A DNA stretch of 64,000 nucleotides from Betaproteobacteria bacterium HGW-Betaproteobacteria-16 (GTDB lineage: Bacteria; Pseudomonadota; Gammaproteobacteria; Burkholderiales; Burkholderiaceae_C). The notes under the pieces are model-generated. The model was given only the letters and a program-made list of their open reading frames with translations, was not told where the DNA came from and did not search any database. The stretch spans positions 62,001 to 126,000 of the forward strand of contig PHCQ01000014.1 of the NCBI GenBank assembly GCA_002840835.1, written 5' to 3'. Each line of letters opens with the position of its first letter. Position 1 is the stretch's first letter. Positions 1 to 64,000 of the stretch are shown here, piece after piece. Both the position numbers and the translations under genes were made by a program.

Positions 1-709
1 CGTGGCCCATCATGCGTTGCTCCAAAGCGTCGAGCACGGCCTGGGTCTCGCCGCGCAGAAAACGCTCGGCATCAGCCACATCGCGCGCATAGGCTTCGCT
101 GTCCACCAGGTCCACGCAGGGGCCACTGCATCGCTTGATCTGGTACAGCAGGCATGGGCGCGTGCGGTTGGCGAACACCGTGTCTTCGCAGGTGCGCAGG
201 CGAAACACCTTCTGCAGCAAGGTGATCGACTCCTTCACCGCCCAGGCGCTGGGGTAAGGGCCGTAATAACTGTGGCGCCGGTCCACCGCGCCACGGTAGT
301 AAGCCATGCGCGGGAATGCAATGGAGGGTGACGGCAGGCGCGGCGCCGTGCGAAAGGTTTCGCGGGTGCCGGTGATCTTCAGGTAGGGGTAGCTCTTGTC
401 GTCCCTGAACAGGATGTTGAAGCGTGGATTCAACGTCTTGATCAGGTTGTTTTCCAGCAGCAGCGCTTCGGCCTCGGAGCGCACGACCGTGGTCTCCATC
501 CGCGCGATCTTGCTTACCATGTGCCCGATGCGGGTGCCATCGTGGTTCTTCTGGAAATAGCTGGCCACCCGCTTTTTCAGGTTGCGCGCCTTGCCCACGT
601 AGAGCAGCTGTCCCTGGACATCGAAATAACGGTACACGCCTGGCAGTCCCGGCAAGGCGGCGACTTCACTCAGCAGTTGTTCGGAATGGGTCTCTGACAT
701 GGGCGACAT
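1..709 (-). CDS. uvrC: UvrC, excinuclease ABC subunit C (N-terminal part, cut by window edge)
   Basis: UvrC makes the dual incisions in nucleotide excision repair after UvrAB marks the lesion. The visible 236 residues start [16 protein letters not shown] and contain the GIY-YIG nuclease core: GVYRYF, then [14 protein letters not shown] at about residues 25-50. They continue into the conserved [11 protein letters not shown] and [10 protein letters not shown] blocks and the [13 protein letters not shown] segment. The frame stays open to base 1, so the UvrB-binding, RNase H-like and HhH parts lie outside the window. The start ATG at 709 was chosen as the first in frame; a second ATG three codons later (MSETHS) is possible. 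The gene is divergent from earP, with a 66-bp gap. Confidence 0.95.
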
Positions 710-775
710 TGTGAACTGACCAGCAACGGCCGCCATGGCGGGCAAGCCCGTTCGAAATGCGGCAAGATCGCGGCC

Positions 776-1930
776 ATGGTTCACCCCACCGGGATCACAC
801 TTGCCAACAACGACCGTCCCTTGTGGGATGTGTTCTGCCACGTGGTGGACAACCTGGGAGACATCGGTGTGTGCTGGCGCCTGGCCGCCAATCTTGCCGC
901 CAGGGGTCAACAGGTTCGTCTCTGGATCGACCAGCCCGAGCCGCTGCGCTGGATGGCGCCTGGCGCACTGGAAGGCACACACCCCTGGATCGAGGTGATT
1001 CCGTGGACCACGCCGCTGCCGCCTGGTTTTTGTGAAACGCTGGCGCCCGCCCAGGTCTGGGTGGAGACATTCGGATGCCACCCACCCGAAGAGGCACAGG
1101 CGGCCTTGGCGGCCCAGCTTGCAGTGGGCGCAGCGCCGCCAGTCTGGATCAACCTCGAATACCTCAGCGCCGAGTCGTATGTGGAGCGCTCCCACGGCCT
1201 GCCTTCACCGGTGATGAGCGGAGCGCTGAAGGGTTTGGGCAAATGGTTTTTCTTTCCCGGGTTCACGGCCGCCACAGGTGGGCTGTTGCGCGAGCCCGAT
1301 CTGGAGGCGAGACGCGGGTCGTTCAGCGCAGCAGCATGGCGCGCGCGCATGCAGATTCCATTGGATGCGCTGGCAGTCAGCCTGTTTTGTTATGAACCTC
1401 AGGCGCTTGAAAGGGCGCTGCTTCAGTCAGCACATCGGCACCCGCCAGTGCACTGGTTGATCACGCCTGGCCGCGCAGCAGCAGCCGTGCAAACCCTGTG
1501 CATGCAAGACGCATCCGCAGCTTGGGCATCAGGCGAACACATGCACCACCTGCCCCTGCAGGATCAGGCCGGGTTCGATGAGCTCCTGTGGGCATGCGAC
1601 CTGAATTTCGTGCGCGGCGAAGATTCACTGGTGCGCGCCCTGTGGGCCGGCAAACCCTTTGTCTGGCAGTTGTATCCGCAAGAAGACGGTGCCCACCTGA
1701 ACAAGCTAAGGGCCTTTTTGGATTGGCTGCAGGCGCCAGACGATCTGCGGCAATTCCATTTTGTCTGGAACGGCGCAGCGCCCGCCGAAAGGTTGCTCTG
1801 GCCTGATGCCACCCGTCTGGCAGAGTGGCAGGCGACGGTCGAGTCGGCGCGGGCACGGCTGTTGGGCCTTCCCTCATTGCCGGAACAACTGTTGAGATTC
1901 GTGGAGCAGGCAGCCATGCACAAGAGCTGA
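776..1930 (+). CDS. earP: EarP, protein-arginine rhamnosyltransferase for EF-P
   Basis: EarP transfers rhamnose from dTDP-L-rhamnose to Arg32 of elongation factor P in the cytoplasm, which EF-P needs to rescue ribosomes stalled at polyproline. The 384-residue length fits the family. The family's N-terminal signature [15 protein letters not shown] is present, with the two aspartates that correspond to the catalytic pair (Asp25 and Asp29 here). The C-terminal nucleotide-sugar motif [16 protein letters not shown] followed by [15 protein letters not shown] is also present. The N-terminus is a few residues longer than in typical homologues. Its substrate gene efp lies 3 kb downstream on the same strand, separated by an inverted protease gene. 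In many relatives earP and efp are close neighbours (family knowledge). Confidence 0.95.
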
Positions 1931-1948
1931 AGAACTTCTCACCCGGGC

Positions 1949-1979
1949 AAGTGCGGAGATGCAGACATCCTCCGCACTT
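1949..1979. terminator. Hairpin between convergent genes
   Basis: A perfect 10-bp inverted repeat (AAGTGCGGAG and CTCCGCACTT) with an 11-base loop lies between the convergent earP and protease genes. No T-run follows on either strand, so it is a weak or Rho-assisted terminator candidate, or just a structured spacer. Confidence 0.4.
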
Positions 1980-2014
1980 CTAGGCACGGCACGACCAGAG
2001 CAGTACGTGGCACG

Positions 2015-4639
2015 TCAAGGTGACGGCACCAGCGACACGCGCTGTGGTGCCCAGATGCCCACACCAGGGTTGCTCGCAATCCGGATTTCGCCGCTGGTGC
2101 CACGACGCAGAACGAGTTCGGCCTGCGCATCGCCATTGACATCGGTCACTGCCGCCAGCTGGAATCCGGAAGGCAACGCCGTCAAGGCCGTCCGATGCGT
2201 TGACATGGTGTAGGCTGAGCCGCTGCCCTGGCTGAGCGAATAGCGGATCGCACCCCTGTTGTTGAAGACGAAGTCGGTCTGGCCATCACCGTCAATGTCC
2301 GTCGTGGCTACCAGGGTGCCGGCCAGCCTCAGTGTGCCAACACTCAGAAGGAAGGGGTAAACGGGATCGGTGTCTCCCTGCCAGTGAACAAAGCGGGCCT
2401 CAGTTGGTTTGCGGCTGTTTCGGAAAAGCACTTGCGCGCGGCCAGTGCCATTGAAGTCGCCCACTGCCACAGGTGCGAACGTGGTGATCAGGTTGCCACT
2501 GCTGTTTGTGAAGCCAAACAGGTAGTCCACGACATCGGGAACATAGTTGCCTGCTTCATTGCGCGACATCAGAACGAACTGCATCAATCGCCGGCTCCCA
2601 TCGTACAGCGCCAGATCGGCGATCCCGTTGCCATCGAAGTCGCCCAGCCCCAGAACCCGGATGCTGGTGTTCATCCGGGAGTGAAGCAGCCACTCGCCGG
2701 TTGTGGTTTCGCCGCCGTCGTCACGTTCCTGCAGCACACTGAGGGTTTCGGTGCCGAACAGGCCCGGGCGGCGGACCACCACATCGTCACGACCGTCAGC
2801 GTCGATGTCTTGCACCGCCATGACTTTCGCGGTTCCATACTCCAGCGGCCGCAACACTTCAGGGGTGCGCCATGCGTCGTCAGGGCTGAGGCCATTGGCC
2901 GTATCGTTAAGGCGGGCGGCCTGGTAGGTGAAGCGCCCAAGCGGGCTGCGGCGCAAGTCGCGGAGCACCAGCTCGCGCGGACCGGTGGTATGCCCCGTGC
3001 GGGCCACCATGGTCAATCGCCGCGTGGGCGTGTGCAGCCAGTTGCGCAGACCCCGGGAATAAGCTGAAGAAAAGCGGCCGTATTCGTCGGGCAGGCCGTT
3101 ACCCACCAGGCCGACACACTCCGACGAACCGCCCCACAGCGTTCCAATCACCTGACCACTGGTATTCAGCAGGGCTGAGCCACTGCTTCCAGGTGCGGTA
3201 ACCCCCTCGGTCCAGCGCACGCGAAGGAAGTTGCTGGCGCTGGAGGGAGACGCAAAGCCGAGGCTGCGCATCAGATGATCACCGCCGGGGTGGTGCAAAC
3301 CCACAACCTCCTGCGTTCCCCTTTGCGTTGCCGCACTCCAACCCGCCAGCGTCAGCCCGGCGGCTGGTACGTGGTAGTTGGAATCGAAAGGGCGCAACAA
3401 GGCCATGTCGGAGCCGTTGCGGACGGTTTCAGAATACAGATACTCGAGACCTGCTGCAAACAGGGCATAGCGGGAATCCACGGTGGAACCACCACAAGTG
3501 GTGGAGCGCCAAAACAGGGAGGCGTTGGTGTCGAAAGCACCAGCTGCATTACCAATGCAATGATTGGCCGTCAGTACATAGGGTGTATTGCTCTGCGCAC
3601 TGTCCCCCACCAGCATGCCAGAACACGAATAGTGCGTTTCAAAGCCGAACTTGTCGTACCGCACAAATTCCAGAAACAGCGCGGCGTCTGCTACCTGCGG
3701 CGTGCCCCCCCCGCATACAAAGTCGCGCTGGCACGCACCAGAAAAACCGCCCTCTCGACGCTTTTCCGCAATCCGGTCAAACGCCTCATCTGTGCTCATC
3801 ACCATGTGTATGACCCGGTCCACGCTCAGACGCACACCCGATGTGGAAACGCCCGGGGGTACTGCTACTTCGATGACGCCCACCGATCCGACCGAAGTGG
3901 GTGCCCAGTAGGTACTGCCACCTTGTAAGGCACCGGCCTGTTGCTTGGCCTGCATTCGAGCCAATACCTGCGATGCCGGCAGCTCCACCATCGTGGTCGC
4001 TTCTGGCGCGTAGAAACGCAGCAGGGCCTCGGAAGGCAGCGCGTCAATCTGAAGGCCGAGCCGGACGCCTTTGGCATCTCCGGTATTCACGGCCAGTGAC
4101 CCCACCTGCCAGCCATCGGGCAAGGTGCGCCAGTTCCAGTTCGAACCTTCGCTGCGGGTCAACGCCGAAACTTGCGACGACAGCCTGCGCCCGATACCCG
4201 TGCGCACCAACCGCTGCTGCATCTCGTCGCTTGGTTTGCCACTCTCGTCCTGCGCGCTGGCCACTTCCGCAGCCGACAGCGCACCAAGTTGCACGACATT
4301 CGCCTGCGGTGCCAGTGCCAGTTCGCGTGCCTGCATGGGGGAGCGCCCCTCGGACCTGGCCGCAGCCACCGGATATGAGATAGCGCCTTCCGATTCAAAA
4401 TCCTGGCTTAGCGCTGTGTCGGTTTCGTCGACCGGTTCCGCGCCCACGCCAGGCTGAAACGAAGGGAACTCGCCCTCGGCCGGCTCTTCAATACCGCCAC
4501 CCTGGCTGCCATCCGCAACCTGCACCGGCATCACCGTGGGTGTGGTGGTGCTCTCGCCACCATCGTGACCGCCGCAAGCGGCCAGGAGAGCCGCCGCCAA
4601 GAGGCAAGAACCCCGAAACAACCCACTTTTCACCAGCAT
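2015..4639 (-). CDS. Lipoprotein trypsin-like serine protease with C-terminal VCBS/FG-GAP repeats
   Basis: A predicted exported endopeptidase of 874 residues. The start at 4639 is preferred over an upstream ATG at 4657 because AGGGGA lies 6 bases before it and a lipoprotein signal follows at once (LLAAALLAACGG, Cys22). After a low-complexity acidic linker and an unassigned region comes a chymotrypsin-fold domain at about residues 310-540. It has the triad TANHC (His360), GSDMALL (Asp411) and GSSGSAL (Ser486), and several cysteines as in lysyl endopeptidase-like enzymes. The last ~330 residues hold about five calcium-type DxDxDGxxD-like repeats (DIDADGRDD, DFDGNGIAD, DFNGTGRAQ, DIDGDGQTD, DVNGDAQAE), probably a beta-propeller-like surface domain. 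It is inserted in reverse between earP and efp. Substrate specificity cannot be read from the sequence. Confidence 0.85.
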   Translation of the reverse strand: MLVKSGLFRGSCLLAAALLAACGGHDGGESTTTPTVMPVQVADGSQGGGIEEPAEGEFPSFQPGVGAEPVDETDTALSQDFESEGAISYPVAAARSEGRSPMQARELALAPQANVVQLGALSAAEVASAQDESGKPSDEMQQRLVRTGIGRRLSSQVSALTRSEGSNWNWRTLPDGWQVGSLAVNTGDAKGVRLGLQIDALPSEALLRFYAPEATTMVELPASQVLARMQAKQQAGALQGGSTYWAPTSVGSVGVIEVAVPPGVSTSGVRLSVDRVIHMVMSTDEAFDRIAEKRREGGFSGACQRDFVCGGGTPQVADAALFLEFVRYDKFGFETHYSCSGMLVGDSAQSNTPYVLTANHCIGNAAGAFDTNASLFWRSTTCGGSTVDSRYALFAAGLEYLYSETVRNGSDMALLRPFDSNYHVPAAGLTLAGWSAATQRGTQEVVGLHHPGGDHLMRSLGFASPSSASNFLRVRWTEGVTAPGSSGSALLNTSGQVIGTLWGGSSECVGLVGNGLPDEYGRFSSAYSRGLRNWLHTPTRRLTMVARTGHTTGPRELVLRDLRRSPLGRFTYQAARLNDTANGLSPDDAWRTPEVLRPLEYGTAKVMAVQDIDADGRDDVVVRRPGLFGTETLSVLQERDDGGETTTGEWLLHSRMNTSIRVLGLGDFDGNGIADLALYDGSRRLMQFVLMSRNEAGNYVPDVVDYLFGFTNSSGNLITTFAPVAVGDFNGTGRAQVLFRNSRKPTEARFVHWQGDTDPVYPFLLSVGTLRLAGTLVATTDIDGDGQTDFVFNNRGAIRYSLSQGSGSAYTMSTHRTALTALPSGFQLAAVTDVNGDAQAELVLRRGTSGEIRIASNPGVGIWAPQRVSLVPSP

Positions 4640-4978
4640 GCTTTCCCCTGAAATCACTTAGAAATGGATCTGACCAGCAAATCATGCGACGGCCGAAAAG
4701 AATTGTAACTAAATAGCTACTGAACACCGTGCACCTTTGATCCGCCAAATCCGACCGCCTGCGCCGTCTTCAGCAGCTCTCAAGTCAGCGAATCGCTGGA
4801 AAGTTACCCGCCTTCGACACGCCGGACGCGTCGACTAAAATAGCGGGTTTTGCGGACCAGCCCGGATCAACCGGCTGATCCTTCTGCATCTGCCTCGCCG
4901 CACAGATCGCGACCACCACCCACGTTCCAGGGGCCGCATGGCCACTCAGGAAACGCGCGGCCCAACCGATGGAATCCT
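4640..4978. other. Intergenic region and efp leader
   Basis: The 339 bp between the divergent protease and efp genes hold an AT-rich stretch at 4695-4735 that could carry the protease promoter. They also hold the efp promoter (listed separately) and a leader of about 130 nt. The leader contains a small stem GGATCA/TGATCC at about 4865-4882. No small gene was recognised. Confidence 0.5.
4813..4841 (+). promoter_or_regulatory. Candidate sigma-70 promoter of efp
   Basis: TTCGAC at 4813-4818 and TAAAAT at 4836-4841 are separated by 17 bp. Transcription would start near 4848 and give a leader of about 130 nt before efp. Assigned by eye from consensus and spacing only. Confidence 0.5.
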
Positions 4979-5533
4979 ATGAAAATCGCTCAAGAACTCC
5001 GCGCCGGCAACGTCATCATGCACGGCAAGGACCCGATGATCGTGCTGAAAACCGAGTACAGCCGGGGCGGCCGTGGTGCTGCCACCGTGCGCCTCAAACT
5101 CAAGGCCTTGCTCAACAACATGGCCACTGAAGTCGTCTGCAAGGCTGATGACAAGATGGACCAGATCATTCTGGACAAGAAGGAGTGCACCTACTCCTAC
5201 TTCGCCGACCCCATGTACGTGTGCATGGACGCCGACTACAACCAGTACGAGGTGGAGGCCGAAAACATGGGCGACGCCCTGAACTACCTCGAAGACGGCA
5301 TGACCGTTGAAGTGGTGTTCTATGACGGCAAGGCCATCTCGGTCGAACTGCCCACCAGCGTGGAACGCGTGGTCACCTGGACCGAACCGGCCGTCAAGGG
5401 CGACACTTCGGGCAAGGTGCTCAAGCCAGCCAAGATCGCCACCGGTTTTGAAGTCGCGGTGCCGCTGTTTGTGGCACAGGACGACAAGATCGAGATCGAT
5501 ACGCGAACGGGTGAATACCGCCGCCGGGTCTGA
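4979..5533 (+). CDS. efp: Elongation factor P
   Basis: EF-P binds between the P and E sites of the ribosome and promotes peptide bond formation at consecutive prolines. At 184 residues it is full length, with the KOW-like N-terminal domain and two OB domains (C-terminus [15 protein letters not shown]). The modification loop reads [14 protein letters not shown]. Arg32 occupies the modified position, which marks the EarP/rhamnose subtype rather than the EpmA/Lys34 subtype, and it matches the earP gene nearby. The start at 4979 ([12 protein letters not shown]) is the conserved family start; an open frame further upstream is leader sequence. A strong hairpin terminator follows. Confidence 0.98.
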
Positions 5534-5561
5534 TCGATTGACGATTTCGCTGACATCACTG

Positions 5562-5584
5562 AAAGGCTCCTGCGGGAGCCTTTT
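5562..5584 (+). terminator. Rho-independent terminator of efp
   Basis: The stem AAAGGCTCC / GGAGCCTTT has a 4-base loop and is followed by TTTTGATTTT. It begins 28 bp after the efp stop. Confidence 0.85.
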
Positions 5585-5612
5585 GATTTTCCTCTCTCAC
5601 CGCTGAGCCTGC

Positions 5613-6491
5613 ATGGACCTCATTGCCCGCATCACCGACGTCATCATCCCGGTGTTCCTGATCGTGGCAATCGGTTTTGGCTACGCCCGCCGCGGCGCCC
5701 CCGATATGACGGTGTTCAACCGGGTGGCGCTTGATGTGCTGGCGCCAGTGCTGGTGTATTCGGCGCTCGCAGCGAAGGACTTCCACCTTTCTGAACATGT
5801 CACGCTGCTGATGGGTGGAGCCGTCCTGATTCTGGGTAGTGGCCTCATTGCATGGCCCATCGCTCGCGCATTCGGTGCACAACCGCGGACGCTGGTGCCG
5901 GTCGTGATGTTCAACAACTGCGGCAACATGGGTCTTCCACTGGCGCTGCTGGCCTTTGGTACGGCGAACTTCGGCGCAGCGGTGGCGCTGTTTTCTGTCA
6001 GCAACCTGTTGCACTTTTCGATAGGCGCACGCATCACCAGCAGCCACGCCCGCACGCGCGACCTGTTGCTCAGTCCGCTCATGACTGGCACGGCACTCGG
6101 CTTCCTCAGCGCGATGACCGACATCAGACCACCCGATGTGGCACTGGCTGGCCTGAAGCTGCTGGGTGATGCCCTGCTGCCCATGATGCTGTTTGCGCTT
6201 GGTGTGCGTCTCACCGCGCTGACACGCGCCGGACTGGCCATGGGCTTGCTTGGCGCACTGGCGCGCCCCCTCATCGGTCTGGCGATCGCCGTACCGTTGG
6301 CCTGGGCACTGGGGCTGGAAGGCGCCGCCAGAGGCCAGCTCCTGTTGTTTGCTGCCCTCCCCCCTGCTGTGATGCAGTTCATGCTGGCTGACCGCTACCA
6401 CCAGGAGCCCGACAAGGTTGGTGCGATGATCATGCTGGGCAACGCGCTGGCCATCGTCTTTGTACCGCTGGCGCTCGCACTCAGCCTCTGA
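5613..6491 (+). CDS. AEC-family permease (auxin efflux carrier-like)
   Basis: A 292-residue inner-membrane carrier with about ten hydrophobic segments in the two-half layout of the AEC family. The first segment is VIIPVFLIVAIGFGYARRG. The mid-segment FNNCGNMGLPLALLAFG carries the conserved Asn-Cys-Gly-Asn-x-Gly crossover motif, and the C-terminal half carries PPAVMQFMLADRY. Bacterial members export or import small organic acids such as malonate or malate; the substrate here is unknown. It lies 28 bp after the efp terminator and 39 bp before the LOG gene, and may be cotranscribed with the latter. Confidence 0.85.
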   Translation: MDLIARITDVIIPVFLIVAIGFGYARRGAPDMTVFNRVALDVLAPVLVYSALAAKDFHLSEHVTLLMGGAVLILGSGLIAWPIARAFGAQPRTLVPVVMFNNCGNMGLPLALLAFGTANFGAAVALFSVSNLLHFSIGARITSSHARTRDLLLSPLMTGTALGFLSAMTDIRPPDVALAGLKLLGDALLPMMLFALGVRLTALTRAGLAMGLLGALARPLIGLAIAVPLAWALGLEGAARGQLLLFAALPPAVMQFMLADRYHQEPDKVGAMIMLGNALAIVFVPLALALSL

Positions 6492-6530
6492 GCCGCCCCC
6501 CTCATTTCGATCAACGTCAGGAGTCAATTC

Positions 6531-7403
6531 ATGGAAGCCACACAAGACATCACCGAGCGCCGCCTGGCAGATGCCTGGGCCGAGCTGCAGGCCCATGCCA
6601 ACGACGGTCACCCCCTGCAGGCAGACGCTTACCGGCTCGCCTTCGCAGACCCCGAATTCATGTTGCGCCGGGAAACTCGCGGCATGCGCTTTCAGCTGGA
6701 GATGCTCAAACCCGATCTGGCGCAACAGGACCTGGGCATTGAGAACACCATCGTGGTGTTTGGCAGCGCCCGCTTCCGCGACGCCGCGGAATCTGCAGAA
6801 CAGCTGGTTCGCGCAGAGCGCAGCGGCGAGCCCCGCGACATCGCGCGTGCCAAGGCGCTGGTGCGCAATGCCCACTACTACGATGAAGCACGCGAGTTCG
6901 CCCGCATCGTGGCGCGCTACAGCAAGGCATGCCCTCAGGAAGACCAGTTGTTCATCTGCACCGGCGGCGGCCCCGGCATCATGGAGGCCGCCAATCGTGG
7001 CGCGCACGACGAAGGTGCGCTCAACGTCGGCCTGAACATCGCCCTGCCACACGAGCAGGCGGCCAACCCGTACGTGTCACCGGAACTGAGCTTCAAGTTC
7101 CATTACTTCGCCTTGCGCAAGATGCATTTCATGATGCGCGCCAAGGCGTTGCTCGCTTTTCCCGGTGGCTTCGGTACGCTGGACGAGCTGTTCGAGGTGA
7201 TCACGCTGGTGCAATGCAAGAAGGCCAAGCCGGTACCGATCGTGCTGTTCGGCAGCGACTACTGGAAACGCCTGATCAACCTCGATGTGCTGGTCGAAGA
7301 AGGCACCATTTCGCCGGAGGACCTTCAGTTGTTCAACTACGTGGACGATCCGCAGACTGCGTGGGAAACCATCAAGCAGTTTTACGATCTGCCCAAGGTC
7401 TGA
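6531..7403 (+). CDS. LOG-family nucleotide 5'-monophosphate phosphoribohydrolase (TIGR00730-like)
   Basis: A Rossmann-fold enzyme of 290 residues. The LOG signature is present as GGGPGIMEAANRGA and PGGFGTLDELFE, the latter containing the catalytic/phosphate-binding PGGxGTxxE motif. LOG proteins cleave the N-glycosidic bond of nucleotide monophosphates (cytokinin riboside phosphates in plants, AMP and others in bacteria). The long form seen here carries about 100 extra N-terminal residues compared with the small LOG proteins. A clean AGGAG lies 8 bases before the ATG. A long two-way hairpin follows, shared with the convergent efflux operon. Confidence 0.88.
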   Translation: MEATQDITERRLADAWAELQAHANDGHPLQADAYRLAFADPEFMLRRETRGMRFQLEMLKPDLAQQDLGIENTIVVFGSARFRDAAESAEQLVRAERSGEPRDIARAKALVRNAHYYDEAREFARIVARYSKACPQEDQLFICTGGGPGIMEAANRGAHDEGALNVGLNIALPHEQAANPYVSPELSFKFHYFALRKMHFMMRAKALLAFPGGFGTLDELFEVITLVQCKKAKPVPIVLFGSDYWKRLINLDVLVEEGTISPEDLQLFNYVDDPQTAWETIKQFYDLPKV

Positions 7404-7466
7404 CCTGGCTGCCAGGCGCGAGGATGGGCACGCTTTGCGTGCACATTTCTCTGCAGCAAAGGAAAA

Positions 7467-7506
7467 AGCCGCTACCTGAGTAGATCAGGCAGCGGCTCTT
7501 TTTTTT
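7467..7506. terminator. Rho-independent terminator between LOG gene and efflux operon
   Basis: A 13-bp stem (AGCCGCTACCTGA with TCAGGCAGCGGCT, one mismatch) is followed by CTTTTTTTT on the + strand. On the other strand it is followed by TTTTTCC, so it can serve both convergent units. Confidence 0.9.
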
Positions 7507-7535
7507 GGAGGCCGTTATGGGAAACCGCCTATGCC

Positions 7536-8960
7536 TTACTCGGACCAGCCGCCTCCCAGCGCCCGATAGAGCGCCACCTGGTTCTGCTGCTGCGCCAGGC
7601 GGGTCTGCAACAGCGCCTGCTCGGTACCGAACAGCGAACGCTGCGCATCCAGCACATCCAGGAAGCTGGCCACGCCATTGCGGTACCGCAACTCAGCCAG
7701 GCGGAAGCGCTCGGCTTCGGCCGTGGCCTGGGCCTGCTGAGCGCGCAGTTGCTCGCCCAGAGTGGCTTGCCCCGCCAGCGCGTCGGCGACCTCGCGGAAA
7801 GCGGTCTGAATCGCCTTTTCGTATTGAGCCACGGCGATGTCGCGACCGACCTTGGCCGATTCCAGCGAAGCCCGATTGCGCCCGGCATCAAAGATCGGCA
7901 ACAAGGCCTGCGGCGCCAATGTGAAACCCCATGACCCATCCTTGAACAGGCCGGACAATTCACTGCTGGCGGTGCCTGCGCTGGCCGTGAGTGAAATGCG
8001 TGGGAAAAAAGCCGCCCGTGCGGCGCCGATGTTGGCGTTGGCCGCGATGAGTTGCTGTTCAGCCTGCCGAATGTCGGCACGCCGCTCCAGAAGGTCAGAC
8101 GGCAGGCCTGCAGGCACATCGCTCAACAAACGCTGTGTCGCAGTGCCGCCCTCGCCTGCTGGTGCAGCCGGCTGGCTCGGCACGAGCAGGCTATCTGGAA
8201 TCGGTTGGCCCACCAGCAGCGTGAGTGCATTCAGGTCGAGCGCGCGCTGGCGCTGTTGCTGAGCGAATGAGGCCTGGGCACCGGCTGTCAGCGACTCGGC
8301 CTGACGCAGATCCAGCGCCGATGTGGCACCGTTGTCAAAACGCAGCTTCGTCAGACGCAGTGAATCCTCCCGGGTGGCCAGCGTTCGCTGCGTGAGCGCC
8401 AGAAGCTCGCCGCTGCTTTGCAGACTCAACCAGGTGCTGGATACCGCGGCCACCAGGCTGGTCTGTGCAGCCCGCTGCGCCTCTTCGCTCGCCAGATACT
8501 GCGCCAGCGCCGCCTCTTTCAGGCTCGCAATACGTCCGAAGAAATCAATCTCCCAACTGCTCAATGCCAGGCCGGCACTGTACGTGCTGCTGATGCCACC
8601 GTTGCCATCGGGCTGGCGGTTACCGCTGGCGGCAAGCCCCAGAGACGGGAACTGATCGGCACGTCGAATCTGGTACTGCGCGCGCACCTGCTCGATGTTC
8701 AACGTGGCCACACGCAAATCACGGTTGTTGGCCAATGCCAGCCCGATCAGCTCACGCAGATGGGCATCCCCCACGAACGAGGTCCAGGTCATAGCGGGCG
8801 CAGCGGTCTGCGCGCCCACGTTCGAACCTTGCGTCGGGTAAGCATCAGCCACCGGAGCCACGGGGCGCTCATAGGTGGGAATGAACGAGCAGCCCGCCAG
8901 GACGGCAGCCGCCACGAGCGAGAGCGCAGTGCGCAACTTCGGATGAGTAGATTCATGCAT
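7536..8960 (-). CDS. Outer membrane efflux lipoprotein (NodT/OprM family)
   Basis: The TolC-type exit duct of the RND pump, 474 residues. The start at 8960 gives MHESTHPKLRTALSLVAAAV followed by the lipobox LAGC, so the mature protein would be acylated like OprM. Two homologous halves are visible, each with the SWEIDFFGRI / FRDAGR-type and LxALNALTLLVGQP / RYRNGVASFLDVLDAQRSLF family blocks. The start overlaps the end of the RND pump gene by 8 bp (ATGCATGA), indicating translational coupling. A longer frame running upstream to 9098 is just overlap with the pump gene and is not used. Confidence 0.95.
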   Translation of the reverse strand: MHESTHPKLRTALSLVAAAVLAGCSFIPTYERPVAPVADAYPTQGSNVGAQTAAPAMTWTSFVGDAHLRELIGLALANNRDLRVATLNIEQVRAQYQIRRADQFPSLGLAASGNRQPDGNGGISSTYSAGLALSSWEIDFFGRIASLKEAALAQYLASEEAQRAAQTSLVAAVSSTWLSLQSSGELLALTQRTLATREDSLRLTKLRFDNGATSALDLRQAESLTAGAQASFAQQQRQRALDLNALTLLVGQPIPDSLLVPSQPAAPAGEGGTATQRLLSDVPAGLPSDLLERRADIRQAEQQLIAANANIGAARAAFFPRISLTASAGTASSELSGLFKDGSWGFTLAPQALLPIFDAGRNRASLESAKVGRDIAVAQYEKAIQTAFREVADALAGQATLGEQLRAQQAQATAEAERFRLAELRYRNGVASFLDVLDAQRSLFGTEQALLQTRLAQQQNQVALYRALGGGWSE

Positions 8961-11900
8961 CGTTGTGCACTCCCATGTGTTCGGCATCGGCCGCATGCAG
9001 GCGGCGCTGGCGGTCGCTGCCCTTGAACAGCGTGCGCACCACGACGAAAAAGATCGGAACAAACACCACGGCGAGGATGGTGCCGGTGACCATGCCACCG
9101 ATCACACCCGTGCCAATGGCGCGCTGGCTGGCCGAGCCGGCACCGGACGACAATGCCAGCGGCACCACGCCGAGCGTGAACGCCATCGAGGTCATGACGA
9201 TGGGCCGGAAGCGCAGGTGGGCAGCAGCAAGGGCCGATTCGATCACGCTCTTTCCCTGCGCCTGCAGGTCCTTGGCGAACTCAATGATCAGAATCGCATT
9301 CTTCGCCGAGAGGCCGATGATGGTGATCAGACCCACCTGGAAATACACGTCGTTGGAATAGCCGCGCAGCATCGTGGCCAGCAACACCCCCAGCACACCC
9401 AGCGGCACCACCAGAATCACCGAGAGGGGAATGGTCCAGCTCTCATACAGCGCGGCCAGGCACAGGAATACCGCCAGAATGGCAAAGGCATACAACACCA
9501 TGGCCTGGGAGCCGGCCAGTTTCTCTTCACGCGACTGGCCTGTCCATTCGAAGCCCATGCCCTGGGGTAACTGGGCAGCCAGCTTCTCCATCTCGGCCAT
9601 TGCCGCGCCGGTGCTGGCGCCGGGTGCCGCGCTGCCACTGATGCGCATTGACGGATAGCCGTTGTAGCGCACGGTCTGCATGGGGCCGGTGATCCAGCTT
9701 GTGGTGGCAAAGGCCGACAGCGGCACGGCCTGGCCCTGTCTGTTGAGCACGTTGATGCGCAACAGGTCCTCGGGTTGCATGCGCGCGGGCGCGTCGGCCT
9801 GTACCACCACGCGCTGCAAGCGCCCTGCATTGGGGAAATCGTTCACATAGCTGGACCCGAGCGCGGTACCAATGGCGCCGCTGATGGCATCGAAACCGAC
9901 ACCCAGCGCATTGGCTTTGTCGCGATCGATGTCGATCTGCAACTGGGGCGCGTCCTCCAGTCCATCAGGGCGCACCTGTGTCAGCACCTTGCTCTGTGAC
10001 GCCAGGCCCAGCAACTGGTTGCGAGCACCCAGCAGTGCCTCACGGCCCAGGCCGGCACGGTCCTGCAAGCGGAAGTTGAAGCCGGATGAGGCGCCCAGTT
10101 CCGGAATGGGTGGCGGACTCAGCGGAAAGATGAAGGCGTCACGGATGCCGGAGAGCGCACCAAACGCACGTCCCGCCAGCGCCTGTGCCGAACTGCCAGG
10201 GTCCGAGCGCTCGGCCCAGTCCTTGAGCGTCACGAACGCCAGCGCCGCGTTCTGTCCTTGCCCGGAGAAACTGAAGCCCAGCACCCCGACCATGCTTTGC
10301 ACTTCCGGTTGCTGCAGCATGAAGCCTTCGACCTGCTTCATCACTTCCAGCGTGCGCTCCTGTGTGGCGCCAGGTGGTAATTGCACGTTCACCAGCATGG
10401 TGCCCTGGTCCTCACCTGGAAGAAACGAGGTGGGCAGACGGTTGTAGACCCAGGCCACCGCACCGATGATCACGGCGTAAATGACCAACGTGCGACCAGC
10501 GCGCGGCAGCAAGGCCGCCACACCGCGCTCGTACCCTTTGGCGGTACGGGAGAAGCCCCGGTTGAACCAGCCGAAGAAGCCCTTCTTCTCGTGGTGGTGG
10601 CCGGCTTCCACCGGCTTGAGCAGCGTGGCACAGAGGGCCGGCGTGAGCGAGAGCGCCATGAAAGCCGAGAACGCAATCGACACCCCCATCACGGCGGCAA
10701 ACTGGCGGTAGATGTTGCCCACCGAGCCGGCGAAGAACGCCAATGGCACGAAAACCGAGATCAGCACGACAGTGATGCCGATGATGGCGCCCGAAATCTG
10801 GCCCATGGCCTTGCGGGTTGCCTCCAGCGGGGGCAAACCCTCCTCGCTCATGATGCGTTCGACGTTTTCCACCACCACGATGGCGTCGTCCACCACGATG
10901 CCGATCACAAGCACCATGCCGAACATGGTCAGCACGTTGATGGAAAAACCCATCGCCAGCAGCACGGAGAACGTGCCCAGCAGTGCCACCGGCACCACGA
11001 TAGTGGGGATGATGGTGTAGCGGAAGTTCTGCAGGAACAAGAACATCACCAGGAAAACCAGCGCCACGGCCTCCGCCAATGTGATGGCCACTTGTTGGAT
11101 GGAAATCTTCACGAAGCGTGAGCTGTCGTAGGGGATCGACCAGCTCATGCCTTCAGGAAAGAATTTCTCCAGCTCGGTCATCTTGGCGCGCACCGCATCG
11201 GCGGTGGCCAGCGCATTGCCACTGGGCGAGAGCTGCACACCGATACCGGTGGAAGGCTTTCCATTCAGGCGTGCAGAGGTGGCATAGGCCTGCGCACCGA
11301 GTTCGATCCGCGCCACGTCCTTCAGGCGCACGGTGGAGCCATCGGTGTTGGCCCGCAGCACGATGTTGCCAAATTGCTCAACATTGCTCAGTTGACCATT
11401 GACCACCACGGTGGCTGCGATGCTCTGACCCGCCACGTTGGGCAGTGCACCGATTTCGCCCGCAGAAACCTGGGCATTCTGTGCCCGAATCGCTGCGGTC
11501 ACGTCGGCCGCGCTCAGGTTGTATCCCAGCAGCTTCGTCGGGTCGATCCAGATGCGCATGGCGCGCTCGGTTCCGAACAGCTGCGCCTGGCCTACACCGG
11601 GAAGCCTCTGCAATTCAGGAACCACGCTACGCGAGGCGTAGTCGCCCAGGGCCACCGGGCCCCAGGCCGGGTCATCGCTGGAAAGAATGGCAAACAGCAG
11701 GAAGTTGCTGCGCGACTTGTCCACCCGCACGCCCTGCTGCGTCACCGCTGCCGGCAACCGCGGCGTGGCGCGTGACAAGCGGTTTTGCACATCCACTTGC
11801 GCCAGATCTGCATTGGTGCCTGTCTCAAAGCTCAGCGTGATGCTGCCGGTGCCGTTGGCCTGCGCCACCGACTCCATGTAGATCAGGCCCGGAGAGCCGT

Positions 11901-12108
11901 TCATTTCCTGCTCGATGACCGACAGCACGCTGTCTTCCAGCGTGGCCGCCGAAGCACCCGGATAGCTGGCGTTGATGACGATGGCAGGGGGTGCCACCGG
12001 TGGGTACTGCGCAATCGGCAACTGGGTGATGGACACGCCGCCCAGCACCATGATGAACAGCGCAATCACCCACGCAAAGATGGGTCTGTCAATGAAGAAC
12101 TTCGCCAT
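8953..12108 (-). CDS. RND multidrug efflux pump, AcrB/MexB-like (HAE1)
   Basis: The proton-driven inner-membrane pump of 1051 residues, the usual HAE1 length. The N-terminus MAKFFIDRPIFAWVIALFIM is canonical. Transmembrane helix 4 carries the proton-relay aspartates (IGIVVDDAIVVVENV, Asp407-Asp408). The two large periplasmic loops and the 12-helix pattern are complete. Substrates are probably hydrophobic drugs or solvents as for AcrAB/MexAB/TtgABC (family inference). It lies 12 bp after the adaptor gene and overlaps the outer membrane gene, in the usual order adaptor-pump-duct. Confidence 0.97.
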   Translation of the reverse strand: MAKFFIDRPIFAWVIALFIMVLGGVSITQLPIAQYPPVAPPAIVINASYPGASAATLEDSVLSVIEQEMNGSPGLIYMESVAQANGTGSITLSFETGTNADLAQVDVQNRLSRATPRLPAAVTQQGVRVDKSRSNFLLFAILSSDDPAWGPVALGDYASRSVVPELQRLPGVGQAQLFGTERAMRIWIDPTKLLGYNLSAADVTAAIRAQNAQVSAGEIGALPNVAGQSIAATVVVNGQLSNVEQFGNIVLRANTDGSTVRLKDVARIELGAQAYATSARLNGKPSTGIGVQLSPSGNALATADAVRAKMTELEKFFPEGMSWSIPYDSSRFVKISIQQVAITLAEAVALVFLVMFLFLQNFRYTIIPTIVVPVALLGTFSVLLAMGFSINVLTMFGMVLVIGIVVDDAIVVVENVERIMSEEGLPPLEATRKAMGQISGAIIGITVVLISVFVPLAFFAGSVGNIYRQFAAVMGVSIAFSAFMALSLTPALCATLLKPVEAGHHHEKKGFFGWFNRGFSRTAKGYERGVAALLPRAGRTLVIYAVIIGAVAWVYNRLPTSFLPGEDQGTMLVNVQLPPGATQERTLEVMKQVEGFMLQQPEVQSMVGVLGFSFSGQGQNAALAFVTLKDWAERSDPGSSAQALAGRAFGALSGIRDAFIFPLSPPPIPELGASSGFNFRLQDRAGLGREALLGARNQLLGLASQSKVLTQVRPDGLEDAPQLQIDIDRDKANALGVGFDAISGAIGTALGSSYVNDFPNAGRLQRVVVQADAPARMQPEDLLRINVLNRQGQAVPLSAFATTSWITGPMQTVRYNGYPSMRISGSAAPGASTGAAMAEMEKLAAQLPQGMGFEWTGQSREEKLAGSQAMVLYAFAILAVFLCLAALYESWTIPLSVILVVPLGVLGVLLATMLRGYSNDVYFQVGLITIIGLSAKNAILIIEFAKDLQAQGKSVIESALAAAHLRFRPIVMTSMAFTLGVVPLALSSGAGSASQRAIGTGVIGGMVTGTILAVVFVPIFFVVVRTLFKGSDRQRRLHAADAEHMGVHNDA

Positions 12109-12120
12109 GTGGGGCGCTCC

Positions 12121-13395
12121 TTAGCTCGTCGCGCCGGCCGGGGCTGGGGCTTCACCTTTGGCAGGCGCCTCAGCTCCCTGGGGCTTCCAGGGCACCGCCT
12201 TCACAGGGGTGCCGGGCGGCATCATCTGCAGCTTCTGGAAGCCGTCGACCATGACCTGCTCACCGGCCTTGAGGCCTTCGCGGATGACCCACTGTCCGTT
12301 CTGCTGGCCACCCACCTTGACCGACCGGCGTGAAATCTTGCCTTCTGCGTCCACCACGCTGACCGTGTCGCCCTGCGCGGTGCGCGTGACAGCCTGCTGT
12401 GGCAAGGCGACCGCGTCGCCAGCCGTGGCCTGCTCCAGGCGCACGCGCACGTACAGACCTGGCAGCAATGCGCCGCCCGGATTGGGCACCTCAGCGCGCA
12501 AGGTGATCTGACCTGTGGCCGAATCCACCGTCAGGTCCGAGAAGAGCAAGCGCCCCTGCTGGTCGTACTCGGTGCCATCTTCCAGCACCAGGCGCACGCT
12601 CGCGGCATCTGCACCGGCCGCCTTGATCTGACCCGCCTTCATGGAGCGGCGAAGCGCCATGACTTCAGCCGCAGATTGTGTGAAGTTGACGAACATCGGG
12701 TCCACCTGCTGAATCACCGCCAGTGGCGTGGCCTCGCCTTGCCCGACCAGCGCACCCTCGGTCACCAGCGAGCGACCAATGCGACCGGCAATGGGCGCCG
12801 TGACGTTGGCATAGCCCAGGTTGATCCTTGCGGTCTGCACGGCGGCCTTGGCCACGGCCACATCGGCCTCGGCCGACTTCTGCGCGGCTTCGGCATTGGC
12901 GAATTCTTGCTGGCTGATGGCGTTTTCGGCCACCAGGGGCTTGTAACGCTCTGCCAGCGCCGTGGCCTGTGCCTTGTTGGCTTCGGCCCGGGCCAGCGAG
13001 GCCTGGGCACTTTGTAATGCGGCGGCATAGGGCGCCGCATCGATGCGGAACAGGGCCTGCCCTGCTTTCACATCGCTGCCTTCGCGGAACAAGCGTTCCT
13101 GAAGAATGCCTGCCGCCCGGGCACGGACCTGGGCAACACGCGAGGCCTCCAGCCGACCCGGAAGCTCGGTCACCAGCCCTACGTCGCCAGGCGTCACCGT
13201 GATCACCCCCACCTCGGGTGCTGGCATGCCGCCCCCCGCTGGCGCCGCACCTTCAGGCGCAGCACTTTGCCCACAAGCCGCCAGCACGGCGGACAGGGCC
13301 AACACAGACAAGCCACGAGCCATCTGAGGCGGAGGCAACGGAGCAGACCAGGTGCGCAGGAAGGGCACTGTCTTGATGAAGCTCAAGGCGGGCAT
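12121..13395 (-). CDS. RND periplasmic adaptor lipoprotein, AcrA/MexA-like
   Basis: The membrane fusion protein that links pump and outer membrane duct, 424 residues. After an unusual 24-residue lead-in comes a lipoprotein signal (MARGLSVLALSAVLAACGQ). Then follow the barrel-sandwich/lipoyl halves (VRARAAGILQERLFREGSDV and NVTAPIAGRIGRSLVTEGA), a coiled-coil hairpin, and a C-terminal membrane-proximal domain. The start at 13395 has AAGGA five bases upstream. The internal Met25 would give a more typical lipoprotein but lacks a ribosome site, so the true start is slightly uncertain. It is the first gene of the operon. Confidence 0.95.
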   Translation of the reverse strand: MPALSFIKTVPFLRTWSAPLPPPQMARGLSVLALSAVLAACGQSAAPEGAAPAGGGMPAPEVGVITVTPGDVGLVTELPGRLEASRVAQVRARAAGILQERLFREGSDVKAGQALFRIDAAPYAAALQSAQASLARAEANKAQATALAERYKPLVAENAISQQEFANAEAAQKSAEADVAVAKAAVQTARINLGYANVTAPIAGRIGRSLVTEGALVGQGEATPLAVIQQVDPMFVNFTQSAAEVMALRRSMKAGQIKAAGADAASVRLVLEDGTEYDQQGRLLFSDLTVDSATGQITLRAEVPNPGGALLPGLYVRVRLEQATAGDAVALPQQAVTRTAQGDTVSVVDAEGKISRRSVKVGGQQNGQWVIREGLKAGEQVMVDGFQKLQMMPPGTPVKAVPWKPQGAEAPAKGEAPAPAGATS

Positions 13396-13436
13396 GTGAG
13401 TCCTTGGGATAGAAGATGGAAGCTACACGAGCAGAG

Positions 13437-13466
13437 GGTATACCCTGACTGATTGTGCTGTTGCAA
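13437..13466 (-). promoter_or_regulatory. Candidate promoter of the efflux operon
   Basis: Read on the minus strand: TTGCAA (13466-13461), 18 bp, TATACC (13442-13437). It lies 40 bp before the adaptor start and just downstream of the AcrR-like palindrome. Assigned by eye. Confidence 0.4.
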
Positions 13467-13476
13467 AGCGGCGAAG

Positions 13477-13504
13477 TATACATACATACAAGAATGTATG
13501 TATA
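13477..13504. promoter_or_regulatory. AcrR/TtgR-type operator palindrome
   Basis: Perfect 11-bp arms TATACATACAT and ATGTATGTATA around a 6-bp spacer (ACAAGA), between the divergent adaptor and TetR genes. The inner arms TACATACAT / ATGTATGTA, with a 6-bp spacer, equal the arms and spacing of the Escherichia coli AcrR box as I remember it. It is the obvious binding site for the adjacent TetR-family repressor, on both divergent promoters. Confidence 0.85.
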
Positions 13505-13546
13505 GTCCTGACCATTACAAAACTGTAAGCCAACCGGAGAAACACG

Positions 13547-14230
13547 ATGGTTCGTCGAACCAAAGCCGATGCGCTGGCCACACGCAACAGCTTGCTGGAT
13601 GCTGCTGAACATTTATTTCAGGCCCATGGCGTGTCTCGAACGTCTCTGAACGAAATTGCAGTCGCGGCCGGCACCACACGCGGTGCCATCTACTGGCACT
13701 TCAAAGACAAGGCGGACCTGTTCAAGGCCATGATGGAGCGGGCCACGCTGCCATTACAGGCGGGTTTTCCGGACGAGGACACTCCTGCCAGAGATCTCCC
13801 CTCGCCGTTGCAGTCATTGCGCGCCGGCTTCCGTCATCTGCTCCACATGATTGTCACTGACGAGCGATTGCGCCGGGTCTTCGAGGTGATCACCTTTCAA
13901 GTGGAATACAACTCGGACATGGCTGCCGTTCGCGAATGGCACTTGCACATGCGCAATCACCACCTCGAACTGACCAAACAAATGCTGGCAGTCGCGGCCG
14001 AACGCGTCAGCCTGACATTGCCGGCGCCGCTGCAATCGGCAGCGCTGGGACTGCACTTTGTCATGGACGGTCTCAAGCGCAACTGGCTGCTGGATCCGTC
14101 AGCCTTCGACCTGGAGGTCGTCGGTCAACACGCGGTGGACACTTACCTCACTGGCCTGGGTTTTGACCTGAACGATGCGTCCGCTCAGGCACAGCGTCTT
14201 CCGGCACTGGCGCACGAGATGCCAACTTGA
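13547..14230 (+). CDS. TetR-family repressor of the RND pump (AcrR/TtgR-like)
   Basis: A 227-residue ligand-responsive repressor. The N-terminal helix-turn-helix is typical of the AcrR group (ARNSLLDAAEHLFQAHGV, then SRTSLNEIAVAAGTTRGAIY and WHFKDKADLFKAM). The C-terminal ligand domain (about residues 80-210) is of the AcrR/TtgR type, LTLPAPLQSAALGLHFVMDG. It is divergent from the pump operon and faces its palindromic operator, so autoregulation and repression of the pump are expected. GGAG lies 7 bases before the ATG. The last 83 bp overlap tail-to-tail with mrpG on the other strand. Confidence 0.93.
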   Translation: MVRRTKADALATRNSLLDAAEHLFQAHGVSRTSLNEIAVAAGTTRGAIYWHFKDKADLFKAMMERATLPLQAGFPDEDTPARDLPSPLQSLRAGFRHLLHMIVTDERLRRVFEVITFQVEYNSDMAAVREWHLHMRNHHLELTKQMLAVAAERVSLTLPAPLQSAALGLHFVMDGLKRNWLLDPSAFDLEVVGQHAVDTYLTGLGFDLNDASAQAQRLPALAHEMPT

Positions 14231-14510
14231 GGTGAAGGGCCGCCTGGGCCATGAGGTTGGCGGACACGGGAGCGGTCACGAACACGAACAAGGTGATCAA
14301 CAGTTCGGCAATGCCGGGCCGACCCTGGCTCGCCGCCACCAGCATCGAAGCGATCAGCACACCGCCCACACCCAGGGTGGAAGATTTGGTTGGGGCGTGC
14401 AGACGCATGTAGAAATCGGGCAGTCGTGCCAGGCCGAGTGCACCCACCAGCAGGAAAAAGGCAGCGATCACGATCAGGGCGGCCGCTGTCCATTCGATCA
14501 GGGGATTCAT
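14148..14510 (-). CDS. mrpG: Mrp antiporter subunit G
   Basis: A small membrane subunit (120 residues, three hydrophobic helices) of the multi-subunit Na+(K+)/H+ antiporter. The family signature GALGLARLPDFYMRLHAPTK is intact. It is the last gene of the operon, 9 bp after mrpF. Its 3' end runs 83 bp into the 3' end of the convergent TetR gene. The C-terminal tail in that overlap (RAPVPEDAVPERTHRSGQNP) is polar and longer than usual, so the extension may have arisen with the overlap. Confidence 0.92.
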   Translation of the reverse strand: MNPLIEWTAAALIVIAAFFLLVGALGLARLPDFYMRLHAPTKSSTLGVGGVLIASMLVAASQGRPGIAELLITLFVFVTAPVSANLMAQAALHLKLASRAPVPEDAVPERTHRSGQNPGQ

Positions 14511-14519
14511 GTCGTCTCC

Positions 14520-14795
14520 TTATTCGACCACGTCGCCGCGGCTGAGGTAGCGCGCCAACGCCACGGTGGACGCAAACCCGAGCATGGCCACCAGCAAGGC
14601 GGCTTCAAACAGCAGGGGCGTGTTCCAGCGCATGCCCAGCACCACGATGAGGGCCACGGTGTTCAGGTAGAGCGTGTCCAGTGCGAGCAGGCGGTCGGTG
14701 GTTTCAGGCCCGAACAACAACCGCCACCCGCAAAGCAACAGCGAGACGGTGATCGCGGCCAGCGCAATGTTCAGTGCAATGCCAAGAATGCTCAT
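14520..14795 (-). CDS. mrpF: Mrp antiporter subunit F
   Basis: A 91-residue subunit with three transmembrane helices. The conserved block RLLFGPETTDRLLALDTLYL includes the central aspartates of the family. It overlaps mrpE by 4 bp (ATGA) and sits 9 bp before mrpG. Confidence 0.92.
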   Translation of the reverse strand: MSILGIALNIALAAITVSLLLCGWRLLFGPETTDRLLALDTLYLNTVALIVVLGMRWNTPLLFEAALLVAMLGFASTVALARYLSRGDVVE

Positions 14796-15340
14796 GTGTC
14801 GCTCCCGGTGCGGGCCTGCTGGCCAAAGATCTGCATCAGCGGCGCTTCGTATCGGTTCTTCATGTCGTCAATCATGGCCTGGGCGTCATCACAATTGAGC
14901 GCGTGCACCAGGATCACATGCCGCTGTTCGTCAATCACGCACGACACGGTGCCCGGCGTGGTGGTGATGATGGTGGCAAACAGCGCATTGATGCGTGGGT
15001 GGTCGGTGGCCAGGGGCACGGGCAACCAGGCCGGCTGCGGTCGGCTCATGGGGCCGAGCACCAGCCGGGCCACGGTGATGTTGGACAGCACGATGTCCTT
15101 GAGCACCACCGCGCTCAGGCGCAGTGCTGCCATCCAGTCGATGCGGTTCGCCGGCGCCAGAAAGGGGTGCAACAGACGAGGCACGATCAAGCCGATGAGC
15201 AGGGCCGAGAGCAGGTGCACCAAAGCCAGGCTGTGCGAAAGCGCGAGCCAGCTCGCGCCCAGCAGCACGGAGAGCACCGGGTGGGCCAACCATGTCGCCC
15301 TGGATGCGGGCAATCGAGGCGCGGTTGCGGGTTCGGTCAT
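14792..15340 (-). CDS. mrpE: Mrp antiporter subunit E
   Basis: A 182-residue membrane subunit with N-terminal helices (HPVLSVLLGASWLAL; LVHLLSALLIGLIVPRLL). They are followed by the conserved LKDIVLSNITVARLVLGP segment and the cytosolic TTTPGTVSCVID domain that defines MrpE/MnhE/PhaE. It overlaps mrpD (ATGA) and mrpF by 4 bp each, so the subunits are translationally coupled. Confidence 0.93.
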   Translation of the reverse strand: MTEPATAPRLPASRATWLAHPVLSVLLGASWLALSHSLALVHLLSALLIGLIVPRLLHPFLAPANRIDWMAALRLSAVVLKDIVLSNITVARLVLGPMSRPQPAWLPVPLATDHPRINALFATIITTTPGTVSCVIDEQRHVILVHALNCDDAQAMIDDMKNRYEAPLMQIFGQQARTGSDT

Positions 15341-16989
15341 GGACGGTCCTCCGTTGACTTGACGGCTGGCTCGGGTCGCGTGCCGTCGTAGGGTCGCATG
15401 GTGGGCGTGGTCGCACGGTCAGGGCCCAACACGGCGCGCACATACAAGGCCTGATCGGCGAGCTGGGCGGCAGCCGCATCGGTGTAGCGCTTGATGGGCG
15501 ACGCCAGCACGGCCATGGCCACCGTCATCAGCATGATGCCCCACACGGCCGACAGCAGCTTGAGACTGGAGCCTGAGGCACCCTGGTTCTCGTCTTGCGC
15601 AGGTTGAACATGCCAGAACACCACCACACCCGCGCGGGCCAGTCCCACGATCGAGAAGAAGCCGACCACCAGCACCACAGTCCAGACCCAGGCCTGGGCG
15701 GGCAGGCCCGAAGCACTTTCCAGCACCATCAGTTTGCCCAGAAACCCGGGCAACGGAGGCAGGCCCGCGGCCGAAGCGGCGCCGAAGATCATCATCAGCC
15801 CGAGCAACAGCGGTTCGCGCACCGCCACGGCAGGCCGCAACCTGTCTTGTGCTTCACCGCGTTGCGAGGCCATGAGCTCCACCAGCAGAAACAGTCCCGC
15901 GATCACCACGGTGCTGTGCAGCGTGTAATAAAGAGCGGCAGAAAGGGTTCCTGTCGTGAACAGGCCCACACCCGCCAGGATGGTGCCCACGGAAGACACC
16001 GTGAGGTAGGCCACCAGACGCGCCATGGAATGTGCGGCCAGTGCCCCCAGCACGCCGAGCACGCTCGTGGTCAGCGCCAGCGGCAACAGCCAGCCCTGCA
16101 CCGCCAGCGCGGCTTCACCGGCTTCCACACCAAACACGCCCCAGTGCACGCGGATGATGCTGTAAACACCGACCTTGGTCATGATGGCAAACAGCGCCGC
16201 CACAGGCGCACTTGCCGAGGCATAGGTGGCGGGTAGCCAGAAGTACAGCGGCACGATGGCCGCCTTCAACCCGAACACCACCAGCAGCACCAGCGCCGCG
16301 GCGCGCGCAAGGAATGCAGCATCGCCCGTGAGCTGCCCCACACGAAGCGCCACATCCGCCATGTTGAGTGTGCCGGTGACGGCATACACCATGCCCAGAC
16401 CGATCAGGAACAGACCCGATGCCGCCAGATTGAGCACCACGTAGTGCACACCCATGCGGAATCGCTCCTTGCCCTGCCCATGCACCAGCAGCACGTATGA
16501 GGCAATGAGCAGCACCTCAAAGAACACGAACAGGTTGAACATGTCGCCCGTGAGAAAGGCGCCACACAGGCCCATGAGCTGAAACTGGAACAGCGCGTGA
16601 AAATTCCGCCCACGGCAATCCCAGCCTCCCGTGGCGTACCACATGGCGGGCACGGCCACTGCGTAGGTGAGCAGCACCATCAGGGCCGAAAGACGATCGA
16701 GCACCAGCACGATGCCAAACGGCGCCGGCCATTCGCCCAACTGGTACACCAGCAACTCACCCTTGGATGCATGCCACACCAGATTGGCGGCCATGAAGGC
16801 GCCGAGTAACACCGAGCCCATGGCCAGTCGCCGACGCCAGCGCAGACGGGTGTCGTCATGGGCACCGCCCTGCGCCGACACGCCCGCCGGGTCCCCGAGA
16901 AGCAGCATGAGAATCGCGGTGAAGGTCGGCAACAGCACCGACAGCACGGGGGCGTGCTGCAGCCAGAAAGCACTGATCACATCCCACAT
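15337..16989 (-). CDS. mrpD: Mrp antiporter subunit D (complex I NuoM/N-like)
   Basis: A 550-residue polytopic antiporter-type subunit homologous to the proton-pumping subunits of complex I. Family landmarks are FNLFVFFEVLLIASYVLLVHG (the helix with the conserved Glu), FGLKAAIVPLYFWLPATYAS (the conserved Lys) and SAPVAALFAIMTKVGVYSI. Together with MrpA it forms the ion-translocating channels. It begins one base past mrpC and overlaps mrpE. The C-terminal tail past the last helix is longer than usual and polar. Confidence 0.94.
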   Translation of the reverse strand: MWDVISAFWLQHAPVLSVLLPTFTAILMLLLGDPAGVSAQGGAHDDTRLRWRRRLAMGSVLLGAFMAANLVWHASKGELLVYQLGEWPAPFGIVLVLDRLSALMVLLTYAVAVPAMWYATGGWDCRGRNFHALFQFQLMGLCGAFLTGDMFNLFVFFEVLLIASYVLLVHGQGKERFRMGVHYVVLNLAASGLFLIGLGMVYAVTGTLNMADVALRVGQLTGDAAFLARAAALVLLVVFGLKAAIVPLYFWLPATYASASAPVAALFAIMTKVGVYSIIRVHWGVFGVEAGEAALAVQGWLLPLALTTSVLGVLGALAAHSMARLVAYLTVSSVGTILAGVGLFTTGTLSAALYYTLHSTVVIAGLFLLVELMASQRGEAQDRLRPAVAVREPLLLGLMMIFGAASAAGLPPLPGFLGKLMVLESASGLPAQAWVWTVVLVVGFFSIVGLARAGVVVFWHVQPAQDENQGASGSSLKLLSAVWGIMLMTVAMAVLASPIKRYTDAAAAQLADQALYVRAVLGPDRATTPTMRPYDGTRPEPAVKSTEDRP

Positions 16990-17330
16990 CAGTTGCGCCC
17001 TCCGGGTTCACGACCATCCACATGATCGGTGCCACTTTCGTGACGGCTGCGCAGGGCGAGTTCGATCACGAAGCCTGTGGTGGCAAAACCGATCACGATG
17101 GCGGTGAGCACCAGCGCCTGCGGCAGCGGATCGGCCACAGCCCCCTCCCCCACCAGAATGGGCTGGGCGTTGGTCCACAGGCGACCCATCGCAAAGAGGA
17201 ACACATTGACTGCGTAGCCAAACAGCGACAGTCCCAGCACGACAGAAAAGGTGCGCCCGCGCAGCATCAGGTACACCGCACAGGCCGTGACGAAGCCAAT
17301 GCCGGTGGCCAACAGGAATTCCATGCTCAT
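16989..17330 (-). CDS. mrpC: Mrp antiporter subunit C (NuoK-like)
   Basis: A 113-residue NuoK homologue with three helices. It has the typical MEFLLATGIGFVTACAVYLM start and the GLSLFGYAVNVFLF and PLPQALVLTAIVIGFATTGF blocks. It overlaps mrpA by 4 bp and meets mrpD at base 16989. Confidence 0.94.
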   Translation of the reverse strand: MSMEFLLATGIGFVTACAVYLMLRGRTFSVVLGLSLFGYAVNVFLFAMGRLWTNAQPILVGEGAVADPLPQALVLTAIVIGFATTGFVIELALRSRHESGTDHVDGREPGGRN

Positions 17331-20158
17331 GCAGCGCTCCCGGAAGATTGAACGGGCGCGGGGCTTTCGCGCGAGACAGAGCCCAGCACCGAGATGGTGA
17401 GCAGCGTCGCGCCCACAACAGTGAGATAGACGCCGAGGTCGAACAGCGCGGCCGAAGCAAATGGCAACTCACCGAGCCAAGGCACATGCGGGTGGCCATG
17501 CGCGCTGGTCAGGAACGGCCGGCCAAACAGGAAAGCGCCCACCCCGGTCAGCCCGGCGATGCCCAGACCGGAACCGATCCAGACAACAAAACGTCGTCCT
17601 GCGTGCGCCTTCAGCAAGGACTCTGCCTTGCTTTGCCCCATCGACATGAACTGCAGGACGAGTGCCACCGCCGTGATCAGCCCGGCGATGAAACCACCAC
17701 CAGGCAGGTTGTGACCACGCATGAAAATGTAGACGGTGAACACCAGCGCCAGCGGCAGCACGACCGAGGCTGCCACCCTTAGCAGCAGCGGCTGTGCGGC
17801 AAAGGTCCAGGCGCGCCCATCAGGGTCTGCTGCTGGCCGGCGTGTGCGCATGCCCTCCATCAGTGCAAGCACGCCCAGCGCTGCAATGCCGAGCACCGTG
17901 ATTTCACCAAACGTGTCGTAGCCCCGGAAGTCCACCAGGATCACGTTGACCACATTGGTACCACCACCCACTGGCATGGACTTCTCGAGGAAGTACCAGG
18001 AAATGGACTCGAAGTCGCGCGTGAGCACCACCCAGGCAATGCCAGCCATGGCTGCACCGGCTGCCAGTGCCAAGCCCGCATGGCCGATTCGGTGCATGGA
18101 TTTTGTCTCCTTGGGAGACCGCTGCGGAAGCAGGGCCAGACCCATAAGCAGCAAAACCGTGGAGACCACCTCCACAGAAAGCTGGGTCAACGCCAGATCC
18201 GGCGCAGACAGGCTCACGAAAGTGAGCGCGGTGACCAATCCCACCACGCCCACCAGCACCACCGTCTGAAACCTCTCGCGGTGCGTGAGCGCGATGGCCA
18301 CGCAAGTCGCCAGCAGAAGCAACCAGACCGCGATGGCCAGTGGGGAAGCTGCCATCAATTCCCGCCCGCCGGTACCGATGTCGCTGTTGGCCAGGGGGAT
18401 GCCGGCCAGCAGCAGCGCAGCACCGAGCAACCACGCCACATAGCTTTGTAGCGACCCGTTTTCAAGCCGCTCCGAGATCCGGCCGGACACGGCAAACAGC
18501 CCGTCAATGACGCCGTCGAACATCTGACGCCCCGTGGCCGGACCAAACCAGTCTTCGGAACTGATTCGATGCAGCCACCTGCCACGGGCGAGCCAGAAGT
18601 ACAGGCCAGCGCCCGCTGCCAGCGCGATCACGCTCATGAGCAGCGGCAGGTTGAATCCGTGCCAGATCGCCAGGTGGTATTCAGGCAATGGCTTGCCGGC
18701 CAGCGCGGTGGCAGCCACATCGACCAGCGGGCCAAAGGTGATCGCGGGCAATAGACCGACCACGATGCACATGACCACCAGCAGCATCGACGGCAACTTC
18801 ATGCCCAGCGGTGGCTCGTGCGGATGCGGGTTCGGCACATCGCCGATCGGTCCATTGAAGTAGGTGTCGTGAATGAAGCGCACCGAATAGGCCACGCTGA
18901 AGATGCTGCCCAGCGTCACCGCCACCGGCACGAGCACGCTCCACAGGCCAGCCGTGCCCACCACGGCTTCTGTGAGGAACATCTCCTTTGAAAGGAACCC
19001 GTTCGTCAGCGGCACACCGGCCATGGAGGCCGCCGCCACCATCGACAGCGTGGCGGTCCAGGGCATGAGGCTGTACAGACCGCCGAGCTTGCGCATGTCG
19101 CGGGAATGGGTTTCATGATCGACGATGCCTGCGATCATGAACAACGAAGCCTTGAAGGTGGCGTGGTTGAGCACGTGGAACACCGCCGCCACCGCAGCCA
19201 GCGGCGAACCCAGCCCCACCAGAAAGGTGATGAGCCCGAGGTGGCTCACCGTTGAGTACGCCAGCAGGCCTTTGAGGTCGTGCTTGAAGATGGCAATGAA
19301 GGCCGCAAACATCATCGTTGCCAGGCCTGTCGTGGTGACGATCACCTCGAACCACCCCGAGCCGGCCAGGATCGGATACAGGCGCATCAGCAGGAACACC
19401 CCGGCCTTCACCATGGTGGCCGAGTGCAGGTAGGCGGACACCGGCGTGGGCGCAGCCATGGCGTCGGGCAGCCAGAAATGGAACGGAAACTGCGCGCTCT
19501 TGGTGAAACAGCCCAGCAGGATCAGCAACAGCGCGGGCACGAACATCGGATCGGCCTGGATCTGTGCCACCTGCCCCAGCATGGCGCTGATTTCGTAGGT
19601 GCCAGCAATCTGGCCCAGCAACACAAAGCCACCGAGCATGGCCAGGCCGCCTCCACCGGTCACGGCCAGTGCCTGACGGGCTCCTGCTCTTGCGTCGGCA
19701 CGGTGGCTCCAGTAGCCCACCAGCAGAAACGAAGACAGACTGGTGAGCTCCCAGAACACCACCAGCAGCAGCAGGTTGTCAGACAGGACCACACCGAGCA
19801 TGGCCGCCATGAACAGCATCATCTCGCTGTAGAACTTGGCCACCGAGTCCTTCAGACTGAGGTAGAAGTGGGCGTAGATGACGATCAGCAACCCGATGAA
19901 CAGGATGAGTCCCGCAAACATCAGGGACAGGCCGTCCAGCCTGAACACCAGGTTCAGACCAATCTCCGGCACCCACTGCCAGCTGTTCATCACCACCTCA
20001 CCCGACATCACGGCCGGGGCATGGGAGACCAGCAACACGAAGCTGGCCAGAGTGACCAGTCCAGCGGCCAAGGCAGTCAACAAACGGGATTTCGACCCCA
20101 GCCACATGGTCGACAAGGTACCCAACAGGAGCGGCAGCAGAACAATGAGCAACAGCAC
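17327..20158 (-). CDS. mrpA: Mrp antiporter subunit A fused to subunit B
   Basis: A 943-residue NuoL-like subunit. The N-terminal ~480 residues form the antiporter core (LLLVVFWELTSLSSFLLVGYW; KSAQFPFHFWLPDAMAAPTP; SAYLHSATMVKAGVFLLMRL). The region after about residue 600 is the MrpA C-terminal domain (SAPDLALTQLSVEVVSTVLL; NVVNVILVDFRGYDTFGEIT). The last ~140 residues are the MnhB/MrpB domain (FTVYIFMRGHNLPGGGFIAG). No separate mrpB exists, so this is the fused PhaAB-type group 2 arrangement known from proteobacteria. The start is GTG at 20158, without a strong ribosome site. It is the first gene of the six-gene operon for Na+/K+ efflux and pH homeostasis. Confidence 0.94.
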   Translation of the reverse strand: MLLLIVLLPLLLGTLSTMWLGSKSRLLTALAAGLVTLASFVLLVSHAPAVMSGEVVMNSWQWVPEIGLNLVFRLDGLSLMFAGLILFIGLLIVIYAHFYLSLKDSVAKFYSEMMLFMAAMLGVVLSDNLLLLVVFWELTSLSSFLLVGYWSHRADARAGARQALAVTGGGGLAMLGGFVLLGQIAGTYEISAMLGQVAQIQADPMFVPALLLILLGCFTKSAQFPFHFWLPDAMAAPTPVSAYLHSATMVKAGVFLLMRLYPILAGSGWFEVIVTTTGLATMMFAAFIAIFKHDLKGLLAYSTVSHLGLITFLVGLGSPLAAVAAVFHVLNHATFKASLFMIAGIVDHETHSRDMRKLGGLYSLMPWTATLSMVAAASMAGVPLTNGFLSKEMFLTEAVVGTAGLWSVLVPVAVTLGSIFSVAYSVRFIHDTYFNGPIGDVPNPHPHEPPLGMKLPSMLLVVMCIVVGLLPAITFGPLVDVAATALAGKPLPEYHLAIWHGFNLPLLMSVIALAAGAGLYFWLARGRWLHRISSEDWFGPATGRQMFDGVIDGLFAVSGRISERLENGSLQSYVAWLLGAALLLAGIPLANSDIGTGGRELMAASPLAIAVWLLLLATCVAIALTHRERFQTVVLVGVVGLVTALTFVSLSAPDLALTQLSVEVVSTVLLLMGLALLPQRSPKETKSMHRIGHAGLALAAGAAMAGIAWVVLTRDFESISWYFLEKSMPVGGGTNVVNVILVDFRGYDTFGEITVLGIAALGVLALMEGMRTRRPAADPDGRAWTFAAQPLLLRVAASVVLPLALVFTVYIFMRGHNLPGGGFIAGLITAVALVLQFMSMGQSKAESLLKAHAGRRFVVWIGSGLGIAGLTGVGAFLFGRPFLTSAHGHPHVPWLGELPFASAALFDLGVYLTVVGATLLTISVLGSVSRESPAPVQSSGSAA

Positions 20159-20263
20159 GGCATGTCTTTCAGGTTAACCGTTGATTCTAAAAGTAAATTT
20201 TTGCGACCCCGATGTGGCTTCCACCAAGTCCCGTGGCTCAGCCGCCCTGCCCGGCTACGGTGA

Positions 20264-21442
20264 TCAGGACTGTATGCGTTCAGGTGCGCTGGGCGGCGTT
20301 CGCAAGGTCCAGGCCAGGGGCGAGGCCAGACCAACAACTGATCCCACCAGCCAGAACACCGCCCCCACGCCGATCAGGGTTCCCGCCGATCCAAACAGCA
20401 AGGGCATGACCACACTCGACCCATTGATGGCCATGGCGCGCAAACCGAGGGCCTCGCCGTGGCGGTGGTGCGGCGTCATCTGATGCAGCGTGCTCATGAT
20501 CATCGGCTGCACCGAACCCAGTGCCACACCCAGCATCACCGAGAGCACCGCCATCGCCCATGCCACCTGTGCAAAGGGATACAGGCCAAACAGCACCGCG
20601 GTTGTCAGCATGGCCGCCCCGATCACCACCGATTCGCGCAGATGGGCAACCAACCAAGGCATCACCAGCCGGATACCAGTGGCGGCCAGGGCAAAGCCGC
20701 CCAGGATGGAACCGATCACCGTGGCGCTCAGGCCTCGCTCATGGCCCAGCACCGGTACGAGAAAGGTGTGAACGTCCCAGCAGGACGAAAGCAACCAGTT
20801 GACAATCATCAGCCGACGAAATCCCTTGTCGCGCAGCAGGTTCCATGACGAACCGCTGGACTGGCGAAGCCCGGGATCCACAGGCGCATGTTCAACGGTG
20901 TGGCGCACCCAGAACCATGCCAGCGAAGGCAACAGGGCGAGCAGCAGGAAGGCGGCCCGAAAGCCGAAGCTGTCGATCATCACACCGGCGGCAAAAGGGC
21001 CCAGGAAGTTGGAGATCGATGGCCCGATGGCCATCCAGCTGAACACCTGCTTGAGCTCGGTGGGGCCATGGGCGAGCCGGCCCACATGGCGCTGCAACGC
21101 GATCATCGCAAGGCCCGTTGCCGCACCACAGGCGAAGGCGGTCACACACAACACCGCAAAAACAGGAAAGGCCACCGCCAGCGCCGCGCCCACCGAGGCC
21201 ACCCCCACCGAGATCGCCACCGGTTTGCGAAGGCCGCGTCGGTCCGCATAGCGCCCGGCCGGCAAGGCGATGAACACCGTGGCCAGTGCAAAAAGCGCCA
21301 GCAGCACGCCCACGGCAGCAGGGCTGTATCCCTCTCGCAGCGCCATGAGCGGCGCGGCCATGCGAAATCCCGTCATGCAGGCATGAAGGCAGATTTGCGC
21401 CGCGATGAATCGCGAGAGCTCGGCGCGCAAAGCAGGGTTCAA
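20264..21442 (-). CDS. Major facilitator superfamily transporter
   Basis: A 392-residue, 12-helix MFS permease. The A-loop reads PAGRYADRRGLRKPVAI between helices 2 and 3 at about residues 61-77. The second half includes the matching GGFALAATGIRLVMPWLVAH segment. The substrate is unknown. The only start that keeps the whole first helix (RFIAAQICLHACMTGFRM) is TTG at 21442, because an in-frame TGA lies 13 codons upstream inside the adjacent mobile element. That TTG lies within the 5-bp target duplication of the element, and the natural ribosome site appears to have been displaced (see findings). Expression may therefore be altered. It is followed by mrpA after 105 bp. Confidence 0.85.
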   Translation of the reverse strand: MNPALRAELSRFIAAQICLHACMTGFRMAAPLMALREGYSPAAVGVLLALFALATVFIALPAGRYADRRGLRKPVAISVGVASVGAALAVAFPVFAVLCVTAFACGAATGLAMIALQRHVGRLAHGPTELKQVFSWMAIGPSISNFLGPFAAGVMIDSFGFRAAFLLLALLPSLAWFWVRHTVEHAPVDPGLRQSSGSSWNLLRDKGFRRLMIVNWLLSSCWDVHTFLVPVLGHERGLSATVIGSILGGFALAATGIRLVMPWLVAHLRESVVIGAAMLTTAVLFGLYPFAQVAWAMAVLSVMLGVALGSVQPMIMSTLHQMTPHHRHGEALGLRAMAINGSSVVMPLLFGSAGTLIGVGAVFWLVGSVVGLASPLAWTLRTPPSAPERIQS

Positions 21443-21676
21443 CCTAGAAACCGCAGTTGGACGGATCCGAGTGGGCCGTCAGGGGGAGGGCTGGCAAGGC
21501 GCGACGACGCAGCGGGCTCCTGCCCGCAAGGAGGAGCAACGCCGCCAGCGCGCTCCCTGGCGGCTCAATCGGGTCTGTAGCGCCTTCACCCATCAGGTGA
21601 GCCCCTTCGTGGTCAAGAATCTCAGTGTCCACGGGCACTTCCTGCGGACATGGCGCGGTCAACTGCGGTTTCTAGG
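21443..21676. mobile_element. 234-bp MITE-like element with 17-bp terminal inverted repeats and 5-bp target duplication
   Basis: The left end CCTAGAAACCGCAGTTG (21443-21459) and the right end CAACTGCGGTTTCTAGG (21660-21676) are perfect 17-bp inverted repeats. TTCAA directly flanks both sides (21438-21442 and 21677-21681), as expected for a 5-bp target-site duplication. The inside has no convincing gene. It contains a hairpin GCCGCCAG/CTGGCGGC at 21541-21564. Size, ends and duplication fit a non-autonomous miniature element. The CCTAGA terminus and 5-bp duplication resemble those I recall for the IS1380 family (for example ISEcp1), but the mobilising transposase is not in the window. Confidence 0.8.
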
Positions 21677-21677
21677 T

Positions 21678-23186
21678 TCAAGCGTCCCCGTTGTCGTTGG
21701 GGTCCAGGGGCAGCAGCGCACTGGCCTGCTCTTGCGGCAAGGCCTCTACCGTCTTCAACGCGCGACCCATGGCCCGGCTGCGGGTTTCAGCGTTGTCCAG
21801 TGTGTTGAGCACCGTCTGGGTCTGACTCTTGACCCTGGCAAGCACATCACCAAACTTGCCGAATTCGGTTTTGACCGCGCCCAGCACCTGCCAGACCTCA
21901 CTGGAACGCTTCTCAAGCGCCAACGTGCGAAAGCCCATCTGCAGGGAGTTGAGCATGGCCATGAGCGTGGTCGGCCCGGCCAGCGTGACGCGGTGTTCGC
22001 GCTGCAGTACCTCCATCAAACCCGGGCGGCGCAGCACTTCTGCATACAGCCCTTCCGTGGGCAGGAACAGGATCGCAAAATCGGTGGTGTGGGGTGGCGC
22101 CAGGTACTTGTCGGCCATCGACTTGGCTTCCAGCTTGATGCGTTGCTCCAGCCCTCGCCCGGCCGCCTCTGCACCTTCGGCGTCGGCACGCTGTTGTGCG
22201 TCGAGCAGCCTCTCGTAGTCCTCATTGGGAAACTTCGCATCGATCGGCAGCCAGCACGGCGTGCCGTCGTCGCCCCGGCCCGGCAACTTGATGGCGAAGT
22301 CGACCGTGAATCGGCTGTCCGGTTTGGTGATCACCTGTGTGGCGTACTGATCGGGCGCAAACACCTGTTCCAGCAAGGCGGCAAGCTGCGCCTCGCCAAA
22401 CATGCCGCGGGTCTTCACATTGGTCAGCAGGTGCTTGAGGTCGCCCACGCCCTGCGCCAGCGTCTGCATCTCTCCCAGTCCCTTGTGCACCGCCTCCAGC
22501 CGGTCGGCCACCTGCTTGAAGCTCTCGCCCAGGCGCGCCTGCAGGGTGCTCTGCAACTTCTCGTCCACCGTGGCACGCATTTCGTCCAGCTTGGCGGCAT
22601 TGCTTTGCTGCAGTTGGGTGAGCTGGCCGTCGAGCGTGGTCCGAATCTCGGTCAGGCGCCGGGCATTGCCTTCGCTCATGTCCTGCAACTGCCGGGTGAG
22701 TGTGTCTCCCAGCGTGCCCCGCAGTTGCACCAGTTGCTGCGCGAAGGCGTCGATCTGGGCGTTTTGTGTGCGGGTAGCCTCGGCCGCCTGGGTGTTCAGA
22801 TTCAAGCCCAGCGCCTGCAATTGGGCCGTCAAGGTATCGCCCAGCGTGCCCCGCAGTTGCATCAGCTGCTGGGCAAACGCATCCAGTTGGGCGTTCTGGG
22901 TGCGCGTGGCTTCGGCTTCCTGCCGGGACAGCGTTTCCTGGAACGTGGCCAGCGTCTGCTGGATTTCCTGGCGAGCGCTGCGCGCGTTGTCACCCATCTC
23001 CCGCCGCAATTCGCTTTCGGTCCGCTCCACGCGTTGGCCAATGGCCTGGATGTGTCCCAGCAGTTGCTGGTGATTCGCCTGTCCGTCCGCATCCACGGGA
23101 GGGCGGCGCACCACCAACCAAATGCCGATCAGAAGATTGCCAATCAGCAATGCCAGCATCACCCAGGTCAAGGTGACAACACTCAT
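21678..23186 (-). CDS. rmuC: RmuC-family DNA recombination protein
   Basis: A 502-residue protein with one N-terminal membrane helix (VVTLTWVMLALLIGNLLIGI), a long coiled coil (about 35-240), and the PD-(D/E)XK-related RmuC domain. The domain reads KTRGMFGEAQLAALLEQV, then WLPIDAKFPNEDYERL and FLPTEGLYAEVLRR. RmuC limits sequence inversions at short repeats; its biochemical activity is poorly known. The coiled coil contains a near-exact duplication with a 44-residue period: residues 92-124 and 136-168 both carry EATRTQNAQ[LI]DAFAQQL and LRGTLGDTLT. Its TGA stop lies inside the target duplication of the MITE. It overlaps the upstream dehydrogenase by 4 bp. Confidence 0.93.
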   Translation of the reverse strand: MSVVTLTWVMLALLIGNLLIGIWLVVRRPPVDADGQANHQQLLGHIQAIGQRVERTESELRREMGDNARSARQEIQQTLATFQETLSRQEAEATRTQNAQLDAFAQQLMQLRGTLGDTLTAQLQALGLNLNTQAAEATRTQNAQIDAFAQQLVQLRGTLGDTLTRQLQDMSEGNARRLTEIRTTLDGQLTQLQQSNAAKLDEMRATVDEKLQSTLQARLGESFKQVADRLEAVHKGLGEMQTLAQGVGDLKHLLTNVKTRGMFGEAQLAALLEQVFAPDQYATQVITKPDSRFTVDFAIKLPGRGDDGTPCWLPIDAKFPNEDYERLLDAQQRADAEGAEAAGRGLEQRIKLEAKSMADKYLAPPHTTDFAILFLPTEGLYAEVLRRPGLMEVLQREHRVTLAGPTTLMAMLNSLQMGFRTLALEKRSSEVWQVLGAVKTEFGKFGDVLARVKSQTQTVLNTLDNAETRSRAMGRALKTVEALPQEQASALLPLDPNDNGDA

Positions 23187-24184
23187 GCGGGCGCGACTTC
23201 GGGGTTCAGAGGAGTCAGCGCCTTGCCCTTGATCAGGTAGGCGATGACGTTGTCGGCCGCGAGCATGGCCATCGCCATGCGGGTACCCATGGTGGCGCTG
23301 GCGATGTGGGGTGTCAGCACCACATTGGGCACGGTGAGCAGATCGGGATGTACTTTGGGTTCACCCTCAAACACGTCCAGTCCGGCGGCGGCAATGCGCT
23401 TTTCACGCAGGGCAAGCGCCAGTGCCGCGTCATCCACAATGCCGCCGCGCGCGATGTTGATCAGCGTGGCGGTGGGCTTCATCTGGGCGATCTCGGCTGC
23501 CCCGATGGTGTGGTGAGATTCGGGGCTGTAGGGCAGCACCAGCATCAGGTGGTCGGCGCTCCTGAACAGCTCGGCCTTGTCCACATAGCGCGCCTTGCAT
23601 TCAACTTCCAGGGCGCCATCCAGCCGCGAGCGGTTGTGATAGATCACGTTCATGCCAAAGCCGTGCGCACCGCGACGAGCAATGGCCTGCCCGATGCGAC
23701 CCATGCCCAGAATGCCCAGTGTGCTGCCGTGCACTTCGGCGCCCGCAAACATGTCCAGGCTCCACCGGTTCCAGCGGCCTGCGCGCAAGAAGTGTTCACT
23801 CTCTGTCAGGCGCCTGGCGGTGGCCATCAGCAAGGCAAAGCCGAAGTCGGCGGTGGTCTCGGTCAGCACGTCCGGGGTGTTGGTGGCCAGCACGCCAGCA
23901 GCGTTGATCGCGGCCATGTCGAAGTTGTTGTAACCGACCGCGATGTTGGCAACGATCTTCAGTTGCGGACATGCGGCGAGCAACGCCGCATCCACCCGCT
24001 CGCTGCCCGTGGTGAGCACGCCCACCCTGCCCTGCAGGCGCTGGGCCAGTTGCTCGGGCGGGAGCACATGGTCGGTGTCGTTCATCTCGACATCAAAGTG
24101 CTCGCCCAGTCGGGCGACCACTTCCGGGAACACTTTGCGGGCGATGAAGATGCCCGGGCGGCCTGCCGTGCTGGCCGTGGCCAT
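23183..24184 (-). CDS. D-isomer-specific 2-hydroxyacid dehydrogenase (glyoxylate/hydroxypyruvate reductase-like)
   Basis: A cytosolic NAD(P)-dependent enzyme of 333 residues. The nucleotide-binding motif LGILGMGRIGQA is at residues 156-167. The catalytic triad is Arg246 (NIARGG), Glu275 (FEGEP) and His293 (TPHIASAT). The substrate-binding NIAVGYNNFD segment is that of glyoxylate/glycerate dehydrogenases, so reduction of glyoxylate or hydroxypyruvate is the likeliest reaction; the exact substrate is inferred. The start codon shares its first base with the FKBP stop (TGATG), and the 3' end overlaps rmuC by 4 bp. Confidence 0.9.
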   Translation of the reverse strand: MATASTAGRPGIFIARKVFPEVVARLGEHFDVEMNDTDHVLPPEQLAQRLQGRVGVLTTGSERVDAALLAACPQLKIVANIAVGYNNFDMAAINAAGVLATNTPDVLTETTADFGFALLMATARRLTESEHFLRAGRWNRWSLDMFAGAEVHGSTLGILGMGRIGQAIARRGAHGFGMNVIYHNRSRLDGALEVECKARYVDKAELFRSADHLMLVLPYSPESHHTIGAAEIAQMKPTATLINIARGGIVDDAALALALREKRIAAAGLDVFEGEPKVHPDLLTVPNVVLTPHIASATMGTRMAMAMLAADNVIAYLIKGKALTPLNPEVAPA

Positions 24185-24531
24185 CAGACCGCCAGCAGAT
24201 CGACTTCGAACAGCAGGGTGGCGTTGGGCGGGATCACACCGCCCGCACCCCGGGCGCCGTAACCCAGTTCGGCCGGGATCACGAGCCGCCGCGTGCCGCC
24301 CACGGCCATGCCCTGTACGCCTTCGTCCCAGCCTTTGATGACGTGTCCGGCACCCAGCGGGAATTCAAACGGCTGGCCACGGTCCTTGCTGGAGTCGAAC
24401 TTCGCGCCTTGCACGCCATTGGTGTAGAGCCATCCGGTGTAGTGCACTTGGACCGGGCGTCCTGCCTGCGCGACTTCGCCATTGCCGACCACGGTGTCTT
24501 CGTATTGCAGGCCGCTGGGGGTGGTGATCAT
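24184..24531 (-). CDS. FKBP-type peptidyl-prolyl cis-trans isomerase
   Basis: A single-domain 115-residue FKBP without a signal peptide, so cytosolic. The whole FKBP core is present: VQVHYTGWL, FDSSKDRGQPFEFPLGAG, VIKGWDEGVQGMAVGGTRRL, IPAELGYGARGAGGVIPPNA, LLFEVDLL. It probably assists folding by proline isomerisation. The start at 24531 (MITTPSGLQYED) has AGGAAC upstream. A longer frame upstream is non-coding overlap with the nitroreductase region. It is transcribed with the dehydrogenase and rmuC. Confidence 0.95.
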   Translation of the reverse strand: MITTPSGLQYEDTVVGNGEVAQAGRPVQVHYTGWLYTNGVQGAKFDSSKDRGQPFEFPLGAGHVIKGWDEGVQGMAVGGTRRLVIPAELGYGARGAGGVIPPNATLLFEVDLLAV

Positions 24532-24625
24532 GGTGTTCCTTTGTTGAAGTGAAATGAGGGATTGAGGTTGCAAGACGGCGCCTGCCCCACTGCAAGGCCG
24601 GGGCGAAAGCCGCTTCGAGCAGGCA

Positions 24626-25354
24626 TTATTCCAGCCAGTGGGTGAACGACGAGACCGGTTCCCTGGGCGTGTGAAAGTCGTTGACCGGATCGGCCGGATC
24701 GGCATAACCCAACGACATGCCACAGACCAGCATTTCCTGTTCACCGGCGCCAATGTGCGGAAGAATGATCTTCGCGAAGCCGTTCCACGCGGCCTGGGGA
24801 CAGGTGTGCAGACCATGACCCCGCGCGGCGACCATGATGTTCTGCAGGAACATGCCGTAGTCCACCAGCGATCCCCGGCCCATGATCTGGTCGAGCGTGA
24901 ACATCAGGCCCACCGGCGCATCGAAGAATCGGAAATTGCGCTGGTGCTGCGCATGCATCTTGTCCTTGTCGCCCTTGGTGATACCGAGCAGGCCATACAG
25001 GCTCCAGCCGTTTTCACGCCGGCGGTCGATGTAGGGGCTGACCCATTTTTCAGGGTAGTAGTCGTAGGCCTCGCGGTATTCACTGGCCAGCGACGGGTCG
25101 GCACGCAAGGCATCGTGAGCGGCACACACCTTCTGAACCAGGGCATCGCGGCTGGCGCCCTGCAACACGTAGACCTTCCAGGGCTGCGTGTTGGTGCCGG
25201 AAGGTGCACGACTGGCGACCTCCAGGATGTGCTCGATCACATCGCGCTGCACCGGCCGCGGCAGAAAGGCTCGTGCAGACATGCGACTGGTGATGGCGGC
25301 ATCGACCGCCTGCGCGTCGATCACGGTCGCGGGCGGAACGGGGTTGTGGGTCAT
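24626..25354 (-). CDS. Nitroreductase-family FMN oxidoreductase
   Basis: A 242-residue NAD(P)H:FMN oxidoreductase. The FMN-phosphate motif [13 protein letters not shown] lies near residues 23-35 and [18 protein letters not shown] near 47-64. [20 protein letters not shown] and [10 protein letters not shown] are also typical of the NfnB-like branch. It reduces nitroaromatics or quinones; the physiological substrate is unknown. It overlaps the thioesterase by 4 bp (ATGA) and is the last gene of a three-gene coupled operon. Confidence 0.9.
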
Positions 25355-25800
25355 AGCAGGGTCTCCAGGGTCTTTTTCAGCGGCGCCGGCAAAGCCACGG
25401 GCCGGCGGGTTTCACGGTCCACATACACATGAACAAAATGGCCGCAGGCCGCCGCCGTTTCCTGGCCTTGTGCAAACAGGCCCACCTCGTAGCGAACACT
25501 GGAGCTGCCCAGGTGCGCCACACGCAGGCCTGCTTCCACCGTTTGCGGAAAAGCCAGAGGCGCGAAGTAATTGCACTGGGTCTCGATCACCAGGCCGATC
25601 ACCGCGCCAGCATGAATGTCCAGCGCACCTTGTTCGATCAGGTAGGCATTGACCGCCGTGTCGAACCAACTGTAATACACCACGTTGTTGACGTGGCCGT
25701 AAACATCGTTGTCGGCCCATCGCGTGCCGATCGGGCGGAACACGCGATAGGCACTGCGTGGCTGGGGCTGGGCGCGGGGGGGGCGGCTGTCTGTGCTCAT
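25351..25800 (-). CDS. Acyl-CoA thioesterase, 4HBT hot-dog fold
   Basis: A 149-residue single hot-dog domain. The signature [20 protein letters not shown] carries the aspartate (Asp32) that aligns with the nucleophile of 4-hydroxybenzoyl-CoA thioesterase, followed by [10 protein letters not shown]. It hydrolyses an acyl- or aroyl-CoA; the chain length is unknown. The start at 25800 was chosen because it overlaps the stop of the HDAC-family gene by 4 bp (ATGA) and gives the family length. The frame further upstream lies inside that gene. Confidence 0.9.
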
Positions 25801-26798
25801 GCGGCGGCATTTTGCCAGCGCGGCGCCCCGGCGGCTGTCGCTGCGGCGCCGATGGGTGAAAGCGCCGCCAAGGCCTGCCATCGCTGATGGTATTCGAGCG
25901 CTGTGCGGTAGGTGTGCACCTGCACTTGCACAGTGGTGTCCATGTTGATGCCGTAGCCGCCCGCCATGGCAAACGCCAGTGGCACGCGGCGTTGCCAGGC
26001 CCAGTCCATCACACGCCTGTCGCGTGCCTCCAGCCCATCGAAGCTCAGTTTCAGGCGCCCCAGTCGATCTCCTTCGTGCGGGTCGGCCCCGGCAAGGTAG
26101 ATCACAAGCCCGGGAGTGAAGCGCTGTCCCAGGTCGTCGAGCGCATGATCCAGGGCCTCGAGGTAGGCCGCATCGCCGCAACCGTCGGGCAGATCGACAT
26201 CCAGGTCGCTCGGCTCCTTGCGAAAGGGGAAGTTCTTCGCACCATGCATCGACAGCGTGAACACCGAGGCGTCGCGCGCAAAGATGTGTGCAGTGCCATT
26301 GCCCTGGTGCACATCCAGATCAATGATGGCCACCTGCAGTGGTCCACTGGCGCGAGCCACGCGCGCATGTTCGGCCTGCATCAGCCTGGCGGCCACGGCG
26401 GCATCGTTGAACACGCAAAAACCACCTCCCTTGTCGGCATACGCATGGTGCGTACCACCGGCCAGATTGGCCGACACGCCCGCCCCGCCCATCGCCGTGC
26501 GGCAAGCCTGCAGCGTGGCCCCCACGGACCGTCGGGCGCGCTCGGCCATGGCAGGGCTCCAGGGAAAACCGATCTCGCGTTGCGCTGCGGGCGCAAGCGA
26601 GCCACCGGCCACGGCGGCGATGTAATCGGGTGTGTGAACCAGTGCCAGCACACCATCGCTGGCCGGCAGGGCCTCGTGCATCCGGACCTGCGGCAGTTCA
26701 AGGGCCAGTCGCTCTCGCAATCGGGCGTACTTGGCCATGGGAAAGCGGTGCCCGCTGGGCAGTGGCAACACGAAATGGTCGGCGTAGTAGGCGTGCAC
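25797..26798 (-). CDS. Histone deacetylase-family amidohydrolase
   Basis: A zinc-dependent deacetylase of the bacterial HDAC/acetylpolyamine amidohydrolase superfamily, 333 residues. The active site is complete: the tandem histidines GGTHHAY (His117-His118), the zinc ligands in [10 protein letters not shown] (Asp162 and His164) and in [10 protein letters not shown] (Asp239), and the late catalytic-loop motif MAGGYG. Bacterial members remove acetyl groups from small amines or proteins; the substrate is not deducible. It is first in a coupled operon with a thioesterase and a nitroreductase. Confidence 0.9.
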
Positions 26799-26886
26799 TG
26801 AAGGACCTGAACGAAGCGAGGTGAGGATTGTGGCTTCGCCCGCCCGCCGGTGCGCAAACAGGGGGTTTTAGAAAGCACCATCTAAA

Positions 26887-26904
26887 ATGTTGCAATGCAG
26901 CAAA
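26887..26904. promoter_or_regulatory. PhaR-like box 1 upstream of phaP
   Basis: ATGTTGCAATGCAGCAAA, a TGC/GCA-rich imperfect palindrome (TTGC...GCAA). It is repeated with 17/18 identity 59 bp downstream. It lies just upstream of the -35 hexamer of the phaP promoter. PhaR repressors bind TGC-rich sites of this kind at phasin promoters (established for the family); binding here is inferred. Confidence 0.65.
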
Positions 26905-26910
26905 AAGGAC

Positions 26911-26938
26911 TTGCACACCCTCCTCAAGTGCCTATAAT
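26911..26938 (+). promoter_or_regulatory. Strong sigma-70 promoter of phaP
   Basis: TTGCAC at 26911-26916 and a perfect TATAAT at 26933-26938 with a 16-bp spacer. The start site would be near 26945, directly before the second PhaR-like box. Confidence 0.75.
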
Positions 26939-26945
26939 TCAAACC

Positions 26946-26963
26946 ATGTTGCAGTGCAGCAAA
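26946..26963. promoter_or_regulatory. PhaR-like box 2 at the phaP start site
   Basis: ATGTTGCAGTGCAGCAAA, nearly identical to box 1. It covers the predicted transcription start, a position suited to repression. Confidence 0.65.
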
Positions 26964-27061
26964 TCGAACGAAAACAACAGCGTCCAGACAGCGCGGTGTT
27001 CCATAGCAGCCCTCAACTGACCCCGTCATTCCGACCCGTCATCTATATCAGGAGTATGAAC

Positions 27062-27604
27062 ATGCTGACCGCTGAACAAATCGTCGCCGCCCAGAAAGCC
27101 AACATTGAAACCCTTTTCGGCCTGACCAACAAAGCCTTCGAAGGCGTGGAAAAGCTGGTTGAACTCAACGTGCAAGCCACCAAGGCTGCCCTGTCCGAGT
27201 CCGCCAACAGCACGCAAGCACTGCTCAGCGTCAAAGACGCCCAGGAACTGCTCGCCCTGCAGGCCAGCCTGTTCCAGCCCCTGGCTGAAAAGACCGTGGC
27301 CTACAGCCGTCACCTGTACGACATCGCTTCGGGCACCGGCACCGAATTCGGCAAGGCCGCTGAAGCCCAGGCTGCAGATGCACAGAAGAAGTTCAACGCC
27401 TTCGTTGACAACGCTGCCAAGAACGCCCCCGCCGGTTCCGAGACCGCCGTGGCCGTGATGAAGAGCGCCATCTCTGCCAGCAACAATGCCCTGGAATCGG
27501 TGCAGAAGGCTGTCAAGCAAGCCACCGAAATGGCCGAAGCCAACTTCAACACCGTGACCGCCCAAGCTGTGAACGCCACCAAGACCACCGCCAAAAAGCG
27601 TTGA
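27062..27604 (+). CDS. phaP: Phasin, polyhydroxyalkanoate granule-associated protein
   Basis: A 180-residue amphipathic, Ala- and Lys-rich helical protein that coats polyhydroxyalkanoate granules. It carries the phasin_2 signature: [20 protein letters not shown], then [20 protein letters not shown] and [20 protein letters not shown]. The C-terminus is the usual lysine-rich AKKR tail. The start at 27062 was chosen because AGGAG ends 7 bases before it; the ATG two codons earlier leaves only one base. It is expressed from the strong promoter flanked by two PhaR-like boxes. No PHA synthase is nearby, as often for phasins. Confidence 0.93.
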
Positions 27605-28006
27605 ACTGAACCGGGATCGCGCCGTTGATCGGGCGACTTGACTTTTGTCAGACCGCCCACAATTGAGACACTGTGCGATCCACGCAGCCCTGCAAAGGCG
27701 GCACTTTCGCAATTGCCCGTTTTTTCTGGTTGTCTCCTCGGGTCCTTTTCGAAATTCGATTTCATCGGACCCCTTAAGCCCTCACTGCAAAGTGAGGGCT
27801 TTTTTTATGCGCGCGTCGCTCCTTCTGCCATGCATGAGCGCTCAGGCAAAGTGAACTCTCCGGCCTCAAATCTTCAATGCTTACTAATAACCATTCGTGT
27901 TTCTGATAGCATTCACGGATGACTCCAGTGCATCCGCCGCTCGACACGGCTGCACCGCGCAAGTGACGCTGGCATTCCGTTTACACGACTCAAAGAAAGG
28001 CCCCAA
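27605..28006. other. Intergenic region after phaP
   Basis: The first 170 bp between the phaP stop and the terminator at 27777 contain no recognised gene. After the terminator, an AT-richer stretch at about 27880-27920 (AATAACCATTC) probably holds the promoter of the iron-binding protein gene. A Fur box cannot be claimed. Confidence 0.4.
27777..27806 (+). terminator. Rho-independent terminator downstream of phaP
   Basis: A perfect 10-bp stem AGCCCTCACT / AGTGAGGGCT with loop GCAA, followed by six or more T residues. Confidence 0.93.
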
Positions 28007-29056
28007 GTGACTTCTTTCGCCAAACTCCCCCTGGCCATCGCCGCGATGGCCACCGCTCTGTGCCTCCCGGCCCAGGCCCAAGAGAAAGTGCTCAATCTCT
28101 ACTCCGCCCGTCACTATCAGACCGACGAGGTGATGTACGACACCTTCACCAAGACAACGGGAATCAAGATCAACCGGGTTGATGCGGACGATGCCGGCAT
28201 TCTTGCCCGCTTGCGCGCCGAAGGCGCTGCGTCGCCAGCCGATGTGATCCTGCTCGTGGACGCCGCCCGCCTGGCTTCGGCCGACAGCCAGGGCCTCTTC
28301 CAGCCGATCAAATCGGCCAAGCTCGATGCAGCGATCCCCGCCAACCTGCGCGCCGACGCTGGCGAAGGCGGCGTGACATGGACAGGTTTTTCCACGCGCG
28401 CACGTGTCATCGTCTACGACCCGCTGCGCATCAAGCCTGAAGCCGTGGCCACCTACGAACAGCTCGCCGATCCCGCTCTTAAAGGCATGGTCTGCACCCG
28501 CAGCGGCTCACACCCCTACAACCTGTCGCTGTTCGCCACCGTGGTCGAACGCCTCGGGGATGCAAAGGGCGAAGCCTGGCTCAAGGGCCTGGTCACGAAC
28601 ATGGCGCGCGCGCCCAAAGGTGGCGACACCGACCAGATCAAGGCCGTCGCGTCTGGCGAATGCGGCGTGGCTGTGACCAACAGCTACTACGTGGCACGGC
28701 TGCTGAAGTCCAGCAAACCCGAAGATCGCGCCGTGATGGAAAAGGTGCGCGTGGTGTTTCCCAACCAAGGCACCAGCGGCACGCACGTCAACATCGCCGG
28801 CGCGGGCGTCGCCAAGCACGCCAAGAACCCTGAGAGCGCCATTGCCTTCATGGAATTCCTGGCCAGCCCGTTTGCGCAGGACTACTTCGCCAACGGCAAC
28901 AACGAGTTCCCGGCAGCCAAAGGTGTGAAGGTCGACAACCCGGCCATCAAGGCCATGGGCGGCAACAACTTCAAGGCCGAAACCATTCCCCTCGGCGTGG
29001 TCGCCAAGAACCTGACCAAGGTTCAGCAGATGCTGGATCGCGTGGGGTACAAGTGA
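28007..29056 (+). CDS. Iron(III)-type ABC transporter substrate-binding protein (FbpA/FutA family)
   Basis: A periplasmic binding protein of 349 residues. It has a Sec signal (LAIAAMATALCLPAQAQE) and the family start EKVLNLYSARHYQTDE, in which Tyr37 corresponds to an iron ligand. NSYYVARL holds the paired iron-binding tyrosines (Tyr227-Tyr228). It probably captures ferric iron for an ABC permease. The start is GTG at 28007 with AAAGG upstream. No permease or ATPase gene is adjacent, so the partners must be encoded elsewhere. Confidence 0.88.
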   Translation: MTSFAKLPLAIAAMATALCLPAQAQEKVLNLYSARHYQTDEVMYDTFTKTTGIKINRVDADDAGILARLRAEGAASPADVILLVDAARLASADSQGLFQPIKSAKLDAAIPANLRADAGEGGVTWTGFSTRARVIVYDPLRIKPEAVATYEQLADPALKGMVCTRSGSHPYNLSLFATVVERLGDAKGEAWLKGLVTNMARAPKGGDTDQIKAVASGECGVAVTNSYYVARLLKSSKPEDRAVMEKVRVVFPNQGTSGTHVNIAGAGVAKHAKNPESAIAFMEFLASPFAQDYFANGNNEFPAAKGVKVDNPAIKAMGGNNFKAETIPLGVVAKNLTKVQQMLDRVGYK

Positions 29057-29084
29057 TCTCCCCGCTGCGCCGCTGACGCGGCTT

Positions 29085-29124
29085 CCCCCCTCTCTGGCGC
29101 GCCCTTCGGGCGCTTGGAGGGGGG
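29085..29124. repeat. GC-rich intergenic hairpin
   Basis: A two-level palindrome: outer CCCCCCTC against GGAGGGGGG and inner GCGCCC-TTC-GGGCGC. It lies 28 bp after the iron-binding protein gene. There is no T-run, so it is a REP-like structure or a Rho-dependent stop rather than an intrinsic terminator. Confidence 0.55.
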
Positions 29125-29262
29125 ACGGCATCTTGGGCCGGCAGAGCCGTCCCTCGCTGCCCCTGGATCGAGGCACTTCGCTTCGGAAGGGCTCAGCACG
29201 CTCCCTGTGCAAGCGGCCTGTTCCCACTATCCAGTCGGAGCAAAGTGTCTTTATCCAGAGAT

Positions 29263-29340
29263 GCGGTGGAACCGGCTCTGCCGGGCCACTCGCATCGCCC
29301 CCTTGAGTGGGTGACGCCGAAGGCGGCGCGGGGGTGGTCA
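29263..29340. repeat. Dispersed GC-rich repeat, copy A
   Basis: This copy contains the hairpin ACCGGCTCTGCCGGG and then a block GTGACGCCGAAGGCGGCG followed by CGGGGG. The same order of blocks recurs at 52984-53060 and 62551-62620. It ends at the stop codon of ppk2. Confidence 0.6.
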
Positions 29341-30255
29341 ATAAAGTGCAGGTACGTAGATCTCGCCCGGCACCTGGTGGCGGCGGTAGCCGTCGTGGCG
29401 CACGCGCTCAGGCAAGGTGATGGGCGGACGCTCGACTTCGCTGTACTTCATCTGCGACAGCAGGTGTGCAATGCAGTTGAGGCGCGCTTTTTTCTTGTCG
29501 TCAGCCGGCACCACCCACCAAGGTGATTCGGGAATATGGGTGCGGGCGAGCATCACTTCCTTGGCCTTGGTGTAGAGCTCCCAGCGGCGGCGCGACTCCA
29601 GATCCATCGGGCTGAGCTTCCATTGCTTCAGCGGGTCATGAATGCGGCCCAGGAAGCGCAGTTCCTGCTCTTCGTCCGAAATGGAGAACCAGTACTTGAT
29701 CAACTGGATGCCCGACCGCGTGAGCATTTTTTCAAACTCGGGCACGTCGCGGAAGAACGCTTCGTACTGCTCATCGGTGCAGAAGCCCATCACCTTTTCC
29801 ACACCGGCGCGGTTGTACCAGCTGCGGTCAAACAAAACGATTTCGCCGCCCGCGGGCAGGTGAGGCACGTAGCGCTGGAAGTACCACTGCGTGCGTTCGC
29901 GATCATTGGGCGCGGGCAGTGCCACCACACGGCACACCCGCGGATTCAGCCGCTGGGTGATGCGCTTGATCACGCCGCCTTTGCCGGCCGCATCGCGCCC
30001 CTCGAACACGATCACCACCTTGTGGCCGGTGGCAACGACCCAGTCCTGCAGCTTCACCAGTTCGGCCTGCAAGCGGAACAGCTCACGAAAGTAGACGCGG
30101 CGGCTCTCTTTCTGACTGGCCAGGGCCGCGGGATCCAGGCCACTGGACAACTCGTCGATGTGCCGGTCCTCGATTTCCATCTCGATTTCTTCGTCGTAGC
30201 CATCCATCAAATCGTTGTGGATACGGCGCAGCAGTTCGTCCTGATCGTCGATCAT
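29338..30255 (-). CDS. ppk2: Polyphosphate kinase 2
   Basis: PPK2 transfers phosphate between polyphosphate and nucleoside (di)phosphates, often regenerating ATP or GTP. The 305-residue protein is a single-domain class I type. It has Walker A FEGRDAAGKGG (Lys92), the PPK2 motif LFDRSWYNRAGVEKVMGF (Asp143) with the conserved lid arginines, and the family block FSISDEEQELRFLGRIHDPL. The N-terminal 45 residues are acidic and variable. It is a stand-alone gene, convergent with the iron-binding protein gene and divergent from the SDR gene. Confidence 0.95.
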   Translation of the reverse strand: MIDDQDELLRRIHNDLMDGYDEEIEMEIEDRHIDELSSGLDPAALASQKESRRVYFRELFRLQAELVKLQDWVVATGHKVVIVFEGRDAAGKGGVIKRITQRLNPRVCRVVALPAPNDRERTQWYFQRYVPHLPAGGEIVLFDRSWYNRAGVEKVMGFCTDEQYEAFFRDVPEFEKMLTRSGIQLIKYWFSISDEEQELRFLGRIHDPLKQWKLSPMDLESRRRWELYTKAKEVMLARTHIPESPWWVVPADDKKKARLNCIAHLLSQMKYSEVERPPITLPERVRHDGYRRHQVPGEIYVPALY

Positions 30256-30374
30256 GAAAACACTCCATTCCGGAAGCGGAAAATCGCCTCAGGCTACGCG
30301 ACACACGTGACAGATTCATGAAAATCACATGCCACGGCGGTGACAGACGAACCCGGATCGGCCCTGGTTCATAA

Positions 30375-30396
30375 TTGACGTTTACGTTAACGTCAA
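30375..30396. promoter_or_regulatory. Palindromic operator upstream of the HSD10-like SDR
   Basis: Perfect 8-bp arms TTGACGTT and AACGTCAA around TACGTT. Its first 16 bases match the etfB operator at 53862-53877 in 14 positions. A CATAAT hexamer directly abuts the palindrome, so a bound repressor would cover the start site. It resembles the operators of MerR-family LiuR-type regulators of acyl-CoA and branched-chain amino acid catabolism (recalled; not verified). Confidence 0.65.
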
Positions 30397-30416
30397 ACCC
30401 ACCTGAGGAGCAACCC

Positions 30417-31175
30417 ATGGAAATTCAAGGCAAGGTATTCATCGTCACCGGCGGCGCGTCTGGTCTGGGCGAAGGCACGGCCCGCATGCTGGCTGCCAAC
30501 GGCGGCAAGGTGGTGATTGCCGACATGCAGGAAGAAAAAGGCCAGGCCGTTGCGAAAGACATCGGCGGCGTTTTCGTCAAGTGCGATGTCAGCAACGAGG
30601 CAGATGGGCAGGCGGTGGTGGCACAGGCCACTTCGATGGGCAAACTCATGGGCCTGATCAACTGCGCAGGCATTGCGCCCGCTGAAAAGACCGTGGGCAA
30701 AAACGGACCGCACAGTCTCGCGGTGTATTCCAAGACCATCATGGTCAACCTGGTGGGCAGCTTCAACATGATCCGCCTGGCGGCAGACGCCATGTGCAAG
30801 AACGAGCCCGAGGCCACTGGCGAACGCGGCGTGATGATCAGCACCGCCAGCGTCGCCGCCTACGACGGCCAGATCGGTCAGGCTGCCTATGCGGCATCCA
30901 AGGGCGGCGTGGTGGGCATGACGCTGCCGATCGCACGTGATCTGGCGCGCAACGGCATCCGCAACATGACCATTGCGCCCGGCATCTTCGGCACACCCAT
31001 GCTGTTCGGCATGCCGCAGGAAGTGCAGGATGCACTGGCAGCCAGCGTGCCCTTCCCCAGTCGCCTGGGCACGCCGGCCGACTACGCCAAGCTGGCAAAG
31101 CACATCATCGAGAACGACATGCTCAACGGCGAGGTGATCCGGCTGGATGGAGCGATCCGTCTCGCGCCTCGCTGA
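30417..31175 (+). CDS. SDR, 3-hydroxyacyl-CoA dehydrogenase type (HSD10-like)
   Basis: A short-chain dehydrogenase of 252 residues. The NAD motif [15 protein letters not shown] is followed by the acidic Asp of VVIADM, which favours [11 protein letters not shown] and the catalytic Ser145, Tyr158 and Lys162 (AAYAASKGG) are present. The C-terminus [20 protein letters not shown] followed by [14 protein letters not shown] is characteristic of the 17beta-HSD type 10 / 3-hydroxy-2-methylbutyryl-CoA dehydrogenase branch, pointing to fatty acid or isoleucine degradation. The start at 30417 has GAGGAG 6 bases upstream. It shares an operator motif with etfBA. Confidence 0.88.
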
Positions 31176-31215
31176 AAGCTGCCCTGACTGGCTCGCTGCT
31201 GCCTGCAGCACCAGG

Positions 31216-31244
31216 AAAAAAGCCGGCCCATGAGCCGGCTTTTT
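31216..31244. terminator. Two-way Rho-independent terminator
   Basis: The stem AGCCGGC / GCCGGCT with a 6-base loop is flanked by AAAAAA on the left and TTTTT on the right. It can end both the SDR transcript and the convergent TRAP operon. Confidence 0.9.
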
Positions 31245-31273
31245 CATGAGTGCGCCTCGTCAGCGCAACAGGC

Positions 31274-32290
31274 TCACTTGGCCGTGCGCGCCTGCGCCAC
31301 CGCGTCCTGCACATCTTTCCACAGCGACTCACCCACGTTGGCAGCGATCGAGGTGTTGATCGCGCTCAACTTGTCGCGCATCCGGCCTGCCTCGGCAGAC
31401 GAAAGCTCATTGACCTCCATGCCCTTTGCGCGCAGATCGGCCAGCGCCTTGTCGGCTTCAGCCCGCGTGTCCTTGCGCTCGAAATCGCGGCTCTTCTTCG
31501 CGGCATCGAGCAGCACCTTCTGCTCGTCCTTGCTCAGACCGTCCCAGTACTTCTTGCTGACCAGCACGATCCAGGGGCTGTAGACGTGGTTGGTCACGGT
31601 CAGGTACTTCTGCACTTCGTAGAACTTGCTGGACAGAATGGTGTTGTACGGGTTCTCCTGGCCGTCCACTGTCTTGGTCTCAAGGGCGGTGAACAGTTCG
31701 GAAAACGGCAGCGGCACGGCGTTGGCGCCCAGGGTCTTGAAGCTGTCGATGAAGACGTTGTTCTGCATGACGCGCAGCTTGATGCCGTCCATGTCTTCGA
31801 GCTTGGTGACCGCGCGCTTGTTGTTGGTGAGGTTGCGGAAACCGTTTTCCCAGTACACCAGGCCCACAAGCCCTTTCTCCTGCAGCTTGTCCATCACCTT
31901 CTGGCCCACCGGGCCGTCAAGCACCGCGTCGGCTTCCTTGCCGTTGTTGAACAGGAACGGCGTGTCCCAGATGGCCATTTCCTTGGTGATGCCCACCAAG
32001 GTGGCGGTGGAGCCCACCATCATTTCCTGCGCGCCACCAATCAGGGCCTGCTGCATCTGCACGTCAGACCCCAGCGCTGCGGCACCGATGGCGCGAATCT
32101 TCATCTTCCCACCGGAGGCCTTTGCCACCTCATCGGCGAACACCTTGGCGGCGCGCCCCTGGTTGCTGATTTCGTTCAGACCATAACCAAACCGGATGAT
32201 GCGGTTCTTGATGTCCTGTGCCTGGGCCAGGCCGGTGCCCAGCGTGGCCAGCGCCACGGCGGCGGCGATGGTGAGTTGACGGATCTTCAT
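31274..32290 (-). CDS. TRAP transporter substrate-binding protein DctP (gntK-linked)
   Basis: A periplasmic solute receptor of 338 residues with a clear Sec signal (AAAVALATLGTGLAQAQD). It carries the DctP landmark GIKLRVMQNNVFIDSFKTLG, whose arginine clamps the substrate carboxylate, followed by ANAVPLPFSELFTALETKTV and DGQENPYNTI. It is closest to the sugar-acid/C4 type (YiaO-like) receptors. It is last in the operon gntK-dctQ-dctM-dctP, and that linkage suggests gluconate or a related sugar acid as ligand (inference). Confidence 0.9.
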   Translation of the reverse strand: MKIRQLTIAAAVALATLGTGLAQAQDIKNRIIRFGYGLNEISNQGRAAKVFADEVAKASGGKMKIRAIGAAALGSDVQMQQALIGGAQEMMVGSTATLVGITKEMAIWDTPFLFNNGKEADAVLDGPVGQKVMDKLQEKGLVGLVYWENGFRNLTNNKRAVTKLEDMDGIKLRVMQNNVFIDSFKTLGANAVPLPFSELFTALETKTVDGQENPYNTILSSKFYEVQKYLTVTNHVYSPWIVLVSKKYWDGLSKDEQKVLLDAAKKSRDFERKDTRAEADKALADLRAKGMEVNELSSAEAGRMRDKLSAINTSIAANVGESLWKDVQDAVAQARTAK

Positions 32291-32349
32291 GGTTTATCTC
32301 CTTGGGGTGGAATCGGCGTGTGCCGCGAGGGAACGAGAAATGCTGTGCT

Positions 32350-33627
32350 TCAGAACATCAGCTTGAGAGGCCACAGAACGATGGCGGGGAACAGAATCAG
32401 CAGGACCAGCATGGCGAAATACACCATCAGAAACGGGGTCACGCCCTTGATCACGGGCTCCATGCGCAGACCGCCCACACCGGCGACCACGTTGAGCACC
32501 GTGCCCACCGGCGGCGTGAGCAGGCCCAGGCAGCCCACAAAGATGAAGACAAAGCCGAAGTACACCGGGTCGATGCCTGCCTTGGCGGCCAGCGGCGCGA
32601 GCACCGGGGCCAGGATCAGGATGGTCGGGGTGAGGTCCATGACCATGCCCACGGCGAGCAGGAACAGACAGACCACGGCCATGAACAGCATGGGGCTCTG
32701 CAACAGCGGGCCCATGCTCTGCGCCAGTTGGCTGGGCAGGTCGGCCAGGGTGATCATGTAACTGGCGGCCGTGGCAGCCCCGCAGAGGAACATCACGATA
32801 CCGGTGGTGCGGGAGGCATCGACCAGCACGCGGTACAAGCCAGACAGATCCAGCTCGCGGTAGATCAGCGTGGCCACCAGGAGTGCATACATGGCCGCCA
32901 CCACCGCCGCTTCGGTCGGCGTGAAGAAGCCGAAGCGCAGGCCTCCGATGATGATCACGGGCATCATCAGCGCCCAGGCACTGCCACTCAGCACCTTGCG
33001 GCGCTCGACCCAGGTGGTCTTCTCTGCCACCGGCAGGTCCTTGCCGCGCGCAATGCCGCGCCAGACCAGCACCAGACCGACGGCCATGATGATTCCAGGC
33101 ACGATGCCGGCCAGAAACAGCTTGCTGATCGACGTGTTGGTGGTCACGCCATAGATCACCATGGGCATCGACGGCGGCACGATGGGCGCGATGATGCCGC
33201 CCGAAGCGATGAGTCCCGCGCTGGACCCGGCCGGATAGTTCTGCTTGCGCATCATCGGCAGCAGCAGGGTGGCCAGGGCGGCGGTGTCGGCAATCGCCGA
33301 GCCGCTCATCGATGCCAGCATCAATGATGCGCCAATGGCCACATAGCCCAGCCCACCGGGAATGTGCCCCACCAGCGAGCGCGCCAGGTCAATGATGCGG
33401 CGGCTGAGGCCGCCCGCGTTCATGAGTTCACCCGCCAGGATGAAGAACGGCACTGCAAGCAGAGGGAAGCTGTCGAACCCGGCCTGCACGTTCTGCGCCA
33501 GCAACTGGGCATCAAAAAAGTCCAGATGAACCATGAGCGCCAGCGCGGTCAACATGAGTGCGAAGGCGATGGGCACACCCACGGTCATGGTGGCGAACAA
33601 CACCAGGAGGAAGATGGCAATCGTCAT
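32350..33627 (-). CDS. TRAP transporter large permease DctM
   Basis: A 425-residue membrane protein with the 12-13 helix DctM layout. Landmarks are PFFILAGELMNAGGLSRRII, then SMSGSAIADTAALATLLLPM and ASGGIIAPIVPPSMPMVIYG, and near the end GLLTPPVGTVLNVVAGVG. It translocates the solute with Na+ as a complex with DctQ. It overlaps dctQ by 4 bp (ATGA). Confidence 0.94.
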   Translation of the reverse strand: MTIAIFLLVLFATMTVGVPIAFALMLTALALMVHLDFFDAQLLAQNVQAGFDSFPLLAVPFFILAGELMNAGGLSRRIIDLARSLVGHIPGGLGYVAIGASLMLASMSGSAIADTAALATLLLPMMRKQNYPAGSSAGLIASGGIIAPIVPPSMPMVIYGVTTNTSISKLFLAGIVPGIIMAVGLVLVWRGIARGKDLPVAEKTTWVERRKVLSGSAWALMMPVIIIGGLRFGFFTPTEAAVVAAMYALLVATLIYRELDLSGLYRVLVDASRTTGIVMFLCGAATAASYMITLADLPSQLAQSMGPLLQSPMLFMAVVCLFLLAVGMVMDLTPTILILAPVLAPLAAKAGIDPVYFGFVFIFVGCLGLLTPPVGTVLNVVAGVGGLRMEPVIKGVTPFLMVYFAMLVLLILFPAIVLWPLKLMF

Positions 33628-34127
33628 GACTGCACCCTCCCCGGCTCATCTGCGTGGTCGCCCGGGCCATCACCCCGCAAGTCCTGCCAGCTCTGCATCA
33701 GCAGCAGCACGGCCATGCAGGCACCCATGACCAGCGTACCGGCAGCGCCCAGTGCCAGCGGGTAGTTCATCACCGGGCTGCGACTGTCCATGCCCACCAG
33801 CACCTGTTCCCAGGAGCCCCGGATGAGATACCACAACGCCAGTGCGATCAGCCCGCGTGACAGCCAGCGCAGCACCGCCGCCGTCGTGCCGGTCATGCGC
33901 GCCGTGACCAGATCGAAGCCCAGGTGCTTGCTTTCACCGAACGCCAGAGTGGCCGACAGGCACACCAGCCAGACGAACAGCAAACGCGACAGCTCCTCCG
34001 ACACCACCCAGCCTGTGCCCCAGAAATAGCGCAGCAGCACGTTGCCGAACACGGCCAGGACCATGCCAGTCATGCACATCGCCATCAGCGCCTCCACCAG
34101 ATGGCGCAAAGCCTTGGCCAGATTCAT
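33624..34127 (-). CDS. TRAP transporter small permease DctQ
   Basis: A 167-residue protein with four helices and the DctQ signature VFGNVLLRYFWGTGWVVSEE followed by LSRLLFVWLVCLSATLAFGE. It is the partner of the downstream DctM, with which it is translationally coupled. It lies 21 bp after gntK. Confidence 0.92.
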   Translation of the reverse strand: MNLAKALRHLVEALMAMCMTGMVLAVFGNVLLRYFWGTGWVVSEELSRLLFVWLVCLSATLAFGESKHLGFDLVTARMTGTTAAVLRWLSRGLIALALWYLIRGSWEQVLVGMDSRSPVMNYPLALGAAGTLVMGACMAVLLLMQSWQDLRGDGPGDHADEPGRVQS

Positions 34128-34148
34128 GGCAATACCTCCAGATTCATG

Positions 34149-34679
34149 TCAACACGCCAGAGGACCCGCTGCCTCGCCCGCCTTCACCCACTGCACCACG
34201 TCGGCTTCCAGTGATTCGAGCGACGCGGTGGCGTCCAGGCTGAGTACGCCGGGTTCGTTGCCGGGGTCCTCCAGCGCTTCGAACTGGCTGGCCACCAGGC
34301 TCACAGGAAACAGATGGGCGGGTCTCGCAGCCACGCGTTCGCGGGCCTGGGCGGGTGTCAGAGCCAGAAAGACGAATCGAAGTCCGGGCACCGCCTGCCT
34401 CAAATGATCACGGTAGCGCTGTCTGAGCGCTGAACACGTCAGCACACAGCCGACCGACAGGCGCAGTTGAAGCTCTTTGGCCAGCGCGTCCAGCCACGAA
34501 TGGCGGTCGGCATCGGTCAAGGGCACACCGCTGCGCATCTTCTCCACACTCTGCGCAGAGTGGAAATCATCGCCTTCCAGCAAGGGAATGCCGAGCGCCT
34601 GGGCGCATCGTGACCCGAGGCTGGACTTGCCGCAACCGGCGACGCCCATGATCACCAAAAAGGCCTTTTCGGATGACAT
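34149..34679 (-). CDS. gntK: Gluconokinase
   Basis: Phosphorylates D-gluconate to 6-phosphogluconate with ATP, feeding the Entner-Doudoroff or pentose phosphate pathway. It has 176 residues from the start at 34679 (MSSEKAFLVIMGVAGCGKSS), with Walker A GVAGCGKSS and the GntK-specific segment LLEGDDFHSAQSVEKMRSGV and PLTDADRHSWL. VLTCSALRQRYRDHLR is also typical. In-frame starts at 34685 and 34736 exist but run into the operator and are less likely. It is first in an operon with the TRAP genes, divergent from gntR, and its operator lies 10 bp upstream. Confidence 0.93.
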   Translation of the reverse strand: MSSEKAFLVIMGVAGCGKSSLGSRCAQALGIPLLEGDDFHSAQSVEKMRSGVPLTDADRHSWLDALAKELQLRLSVGCVLTCSALRQRYRDHLRQAVPGLRFVFLALTPAQARERVAARPAHLFPVSLVASQFEALEDPGNEPGVLSLDATASLESLEADVVQWVKAGEAAGPLAC

Positions 34680-34688
34680 TGTCATTAT

Positions 34689-34701
34689 GGTAGCGCTATC
34701 C
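34689..34701. promoter_or_regulatory. GntR operator at gntK
   Basis: GGTAGCGCTATCC with the palindromic core TAGCGCTA, 10 bp before the gntK start. Same core as the perfect site at 34792-34805. A LacI-type repressor is encoded next door. Confidence 0.75.
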
Positions 34702-34791
34702 CAACAGGGGAAAAAATCAGGATCCGGATAGGGCAACGCGTGCCCGTGTCGATGGATCCTGTGGAGAATCAGAAGACTTGTGAGCCTTCAT

Positions 34792-34805
34792 GGATAGCGC
34801 TATCC
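34792..34805. promoter_or_regulatory. GntR operator at gntR
   Basis: GGATAGCGCTATCC, a perfect 14-bp palindrome without a spacer and with a central CG, typical of LacI-family sites. It is 37 bp upstream of gntR. Confidence 0.8.
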
Positions 34806-34842
34806 TACGCAAAATGCCTGGCACCCTCATCAGGGAAAACCC

Positions 34843-35868
34843 TTGACAACACCCGAACGCAGACGCCGCCCCAGTGGTCGCGTCACCCTCTCAGACGTGG
34901 CCAAAGCTGCCGCGGTCAGCCCCATCACCGCATCACGCGCACTGCGGGGCGAGCGCGGCGTGGCAGCAGGCCTCGTGGAACGGGTCAAGTTGGCGGCGAA
35001 GAATCTCGGATACGTGCCCGACCCCGCAGCGCGCGCCCTGGCTTCTCAACGGAGCGCGCAAGTGCCTGTGCTGGTGCCACTGCTGTCCAATGCACTGTTC
35101 GTGGACGTACTGGAGGCCGTGCACCGGACGCTTCAGCCGCACGGGTTCCAGACCCTGATCGGGGTCACGCACTACGACCCGGATCAGGAAGAGCAGTTGC
35201 TGAGCACGTACCTCGCCCACCGCCCCGCCGGGCTGCTGCTGACCGGCTTCGACCGCACCGAGGCCGCCAGACAGCTGGTTGCAAAAAGCGGTGTGCCCTG
35301 TGTGCACCTGATGGAGCTGACACAGGCCAGCGGCGTTTACTGCGTGGGATTCTCACAGCATGACGCGGGACACGACCTGACCGAACACCTGGTGGCGCGC
35401 GGACGAAAACGCATCGCTTTTGTGGCCGCCCAGCTCGACCCGCGCACCATGCAGCGCGCCGAGGGCTACCGTGCCTGCCTGCGCGAGCATGGGCTCTACG
35501 ACCCGCGGCTGGAGCTGCTCAGCCCGCAGCCTTCGTCCATGCGGCTGGGCGGTGAGTTGTTTGAAGACCTGCTGCGCACCCGACCCGACGTGGACGCCGT
35601 GTTTTTCTGCAACGACGACCTGGCGCAAGGTGGGTTGCTCACGGCACTTCGCCTGCGCATCGATGTCCCGGGGCAGATCGCGATCGCGGGCTTCAACGAC
35701 CTCTCCGGCAGCGACCTGATGGTGCCGCCGCTGACCACCGTTCGCACACCCCGCAGCGCGATCGGCGTGGCCAGCGCCCAAATGCTGCTGACTCTGATGC
35801 GCGGCGAATCACCGGCGCACAACTCGACCGATCTCGGCTTCGAACTCATGGTGCGCGCCAGCACTTGA
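34843..35868 (+). CDS. gntR: LacI-family regulator GntR (gluconate utilisation)
   Basis: A 341-residue repressor. The N-terminal helix-turn-helix and hinge read VTLSDVAKAAAVSPITASRA, then LRGERGVAAGLVERVKLAAK and LGYVPDPAARALAS. The PBP1-like effector domain (about 65-335) has the GntR-type segments FSQHDAGHDLTEHLVARGRK and CNDDLAQGGLLTALR. The start is TTG at 34843 with AGGGAA 6 bases upstream; no ATG or GTG is better placed. It is divergent from gntK-dctQMP with matching palindromes at both promoters. Gluconate or 6-phosphogluconate is the expected inducer (family inference). Confidence 0.9.
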   Translation: MTTPERRRRPSGRVTLSDVAKAAAVSPITASRALRGERGVAAGLVERVKLAAKNLGYVPDPAARALASQRSAQVPVLVPLLSNALFVDVLEAVHRTLQPHGFQTLIGVTHYDPDQEEQLLSTYLAHRPAGLLLTGFDRTEAARQLVAKSGVPCVHLMELTQASGVYCVGFSQHDAGHDLTEHLVARGRKRIAFVAAQLDPRTMQRAEGYRACLREHGLYDPRLELLSPQPSSMRLGGELFEDLLRTRPDVDAVFFCNDDLAQGGLLTALRLRIDVPGQIAIAGFNDLSGSDLMVPPLTTVRTPRSAIGVASAQMLLTLMRGESPAHNSTDLGFELMVRAST

Positions 35869-35894
35869 CCTCACTGCAGCGACGCATTCTGAAA

Positions 35895-35970
35895 CTTTGC
35901 GCCACAAACTAGGGTAATTCCCAGCCATCAAATGCAAGAGAGTACAAGCTTGGCTCCTTTGCGTACAAAC
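35895..35970 (+). promoter_or_regulatory. Pair of direct repeats upstream of the polyol operon
   Basis: CTTTGCGCCACAAAC (35895-35909) and CTTTGCGTACAAAC (35957-35970) lie in the same direction in the 188-bp gap before the binding protein gene. They are candidate half-sites for the AraC-family regulator encoded at the end of the operon. The 62-bp spacing is wide for one dimer. Confidence 0.35.
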
Positions 35971-36056
35971 CGCGCCTGACTGCAAGCCGAGAATTCTTCC
36001 ACGGTTCACCGAAAACCGTTGACCAGAAATCCCGCCCATTCTTCCAGGAGACAACT

Positions 36057-37364
36057 GTGAAATTCCGCCTTGCTTCTGTCCTGAGCGCCGCGTTGCTGAG
36101 CGCCGGCCTGGCACACGCCAACACCGAACTCGTGATCGCGACCGTGAACAACGGCCACATGATCGAGATGCAGAAGCTCAGCAAGAGCTTCGAGGCCGCC
36201 AACCCCGACATCAAACTGAAGTGGGTCACGCTGGAAGAAGGCGTTCTGCGCCAACGCGTCACCACCGACATCGCCACCAAGGGCGGTCAGTTCGACATCA
36301 TGACCATCGGCATGTACGAAGCACCGATCTGGGGCAAGCGCGGCTGGCTGCAGGAACTCAAGACCGATGCCGCCTACGACGTGGACGACCTGCTGCCCGC
36401 CGTGCGCGGTGGCCTGACGGTCGGCGGCAAGCTCTACGCAGCCCCGTTCTACGGCGAGTCTTCGATGCTGATGTACCGCAAGGACCTGGCCGACAAGGCC
36501 GGTGTGAAGGTGGCCGAACGCCCGACCTGGACCGAAGTGAAGGACCTGGCAGCGAAGATCCATGATCCCAAGAACGGTGTGTACGGCATCTGCCTGCGCG
36601 GCAAACCGGGCTGGGGCGACAACATGGCCTTCCTGACCACCCTCGTCAACACCCATGGCGGCCAGTGGTTCGATATGGAATGGAAGCCGCAACTGGAATC
36701 CAAGCCCTGGAAAGACGCGATCAACTTCTATGTGGACCTGCTGAAGAACTACGGCCCACCCGGCTCCGCGGCCAACAGCTTCAACGAAATCCTGGCGCTG
36801 ACCAACTCGGGCAAATGCGGCATGTGGATCGACGCCACCATCGCTGCTTCGTTCGTCAGCGACCCCAAGCAGTCCAAGGTGGCAGAACACATGGCCTTCG
36901 CCCAGGCCCCCACAGCCGTCACGCCCAAGGGGGCCAACTGGTTGTGGTCCTGGAACCTCGCCATTCCCGCAGGTTCGAAAAAGGTCGATGCCGCCCAGAA
37001 GTTCGTGACCTGGGCGACCAGCAAGGACTACATCCAGCTCGTCGCCAAGACCAACGGCTGGGCCAACGTGCCCACCGGCACCCGCGCCAGCACGTATGCG
37101 TCGCCTGAGTTCCAGAAGGCCGCGCGCTTTGCGGCAGCCGAGAAGATGGCCATCGACAGCGCCAACCCGACCGACTCCACCCTGCCCAAGAGCCCTTACG
37201 TGGGCGTGCAGTTCGCGGCCATTCCGGAGTTCCAGGCCATTGGCATCGCGGTGGGGCAGCAGATGAGCGCTGCACTCGCTGGCAAGACCACGGTTGACGC
37301 CGCGCTGAAGGCCAGCCAGGTGGCGGCCGAGCGTGAGATGAAGAAAGCCGGCTATTACAAGTAA
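36057..37364 (+). CDS. Polyol ABC transporter substrate-binding protein (SmoE/MtlE-like)
   Basis: A periplasmic binding protein of 435 residues with a Sec signal (ASVLSAALLSAGLAHANTEL). It is a type 1 family extracellular solute-binding protein (ATKGGQFDIMTIGMYEAPIW; YAAPFYGESSMLMYRKDLAD; NSGKCGMWIDATIAASFV) of the sorbitol/mannitol branch. The start is GTG at 36057 with CAGGAG 6 bases upstream. It leads the operon of two permeases, an ATPase, two polyol dehydrogenases and an AraC regulator. A large hairpin repeat separates it from the permeases, which may favour higher expression of the receptor. Confidence 0.9.
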   Translation: MKFRLASVLSAALLSAGLAHANTELVIATVNNGHMIEMQKLSKSFEAANPDIKLKWVTLEEGVLRQRVTTDIATKGGQFDIMTIGMYEAPIWGKRGWLQELKTDAAYDVDDLLPAVRGGLTVGGKLYAAPFYGESSMLMYRKDLADKAGVKVAERPTWTEVKDLAAKIHDPKNGVYGICLRGKPGWGDNMAFLTTLVNTHGGQWFDMEWKPQLESKPWKDAINFYVDLLKNYGPPGSAANSFNEILALTNSGKCGMWIDATIAASFVSDPKQSKVAEHMAFAQAPTAVTPKGANWLWSWNLAIPAGSKKVDAAQKFVTWATSKDYIQLVAKTNGWANVPTGTRASTYASPEFQKAARFAAAEKMAIDSANPTDSTLPKSPYVGVQFAAIPEFQAIGIAVGQQMSAALAGKTTVDAALKASQVAAEREMKKAGYYK

Positions 37365-37390
37365 GCATTGAGCCGTGAGAAGGCCGCTCG

Positions 37391-37479
37391 CTCCCTGTCC
37401 CGTGCGCGGGACAGGGTTGGGGTGAGGGTCTTCGCGCTGCCAGCCCTCACCCTCCGCCCTCTCCCGCACGCGGGAGAGG
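37391..37479. repeat. Double-hairpin palindromic repeat inside the polyol operon
   Basis: The first arm holds a perfect 10-bp stem, CCCTGTCCCG / CGGGACAGGG. The second holds a perfect 8-bp stem, CTCTCCCG / CGGGAGAG. They are joined by complementary GGGGTGAGGG (left) and CCCTCACCCT (right), so the 89 bp form one large inverted structure. The sequence type is a common dispersed intergenic repeat of proteobacteria (general knowledge). It sits between the receptor and permease genes. Confidence 0.75.
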
Positions 37480-37518
37480 CAGTTTGAATCCCCTGCCTTC
37501 GATGCACCAGGGTCTCCC

Positions 37519-38379
37519 ATGAACCGTCTGCTCCCCCGACTGCTGCTCACGCCTGCCGTGGCCACGCTCTTCCTGTGGATGATCGTGCCGCTGGTGATGA
37601 CGATCTATTTCAGCCTCATCCGCTACAACCTGCTGCAGCCAGACCAGTCAGGATTCATCGGCCTGGAGAACTTCGAATACTTCGTCACCGACCCTTCGTT
37701 CGGAGCCGCAGTGTGGAACACGATCCTGCTGCTTGGCAGCGTGATCCTGATCACCGTGGTCTTCGGGGTGGCGATCGCACTGCTGATCAACGAGCCTTTT
37801 GCCGGTCGCGGTCTGGTGCGCGTTTTGCTGATTTCGCCCTTCTTCGTCATGCCCACCGTCAATGCGCTGATGTGGAAAAACATGATGATGAACCCCATCT
37901 ACGGTGTGTTGGCACAGGTGTGGCTGTTTTTCGGCGCCACCCCGGTCGACTGGCTCACCGACCACCCGCTGTTTTCCATCATCGTGATGGTGTCGTGGCA
38001 GTGGCTGCCGTTTGCCACGCTGATCTTCATGACCGCATTGCAGAGCATGGACCGCGAGCAGCTAGAGGCCGCCCGCATGGACGGCGCCACCTACGGCCAG
38101 CAATTGCGCTACCTCTACATCCCGCATCTGGGCCGATCCGTGGCCGTGGTGGTGATGATCGAGCTGATCTTCCTGCTCAGTGTGTTTGCCGAGATCTACA
38201 CCACCACAGCCGGTGGCCCGGGTGATGCCAGCACCAACGTGGCCTTCCTGATCTTCAAGCAGGCACTGCTGAATTTTGATGCCGGTGTCGCCTCTGCCGG
38301 CGCCCTGTTCGCCATCGTGATGGCGAACGTCGCCGCGATCTTCCTGATCCGCATGGTCGGGAAAAACCTGGACAAGTGA
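37519..38379 (+). CDS. Polyol ABC transporter permease 1 (SmoF/MtlF-like)
   Basis: A 286-residue MalF-type inner-membrane permease with six helices. The coupling-helix EAA motif is EQLEAARMDGATYGQQLRYL followed by YIPHLGRS. The N-terminus TPAVATLFLWMIVPLVMTIY and the GPGDASTNVAFLIFKQ end region are typical of mannitol/sorbitol systems. The second permease follows after 9 bp. Confidence 0.92.
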   Translation: MNRLLPRLLLTPAVATLFLWMIVPLVMTIYFSLIRYNLLQPDQSGFIGLENFEYFVTDPSFGAAVWNTILLLGSVILITVVFGVAIALLINEPFAGRGLVRVLLISPFFVMPTVNALMWKNMMMNPIYGVLAQVWLFFGATPVDWLTDHPLFSIIVMVSWQWLPFATLIFMTALQSMDREQLEAARMDGATYGQQLRYLYIPHLGRSVAVVVMIELIFLLSVFAEIYTTTAGGPGDASTNVAFLIFKQALLNFDAGVASAGALFAIVMANVAAIFLIRMVGKNLDK

Positions 38380-38388
38380 GCGCATCCC

Positions 38389-39219
38389 ATGCCACGTCAA
38401 CCCACTTTCACCCCCGCCTACCTCGTGCGCTCCGTTGGAGCCTGGGCCGTGGCCCTGCTGCTCTTCTTCCCGCTGGGCTGGCTGCTGCTGACCGCGTTCA
38501 AGACCGAACTGCAGGCCATTGCCGTGCCGCCCGAGCTGTTCTTCAGCCCCACGCTGGAGAACTTCCACGAGGTGCAGGAACGCAGCGACTACCTGCACTA
38601 CGCCTGGAATTCGGTGGTCACCAGCGTGGTGTCCACCCTGTTCGGCCTGGCCATTGCAGCGCCGGCGGCCTATGCCATGGCCTTTCACAAAGGCAAGCGC
38701 GACAAGGACATCCTGATGTGGATGCTGTCCACCAAGATGATGCCGGCCGTGGGTGCCCTGGTACCGATCTATGTGATCGCACAGAAGAGCCACCTGCTCG
38801 ACACCCAGCTCGCGCTCATCATCGTGTTCACCCTGTCCAACCTGCCCATCATGGTGTGGATGCTGTATTCGTCCTTCAAGGAGATTCCGAACGAGATCCT
38901 GGAGGCCGCGCGCATGGACGGCGCCACGCTCTGGCAGGAGGCCACCAAAGTGTTGCTGCCGCTGGGCATGGGCGGCCTCGCGTCTACCGGCCTGCTGTGT
39001 CTGGTGCTGAGCTGGAACGAAGCCTTCTGGAGCCTCAACCTTACCGCCGCCAAGGGAGGCACCCTGGCCACGCTGATTGCCAGCTACTCCAGCCCTGAAG
39101 GTCTGTTCTGGGCCAAGCTGTCAGCCGCCTCGCTGATGGCCATTGCGCCCATCGTGGTCTTTGGCTGGTTCAGCCAGAAGCAACTCGTCCAGGGTCTGAC
39201 CTTCGGCGCCGTCAAGTAA
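38389..39219 (+). CDS. Polyol ABC transporter permease 2 (SmoG/MtlG-like)
   Basis: A 276-residue MalG-type permease with six helices. The EAA motif is NEILEAARMDGATLWQEATK followed by VLLPLGMGG. The C-terminal FSQKQLVQGLTFGAVK is a hallmark of MalG-like proteins. It pairs with the preceding permease, 20 bp before the ATPase. Confidence 0.92.
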   Translation: MPRQPTFTPAYLVRSVGAWAVALLLFFPLGWLLLTAFKTELQAIAVPPELFFSPTLENFHEVQERSDYLHYAWNSVVTSVVSTLFGLAIAAPAAYAMAFHKGKRDKDILMWMLSTKMMPAVGALVPIYVIAQKSHLLDTQLALIIVFTLSNLPIMVWMLYSSFKEIPNEILEAARMDGATLWQEATKVLLPLGMGGLASTGLLCLVLSWNEAFWSLNLTAAKGGTLATLIASYSSPEGLFWAKLSAASLMAIAPIVVFGWFSQKQLVQGLTFGAVK

Positions 39220-39239
39220 CCATCTTCAGGACAAGAACC

Positions 39240-40295
<1,056 letters not shown>

Positions 40296-40329
40296 CCCAG
40301 CACCCTCACCTTTGTCATTCACTCAAACC

Positions 40330-41070
40330 ATGAGTCAAGCACAAGCTCAAGCACTTGCCGGTCAGGTCGCTGCCATCACGGGCGCAGCATCGGGCATCGG
40401 TTTCGCCAGTGCGCAGGCCATGGTGGCAGCGGGCGCGCAGGTCGTGCTGATCGACCGCGACTCCGCTGCATTGGCCAGGGCCTGCGAGTCCCTGGGCGCC
40501 GCCGCCCTGCCCCTGGTGCTGGACCTGCTGGACCCTGATCAGTGCACAGCCATGCCAGCGCAGGTGCTCGCCCTGGCCGGCCGGCTTGATGTGTTTCACG
40601 CCAACGCCGGCCTTTACGTGGGCGGCGACCTCATCGACGCCAGCGACGAAGCCATCGACCGCATGCTGCACCTGAACATCAATGTGGTCATGAAGAACGT
40701 GCGCGGCGTGCTGCCGCACATGATCGAACGCGGCAGCGGCGACATCATCGTCACGAGCTCGCTGGCCGCCCACTTTCCCACACCCTGGGAACCGGTCTAC
40801 GCCTCGTCCAAATGGGCCATCAACTGCTTTGTGCAGACCGTGCGCAGACAGGTCTTCAAACACGGCATCCGGGTGGGCGCGATCTCGCCCGGCCCGGTGA
40901 TCACCTCACTGCTGGCCGACTGGCCCGCCGACAAGCTGCAGGAGGCCAAGGCCAACGGCTGCCTGATCGAAGCATCGGAAGTGGCCGAGGTCGTGCTCTT
41001 CATGCTCACACGACCGCGCGGCATGACGATCCGCGACGTCGTGATGATGCCCACCCAGTTCGATCTCTGA
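40330..41070 (+). CDS. Short-chain polyol dehydrogenase (ribitol/sorbitol 2-dehydrogenase-like)
   Basis: An SDR of 246 residues. The cofactor motif is ITGAASGIGFASAQ with Asp in VVLIDRD (NAD preference). HANAGLYVGGD and the catalytic Ser143/144, Tyr157 and Lys161 (VYASSKWAINCFVQTVRRQV) follow. The C-terminal TRPRGMTIRDVVMMPTQFDL is typical of polyol SDRs. It probably oxidises ribitol, xylitol or sorbitol at C2. The ATG at 40330 fits the family N-terminus better than an in-frame TTG at 40312; no strong ribosome site is seen for either. The exact polyol is uncertain. Confidence 0.82.
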   Translation: MSQAQAQALAGQVAAITGAASGIGFASAQAMVAAGAQVVLIDRDSAALARACESLGAAALPLVLDLLDPDQCTAMPAQVLALAGRLDVFHANAGLYVGGDLIDASDEAIDRMLHLNINVVMKNVRGVLPHMIERGSGDIIVTSSLAAHFPTPWEPVYASSKWAINCFVQTVRRQVFKHGIRVGAISPGPVITSLLADWPADKLQEAKANGCLIEASEVAEVVLFMLTRPRGMTIRDVVMMPTQFDL

Positions 41071-41131
41071 CCGCCCCCTTGATTCACATCGCTCCGTTTT
41101 CGACACCCTGCCCCAAGGGTCATTGCTCACC

Positions 41132-42550
41132 ATGAACACCATACTGCACCTGGGCCTGGGCTCGTTCCATCGCGCGCACCAGGCCGTTTATGTCCATCAG
41201 CTGCGGCAGCTTGGCGACAAGCGCTGGCGCATCGCCGCAGGCAACCTGCGCCCCGACATGCAGGACACCATCGCTGCACTGCAGTCACAGGGTGGCGCCT
41301 ACACGCTGGAAACCGTGACGCCGCAAGGCGAGCGCAGCTACACGCGCATCACCTCGATTGAACAGGTGATCCCCTGCCAGGCCGATCTGTCGCCCCTGGT
41401 GGCCGTGGGCGCCGACCCTGCCACACGCATCATTTCTTTCACCGTCACCGAAGCGGGCTACTACCTCGACGCAAAAAACCGCCTTGACTGGGCCGGATTC
41501 CCGGAACTGCGCGCCGACCTGGAGGCCATGAAAGCGGGCCAGGTCGGCCACACGCTCTACGGCGCCCTGGTCACCCTGCTGCGAGCGAGGGTGAAGGCTG
41601 GTGCCGGTCCTGTCACGCTGCTGAACTGCGACAACCTGCGCCACAATGGTGAACGCGCGCGCAGCGGTCTGCTGCAGTTCATCGACGCGCTGGGCGACTC
41701 GCGCCTCAAAGCCTGGGTCGAAGCCCAGACCAGCAGCCCCAACGCCATGGTGGACCGCATCACGCCCCGCCCCTCGCCCGACGTGGTCCAGCGCGTCACA
41801 ACCGCCACCGGTGAACACGACCCAGCCGCGCTCATGGCCGAGAGCTTCATCCAGTGGGTGATTGAAGATAATTTCATCGCTGGCCGGCCTGACTGGGAGC
41901 GCGTCGGCGTGGAGATGGTGGAGTCCGTGGATGCCTTTGAGGAAGCCAAGATCCGCTTGCTCAACGCCTCACACAGTTGCATCGCCTGGGCCGGCACCCT
42001 GCTGGGCTTGCGCTACATCCATGAAGGCACGCAGCATGCGGTGATCCGCCGCTTCGCCTACGATTACGTCACCGATGACGTGATTCCCGTACTGGACACC
42101 CCGGAAAATCCCTGCCCCATCCACCTGCCCTCCTACCGAGATGTGGTGCTTGACCGTTTCAGCAACCCCGCGATTGCCGACACCAACCAGCGTGTGGCCA
42201 TGGACGGCTTCAGCAAGATTCCGGGCTTCATCGTGCCAACCATCCGTGAGCGCCTGGCCCGGAGCGAGAGCATCGAAAGTGTGGCCATGCTGCCAGCGCT
42301 CTTTCTGGCCTACCTGCAGCGCTGGCACGCCGGGCAGCTTCCCTACATCTATCAGGACCAGGCCATGAAACCCGACACCGCACACGCCATCTGCGAAGCG
42401 GCCGACCCGGTGGCCGCATTCTGTGCCGAGCACACGCTGTGGGCCGAACTCGCCGCAGACGCCCGCCTGGTGGATGCGGTGCGCCGCGCCCGCGACCGGG
42501 TGAATCGTTTTGTCACCGCCCACACCGGCGTCGGTCCGGTTGCTGTCTGA
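41132..42550 (+). CDS. dalD: Mannitol dehydrogenase-family polyol dehydrogenase (D-arabinitol 4-dehydrogenase-like)
   Basis: A long-chain polyol dehydrogenase of 472 residues. The N-terminal LHLGLGSFHRAHQAVYVHQL holds the NAD motif and is closer to DalD than to longer mannitol 2-dehydrogenases. The catalytic K-x4-N-x2-H motif is EEAKIRLLNASHS (Lys273, Asn278, His281). It oxidises D-arabinitol to D-xylulose or mannitol to fructose; the first is favoured by length and N-terminus, which is a judgement by eye. No xylulokinase or fructokinase follows, so the ketose must be phosphorylated by an enzyme encoded elsewhere. Confidence 0.8.
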   Translation: MNTILHLGLGSFHRAHQAVYVHQLRQLGDKRWRIAAGNLRPDMQDTIAALQSQGGAYTLETVTPQGERSYTRITSIEQVIPCQADLSPLVAVGADPATRIISFTVTEAGYYLDAKNRLDWAGFPELRADLEAMKAGQVGHTLYGALVTLLRARVKAGAGPVTLLNCDNLRHNGERARSGLLQFIDALGDSRLKAWVEAQTSSPNAMVDRITPRPSPDVVQRVTTATGEHDPAALMAESFIQWVIEDNFIAGRPDWERVGVEMVESVDAFEEAKIRLLNASHSCIAWAGTLLGLRYIHEGTQHAVIRRFAYDYVTDDVIPVLDTPENPCPIHLPSYRDVVLDRFSNPAIADTNQRVAMDGFSKIPGFIVPTIRERLARSESIESVAMLPALFLAYLQRWHAGQLPYIYQDQAMKPDTAHAICEAADPVAAFCAEHTLWAELAADARLVDAVRRARDRVNRFVTAHTGVGPVAV

Positions 42551-42576
42551 CGCGGATCACCTCGCAGGGGAACACC

Positions 42577-43512
42577 ATGACCGTCCGCAGCCGCAGTGCC
42601 CCGCGCCAGATCAGACCCGAGCTGGAACACGAGCTGGCGCGCTCGCCCAACCTGGGCTATGAGTCGCCAGTCGACGTGGGTTTTGTGCGATGTCTGGCGC
42701 ATGGCTTTCCCACGCCGCTGGCGCGCTGGCACTACCACGACGAATACGAACTGCATCTGATCACCAGCACCAGCGGCAAGGTGTTCGTGGGCGACTGGAT
42801 CGGCACGTTCCAGCCTGGCCAGGTGGTGCTCACCGGCCCACGCCTGCCCCACAACTGGGTCAGCATGGACGTGCCTGAAGGCGGGGTGGCCCAGCGTGAT
42901 CTGGTGATCCAGTTCACCCATGAGCCGCTGGCGCAAGCTTCCGAAACCATCCCCGAATTGCGCGAAGTGCTGCCCCTGCTGGAGCGGGCCAAACACGGTA
43001 TCGAGTTCTTCGGCCTCTCTGAATCCGCTGAACAGCACTGGCACCGCGTGAAAGCCGCACGGGGTCTGCGCCGCCTCATCGCGTTCTGCGACTACCTGGC
43101 CGATCTCGCCGCCTGCACCGACTACCGCCAGCTCTCCAGCGTACAGTTGCAGAGCGACGACGACGACGCCTCCATTGACCAGATCCACGATGTGGTCAGC
43201 CGCATCACCAACCACCTGGCCGACGAACACTCCGCAGCCGCGCTGGCCGCCGAGTTGGGAATGAGTGAAAGCCGGTTCAGCCGTTTCTTCCGCAAGGCCA
43301 CCGGCAACACCTTCACCGATTTTGTGAACCGCGTGCGCATCAGCAGGGCCTGCCAGTTGCTCATGGACACCGATCAGCAGGTCACGCACATCTGCTTTGA
43401 GGTGGGTTTCAACAACGTGGCCAACTTCAACCGGCGCTTTCTGGAAATGAAAGGCATGACGCCCTCGGAATTCCGCAAGCAGTCCCTGAGCCGGTTCCGC
43501 GGCGCGGCATAA
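42577..43512 (+). CDS. AraC-family regulator of the polyol operon
   Basis: A 311-residue activator with an N-terminal cupin-type sensor (HGFPTPLARWHYHDEYELHL, FQPGQVVLTGPRLPHNW). The C-terminal double helix-turn-helix at about 205-305 reads LADEHSAAALAAELGMSESR, then FSRFFRKATG and ITNHL / VTHICFEVGFNNVANFNRRF, then LEMKGMTPSEFRK. The ATG at 42577 lies 26 bp after the dehydrogenase stop. As MtlR-like proteins do, it probably activates the transporter operon in response to a polyol. It is the last gene of the operon, so autoactivation is possible. Confidence 0.88.
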   Translation: MTVRSRSAPRQIRPELEHELARSPNLGYESPVDVGFVRCLAHGFPTPLARWHYHDEYELHLITSTSGKVFVGDWIGTFQPGQVVLTGPRLPHNWVSMDVPEGGVAQRDLVIQFTHEPLAQASETIPELREVLPLLERAKHGIEFFGLSESAEQHWHRVKAARGLRRLIAFCDYLADLAACTDYRQLSSVQLQSDDDDASIDQIHDVVSRITNHLADEHSAAALAAELGMSESRFSRFFRKATGNTFTDFVNRVRISRACQLLMDTDQQVTHICFEVGFNNVANFNRRFLEMKGMTPSEFRKQSLSRFRGAA

Positions 43513-43530
43513 GAGCCAGGGCAACAAGGT

Positions 43531-46500
43531 TCAGGAAGGGGCTGACGGGCAAAGCTCCGCCTGCGCGTTGGCCAGGTGCGGCACGAGAATGGGCCCCATT
43601 GAACTCAAGATCTGCACCGGCAGTCCGGAAGTGAACCGGTACCTTGCGGCATTCGGTCCGACCACGTACGCGGTCACGGTGCCGAAATAGCGCGGACCCA
43701 GATGGAACACAAAGGTGGCCGTTCGGTTAAGCGAAAGTGCGGCGCGCCCGCGCACGACCACGCGGTTGTCGCCGGTGCCGGTCTTGCCCCCCGGCGACAG
43801 GTCTTCACCGCCGTCAGCCCGAAAGCTGCCCGCAAGGCGGCGCGCCGTGCCTCGTTCCACCACGTCAGACAAGGCTTGCTGCAGCGCCCGGGCCACCTCT
43901 GGCGCCATCACACGTTCGCCTGCCACGGAGCCCCTCGCCAGCGAGGTGGCCCAGGGCGTGCCGTTGGCAAACTGCACGCCTGTCAGGTGACGGGTCGGTA
44001 GGCGCACACCGTCGTTGAGGATGATGCCCATCAGATCGGCAAGAGCCGCCGGACGGTCACCGGAGCTGCCCAGCGCCGTGGCCAATGAGGGCACCAGGTG
44101 GCCAAACGGATAGCCCAGCCGGGTCCAACGCTGATGGATCTCCAGGAAGGCCTCCACTTCCAGCAGGGTGTAGATGCGTGTGTCCTGCGCACTCTTGACG
44201 CGGGACCGAAACAACCAGCCGTAGACCGCCTGCCGTTCGCTTTTGCTGGCGCTCAAAGCATCGCTCAAGGTGGCTGCGGGGTTCTGAAGGCGATACGCGA
44301 CCAGCCAGAGTTCCAGCGGGTGCACACCGGCCAGGTAGCCGCGGTCGGGCAGATCCAAAGTTTCGGGTGCGAAGCGACTGTAAAGACGCTCCACACGGAC
44401 GGGACCAGGGGCTTTTTCGCCGAGACGTTCGCGCAGAAAGGCGCTCAGCGCCTCCAGCGAAGCGTCCGGCTCCAGGTAACGAAACACGGCCGTCAGACGC
44501 TCGGGTGTGGGACGCAGCCCTTCGAGAAGCATCGAACGCAGTTCCGCAGCGGTGCGCGGTTCCAGTTTGCGCCAGAAACGGCGCAGAAAGGTCTGCCCCT
44601 CCCGATCGGCAAAGCGAGCAAGGTAAACCTCACGGCGCGGGTCGCTGTCGTCTTCGAGCAATCGCGCGGTGCTGCCTGGCACTTGGTACATGGTGTGGCG
44701 GACGACTTCCCGCATCAGTCGCACGAACGGCAGGTTGATGGAGGCCTGCATCGCTTCCCGCAGGGTCGGCGAGCGTGAGTTGTCGTCGGCGTTGAAATTG
44801 TTGAAGGTGTGCATGCCTCCACCGGTGAAGAAGCGCTCGCCGGGGTCGGCCGAAAACCGCCGCTCCAGCGCGGCGTGGAGCATGGCGTCGAGGCTGCTGT
44901 CTTTCGCGTGACTGAGGTGCTGCACAGCCCAGCGCGTGAGCGTGTCCTGCCCGTCAAAGGCGCTGGCCCGCAGGCTTTCCGCATCCAGGGGGGCCAGGCG
45001 GGTGTGCAGCTCAGCCACCAGTTCCAGGTAGGTGGCCAACACGCGCAGCTTGGCGGTGGAGCCCAGTTCGAGCTTGCTGCCCTCGTTGATGTCCAGCGGC
45101 TGGGCTGTGGTGTCGGTCTGCACTCGCACCAGATTGCCCTGGTCTGTGCGCTCCAACAAGGTGAAGCTGTAGCTCACCTCGCTCAGCGTGGCGGGCTGCA
45201 GCAAACGTTCGCCGATAAGGCCCTGCGAGCGCGCAAAGCCTGCATCGCTCAGGCGTCCCAGGTAGTCACTGACGGCATCCTGCAGTTCGCCATGGAGCGT
45301 GGTGTCCACGCTGGCATCCAGTCGGTCCAGGCTGTGGAGCGACGTGCCCAGCCAGGTCGCCAGGCGGCTGCGCGCCACGGCACTGCCTTTTCCGTGGTGG
45401 GTGGGCAGCAGAGGTGGATCGATAGCCATGTCGCGGAAACCGAGTCGTTGCCCCAATGCGGCGTCGCGCCAGCCGGTATCGATGATGCCTTCGGTAGCCA
45501 GCAGGCGCAGGTAGGCGTCGGTCGTGGCCTCGAGGTCATCGCGTCCCTGGGCGAGGTACCACGAGGGACGACGGTGCGCCACCAAGAGGGCCACCACCTG
45601 ACGCAGGATCTGGCCACGCTCGGTCTGGTTCTCGCCCAGGCCCTCTCCAGGCGTGAGCAGGAAACGGGCGCGGTCGAGGTCGGTACCAAACCACACCCAC
45701 AAACCATCTGCGAGCCCATGCACTTCGCCATGGCGCGGTGCGGCCGACAGCGGAACGGTATTGAGATAGTCGAGCAAAACCTGGCGCCGCACCGGCAGCG
45801 TGTCCTTGCCTCGCTGGTAGGCACGCACCGCAGCCGACACCATCTGCCGCAGCTTTTCGCGCTCGTTGTGGGTGATGCCGGCTGGCGAGTGCCGGTATTT
45901 TTCGACCTGTGTGGCCAGGGTGCTGCCACCGGGCGTGTCGACCTCGGCGTGGAGGCGGTTGCCGAGCTGTCCCAGCACAGCCCGGGTGAAACGCACCCAG
46001 TCGACAGCCGGGTTCAGATTCGGTCGCTGGGGATCAAGCAGGTCGCGGTTCTCGATGAACAACAGCGACTGCGCGACCACTGGCGGCACGCTGTCCAGCC
46101 GCTCGAACTGGCGATGGGGGTAGCGGAAGCGATGAAGCGAGTTGTAGCGGCAGTCGAACACAGTCAGCCCGGCCTGTGTCTTTTCGGCATAAGGGGCGTA
46201 CAGGCCGCGATCCAGGTACGCGAGCAGAGCCGGGTTGTGTCTCGCCTGCTCCGTGACTTCGAAGCCGCGGGTCTGGAGGCTGGCGAGGAATGCAGGAATG
46301 CGGGTGTAGCCCAGGCGTTCATCGAACGGGCCGTGTTTGGGAAACCGAATGTGCTCGCTGGGCCCAGGTGCCACCTCAAACGCCATTGGAGCGGCGTAGC
46401 GCTCCAGCGCCCAAGCCTGCCAGCGAGACGTGCGTGCTTCGTGCGACAACAGCAAGACAGCCAGCATGGCCACCAACAGCACGGTGCCCCAGACCAACAA

Positions 46501-46590
46501 CCACAGGCGTGAGCGCCTGCGTCGACCGAGCTCGACCGAGTGTTCGCTGAAGGCCGTTTGGCCGCTCTCCCGGAAAGGCGTCTCGCTCAT
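43531..46590 (-). CDS. Atypical long class A penicillin-binding protein (transglycosylase plus transpeptidase)
   Basis: An inner-membrane-anchored periplasmic protein of 1019 residues with one helix (LWLLVWGTVLLVAMLAVLLL). It has a diverged GT51 domain with the first catalytic Glu kept (FIENRDLLDPQRPNLNPAVD) and a degenerate second motif GGSTLATQVEKYRHSP. In the third motif (NEREKLRQMVSAAV) the usual glutamate appears as Gln. A transpeptidase domain follows with SxxK (LGSTAKLRV), SxN (QASINLP) and KTG (GGKTGTGDN), all intact. About 250 extra residues lie between SxN and KTG. The start at 46590 (MSETPFRES) is preferred to 46659. It is divergent from a canonical PBP1A, so the two may serve different wall-synthesis tasks. 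Confidence 0.82.
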   Translation of the reverse strand: MSETPFRESGQTAFSEHSVELGRRRRSRLWLLVWGTVLLVAMLAVLLLSHEARTSRWQAWALERYAAPMAFEVAPGPSEHIRFPKHGPFDERLGYTRIPAFLASLQTRGFEVTEQARHNPALLAYLDRGLYAPYAEKTQAGLTVFDCRYNSLHRFRYPHRQFERLDSVPPVVAQSLLFIENRDLLDPQRPNLNPAVDWVRFTRAVLGQLGNRLHAEVDTPGGSTLATQVEKYRHSPAGITHNEREKLRQMVSAAVRAYQRGKDTLPVRRQVLLDYLNTVPLSAAPRHGEVHGLADGLWVWFGTDLDRARFLLTPGEGLGENQTERGQILRQVVALLVAHRRPSWYLAQGRDDLEATTDAYLRLLATEGIIDTGWRDAALGQRLGFRDMAIDPPLLPTHHGKGSAVARSRLATWLGTSLHSLDRLDASVDTTLHGELQDAVSDYLGRLSDAGFARSQGLIGERLLQPATLSEVSYSFTLLERTDQGNLVRVQTDTTAQPLDINEGSKLELGSTAKLRVLATYLELVAELHTRLAPLDAESLRASAFDGQDTLTRWAVQHLSHAKDSSLDAMLHAALERRFSADPGERFFTGGGMHTFNNFNADDNSRSPTLREAMQASINLPFVRLMREVVRHTMYQVPGSTARLLEDDSDPRREVYLARFADREGQTFLRRFWRKLEPRTAAELRSMLLEGLRPTPERLTAVFRYLEPDASLEALSAFLRERLGEKAPGPVRVERLYSRFAPETLDLPDRGYLAGVHPLELWLVAYRLQNPAATLSDALSASKSERQAVYGWLFRSRVKSAQDTRIYTLLEVEAFLEIHQRWTRLGYPFGHLVPSLATALGSSGDRPAALADLMGIILNDGVRLPTRHLTGVQFANGTPWATSLARGSVAGERVMAPEVARALQQALSDVVERGTARRLAGSFRADGGEDLSPGGKTGTGDNRVVVRGRAALSLNRTATFVFHLGPRYFGTVTAYVVGPNAARYRFTSGLPVQILSSMGPILVPHLANAQAELCPSAPS

Positions 46591-46723
46591 GAAGGCTCTG
46601 TCTGCAGTATGAGCGCCATTGTGTGCTGACAGGCCAACAATCCGTGTGTCGAAAAACACGACTGCACACTCAGTTACTTACTTCGCAATGGCAGGGTGAC
46701 CCAGCGCCGGATAATCCCTCTCC

Positions 46724-49036
46724 ATGCTTATGCGTCTATCGTGCCGCCTGTTGCTCAGCCTGGCGCTCGCCATTCCTGCCCCACTGCTGTTGGTCACGTC
46801 AGCAGCACAAGCGTCCACGTTCGATTTGCCTCCGCTGGATCGCATCGTCAGCTACGCGCCGAAGCTCCCCTTGCAGGTGTTCACCGCCGACGGTGTGGAG
46901 ATTGCCCAGTTCGGCACCGAGCGGCGGGTGTATGTGCCCTTGGCGCAAACGCCGCAACGACTGAAAGATGCCGTGCTCGCCGTGGAGGATTCGCGCTTCT
47001 ATGAGCATTCCGGCATCGATCCGAAAGGCATGGCCCGCGCGGCCGTGGCCCTGCTCACTGGCGGCAGAAAGCAAGGCGCGTCCACCATCACGCAACAACT
47101 GGTGCGCACCATGCTGCTCACGCGCGAGCTGTCGGCCGAACGCAAGGCCAAGGAGATCCTGCTGGCACTGCGGCTGGAGCAGGCGATCTCCAAAGACCGC
47201 ATCCTGGAGATCTACCTCAACGAGATCTTCCTCGGTCAACGTGCCTACGGGTTCGCCGCCGCTGCGCAGGCCTACTTCGGCAAGTCCCTGGACAAGCTCA
47301 CGCTGGCTGAAACCGCCATGCTGGCCGGGCTGCCGCAGAACCCCTATTACGCAAACCCGGTCGCCAATCTCGAACGTGCCGTGAAACGCCAGCGCGTGGT
47401 GCTGGAACGCATGCGGGCGGTGGGCGTCATCGACGACAAGCAACTGGCCGCCGCGAAGGCCGAAAAGCTGCAGCTGCGCACCAGAGGCCCGCGCAGCGTG
47501 AACGCCGCCCACGTGGCCGAGATGGCCAGGCGGGCGGTGGTGGAGCGATTCGGCACCGAGGCGTACTCCACCGGACTCAAGGTCACCACGTCGTTGAAAT
47601 CAGCGGATCAGCGTGCCGCCCACGAAGCGCTGCAACGCGGTGTGCTCGCCCACGATCGCCGGGGCGCATGGCGCGGCCCCGAAGCGATGGAAGCGATCTC
47701 GGGCAATGGAGTGGAACTGGAGCGTGCCGCAGCAGAGGCCCTGAAAGACCATCGCGACGACGAAATACTCCGGGTGGGCATCGTGCTCGCTGCTTCAGCC
47801 AAGGAGGTGCGGGTTCAACTGGCCAGCGGGGAGCAGGTCCGTCTCCAGGGCGAAGGCCTGCGTTGGGCACAGCCTGGGCTGGCTGCCAAGGCCAAAGCCT
47901 CTCTGAAGCTGGCGCGGGGCTCGGTGATCCGGGTCGTGAAGATGGGTAAGAACTGGTCCATTTCGCAATGGCCGGAAGTGGAGGCTGCCCTGGTGGCGAT
48001 GGATGCGAAAACGGGCCGGGTCCGCGCCCTGGTAGGCGGCTTCGACTTTTCCCGCCAGCCCTTCAACCACGTCACCCAAGGCTGGCGCCAGCCTGGCTCT
48101 GCATTCAAACCCCTGCTCTACTCCGCAGCGCTGGAAGAACGTGTGATGCCCGGCACCCTGATCGATGACCTGCCCTACACAGCCCCGAATGGCTGGAGTC
48201 CGGGCAACAGCAACGGTGAATTCGCAGGCCCCATCACGCTGCGCACGGCGCTGGCCAGGTCGAGCAACCTGGCCAGCGTGCGTGTGTTGCAACACACGGG
48301 CACGCAACGGGCACGCGACTGGACCAGCCGTTTCGGCATGGACCCGGAGCGCCACCCCAAGGACCTCACCCTGGCACTGGGCACGGGCAGCACCACGCCG
48401 ATGCAGATGGCACAGGCCTACGCCACGCTGGCCAACGGTGGCTGGCGCGTGGAGCCGGTCGTGGTGGAGAAAATCACCGATGCACACGGCAAGGTGCTGT
48501 TCGAGGCGCCTGCGCCCGCTGCCCACACCGAGGACAACCGAGTCATCCCGGCCCGCAATGCGTACGTGACCAACAGCCTGCTCAACGAAGTGGTCCGCAC
48601 CGGCACAGCTGCCCGCGCGCAGGCCTTGCTCAAACGCAGCGACATCTATGGCAAGACAGGCACGACCAACGACGTGCACGACGCGTGGTTTGCCGGTCAC
48701 CATCCATCGCTGGCCACCGTCGTCTGGATGGGCCACGACCAACCGCGCAGCCTGGGCAACAGCGAGTCGGGCGGCCGCATGGCGCTGCCCATCTGGATCG
48801 ACTACATGGCGGCTGCACTCAAGGACGTGCCAAACAAGCCACTGGGGCCGCCGCCTGCCGGCCTCGTGCGCGAAGACGACGACTGGCTCTACAGCGAGTG
48901 GCGCGAAGGCGGCTGGGTGGCACACATCTCGGATCCCGACAACGTGCAGTACGCACCACCTCCCGGTATCTTCTGGAACCTTCGCAGCCTTTTCAGCGAC
49001 GTGCCGAGCATGTTCCCCTTCGATTCGAGACCCTGA
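46724..49036 (+). CDS. Class A penicillin-binding protein 1A-like bifunctional peptidoglycan synthase
   Basis: Polymerises and cross-links peptidoglycan; 770 residues. It starts with a signal-type hydrophobic segment (LLLSLALAIPAPLLLVTSAA). The GT51 motifs are canonical: EDSRFYEHSGIDPKG, GASTITQQLVRTML, RKAKEILLALRLE, ILEIYLNEIFLGQRAYG. The transpeptidase has SxxK (QPGSAFKPL), SxN (RSSNLA) and KTG (YGKTGTTND). Either of two ATGs (46724 or 46730) may be used. It is shorter than Escherichia coli PBP1A because the outer inserted domain is reduced. A very strong terminator follows. Confidence 0.93.
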   Translation: MLMRLSCRLLLSLALAIPAPLLLVTSAAQASTFDLPPLDRIVSYAPKLPLQVFTADGVEIAQFGTERRVYVPLAQTPQRLKDAVLAVEDSRFYEHSGIDPKGMARAAVALLTGGRKQGASTITQQLVRTMLLTRELSAERKAKEILLALRLEQAISKDRILEIYLNEIFLGQRAYGFAAAAQAYFGKSLDKLTLAETAMLAGLPQNPYYANPVANLERAVKRQRVVLERMRAVGVIDDKQLAAAKAEKLQLRTRGPRSVNAAHVAEMARRAVVERFGTEAYSTGLKVTTSLKSADQRAAHEALQRGVLAHDRRGAWRGPEAMEAISGNGVELERAAAEALKDHRDDEILRVGIVLAASAKEVRVQLASGEQVRLQGEGLRWAQPGLAAKAKASLKLARGSVIRVVKMGKNWSISQWPEVEAALVAMDAKTGRVRALVGGFDFSRQPFNHVTQGWRQPGSAFKPLLYSAALEERVMPGTLIDDLPYTAPNGWSPGNSNGEFAGPITLRTALARSSNLASVRVLQHTGTQRARDWTSRFGMDPERHPKDLTLALGTGSTTPMQMAQAYATLANGGWRVEPVVVEKITDAHGKVLFEAPAPAAHTEDNRVIPARNAYVTNSLLNEVVRTGTAARAQALLKRSDIYGKTGTTNDVHDAWFAGHHPSLATVVWMGHDQPRSLGNSESGGRMALPIWIDYMAAALKDVPNKPLGPPPAGLVREDDDWLYSEWREGGWVAHISDPDNVQYAPPPGIFWNLRSLFSDVPSMFPFDSRP

Positions 49037-49070
49037 CTGGCGCCACCGCTTCAGCCCGACGAGGGCAAAG

Positions 49071-49096
49071 AAAAAACCGGCCAAGGCCGGTTTTTT
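49071..49096. terminator. Two-way Rho-independent terminator
   Basis: A perfect 12-bp inverted repeat AAAAAACCGGCC / GGCCGGTTTTTT with a 2-base spacer lies between the convergent PBP and nitronate monooxygenase genes. Confidence 0.93.
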
Positions 49097-49117
49097 CGCA
49101 GGAGACTGACGCAACCG

Positions 49118-50098
49118 TCACTGGGCGCAGATCCGCGCCCTGGCCTCTGTATACTCCTTCTTGAATCTGGCAACAAGGTCCGCCGCCGGTACCACTTCAC
49201 GGATGGCGCCGATGCCTTGCCCACATCCCCAGATGTCTTTCCAGGCCTTGGCGGCGTTGGCGCCTTCACCGGTGCCGAAGTTCATCTTGCTCGGGTCGCT
49301 CTGCGGCAGGTTGTCCGGGTCCATGCCGGCGTTCTGGATGCTGCCCTTGAGGTAGTTGCCATGGATGCCGGTGTAGAAATTGCTGTAGACGATGTCGTCC
49401 GAGTTCGACTTCGTGATCATCTCCTTGTAGCCTTCCACCGCGCGCGCCTCTTCGGTGGCAATGAAGGCCGATCCGATGTAGGCGAAGTCGGCGCCCATGG
49501 CCTGTGCCGCCAGAATGGCGCCACCCGAAGCAATGGAACCCGACAAAGCCACCGGACCACCAAACCATTCGCGGATCTCCTGGATCATCGCGAACGGGCT
49601 CTTCACACTCGCGTGGCCTCCGGCGCCTGCCGCCACCGGGATCAGGCCATCAGCGCCCTTCTCGATCGCCTTGTGCGCAAACACGTTGTTGATCACGTCG
49701 TGCAACACCACGCCGCCCCAGCTGTGCACACCCTGGTTCACGTCCTCACGTGCACCCAGGCTGGTGATGATGATCGGCACCTTGTATTTCGCACACAGGG
49801 CCATGTCGTGTTCCAGACGGTCGTTGCTCTTGTGCACGATCTGGTTGATGGCGAACGGCGCAGCCTTGTTGTCCGGATTGGCCGCATCGTGGGCGGCCAG
49901 TGCCTCGGTGATCTCGGCCAGCCACTCGTCCAGCTGGGACGCCGGGCGCGCGTTCAGCGCCGGCATGGAACCCACCACGCCGGCCTTGCACTGGGCAATG
50001 ACGAGCTTGGGATTGCTGATGATGAACAGGGGCGAACCGATCACCGGGAACTTGATGTTCTTGAGAACCGGGGGCAGGCTGCGGGCGGGTGCTGTCAT
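49118..50098 (-). CDS. Nitronate monooxygenase (2-nitropropane dioxygenase family)
   Basis: An FMN enzyme with a TIM barrel, 326 residues. Landmarks are FPVIGSPLFIISNPKLVIAQ at the N-terminus, then INQIVHKSNDR, DGLIPVAAGAGGHASVKSPF (catalytic His and glycine-rich phosphate site), ALSGSIASGGAILAAQAMGA and YIGSAFIATEEARA. It oxidises toxic alkyl nitronates such as propionate 3-nitronate. It is 26 bp after the acyl-CoA dehydrogenase and probably cotranscribed with it. Some relatives act in fatty-acid degradation contexts, which would fit the neighbours. Confidence 0.9.
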   Translation of the reverse strand: MTAPARSLPPVLKNIKFPVIGSPLFIISNPKLVIAQCKAGVVGSMPALNARPASQLDEWLAEITEALAAHDAANPDNKAAPFAINQIVHKSNDRLEHDMALCAKYKVPIIITSLGAREDVNQGVHSWGGVVLHDVINNVFAHKAIEKGADGLIPVAAGAGGHASVKSPFAMIQEIREWFGGPVALSGSIASGGAILAAQAMGADFAYIGSAFIATEEARAVEGYKEMITKSNSDDIVYSNFYTGIHGNYLKGSIQNAGMDPDNLPQSDPSKMNFGTGEGANAAKAWKDIWGCGQGIGAIREVVPAADLVARFKKEYTEARARICAQ

Positions 50099-50124
50099 GT
50101 AGTCTCCGTCAGATTGGGTGTAGG

Positions 50125-51915
50125 TCAGAACGATTCAATGGCCAATGCAGTGACTGCGTCTGCGCCGTCGACGATCGCATCGCGCGTGCCCGGGACGCGA
50201 CTGAGGATGTGGTCGGCATAGAAGCGCGCAGTGGTGATCTTGGCCTGCATGAAGGCCACATCCTGTCCCTTGGCAGACAGTTCTTCGGCCACCAGCAGCG
50301 AGCGAGCCAGCTGCCAGCCCGCCATCAGGTTGCCTGCCAGCATCAGGTAGGGCACGCTGCCAGCGAACGCCGCGTTGGGGTTCGATCGCGCGTTGGCGGC
50401 AATGAAGTCCACCACGTCCACAAACGCCTCGCGTGCGGCTTTCAGGCGCAGATGCACGGCCTTGGCGTTGGCGCTGTCCTGCTTCGCCAGTTCAGCCTCG
50501 GTCTTCTCGATCTGCGCAGCAATGGCCTTGGCGCCGGTGCCGCCATCGCGGGCGGTTTTGCGACCCACCAGGTCGTTGGCCTGAATGGCCGTGGTGCCTT
50601 CGTAGATGGTCAGGATCTTGGCGTCGCGGTAGTACTGTGCCGCGCCGGTCTCCTCGATGAAGCCCATGCCGCCGTGCACCTGCACGCCCAGGCTGGTGAC
50701 TTCCAGGCTCATCTCGGTGCTGTAGCCCTTGACCAGTGGCACCAGGAATTCGTAGAACGCAGCGTTCTGCTTGCGCACCTCGGCGTCCGGATGGTGGTGC
50801 GCGGCATCGTAGGCCGCGGCCGCCACGGAAGCCATGGCGCGACAACCTTCGGTGGAGGCGCGCATGGTCATGAGCATGCGCTTCACATCCGGGTGGTGGA
50901 TGATGGGTGCGGCTGCGCTCATCGAACCGTCCACCGGGCGGCTTTGCACGCGGTCTTTTGCGTAGCCCACGGCCTTCTGGTAGGCACGTTCTGCAATCGC
51001 AATGCCTTGCACGCCCACCGCGTAGCGCGCGGCGTTCATCATGATGAACATGTACTCCAGGCCGCGATTCTCCTGGCCCACGAGGTAGGCAGTAGCACCG
51101 CCATGATCACCGTACTGCAGCACGGCAGTGGGGCTGGCCTTGATGCCCATCTTGTGTTCGATGCTCACGCAGTGCACGTCGTTGCGATCGCCCAGCGTTC
51201 CATCCTTGTTCACCATGAACTTTGGCACCACGAACAGGCTGATGCCCTTCACCCCCTCGGGCGCGCCCGTCACGCGGGCGAGCACCAGATGCACGATGTT
51301 TTCGGCCATGTCGTGCTCACCGTAGGTGATGAAGATCTTGGTGCCAAACACCTTGTAGCTGCCGTCGGGCTGTGGCTCGGCACGGCTGCGCACCGCTGCC
51401 AGATCGCTGCCGGCCTGAGGCTCGGTGAGGTTCATGGTGCCGGTCCACTGCCCGCTCACCAGCTTCTCCAGGTAGATGGCCTTGAGTTCATCGCTGCCCG
51501 CAGTGATCAGCGCTTCGATTGCACCATCGGTCAACAGCGGGCAGAGCGCGAAGCTCATGTTGGCGCTGTTGAGAATTTCGCCGCAGGCCGCACCGATGGT
51601 CTTGGGCAGGCCCTGACCACCAAAGTCAACCGGGTGCTGCAAACCTTGCCAGCCACCCTCGGCATATTGCCTGAAGGCATCCTTGAAGCCGGGGGTGGTG
51701 GTGACCACACCGTCCTTGAAAGACGATGGGTTTTTGTCGCCCTCCCAGTTCAGCGGCGCAATCACCCCTTCGTTCAACTTGGCGCACTCCTCCAGGACGG
51801 CTTGCGCGGTCTCCAGGCCGGCATCTTCGAAGCCTGGCATCTGCGACACCTGGTCGATGCGTGCGAGGTGCTCGATGTCGAACAACATGTCTTTCAGCGG
51901 GGCGGTGTAACTCAT
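50125..51915 (-). CDS. Long-form acyl-CoA dehydrogenase (FadE/DmdC-like with C-terminal extension)
   Basis: A 596-residue FAD enzyme for alpha-beta oxidation of acyl-CoA. It has the N-terminal helical cap (YTAPLKDMLFDIEHL), the FAD segment MNLTEPQAGSDLAAVRSRAE and VFGTKIFITYGEHD, and the C-terminal helical domain with LGVQVHGGMGFIEETGAAQY and ILTIYEGTTAIQANDLVGRK. The extra C-terminal ~130 residues are the domain found in DmdC and similar bacterial enzymes. The substrate (medium or long acyl, or methylmercaptopropionyl-CoA) is not deducible. Electrons would pass to the ETF encoded just upstream. Confidence 0.92.
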   Translation of the reverse strand: MSYTAPLKDMLFDIEHLARIDQVSQMPGFEDAGLETAQAVLEECAKLNEGVIAPLNWEGDKNPSSFKDGVVTTTPGFKDAFRQYAEGGWQGLQHPVDFGGQGLPKTIGAACGEILNSANMSFALCPLLTDGAIEALITAGSDELKAIYLEKLVSGQWTGTMNLTEPQAGSDLAAVRSRAEPQPDGSYKVFGTKIFITYGEHDMAENIVHLVLARVTGAPEGVKGISLFVVPKFMVNKDGTLGDRNDVHCVSIEHKMGIKASPTAVLQYGDHGGATAYLVGQENRGLEYMFIMMNAARYAVGVQGIAIAERAYQKAVGYAKDRVQSRPVDGSMSAAAPIIHHPDVKRMLMTMRASTEGCRAMASVAAAAYDAAHHHPDAEVRKQNAAFYEFLVPLVKGYSTEMSLEVTSLGVQVHGGMGFIEETGAAQYYRDAKILTIYEGTTAIQANDLVGRKTARDGGTGAKAIAAQIEKTEAELAKQDSANAKAVHLRLKAAREAFVDVVDFIAANARSNPNAAFAGSVPYLMLAGNLMAGWQLARSLLVAEELSAKGQDVAFMQAKITTARFYADHILSRVPGTRDAIVDGADAVTALAIESF

Positions 51916-51948
51916 TCTCTTGTCTCCACGGGATTCAGCGATGCAGAT

Positions 51949-51982
51949 ACAACAAGGGCATCGCGAACGATGCCCTTGTTGT
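51949..51982. terminator. Long perfect hairpin between etfA and the acyl-CoA dehydrogenase gene
   Basis: Perfect 15-bp arms ACAACAAGGGCATCG and CGATGCCCTTGTTGT with a 4-base loop. In the direction of transcription the stem ends in TTGTTGT rather than a clean T-run. It is therefore either a leaky terminator that sets the ratio of ETF to dehydrogenase or an RNA-processing/stability element. Confidence 0.65.
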
Positions 51983-51993
51983 GTTCAGAGGGC

Positions 51994-52926
51994 TCAGAGC
52001 GCCTTGATCAGCTCAGGCACGGCCTCGAAAAGGTCGGCCTCCAGGCCGTAGTCGGCCACGGAGAAGATGGGTGCCTCGGGATCCTTGTTGATCGCCACGA
52101 TGACCTTGCTGTCCTTCATGCCAGCCAGGTGCTGAATGGCTCCGGAAATGCCGGCAGCGATGTAGAGCTGCGGCGCCACGATCTTGCCGGTCTGGCCCAC
52201 TTGCCAATCGTTGGGCGCGTAGCCGGCGTCCACCGCAGCGCGGCTGGCGCCCAGTGCGGCACCCAGCTTGTCGGCCAGAGGCGTCATCACGTCGTTGAAC
52301 TTCTCGGCGCTGCCCAGAGCGCGACCACCGGAGACGATGATCTTGGCTGCGGTGAGTTCAGGGCGGTCGCTTTTGGCGATCTCACTGCCCATGAAGGTGC
52401 TCTTGCCGCTGTCAGGCTGGGCTGCCGCCGTTTCAACGGTGGCGCTGCCACCGGTGGCTGCGGCCGGATCAAAGCCTGTGGTACGAACGGTGATCACCTT
52501 GGTGGCGTCCGCGCTCTGCACCGTGGCCACCGCGTTGCCTGCGTAGATCGGGCGCTCGAACGTATCGGGGCTTTCCACCTTGGTGATGTCGCTGATCTGG
52601 CCCACGTCGAGCTTGGCGGCCACGCGCGGGGCGATGTTCTTGCCGCTGGCGGTGGCAGGGAACACGAGGTGCGAATAGCTGGATGCGATGTTCAATACCT
52701 CGGCCGCCATGTTTTCGGCGAGGCCGTGGGCCAGGTACTCGGCGTCCGCATGGATCACCTTGCTCACACCCGCGATCTGGGCAGCAGCGGCAGCGGCGGC
52801 GCCCGCATTGTGGCCGGCGATGAGCACATGCACATCACCACCCATCTGGGCGGCGGCTGCGACGGTGTTGAGCGTGGCCCCTTTGACAGTGGCGTTGTCG
52901 TGTTCGGCAATGACGAGTGCAGTCAT
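51994..52926 (-). CDS. etfA: Electron transfer flavoprotein alpha subunit
   Basis: A 310-residue FAD-binding subunit of ETF, which carries electrons from acyl-CoA dehydrogenases to ETF:quinone oxidoreductase. The N-terminal part is MTALVIAEHDNATVKGATLN. The conserved C-terminal FAD domain reads IIVSGGRALGSAEKF, GQTGKIVAPQLYIAAGISGA and IQHLAGMKDSKVIVAINKDP, then EAPIFSVADYGLEADLFEAV. It follows etfB after 148 bp, a gap that contains a dispersed repeat. Confidence 0.96.
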   Translation of the reverse strand: MTALVIAEHDNATVKGATLNTVAAAAQMGGDVHVLIAGHNAGAAAAAAAQIAGVSKVIHADAEYLAHGLAENMAAEVLNIASSYSHLVFPATASGKNIAPRVAAKLDVGQISDITKVESPDTFERPIYAGNAVATVQSADATKVITVRTTGFDPAAATGGSATVETAAAQPDSGKSTFMGSEIAKSDRPELTAAKIIVSGGRALGSAEKFNDVMTPLADKLGAALGASRAAVDAGYAPNDWQVGQTGKIVAPQLYIAAGISGAIQHLAGMKDSKVIVAINKDPEAPIFSVADYGLEADLFEAVPELIKAL

Positions 52927-52983
52927 GACTTGAATTCCTTAAAAGCAGATTCGATTCGAATGAAGTGTCCGGTTCCAGGTGCC

Positions 52984-53060
52984 CGTGGATCCGGCTTTGC
53001 CGGTCCACCAGGCACGCCCCCTGGGGGGTGACGCCGCAGGCGGCGCGGGGGGAGCGTCAT
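52984..53060. repeat. Dispersed GC-rich repeat, copy B, between etfB and etfA
   Basis: This copy contains the perfect hairpin ATCCGGCTTTGCCGG, then GCCCCCTGGGGGG, GTGACGCCGCAGGCGGCG and CGGGGG. It has the same block order as the copies at 29263 and 62551. It interrupts the otherwise compact etfBA pair. Confidence 0.65.
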
Positions 53061-53074
53061 CCCTGCGCGGGGGG

Positions 53075-53824
53075 TTAAATGACTTTCGCTTCGTTCTTGA
53101 GCTTGTCCACCAGCGTGGCCACATCGGGCACCTTGATGCCGGCGCCGCGCTTGGGCGGCTCGCTGACCTTCAGCGTCTTGATGCGCGGGCTCACGTCCAC
53201 GCCCAGATCTTCCGGCTTGAGGACGTCGAGCTGCTTCTTCTTGGCCTTCATGATGTTGGGCAAGGTCACGTAGCGCGGCTCGTTCAGCCGCAGGTCGGTG
53301 GTGACGATCGCCGGCAGGCTCAGGCTCAGGGTTTCCAGGCCACCATCCACCTCGCGGGTGACACTGACCTTGCCATCGGCCACTTCCACCTTGCTTGCGA
53401 ACGTGCCCTGGGGAAGATCGGCCAACGCGGCCAGCATCTGGCCAGTCTGGTTGCAGTCGTCGTCGATGGCCTGCTTGCCCAGGATCACCAGGCCCGGCTG
53501 TTCCTTGTCGAACAGCGCCTTGAGCAGCTTGGCAACGGCCAGCGGCTGGAGCTCTTCCGCCGTTTCCACCAGGATGGCGCGGTCTGCGCCAATGGCCATG
53601 GCGGTGCGCAGGGTCTCCGAGCACTGTGACACGCCGCAGGAGACAGCGATCACTTCGGTGACCACCCCCTTTTCCTTCAGACGAACCGCTTCTTCCACTG
53701 CGATCTCGTCAAACGGGTTCATGCTCATCTTGACGTTGGCGATGTCCACACCCGTGCCATCGCTTTTGACACGCACTTTGACGTTGTAATCCACCACTCG
53801 TTTGACGGGGACGATGACCTTCAT
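53075..53824 (-). CDS. etfB: Electron transfer flavoprotein beta subunit
   Basis: A 249-residue AMP-binding subunit of ETF. It starts [20 protein letters not shown]; the following [20 protein letters not shown] is the ETF-beta signature, and [20 protein letters not shown] and [12 protein letters not shown] follow. The start at 53824 has AGGAG upstream; the open frame further 5' contains the operator and is not coding. It is first gene of the etfBA-(acyl-CoA dehydrogenase)-(nitronate monooxygenase) series. Confidence 0.97.
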
Positions 53825-54161
53825 GCTGGGTTGCTCCTGATACGTAGTGAAAAGATTCTGATTGACGTTCACGTCAATTGAGGGATTGTAGAGCCGGGGC
53901 ACCGGAAAGTCCGATTGACCACAGACAGATGAACCGATGACCCAAAAAACGAACGATCGTGCTTTTTTCGAATTATACGAGCAATCACCCGAGACACGCG
54001 AAACGTGGGCGACGCACGTGCCAAGGACCAATTAACCAACCCGCCGGTCGGCTAATTCGGGTAAGTATGGAGACGGCCACGACAGGTATTGATCTATAGT
54101 GGAATTCTGGGCTTTACTTATATTGAATAACCTTATTTCCGATCCATTCAGGAGACAGTTG
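53825..54161. other. Divergent regulatory region between etfB and the second TRAP operon
   Basis: The 337 bp are clearly AT-richer than the surroundings, especially 53955-53990 and 54090-54140. They contain the etfB operator palindrome at 53861-53878 and a TACAAT hexamer (minus strand, 53890-53885) just upstream of it. No gene was recognised. The promoter of the TRAP receptor gene is probably in 54060-54130, but no clear hexamer pair could be fixed. Confidence 0.5.
53861..53878. promoter_or_regulatory. Palindromic operator upstream of etfB
   Basis: Perfect 8-bp arms ATTGACGT and ACGTCAAT around a 2-bp spacer. The inner 16 bases match the SDR operator at 30375 in 14 positions. Its place 6 bp after a TACAAT hexamer would block transcription start. 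Confidence 0.7.
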
Positions 54162-55178
54162 ATGAACATTCGCTTTGCGCTCAGCGCGGTTTTTTCCGGC
54201 ACAGTCATGATCAGCGGGCTGGCCTCGGCACAGACTGTGTTCAACACCTCAAGCTGGGTCCCGCCCACACACACCCTTAGCGTGGCCCAGGCCAACTGGT
54301 GCAGCATGCTGGAGAAGGAAAGCAGCGGTCGGATGAAGTGCAATGCCCTGCCCAAGGCTGTGGCCGCAGCACCCGGCACCTTCGATGCGGTGAGAGATGG
54401 TCTGGCCGACATCTCCTTTACGGTGGACGGTTACACCCCTGGGCGCTTCATCAACACACAAGTGGCCGAGTTTCCGTTTCTTGGCGACAGCGCCGTGCCC
54501 ACCTCGGTCGCCTATCAACGCATCTACAGCAAGTATTTCGCCCCATTGGGTGAGCACCGCGGCGTGAAGGTGCTGGGCGTGTTCACGCACGGTCCCGGAA
54601 CCATCTTCAACACCAAGAAGCCAGTCACGTCGGCAGCCGATGCGGCCTCACTGAAGTTCCGCATTGGCGGCGGCAACATCAACGAGCTGTCCAAGGCCAT
54701 GGGCTGGAACACCACGCTCAAGCCCGCGCCAGAGTCCTTTGAACTGCTGTCCACCGGCGTGATGGACGGCACGTTCTTCCCCGATGAATCCATTGCGTCG
54801 TTCAAGCTCTCGATGATCAAGCACGCCACCACCTTCCCCGGTGGCCTCTACAACACGAGTTTCGTCTTCATGATGAACACGGGCAAATACAACGCGCTTT
54901 CGGCCGAAGACAAGGCCGTGGTCGACAAGCTCTCGGGTGAGACCGCTGCACGGGTATTTGGTGAAGGCTGGGACAAGGTCGACGCCGCCTCTCGCGATAC
55001 GGTGCAAAAAGCGCAAGGTGTGCAACGGGTACAGGCCAGCGAGAGCTTCATCAATGAAGTGAAGGCCAAACAGGCCGCACTGGAAGACCGTTGGGCAACG
55101 GCAGCCGAAGCAAAGGGCCTGAAAAATGCCAAGGGTGTGCTGGCCGAATTCCGTGCTGAAATCGCCAAACTGAAGTAA
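54162..55178 (+). CDS. TRAP transporter substrate-binding protein DctP (second system)
   Basis: A periplasmic receptor of 338 residues with a signal peptide (ALSAVFSGTVMISGLASAQT). It is a DctP-type protein with FDAVRDGLADISFTVDGYTP, SLKFRIGGGNINELSKAMGW (the substrate-clamping arginine) and GVMDGTFFPDESIASFK. The family (DctP-like, aromatic or 2-oxo acid type) is clear, the ligand is not. The start at 54162 has AGGAG 8 bases upstream. A terminator-like hairpin separates it from its permease genes. Confidence 0.9.
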   Translation: MNIRFALSAVFSGTVMISGLASAQTVFNTSSWVPPTHTLSVAQANWCSMLEKESSGRMKCNALPKAVAAAPGTFDAVRDGLADISFTVDGYTPGRFINTQVAEFPFLGDSAVPTSVAYQRIYSKYFAPLGEHRGVKVLGVFTHGPGTIFNTKKPVTSAADAASLKFRIGGGNINELSKAMGWNTTLKPAPESFELLSTGVMDGTFFPDESIASFKLSMIKHATTFPGGLYNTSFVFMMNTGKYNALSAEDKAVVDKLSGETAARVFGEGWDKVDAASRDTVQKAQGVQRVQASESFINEVKAKQAALEDRWATAAEAKGLKNAKGVLAEFRAEIAKLK

Positions 55179-55209
55179 GTTAAGGCACTCCCCAACCCCT
55201 GCTGGCACC

Positions 55210-55257
55210 GGCTGGCGGGGCAGCCCGAGTTGACGCTGCCCCGCCAGCCCTTTTTTT
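55210..55257 (+). terminator. Strong hairpin with T-run between TRAP receptor and permease genes
   Basis: A perfect 14-bp stem GGCTGGCGGGGCAG / CTGCCCCGCCAGCC with a 12-base loop is followed by C and seven T residues. It lies inside the operon, 31 bp after the receptor gene, so partial read-through would give more receptor than permease. Confidence 0.92.
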
Positions 55258-55278
55258 GCCAGGCTTTTCTGCTCTGAC

Positions 55279-55785
55279 ATGCAAAAGATTCTGGACCGAC
55301 TGCTGTACTGGTCGACCGGCCTCATGGCCGCGATGGCGCTGTTCGCCATCATGTGGCTCACACTCATTGATGTGAGCGGGCGCAAGTTCCTGAGCAACTC
55401 GGTGCCCGGCGCACTGGAGATCACCGAAATCCTGATGGTGATCGTCATTTTTGGCGCGCTCCCCCTGGTCTCCTGGCGCAACGAGCACGTCACATTCGAC
55501 TCGTTCGACGCCTTCATTCCCGACTGGCTCAAAAACATACAGGCGCGGCTGGTGGACCTGCTGTGCGGTGGTGTGTTTGCGTTCCTGGGGTACCTGATGG
55601 TGACACGCGGAGATCGCTTTCAGGAATACGGTGACACCACCGCCTACCTGCTGCTGCCGGTCGCTCCCGTGGCCTACCTGATGGCAGGTTTGCTTTTCCT
55701 GACGGCAGCAACCCACTTCGTGCGCGCCACCCTGAAGCGCCCACCGGGACACGGCCCGGCGTACATCGACGGGAGCGCATCATGA
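55279..55785 (+). CDS. TRAP transporter small permease DctQ (second system)
   Basis: A 168-residue protein with four helices. The family core is TLIDVSGRKFLSNSVPGALE followed by ITEILMVIVIFGALP. It overlaps dctM by 4 bp (ATGA). Confidence 0.92.
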   Translation: MQKILDRLLYWSTGLMAAMALFAIMWLTLIDVSGRKFLSNSVPGALEITEILMVIVIFGALPLVSWRNEHVTFDSFDAFIPDWLKNIQARLVDLLCGGVFAFLGYLMVTRGDRFQEYGDTTAYLLLPVAPVAYLMAGLLFLTAATHFVRATLKRPPGHGPAYIDGSAS

Positions 55786-57077
55786 CGGAAGCGTTCCTGG
55801 GATTCCTCGCCGTCTTCACGATGGCCTTCATGCGCGTACCGCTGGCGGTGGCCATGACCATTTCGGGGTTTGTCGGGATGGGCCTCATGCGAGGCTGGTC
55901 GCCGGCGATGGCCAGCACCAGCCAGGTGATTTTCGAGACCGGGTTTCACTACGTGCTTTCGGTCATTCCCCTGTTCGTGCTGATGGGCAACTTCGTGGCC
56001 AAGGCGGGACTGGCGCGGGAACTCTTCACAGCCGCCAATGCATTCGTGGGGCACAGGCGCGGCGGGCTGGCCATGGCCAGCATCATCGCTTCGGGCGGCT
56101 TCGGCTCCATCTGCGGCTCTTCGATTGCCACCGCCGCCACCATGTCGCGCGTCGCCTATCCCCAGATGAGGGCCCATGGCTACAAGGACACACTGGCCAC
56201 CGGCTCCATTGCATCGGGCGGCACGCTGGGCATCCTGATTCCGCCGTCCACCATTCTGGTGGTGTACGGCATCATCACGGAAACCGACATCGGCAAGCTG
56301 TTCATCGCGGGCATCCTGCCCGGTGTGGTGGCCATTGTCTGCCTGTGCATGGCCGTGGTTTTCGTGACCTGGCGCGATCCGCTGGCAGGCCCGCCAGCCG
56401 AGCGCTTCAGCTGGCCGCAACGCCTGAAAGCCATTCGCGGCATATGGGGCGTGGCGGTGCTGTTCGCACTGGTGATTGGCGGCATCTACGGGGGCGTCTT
56501 CACCGCCACCGAAGGCGCGGGCGTGGGCGCGGCGGGGGCTTTCTTCTTCGCGCTGTTCAGGGGTGCCCTCACGCCCCGGGTGCTGATGGACGTGCTGGTG
56601 GAAAGCCCCCGCACCACCGCCATGCTGTTCGCCATCCTGATCGCGGCCATGGTGTTCACCAATTTCGTCAACTTCACCTCCATGCCAGGCGACCTGCGAG
56701 ATTTCGTGCTGCAGTTCAGTCCACACCCGATCATGGTGGTGGTGATGATGATGGGCATTTACCTGGCCCTGGGCATGGTGATGGAGGAACTGGCCATCGT
56801 GCTGCTGACCATTCCGGTGTTCTTCCCGATCATCACGGGCTTGGGTTTCGACCCGGTGTGGTTTGGCATCCTGATCGTGACGATCGTTGAAATCGGCATG
56901 ATCTCCCCGCCCGTGGGGCTGAACCTGTTCGTGCTCAACTCCCTGCTGCCCGATGTGAAGCTCACAGCCATCTACAAAGGCGTGATGCCTTTCGTGATGG
57001 CCGACATCGTGCGACTGGGCATCCTGATCGCCGTCCCGTCGATTGCGCTCTGGTTACCCAGCCTGATGGGACGCTGA
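55782..57077 (+). CDS. TRAP transporter large permease DctM (second system)
   Basis: A 431-residue permease. Landmarks are SVIPLFVLMGNFVAKAGLAR, then GGFGSICGSSIATAATMSRV and GSIASGGTLGILIPPSTILV, and the late helix EIGMISPPVGLNLFVLNSLL. It works with the preceding DctQ and receptor. Its last 24 bases overlap the 3' end of the convergent MscS gene. Confidence 0.93.
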   Translation: MTEAFLGFLAVFTMAFMRVPLAVAMTISGFVGMGLMRGWSPAMASTSQVIFETGFHYVLSVIPLFVLMGNFVAKAGLARELFTAANAFVGHRRGGLAMASIIASGGFGSICGSSIATAATMSRVAYPQMRAHGYKDTLATGSIASGGTLGILIPPSTILVVYGIITETDIGKLFIAGILPGVVAIVCLCMAVVFVTWRDPLAGPPAERFSWPQRLKAIRGIWGVAVLFALVIGGIYGGVFTATEGAGVGAAGAFFFALFRGALTPRVLMDVLVESPRTTAMLFAILIAAMVFTNFVNFTSMPGDLRDFVLQFSPHPIMVVVMMMGIYLALGMVMEELAIVLLTIPVFFPIITGLGFDPVWFGILIVTIVEIGMISPPVGLNLFVLNSLLPDVKLTAIYKGVMPFVMADIVRLGILIAVPSIALWLPSLMGR

Positions 57078-58451
57078 ACCGGCAGCCGATTCGCGTGGCG
57101 CCTGCGTCGCCGCCAACTCTGCGCGATCGGCGGCCGACACATGCAGCACGCGCTGCGGGTACGGAATCTCGATCTGGTGCTCCCGCAGCGCCTTCAGGAT
57201 GCCGCGGTTGATGAGGGAGCGCAGGTTGAGCTGGCCGTTTTCAGGGTCACCTATCCAGTAGCCCAGCGTGAATTCCAGGCCGTCGGCACCAAAGGCCGAC
57301 AAGGCCACCGACGGGCCCGGGTCGCGCAGCACGCGTTCCTGCAACAGGGCCGCCTCCATCAACAGCTGGATCACCTGATCGACATCGCTGTCATAGGCCA
57401 CAGACACGATGGTCGACTGCCAGACACGGTTGTCCGCCAGCGAGAGGTTTTCAACACGGTTGATGATGAGCAACTCGTTGGGCACGATGGACTCGCGCCC
57501 GGTGAGGCTGCGGATCACGGTGTAACGCGCATTGATGTCGGTGATGCGCCCTTCAAAGTTGTCCACGCGCACGTTGTCGCCAATGCGCATGCTGCGTTCG
57601 GCCAGGATCACGAAGCCACTGACATAGTTGGAAGCCAGCTTCTGCAGGCCAAATCCAATGCCCACGCCTATTGCACCACCCAGCACGGAAAGAGCGGTCA
57701 GATCGATACCGACAGTCGAGAGCGCGATGATCAGGCCCACGAACATCAGCAGTGCGCGGGTGGCATTGCTCACCGCTTTGCGCAGCGAGAGATCGCCGCC
57801 CACGGCCTTTCTCAGCAACCGTGCCTCAATGGCCGAAGAAACCCACAGCGACAGGATCAGCACAGCTCCCGCCGTGAGCACGCCCTCCAGCAGGGTCAGC
57901 AGGCTGATCTGGGTGGAGCCGATTTTCCAGTTGATCTGATCCATCTCGGCCAGCACCAGCGGCAACAGGCCGCTGACCCACAACACCATCGCCAGCCAGG
58001 CCACCCAGGAAATGGTGCGCTCCAGCACACGCACCCACGGTGCGGTGGCGAAGGCGACCTGCAGCACCTTCACACCCACCCGTATCACCACCAGCGAGAC
58101 CAGCACCGGGATCACCACCTTGAACGCCGCCAGTGGCATCAGCTTCAGCAGCAATGCACGGGCGATGTAGCCCAGAACCAGCAACAGCAGTGGAAACATC
58201 ACCCCATCCACAATGCGACGGCCGAAGGTGACGGAGGCCTTGTCTTCTTCGGCCCCGACGGCGCGGCGCAGGAGCCAGGTCAGGCCCCAGGCCAGCAACA
58301 CGCAGACGGCCAGGGCGGCGAGCTCCGCCAGCACAGTGGGCTGGGTGAACCCGCTGAGCCAGAGTTCCATGTCGTCAATGGGCTTGGGACTGCCGGAAAC
58401 GGCAGGCGTCGCGGCCTGGGCGGGCGAAGCTGCGTCAGGGGTGGTGGTCAT
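57054..58451 (-). CDS. MscS-family mechanosensitive channel
   Basis: A 465-residue membrane protein with about five to six helices before the pore. The pore-lining helix and MscS core are SVLGGAIGVGIGFGLQKLAS, NYVSGFVILAERSMRIGDNV and RVDNFEGRITDINARYTVIR. The cytoplasmic beta and alpha/beta domains follow (VPNELLIINRVENLSLADNR; VRDPG-like; EIPYPQRVLHV). It probably releases solutes on hypo-osmotic shock. It is larger than E. coli MscS because of extra N-terminal helices (YnaI/KefA-like trend). The 3' end overlaps dctM by 24 bp on the other strand. Confidence 0.92.
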   Translation of the reverse strand: MTTTPDAASPAQAATPAVSGSPKPIDDMELWLSGFTQPTVLAELAALAVCVLLAWGLTWLLRRAVGAEEDKASVTFGRRIVDGVMFPLLLLVLGYIARALLLKLMPLAAFKVVIPVLVSLVVIRVGVKVLQVAFATAPWVRVLERTISWVAWLAMVLWVSGLLPLVLAEMDQINWKIGSTQISLLTLLEGVLTAGAVLILSLWVSSAIEARLLRKAVGGDLSLRKAVSNATRALLMFVGLIIALSTVGIDLTALSVLGGAIGVGIGFGLQKLASNYVSGFVILAERSMRIGDNVRVDNFEGRITDINARYTVIRSLTGRESIVPNELLIINRVENLSLADNRVWQSTIVSVAYDSDVDQVIQLLMEAALLQERVLRDPGPSVALSAFGADGLEFTLGYWIGDPENGQLNLRSLINRGILKALREHQIEIPYPQRVLHVSAADRAELAATQAPRESAAGSASHQAG

Positions 58452-58475
58452 GTCAAAAAGAAACGGATAAGAATC

Positions 58476-59267
58476 TCAGCGGCGCCAGCTCGGTGCACGT
58501 TTGTCGATGAACGCCTGAACGCCCTCCTGTGCCACGGGGTGGGCCATGTTGCACGCCATGGTCTGACCCGCCAGTTGATAGGCCGACTCCATACCCGTTT
58601 CCAGTTGCCGGTAGAACAGCGTCTTGCCCATGGCCAACGCCTCTTTCGGCTTGTCCAGCAGCCGCACCAGCAGGCGCTCGACTTCGGCGTCCAGCTCTTC
58701 GGCAGCCACCACCCGGTTCACCAGCCCGCGCGCACGCGCTTCGTCGGCACCGATGAATTCACCCGTCAGCAGCATTTCCATCGCCTGCTTGGGCAACAGA
58801 TTGCGTGACAGCGCGACACCGGGGGTCGCACAGAACAGCCCCACATCAATGCCGTTCACCCCGAAACGCGCTTCGTGCGCGGCCACCGCCAGGTCACACT
58901 GGGCCACCAGCTGGCACCCGGCCGCTGTGGCCAGCCCCTGAACGCGCGCCACCACCGGCACCTCCAGCCGCCTGATCGACAGCATCACGCGGGTGCAGCG
59001 CGCAAACAAGGCCTGGTAATAGGCCTGGTCAGGCTGGGCGCGCATTTCCTTGAGATCGTGTCCTGCACAAAAAGCCTTGCCGGCCGCTCCAATGACCACG
59101 GCACGCGCCTGATCGTCGGCAGCCACCGCATCCAGCCCCTGTTGCAGGGCCGCCAGCATGGCTTCACTCAGCACATTGAAGCTGCGGGGGGTGTTTAGGG
59201 TGAAACGATGCACGCCACGCGCATCGCGCTCATGCTGCATCACGGAATCGGTGGGATCGGCGTTCAT
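58476..59267 (-). CDS. Enoyl-CoA hydratase/isomerase family protein (ECHDC3-like)
   Basis: A crotonase-fold protein of 263 residues. The oxyanion-hole segments are GKAFCAGHDLKEMRA and GLATAAGCQLVAQCDLAVAA. The residues following (FGVNGIDVGLFCATPGVALS and LLPKQAMEMLLTGEFIGADE) fit the ECHDC3-like branch. Here one of the two usual catalytic glutamates seems to be Ala/Gly (AAGCQLV, not the glutamate version), so hydratase activity is not certain. The start at 59267 is preferred to 59297 because only it has a purine-rich ribosome site. It lies 24 bp before the MscS gene on the same strand. Confidence 0.82.
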   Translation of the reverse strand: MNADPTDSVMQHERDARGVHRFTLNTPRSFNVLSEAMLAALQQGLDAVAADDQARAVVIGAAGKAFCAGHDLKEMRAQPDQAYYQALFARCTRVMLSIRRLEVPVVARVQGLATAAGCQLVAQCDLAVAAHEARFGVNGIDVGLFCATPGVALSRNLLPKQAMEMLLTGEFIGADEARARGLVNRVVAAEELDAEVERLLVRLLDKPKEALAMGKTLFYRQLETGMESAYQLAGQTMACNMAHPVAQEGVQAFIDKRAPSWRR

Positions 59268-59416
59268 GTGTTCTCGGTCAACGGTTGGTCCGGCCATTGT
59301 CAGGGATTCCTGCGCAACAAGGCGGCTGGGCGAGCGAGAGCATAAGATACGGGACGTCCGTCATCCGGCTCCGTTCGACCCCGCCTCCCACCTTGTCCTG
59401 ACCCACCCGTTTGCGC

Positions 59417-60259
59417 ATGAATCCGCCCGCCAGCCGCCCTGTTCGCTCCCAGTACGAAGACTTCATGCGCCATGTGTTCAGCACCGGCGTGCAGAAAACC
59501 GACCGCACCGGCACGGGCACCACCAGCGTGTTCGGACACCAGATGCGCTTCAACCTGCAGGAAGGCTTTCCCCTGGTCACCACCAAGAAGGTGTTCCTGA
59601 AGGCCATCATTGTCGAATTGCTGTGGTTCCTGCGCGGCGACAGCAACGTGAAATGGCTGCAGGAACGCGGCTGCACCATCTGGGATGAATGGGCCCGCGA
59701 AGATGGCGACCTGGGACCTGTGTACGGCGTGCAGTGGCGCAGCTGGCCCACCCCCTATGGTGGCCACATCGACCAGATTGCCGACGTGATGCAGACGCTC
59801 AAGTCCAACCCGGATTCACGCCGCATCATCGTGAGTGCCTGGAACGTGGCCGAGCTCTCGAAGATGGCGCTCATGCCCTGTCACGCCTTCTTCCAGTTCT
59901 ACGTGGCGCCACCTCAGAACCCGGGCGAACGCGGCAAGCTGAGCTGTCAGCTGTACCAGCGCAGCGCCGACATTTTCCTGGGCGTGCCCTTCAACATCGC
60001 GAGCTACGCCCTGCTCACGCACATGGTGGCGCAGCAGTGCGACCTCGATGTGGGCGACTTCATCTGGACCGGCGGCGACTGCCACATCTACAGCAACCAC
60101 CGCGAGCAGGTGGAGCTGCAACTGAGCCGCCAGCCGCTTGCCTACCCGACGCTGCACCTCAAGCGCCGACCGGATTCCATTTTCGACTACCAGTACGAAG
60201 ATTTCGAGGTTCTGGGCTACGAATGTCATCCAGCCATCAAGGCACCCGTCGCGGTCTGA
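59417..60259 (+). CDS. thyA: Thymidylate synthase
   Basis: Methylates dUMP to dTMP with 5,10-methylenetetrahydrofolate, giving dihydrofolate. It has 280 residues. The catalytic Cys155 lies in [12 protein letters not shown], the dUMP-binding arginines in [11 protein letters not shown] and [20 protein letters not shown], and the folate part is [10 protein letters not shown]. The ATG at 59417 is used; an in-frame TTG two codons earlier is not needed. FolA, which recycles its product, is encoded 1 kb downstream on the same strand. Confidence 0.97.
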
Positions 60260-60337
60260 AGGCATGAACCTCCTGCTTTCAGGCCACTTGCGTTTCCCGC
60301 TTTGCAGTCGGACGCACGACGACTCGGACCACCGCGC

Positions 60338-61237
60338 GTGATTTCGCGACGCCAACTCTGGGGCCTGCTGGCCCTCACCCTCATGTGGGGTGTCAACTGG
60401 CCGATGATGAAGCTGTCATTGCAGCAGCTGTCGCCACTGTATTTCCGGGCCAGCACCATGTTGCTGGGTGCGCTCTGCCTGTTCGCCTACATGGCCACCC
60501 GGGGCGAGCGCATGCGACCCACCGGCAAGGAGCTTCTCACCATCGCCGCATTGGGCGTGCCCAACATCCTGGGCTGGCACACGCTCTCGATCTTCGGTGT
60601 GCAGCATCTGGCTTCGGGCAGGGCCGCCATCCTTGGCTTCACCATGCCGATCTTCACCGTGTTGATCGGTGCCGCTTTCTTTGGCGAGCGCATCACACCT
60701 CGGGTGCGCGTGGCGGTGGTGTCAGCCGCCATCGCAGTGGGCCTGCTGCTCTGGCACGAACTGCAGCGCATGACCGGTCGCCCGGCCGGCGTGGCCTGGA
60801 TGCTCGCGGCTGCCGTTTCCTGGGCCGTCGGCACCCTGATGTTCCGCCGAGCGCACCTGACGCTTTCGGCGCTGGTGGTCACGGTCTGGATGCTGCTGCT
60901 GGGCAGCCTGGCGGTCTGGGTGCTGGCACTGGCACTGGAACCCGTGCCAGCCCCGGCTTTGTTCACCCCAGTGATGTGGATGAGTCTGGCTTACGGTGCC
61001 CTGATCAACTACGGCGCTGCACAGCTGATCTGGTTCGGCATGGCACGTGATCTGCCGCCGGCCACCAGCGCCATGAGTGTCATGGCCATTCCGCTCGTCG
61101 GCACGCTCAGCGCCACTGCCCTGGTGGGCGAGGTGCCGCATTGGCAAGACTGGATCGCCATGGGCTTCGTGATGGTGGCCATTGCCAGCGTGTTGTGGCC
61201 CGCCCGGCGAACCTCCACCACGCTCACCGCACAATAG
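60338..61237 (+). CDS. DMT-superfamily permease (EamA family)
   Basis: A ten-helix inner-membrane transporter made of two EamA repeats, 299 residues from GTG at 60338 (ISRRQLWGLLALTLMWGVNW). An in-frame TTG at 60302 would add 12 residues. Both repeats are complete (LASGRAAILGFTMPIFTVLI; DLPPATSAMSVMAIPLVGTL). It probably exports amino acids or metabolites; the substrate is unknown. It lies between thyA and folA, 5 bp before the latter. Confidence 0.85.
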   Translation: MISRRQLWGLLALTLMWGVNWPMMKLSLQQLSPLYFRASTMLLGALCLFAYMATRGERMRPTGKELLTIAALGVPNILGWHTLSIFGVQHLASGRAAILGFTMPIFTVLIGAAFFGERITPRVRVAVVSAAIAVGLLLWHELQRMTGRPAGVAWMLAAAVSWAVGTLMFRRAHLTLSALVVTVWMLLLGSLAVWVLALALEPVPAPALFTPVMWMSLAYGALINYGAAQLIWFGMARDLPPATSAMSVMAIPLVGTLSATALVGEVPHWQDWIAMGFVMVAIASVLWPARRTSTTLTAQ

Positions 61238-61242
61238 CCCCC

Positions 61243-61749
61243 ATGTCCTCGGAAACACACCCCCGACTTCACCTGATTTTTGCTCGCGCCGCCAATGGCG
61301 TGATCGGCAAGGACAATGTCCTGCCCTGGCACCTGCCAGAGGACATGGCGCACTTCAAGCGCACCACATTGGGCTGTCCAGTGATCATGGGTCGAAAGAC
61401 CTGGGATTCGCTGCCCCCCAGGTTCCGGCCCCTGCCCGGCCGGCTCAACATCGTCGTCACGCGCAACGCCAGCTGGCAGGCCGATGGTGCATTGCGCGCG
61501 ACCTCGCTCGCAGATGCGTTGGCGCTGTGTCCGCCAGACGCCGACGCCTGGGTGATCGGCGGCGCCCAGATCTACGCCGCCGCGCTGCCTATGGCCCACA
61601 CTGCCGTGGTCACGGAGATCGCTCAAGCGTTTGAAGGCGACGTCCACGCGCCCGAGTTCGGTCCTGCCTGGCGCGAAACCGCACGCGAGAGCCACACCAG
61701 CTCGAACGGCCTGCCCTACGCCTTTGTCACCTACACCCAGGAGCGCTGA
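61243..61749 (+). CDS. folA: Dihydrofolate reductase
   Basis: Reduces dihydrofolate to tetrahydrofolate with NADPH; the trimethoprim target. It has 168 residues: IFARAANGVIGKDNVLPWHL, then PEDMAHFKRTTLGCPVIMGR (catalytic Asp34) and KTWDSLPPRFRPLPGRLNIV, with the NADPH loop VIGGAQIYAAALP. The ATG at 61243 was chosen by family length; the frame upstream lies in the permease gene. It is four bases before xth, so the two are coupled. Confidence 0.96.
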   Translation: MSSETHPRLHLIFARAANGVIGKDNVLPWHLPEDMAHFKRTTLGCPVIMGRKTWDSLPPRFRPLPGRLNIVVTRNASWQADGALRATSLADALALCPPDADAWVIGGAQIYAAALPMAHTAVVTEIAQAFEGDVHAPEFGPAWRETARESHTSSNGLPYAFVTYTQER

Positions 61750-61753
61750 AGCC

Positions 61754-62530
61754 ATGCAACTCGCCACATGGAACATCAACTCCCTCAATGTGCGCCTGCC
61801 CCAAGTTCTGGACTGGCTGGCGACCAACCCTGTCGATGCGCTGGGTCTGCAGGAACTCAAGCTGGTGGACGAAAAGTTCCCTTTTGCCGCGCTGCGGGAA
61901 GTGGGTTATCACGCAGAGTGCTTTGGTCAGAAAACCTACAACGGCGTGGCAATCCTGAGCCGCTCGCCGCTGCGCGACGTGGTGCGCAACATCCCCGGGC
62001 ACGGCGACGAACAGTCACGCGTGATTGCGGCCACGCTGGACACCTCCGACGGTCCACTGCGTCTGGTGAACTGCTACTTCGTCAATGGACAGGAGCCCGG
62101 CAGCGAAAAGTTCACCTACAAGCTGGGTTGGCTGGATGCCCTGCACCGGTGGATCGGTGAAGAGCTGCAAGCCCATCCCCGGCTTGTGCTGATGGGTGAT
62201 TTCAACGTGGCTCCGGAAGACCGCGACTCCTTCGATCCGGTGGGATTGAAGGACACCATCCATCACACGGTGGAAGAGCGGGCCAGTTTTCAGGCCTTGC
62301 TCAAGCTGGGCCTCACCGACGCCTACCGCTTGTTCGAACAACCCGACAAGAGCTATTCGTGGTGGGACTACCGCATGCTGGGCTTCCAGAAAAACCGCGG
62401 CCTGCGCATCGACCACATCCTCGTGAGCGATGCGCTGCGCGACAAGGTGAGCGCCTGCACCATCGACCGCGCACCCCGTAAGAACCCACAACCCAGCGAT
62501 CATGCGCCAGTCGTAGTGACACTGGCCTGA
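61754..62530 (+). CDS. xthA: Exodeoxyribonuclease III / AP endonuclease
   Basis: A base-excision repair nuclease (Mg2+-dependent EEP fold) of 258 residues. The metal and catalytic residues are Asn7 (TWNINSLNVRLP), Glu34 (LQELKL), the Asp/Asn of VLMGDFNVAPEDRD, and the final Asp-His pair of QPSDHAPVVVTLA. WWDYRMLGFQKNRGLRIDHI is the conserved specificity segment. The ATG at 61754 follows the folA stop by 4 bp. Confidence 0.96.
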   Translation: MQLATWNINSLNVRLPQVLDWLATNPVDALGLQELKLVDEKFPFAALREVGYHAECFGQKTYNGVAILSRSPLRDVVRNIPGHGDEQSRVIAATLDTSDGPLRLVNCYFVNGQEPGSEKFTYKLGWLDALHRWIGEELQAHPRLVLMGDFNVAPEDRDSFDPVGLKDTIHHTVEERASFQALLKLGLTDAYRLFEQPDKSYSWWDYRMLGFQKNRGLRIDHILVSDALRDKVSACTIDRAPRKNPQPSDHAPVVVTLA

Positions 62531-62550
62531 AAGGCTATCGTCCAGACACA

Positions 62551-62620
62551 TCGCGGAACTGGCTTTGCCAGGCCGCAGCTGTTGCCCCCTCCCAAGGGGG
62601 TGACGAGCAGCGGCGCGGGG
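62551..62620. repeat. Dispersed GC-rich repeat, copy C
   Basis: This copy contains GGAACTGGCTTTGCCAGG (hairpin CTGGC/GCCAG), then GCCCCCTCCCAAGGGGG, and GTGACGAGCAGCGGCG followed by CGGGGGG. It has the same block order as copies A and B and runs into the tandem block. Confidence 0.6.
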
Positions 62621-62872
62621 GGTTCCAGGACCGCAGCGCAGGGCCGCCCCAAGCAAGGTCAGCCCCCCTGGGGGGCAGCGACCCGCGCAGCGGCGGAGCG
62701 TGGGGGCTCCAGGACCGCAGCGCAGGGCCGCCCCAAGCAAGGTCAGCCCCCCTGGGGGGCAGCGACCCGCGCAGCGGCGGAGCGTAGGGGCTCCAGGACC
62801 GCAGCGCAGGGCCGCCCCAAGCAAGGTCAGCCCCCCTGGGGGGCAGCGACCCGCGCAGCGGCGGAGCGTGGG
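62621..62872. repeat. Three tandem copies of an 84-bp GC-rich repeat
   Basis: Units start at 62621, 62705 and 62789 and are almost identical (GGCTCCAGGACCGCAGCGCA; CCCCCCTGGGGGG; GCGCAGCGGCGGAGCG). A fourth unit begins with GGCTCC at 62873 and breaks off 8 bp before the ntrC stop. Because 84 is a multiple of three, the block is open in several frames on both strands; none of these is a gene. The 349-bp gap between xth and ntrC consists almost only of this block and copy C. Confidence 0.93.
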
Positions 62873-62879
62873 GGCTCCA

Positions 62880-64000
62880 CTACTCCAAATGGAGTTCCTG
62901 GATCTTGCGCGTGATCGTATTGCGGCCAATGCCCAGCTTCTGAGCAGCCTCGATGCGCCGACCGCGCGTATTGAGCAACGCGGTCTGGATCAATCTCGTT
63001 TCAAATCGCCGCGTGAGCACGTCCCACACGTCGGTGCGGCCATCCTCCAGCAAAGTCAGGGCCTCCGCCTGCAATCCGGCTTCCCAGGAATTCGGTTGAT
63101 CAGCCACAGGAGGGACAGCCAGTTCGGCGCCGCCCATGGGCAAGTCGTCTTCCGGCGCCTCGCGCAATCCTTTCTCGGTCGCCGTCCATTCGCTCAACTC
63201 GGGCGCCTCGGTCGTGCGCGGCACGGCTTCCACGGGCGCTCTCGCCGCGGCCACACCGTCAGCCCCGGCCGCCATCAACACTTCGGGTGGCAGGTCCTTG
63301 AGCTCAATCATTTGCGCTGGCGCCATCACGGTCAACCAGTGACACACATTTTCGAGCTGACGCACGTTGCCTGGAAAGTCGAATGTACCCAGCAGCTTGA
63401 GCGCCGCTTCCGAGATGCGCTTGGGCTCGACGCCCAGCTGCTTTGCACTTTGCTGGAGGAAGAACCGCGTCAGCATGGGCACATCTTCCCGCCGCTCACG
63501 AAGTGCCGGCAAACGCAGCCGGATCACATTGAGCCTGTGAAACAGATCCTCCCGGAACACGCCTTCTTTGACTCGCTGCTCCAGGTTCTGATGGGTGGCG
63601 GCAATCACACGCACATTGGCCCGCACAGCGCTGTGGCCACCCACGCGGTAGAAGTGCCCATCAGACAAGACGCGCAGAAGACGCGTTTGCAGGTCGAACG
63701 GCATGTCGCCAATTTCGTCAAGGAACAGCGTACCGCCGTCGGCCTGTTCGAAGCGGCCTCGGCGCATGGTTTGCGCACCGGTGAAGGCGCCGCGTTCATG
63801 ACCGAACAGTTCAGACTCCAGCAGATCCTTCGGGATGGCCGCGGTGTTGATGGCAACAAAAGGGCCGCCAGCGCGAGGTGAATGCTTGTGAAGCGCACGC
63901 GCCACCAGTTCCTTACCGGAGCCTGATTCGCCGGTGATCAGCACCGTCACCTGGCTCTGGCTCAGACGGCCAATGGCCCGGAACACATCCTGCATGGCCG
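62880..64000 (-). CDS. ntrC: NtrC, nitrogen regulation response regulator (N-terminus cut by window edge)
   Basis: A sigma-54-dependent activator of nitrogen assimilation genes, phosphorylated by NtrB. The visible 373 residues hold the AAA+ domain: Walker [16 protein letters not shown], the sigma-54 contact loop ERGAFTGAQ, Walker [13 protein letters not shown], the R-finger region [20 protein letters not shown] and [15 protein letters not shown] linker follows, then the Fis-type helix-turn-helix [20 protein letters not shown] and RKIQELHLE, which is characteristic of NtrC. The receiver domain lies beyond base 64000. The stop codon abuts the tandem repeat block. Confidence 0.92.

Follow-up and report, generated by a model that had tools for sequence, protein, structure and literature searches.

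A 234-bp mobile element with IS1380-type ends between rmuC and an MFS gene, with a putatively conserved RNA hairpin as its body

A small mobile element lies exactly where rmuC stops and an MFS transporter gene starts in the window (the whole 64,000-nucleotide stretch of Betaproteobacteria bacterium HGW-Betaproteobacteria-16 DNA analysed here). The original prediction, an element of 234 bp whose inverted ends are perfect over 17 bp and whose target duplication is TTCAA, agrees with both the coordinates and the sequence. The features are as follows.

20264-21442, minus strand: MFS transporter gene (392 aa), the downstream gene (Pfam MFS_1, 6.9e-44)
21438-21442, no strand: left TTCAA duplication copy, whose minus strand includes the MFS start codon TTG; empty site in 26/29 relatives
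21443-21676, plus strand: mobile element, 234 bp; the putative structured RNA is on the plus strand, opposite to rmuC and MFS
21443-21460, plus strand: left inverted end (17 bp) and one base, 5' strand of helix P1
21461-21495, plus strand: 5' arm of the long hairpin P2, with changes on both sides in 30/34 pairs
21496-21500, plus strand: conserved loop AAGGC of the tip module, from the alignments of copies and of tip regions
21512-21527, plus strand: apical hairpin GCGGGC-TCCT-GCCCGC, from the window fold and alignment helix 4
21538-21543, plus strand: conserved loop AACGCN of the tip module, from the same two alignments
21544-21578, plus strand: 3' arm of the long hairpin P2 (alignment helix 2)
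21586-21600, plus strand: small hairpin P3 (TCACC-CATCA-GGTGA; alignment helix 6), mostly one-sided changes
21659-21676, plus strand: right inverted end and one base, 3' strand of helix P1
21677-21681, no strand: right TTCAA duplication copy, whose minus strand carries the TGA stop of rmuC
21678-23186, minus strand: rmuC (502 aa), the upstream gene (Pfam RmuC, 1.7e-74)

The element termini are CCTAGAAACCGCAGTTG, with the inverted repeat perfect across 17 bp, and when up to three mismatches are allowed in the 17-bp end the sole matches in the window are the element's own pair (100 shuffled controls: mean 0.13 matches, largest 1). ORF positions confirm that the two TTCAA copies, which flank the element on both sides, hold the rmuC stop and the MFS start on the minus strand, and both proteins are intact despite the insertion, as had been claimed. 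The stop of rmuC and the start of the MFS gene are now held apart by the element, whose end precedes the MFS TTG and reads TTTCTAGG, with no spaced Shine-Dalgarno-like stretch. The uncoupling of translation put forward in the original prediction may apply here, but comparable insertions precede ftsL, an lptF/lptG-type gene and mreD. Within the element, GTAGCG precedes P3, and REP sequences have GTAG before a small imperfect palindrome. A coding role of the element is rejected, since copy lengths differ by single bases and selection acts on pairing, and a 611-aa plus-strand ORF across it is antisense to rmuC.

The unoccupied form of this junction is found in relatives. The rmuC gene was detected in 57 of 60 genus genomes, and 30 rmuC loci, one of them from the own genome, were compared. 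The element is absent from the junction in all 29 relatives; the MFS gene adjoins rmuC in 26 of them with an element-free overlap, TTGA (24) or GTGA (2), and a different gene lies downstream in the other three. The pre-insertion site that had been predicted by removal of the element, GGGGACGCTTGAACCC, is retained in several relatives. Thus, the identification of a MITE, with a length of 234 bp, perfect 17-bp ends, no transposase gene, multiple copies and empty sites in relatives, is borne out, and its anatomy and past mobility, taken alone, are regarded as highly probable.

Copies were searched for in the genome and its relatives, as the original prediction had suggested, with nine matches in the own genome and a set of 145 distinct copies overall (each end with at most three mismatches, 195-245 bp, core present). 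By DNA search, relatives of the element occur in 12/60 genomes of mixed kinship (E<=0.001) and in 12/67 genomes within the genus (E<=1e-10), and ends paired 218-248 bp apart occur in 10/399 family and 8/250 order genomes, all four counts including the own genome; the reversed end-pair pattern gave zero matches in the same family and order genomes. A scan of named genomes returned 80 stretches, from bins titled Rhodoferax, Thiobacillus, Rubrivivax, Gallionellaceae, Hydrogenophilales, Rhodocyclales, one Lysobacteraceae and others, and viral contigs gave no match to the strict element pattern. Exactly 234 bp are found in 98 of the 145 copies, and 141 have lengths of 231-238 bp, differing by single bases. 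Both flanks were available for 143 copies, of which 96 have identical 5-bp flanks, all 96 reading NTNAN, and another 31 differ by one base.

The ends and the 5-bp duplication had been taken to suggest an IS1380-type transposase, and IS1380 elements with such ends and NTNAN duplications do exist. Among 18 IS1380 loci examined, both matching ends were found in eight, with a plasmid locus (L232) as the ninth, and at several loci the IS1380 ends lie 1-3 mismatches from those of the element. Exact 5-bp duplications, all NTNAN, flank six of these nine IS1380 elements (L082, L083, L084, L093, L099, L232); in L086 the duplication is off by one base, and in L085 and L098 there is no match. In the plasmid of Polaromonas sp. 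P1-6, the IS1380 element (L232 1858-3487, as read; duplication TTAAA) is separated by 357 bp from a full copy of the element (L232 3845-4078; flanks TTCAT/TTAAT, one mismatch), and the facing ends of the two are identical at 16/17 positions. The conserved RNA body is not contained in the IS1380 elements examined. Genes with PF13701 occur in 10/60 relatives' genomes and in 13/24 genomes selected for bearing the element; at 12 IS1380 gene loci scanned in element-bearing genomes no matching end pair was found, and the 232-contig draft of the own genome has no PF13701 match. The expectation of a full IS sharing these ends therefore held for the family, including the Polaromonas plasmid, and failed for the own genome. 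Because ends and 5-bp NTNAN duplications are common to both, the MITE is inferred to have been moved in trans by an IS1380-family transposase.

The body between these ends has a conserved plus-strand fold composed of P1 (the inverted ends), P2 (the long hairpin, 34 pairs), the tip and P3. In an alignment of 40 dissimilar copies, 94.0% of 2879 cells are paired (shuffled 78.6), 46 of 72 pairs have changes on both sides (shuffled 30.8) and covariation is 0.435 (shuffled 0.160), with 0/500 shuffles reaching any of these observed values. When partners are slid by 1-3 columns, pairing falls to 35-41%, a comparison in which the structure, being derived from the same sequences, is favoured over its slid versions. 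Compensatory double changes are found in 30 of the 34 P2 pairs, several with all four Watson-Crick types, and P3 and pairs 146-148/222-224 have support from mostly one-sided changes. Wobble pairs in P2 are G.T in 207 and A.C in 9 cases in 41 sequences, and G.U in 702 and A.C in 32 cases in all 145 copies; G.U is far above A.C, and therefore one strand is selected. In eight clusters of five or more copies at least 85% alike, single changes produced G.U in 91 cases and A.C in 21. The same clusters also hold 55 pair-breaking single transversions, and 39 double changes that are unpaired vs 24 that are paired, and both of these counts speak against the reading preferred below.

Strand preference is also seen in folding energies, with the plus strand folding better in 48 of 49 copies and the window element reaching -144.4 kcal/mol (z -9.2) on the plus strand and -122 (z -6.3) on the minus strand, and a covariance model scores a Polaromonas copy at 219.5 bits on the plus and 28.5 bits on the minus strand. 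With this model, 49/229 genomes of the class have matches at E<=0.001 and 21/229, the own genome included, below 1e-19, two of the 21 (G898 and G899) having other ends. In the phylum, 16/299 genomes match at E<=1e-12, with matches above 100 bits in four genomes, all of the own order, and a best value outside the class of 60 bits. Several weak covariance-model matches score on both strands. Rfam gave nothing above the gathering threshold, neither for the window stretch nor for 32 additional loci; three of its four sub-threshold matches are microRNA precursors within elements, and the best (E 0.0007), a microRNA precursor, is read as a generic long hairpin. No promoter was detected in window 21200-21900, and none is conserved in the element, as among 88 dissimilar copies at most three have four of six TATAAT letters at a spacing of 16-18 from TTGACC/TTGGAC; TATAAT-like hexamers at other spacings on the minus strand are more numerous (21 at 27) and are taken as chance composition. 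Comparison of the copies thus shows a body that is best described as a conserved, strand-specific structured RNA and not as transposon debris, and folding of one DNA strand would leave the same trace as selection on RNA.

That possibility, in which the selected fold is plus-strand single-stranded DNA during replication-coupled transposition, is considered unlikely, if with some residual chance. G.T and tandem G.A pairs form in DNA too, and the absence of a promoter in the element would suit it; however, ends and duplications are of the DDE (IS1380) type, for which we know of no single-strand step, and the 15% of wobble pairs would fit RNA better. There is a somewhat smaller chance that the element is an ordinary MITE whose palindrome arms are kept paired by correction at the DNA level with no RNA role. 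Its ends are perfect and symmetrical, and MITEs with long fold-back transcripts are described as common in the available text of PMC2229807. However, an excess of G.U over A.C on one strand, as in the 702 to 32 wobble pairs and the 91 to 21 single changes, is not expected from correction of arms, nor would such correction preserve the unpaired loops AAGGC and AAC.

These loops belong to a tip module, AAGGC facing AACGCN, that recurs in elements with different ends. Among 20 weak covariance-model matches fetched, 13 are palindromes with non-IS1380-type ends (L531, L532, L533, L537, L539, L540, L541, L543-L547, L550), as are L230 and L318; four (L534, L535, L536, L549) have IS1380-type ends without the module, and three (L538, L542, L548) are poor or divergent. 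In the non-IS1380-type palindromes, which by eye have at least eight end types, the tip reads like GGCAAGGC...GCAACGCNGCC. In an alignment of 31 tip regions, placed by a script choosing the best-pairing placement, the first loop is AAGGC in 23/26 regions (five near-duplicates left out) and the second is AACGC in 19/26 and AACAC in 3/26. For a shuffle test 20 of the 31 regions were used, dropping L542 and L548 (poor), L546, L547, L158, L146 and L232 (near-duplicates) and the plasmid matches L551-L554. With 1000 whole-arm shuffles, 208/240 outer tip pairs are formed vs a mean of 134.6 (maximum 162), and 84/100 inner pairs vs 60.2 (maximum 73), values biased in that the matches were found with a model containing the tip and the placements were chosen for pairing. 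Wobble in the outer tip helix is G.T 29 and A.C 4.

Among unselected inverted repeats in the collected bacterial loci, the module is present in 53/75 with IS1380-type ends and in 8/25 without them, six of these eight coming from loci that the model or the module had itself retrieved, so that the true bystanders are L148 1779-1949 and, in the own genome, L024 2592-2863. The ends of the plasmid matches from Azotobacter (L551) and Halomonas (L553) resemble those of L545, a copy on a Caballeronia plasmid also matches the window element, and for the Pseudomonas aeruginosa plasmid match (L552) no ends were found; such plasmid matches add little independence to the tip evidence. In elements with CTAGGGCCTGTT-type ends (L543, L545, L546, L553) both strands bear the module, at a distance of about 57-107 bases from each end; the corresponding distance in the window element is about 54-100 bases, counted from the left end. 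Neither plasmids nor E. coli genomes yielded a match to the L531-type element. In viral contigs the tip pattern matches at least 120 stretches; among the 80 matches listed there is one module-bearing palindrome (L384), and the other 79 look like chance coding matches, and beyond those listed a further stretch (L415) is another module palindrome. A complementary control pattern gave 87 matches in viral contigs, none of them a module-bearing palindrome. Since tip matches are mostly chance-like and the control pattern matches too, pattern matches alone mean little. It is an evenly balanced proposition that one RNA module (stem, AAGGC, arm with apical hairpin, AACGCN, stem) is a functional cargo of many MITE families, at a similar distance from the end, whose inverted ends and hence transposases are unrelated, with some families carrying it on both strands. 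If so, the module would be an RNA device independent of the transposon, borne by tiny mobile elements in the operons of bacteria.

The sites at which copies are found bear on what such an RNA might do. Genes were called with a home-made codon-model caller, which may miss starts, on rejoined empty sites with the left duplication copy kept. Called genes contain 21 of the 143 copies, compared with 72% of background sites matched for 5-mers, and 66 copies are intergenic; in 56 the 5-bp site itself includes a neighbour's stop or start codon (background 2.8% of all sites, about 10% outside genes). The 5-bp site of 14 copies, that of the window among them, includes the stop of the upstream gene as well as the start of the downstream one (background 0.03%). 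These 14 represent 10 sequence clusters, and 14 among 45 stop-containing sites, set against an assumed overlap rate of 10%, give p 8e-5. Five of the other 13 pairs are supported by Pfam, namely mraW-ftsL and mreC-mreD (both in genome G055), an LptF/LptG pair, ruvC-ruvA and phosphoribosyltransferase-aspartate/ornithine carbamoyltransferase, and the remaining eight were named by eye. FtsL and the LPS exporter are essential, and the one FtsL match in G055 is the gene behind the element; therefore, downstream expression must survive there somehow.

Orientation is biased as well. With the RNA strand as plus, the 122 copies outside genes have two minus neighbours (within 300 bp) in 48 cases and two plus neighbours in 14 (p 1.7e-5); the left neighbour is minus in 66 and plus in 30 (p 3e-4) and the right neighbour in 72 and 26 (p 4e-6), and for copies inside genes the gene is minus in 17 and plus in 4 (p 0.007). 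The centre base of the duplication, which is free of gene calls, points in the same direction, being C in 50 and G in 22 (p 0.0013; by cluster 14 to 7, p 0.19). The window copy has the majority orientation.

One account of the junction sites is that the paired ends in the host mRNA bring the stop beside the start, so that reinitiation crosses the element. The 14 exact overlaps, including the one before the only ftsL found in G055, would be expected from it, and the ends pair in both strands. However, such coupling requires the ends only and leaves the conserved tip and the strand bias unexplained, and it is held to be as improbable as correction of the arms. Production of a trans-acting small RNA by some copies is least probable, with MITE-derived sRNAs reported in Coxiella (available text of PMC5896051) on its side and the lack of a conserved promoter in the element against it.

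The preferred reading, an IS1380-type MITE with a conserved cis-acting RNA hairpin, is offered as a whole only tentatively, with a chance somewhat below even, and the cis-acting role itself is advanced with still more caution. An IS1380-family transposase would move the non-autonomous element in trans, duplicating a 5-bp NTNAN target, and the element's plus strand, as the comparison of copies shows, folds into the long hairpin whose tip has a conserved two-sided internal loop. The hairpin may act in cis on transcripts that run into the element at its left (module) end, in the simplest case as a signal for double-stranded RNA processing or a stop signal read by a host factor, with RNase III as the simplest candidate. 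Copies would then persist in operons chiefly where the host transcript reaches the element at its opposite end, and this is the orientation that the window element has relative to rmuC and the MFS gene. The bias against the module in host mRNA is consistent with a signal detrimental to downstream expression. Counted against this reading are the absence of a conserved promoter together with the antisense position of most copies, and the lack of an IS1380 gene in the own genome.

To the original prediction are added a strand-specific conserved RNA, a wide family, an orientation bias and a tip common to other elements. MITEs are usually seen as transposon remnants; here a MITE body appears to be conserved as RNA across many gammaproteobacterial families, elements with different ends share its RNA tip, and copies occupy the start-stop overlaps of tight operons. 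Two questions become accessible to testing: whether the effect of small transposons on host transcripts is set by an RNA component that they carry, and by which host factor this component is read. No description of the element had been known to the original prediction, and none of the element or the tip module was found in the open-access literature, a scope that leaves out most subscription papers and all preprints.

The nearest known systems differ in defined ways. Like the IS1380 family, the element has ends starting CCTAG/CCTAA and 5-bp duplications: ISEcp1 has the left end CCTAGATTCTACGT and a 5-bp repeat (available text of PMC7864471), and IS1247 generates 5-bp repeats (available text of PMC3281130); unlike that family, it is 234 bp long, lacks a transposase gene and has a body that resembles a conserved RNA. 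QMITE1 and QMITE2 of Coxiella burnetii are likewise MITEs with very stable folds, which gave rise to sRNAs, but have different direct repeats, and in the available text of PMC5896051 QMITE1 is reported without orthologues elsewhere, whereas the present family spans many gammaproteobacterial families. Correia/NEMIS, ERIC and YPAL repeats, as far as the available sources describe them, are also short non-coding mobile repeats with inverted ends and folding transcripts, those of NEMIS being proposed as RNase III substrates (available text of PMC2229807). Membership in Correia/NEMIS or ERIC is rejected on the CC...GG ends and the 5-bp NTNAN duplication, which is not TA. Those three groups have mostly TA at their ends and other inverted ends, in contrast to the IS1380-type ends, NTNAN duplications and apparently strand-specific conserved tip, common to several element types, of the element described here.

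Relatives of the 234-bp element with a total length of about 316-322 bp were observed at three loci (L001, L133 and L145); their ends are identical to those of the main element, and their extra length apparently reflects an insertion of some 80-90 bp. At another locus, L185, copies at 1501-1736 and 2458-2693 flank a single ABC-ATPase gene, one at each end, each being located at a start-stop overlap, and this arrangement is bordered by genes that, as judged by eye, appear to be of HlyD type and permease genes. Over the copy on the Polaromonas plasmid (L232), a hypothetical protein gene, LP417_34705, is annotated at 3903-4082; this annotation is probably spurious.

IS1380-type ends (CCTAGAAACC and similar) are also carried by palindromes of about 163-167 bp (L534, L535 and L536) and about 180 bp (L549), whose interior differs from that of the main element and is devoid of the tip module, the conserved AAGGC/AACGCN hairpin tip. 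Ends of the CTAGGGCCTGTT type delimit elements of about 270 bp in L543, L545, L546 and L553 and at 2592-2863 of L024, from the same genome as the main element, with the tip module present once per strand, the minus-strand module of the L024 element being degenerate.

Within the main element, at window 21577-21600, GTAGCG adjoins the small P3 palindrome, an arrangement which we take to resemble the layout of REP sequences.
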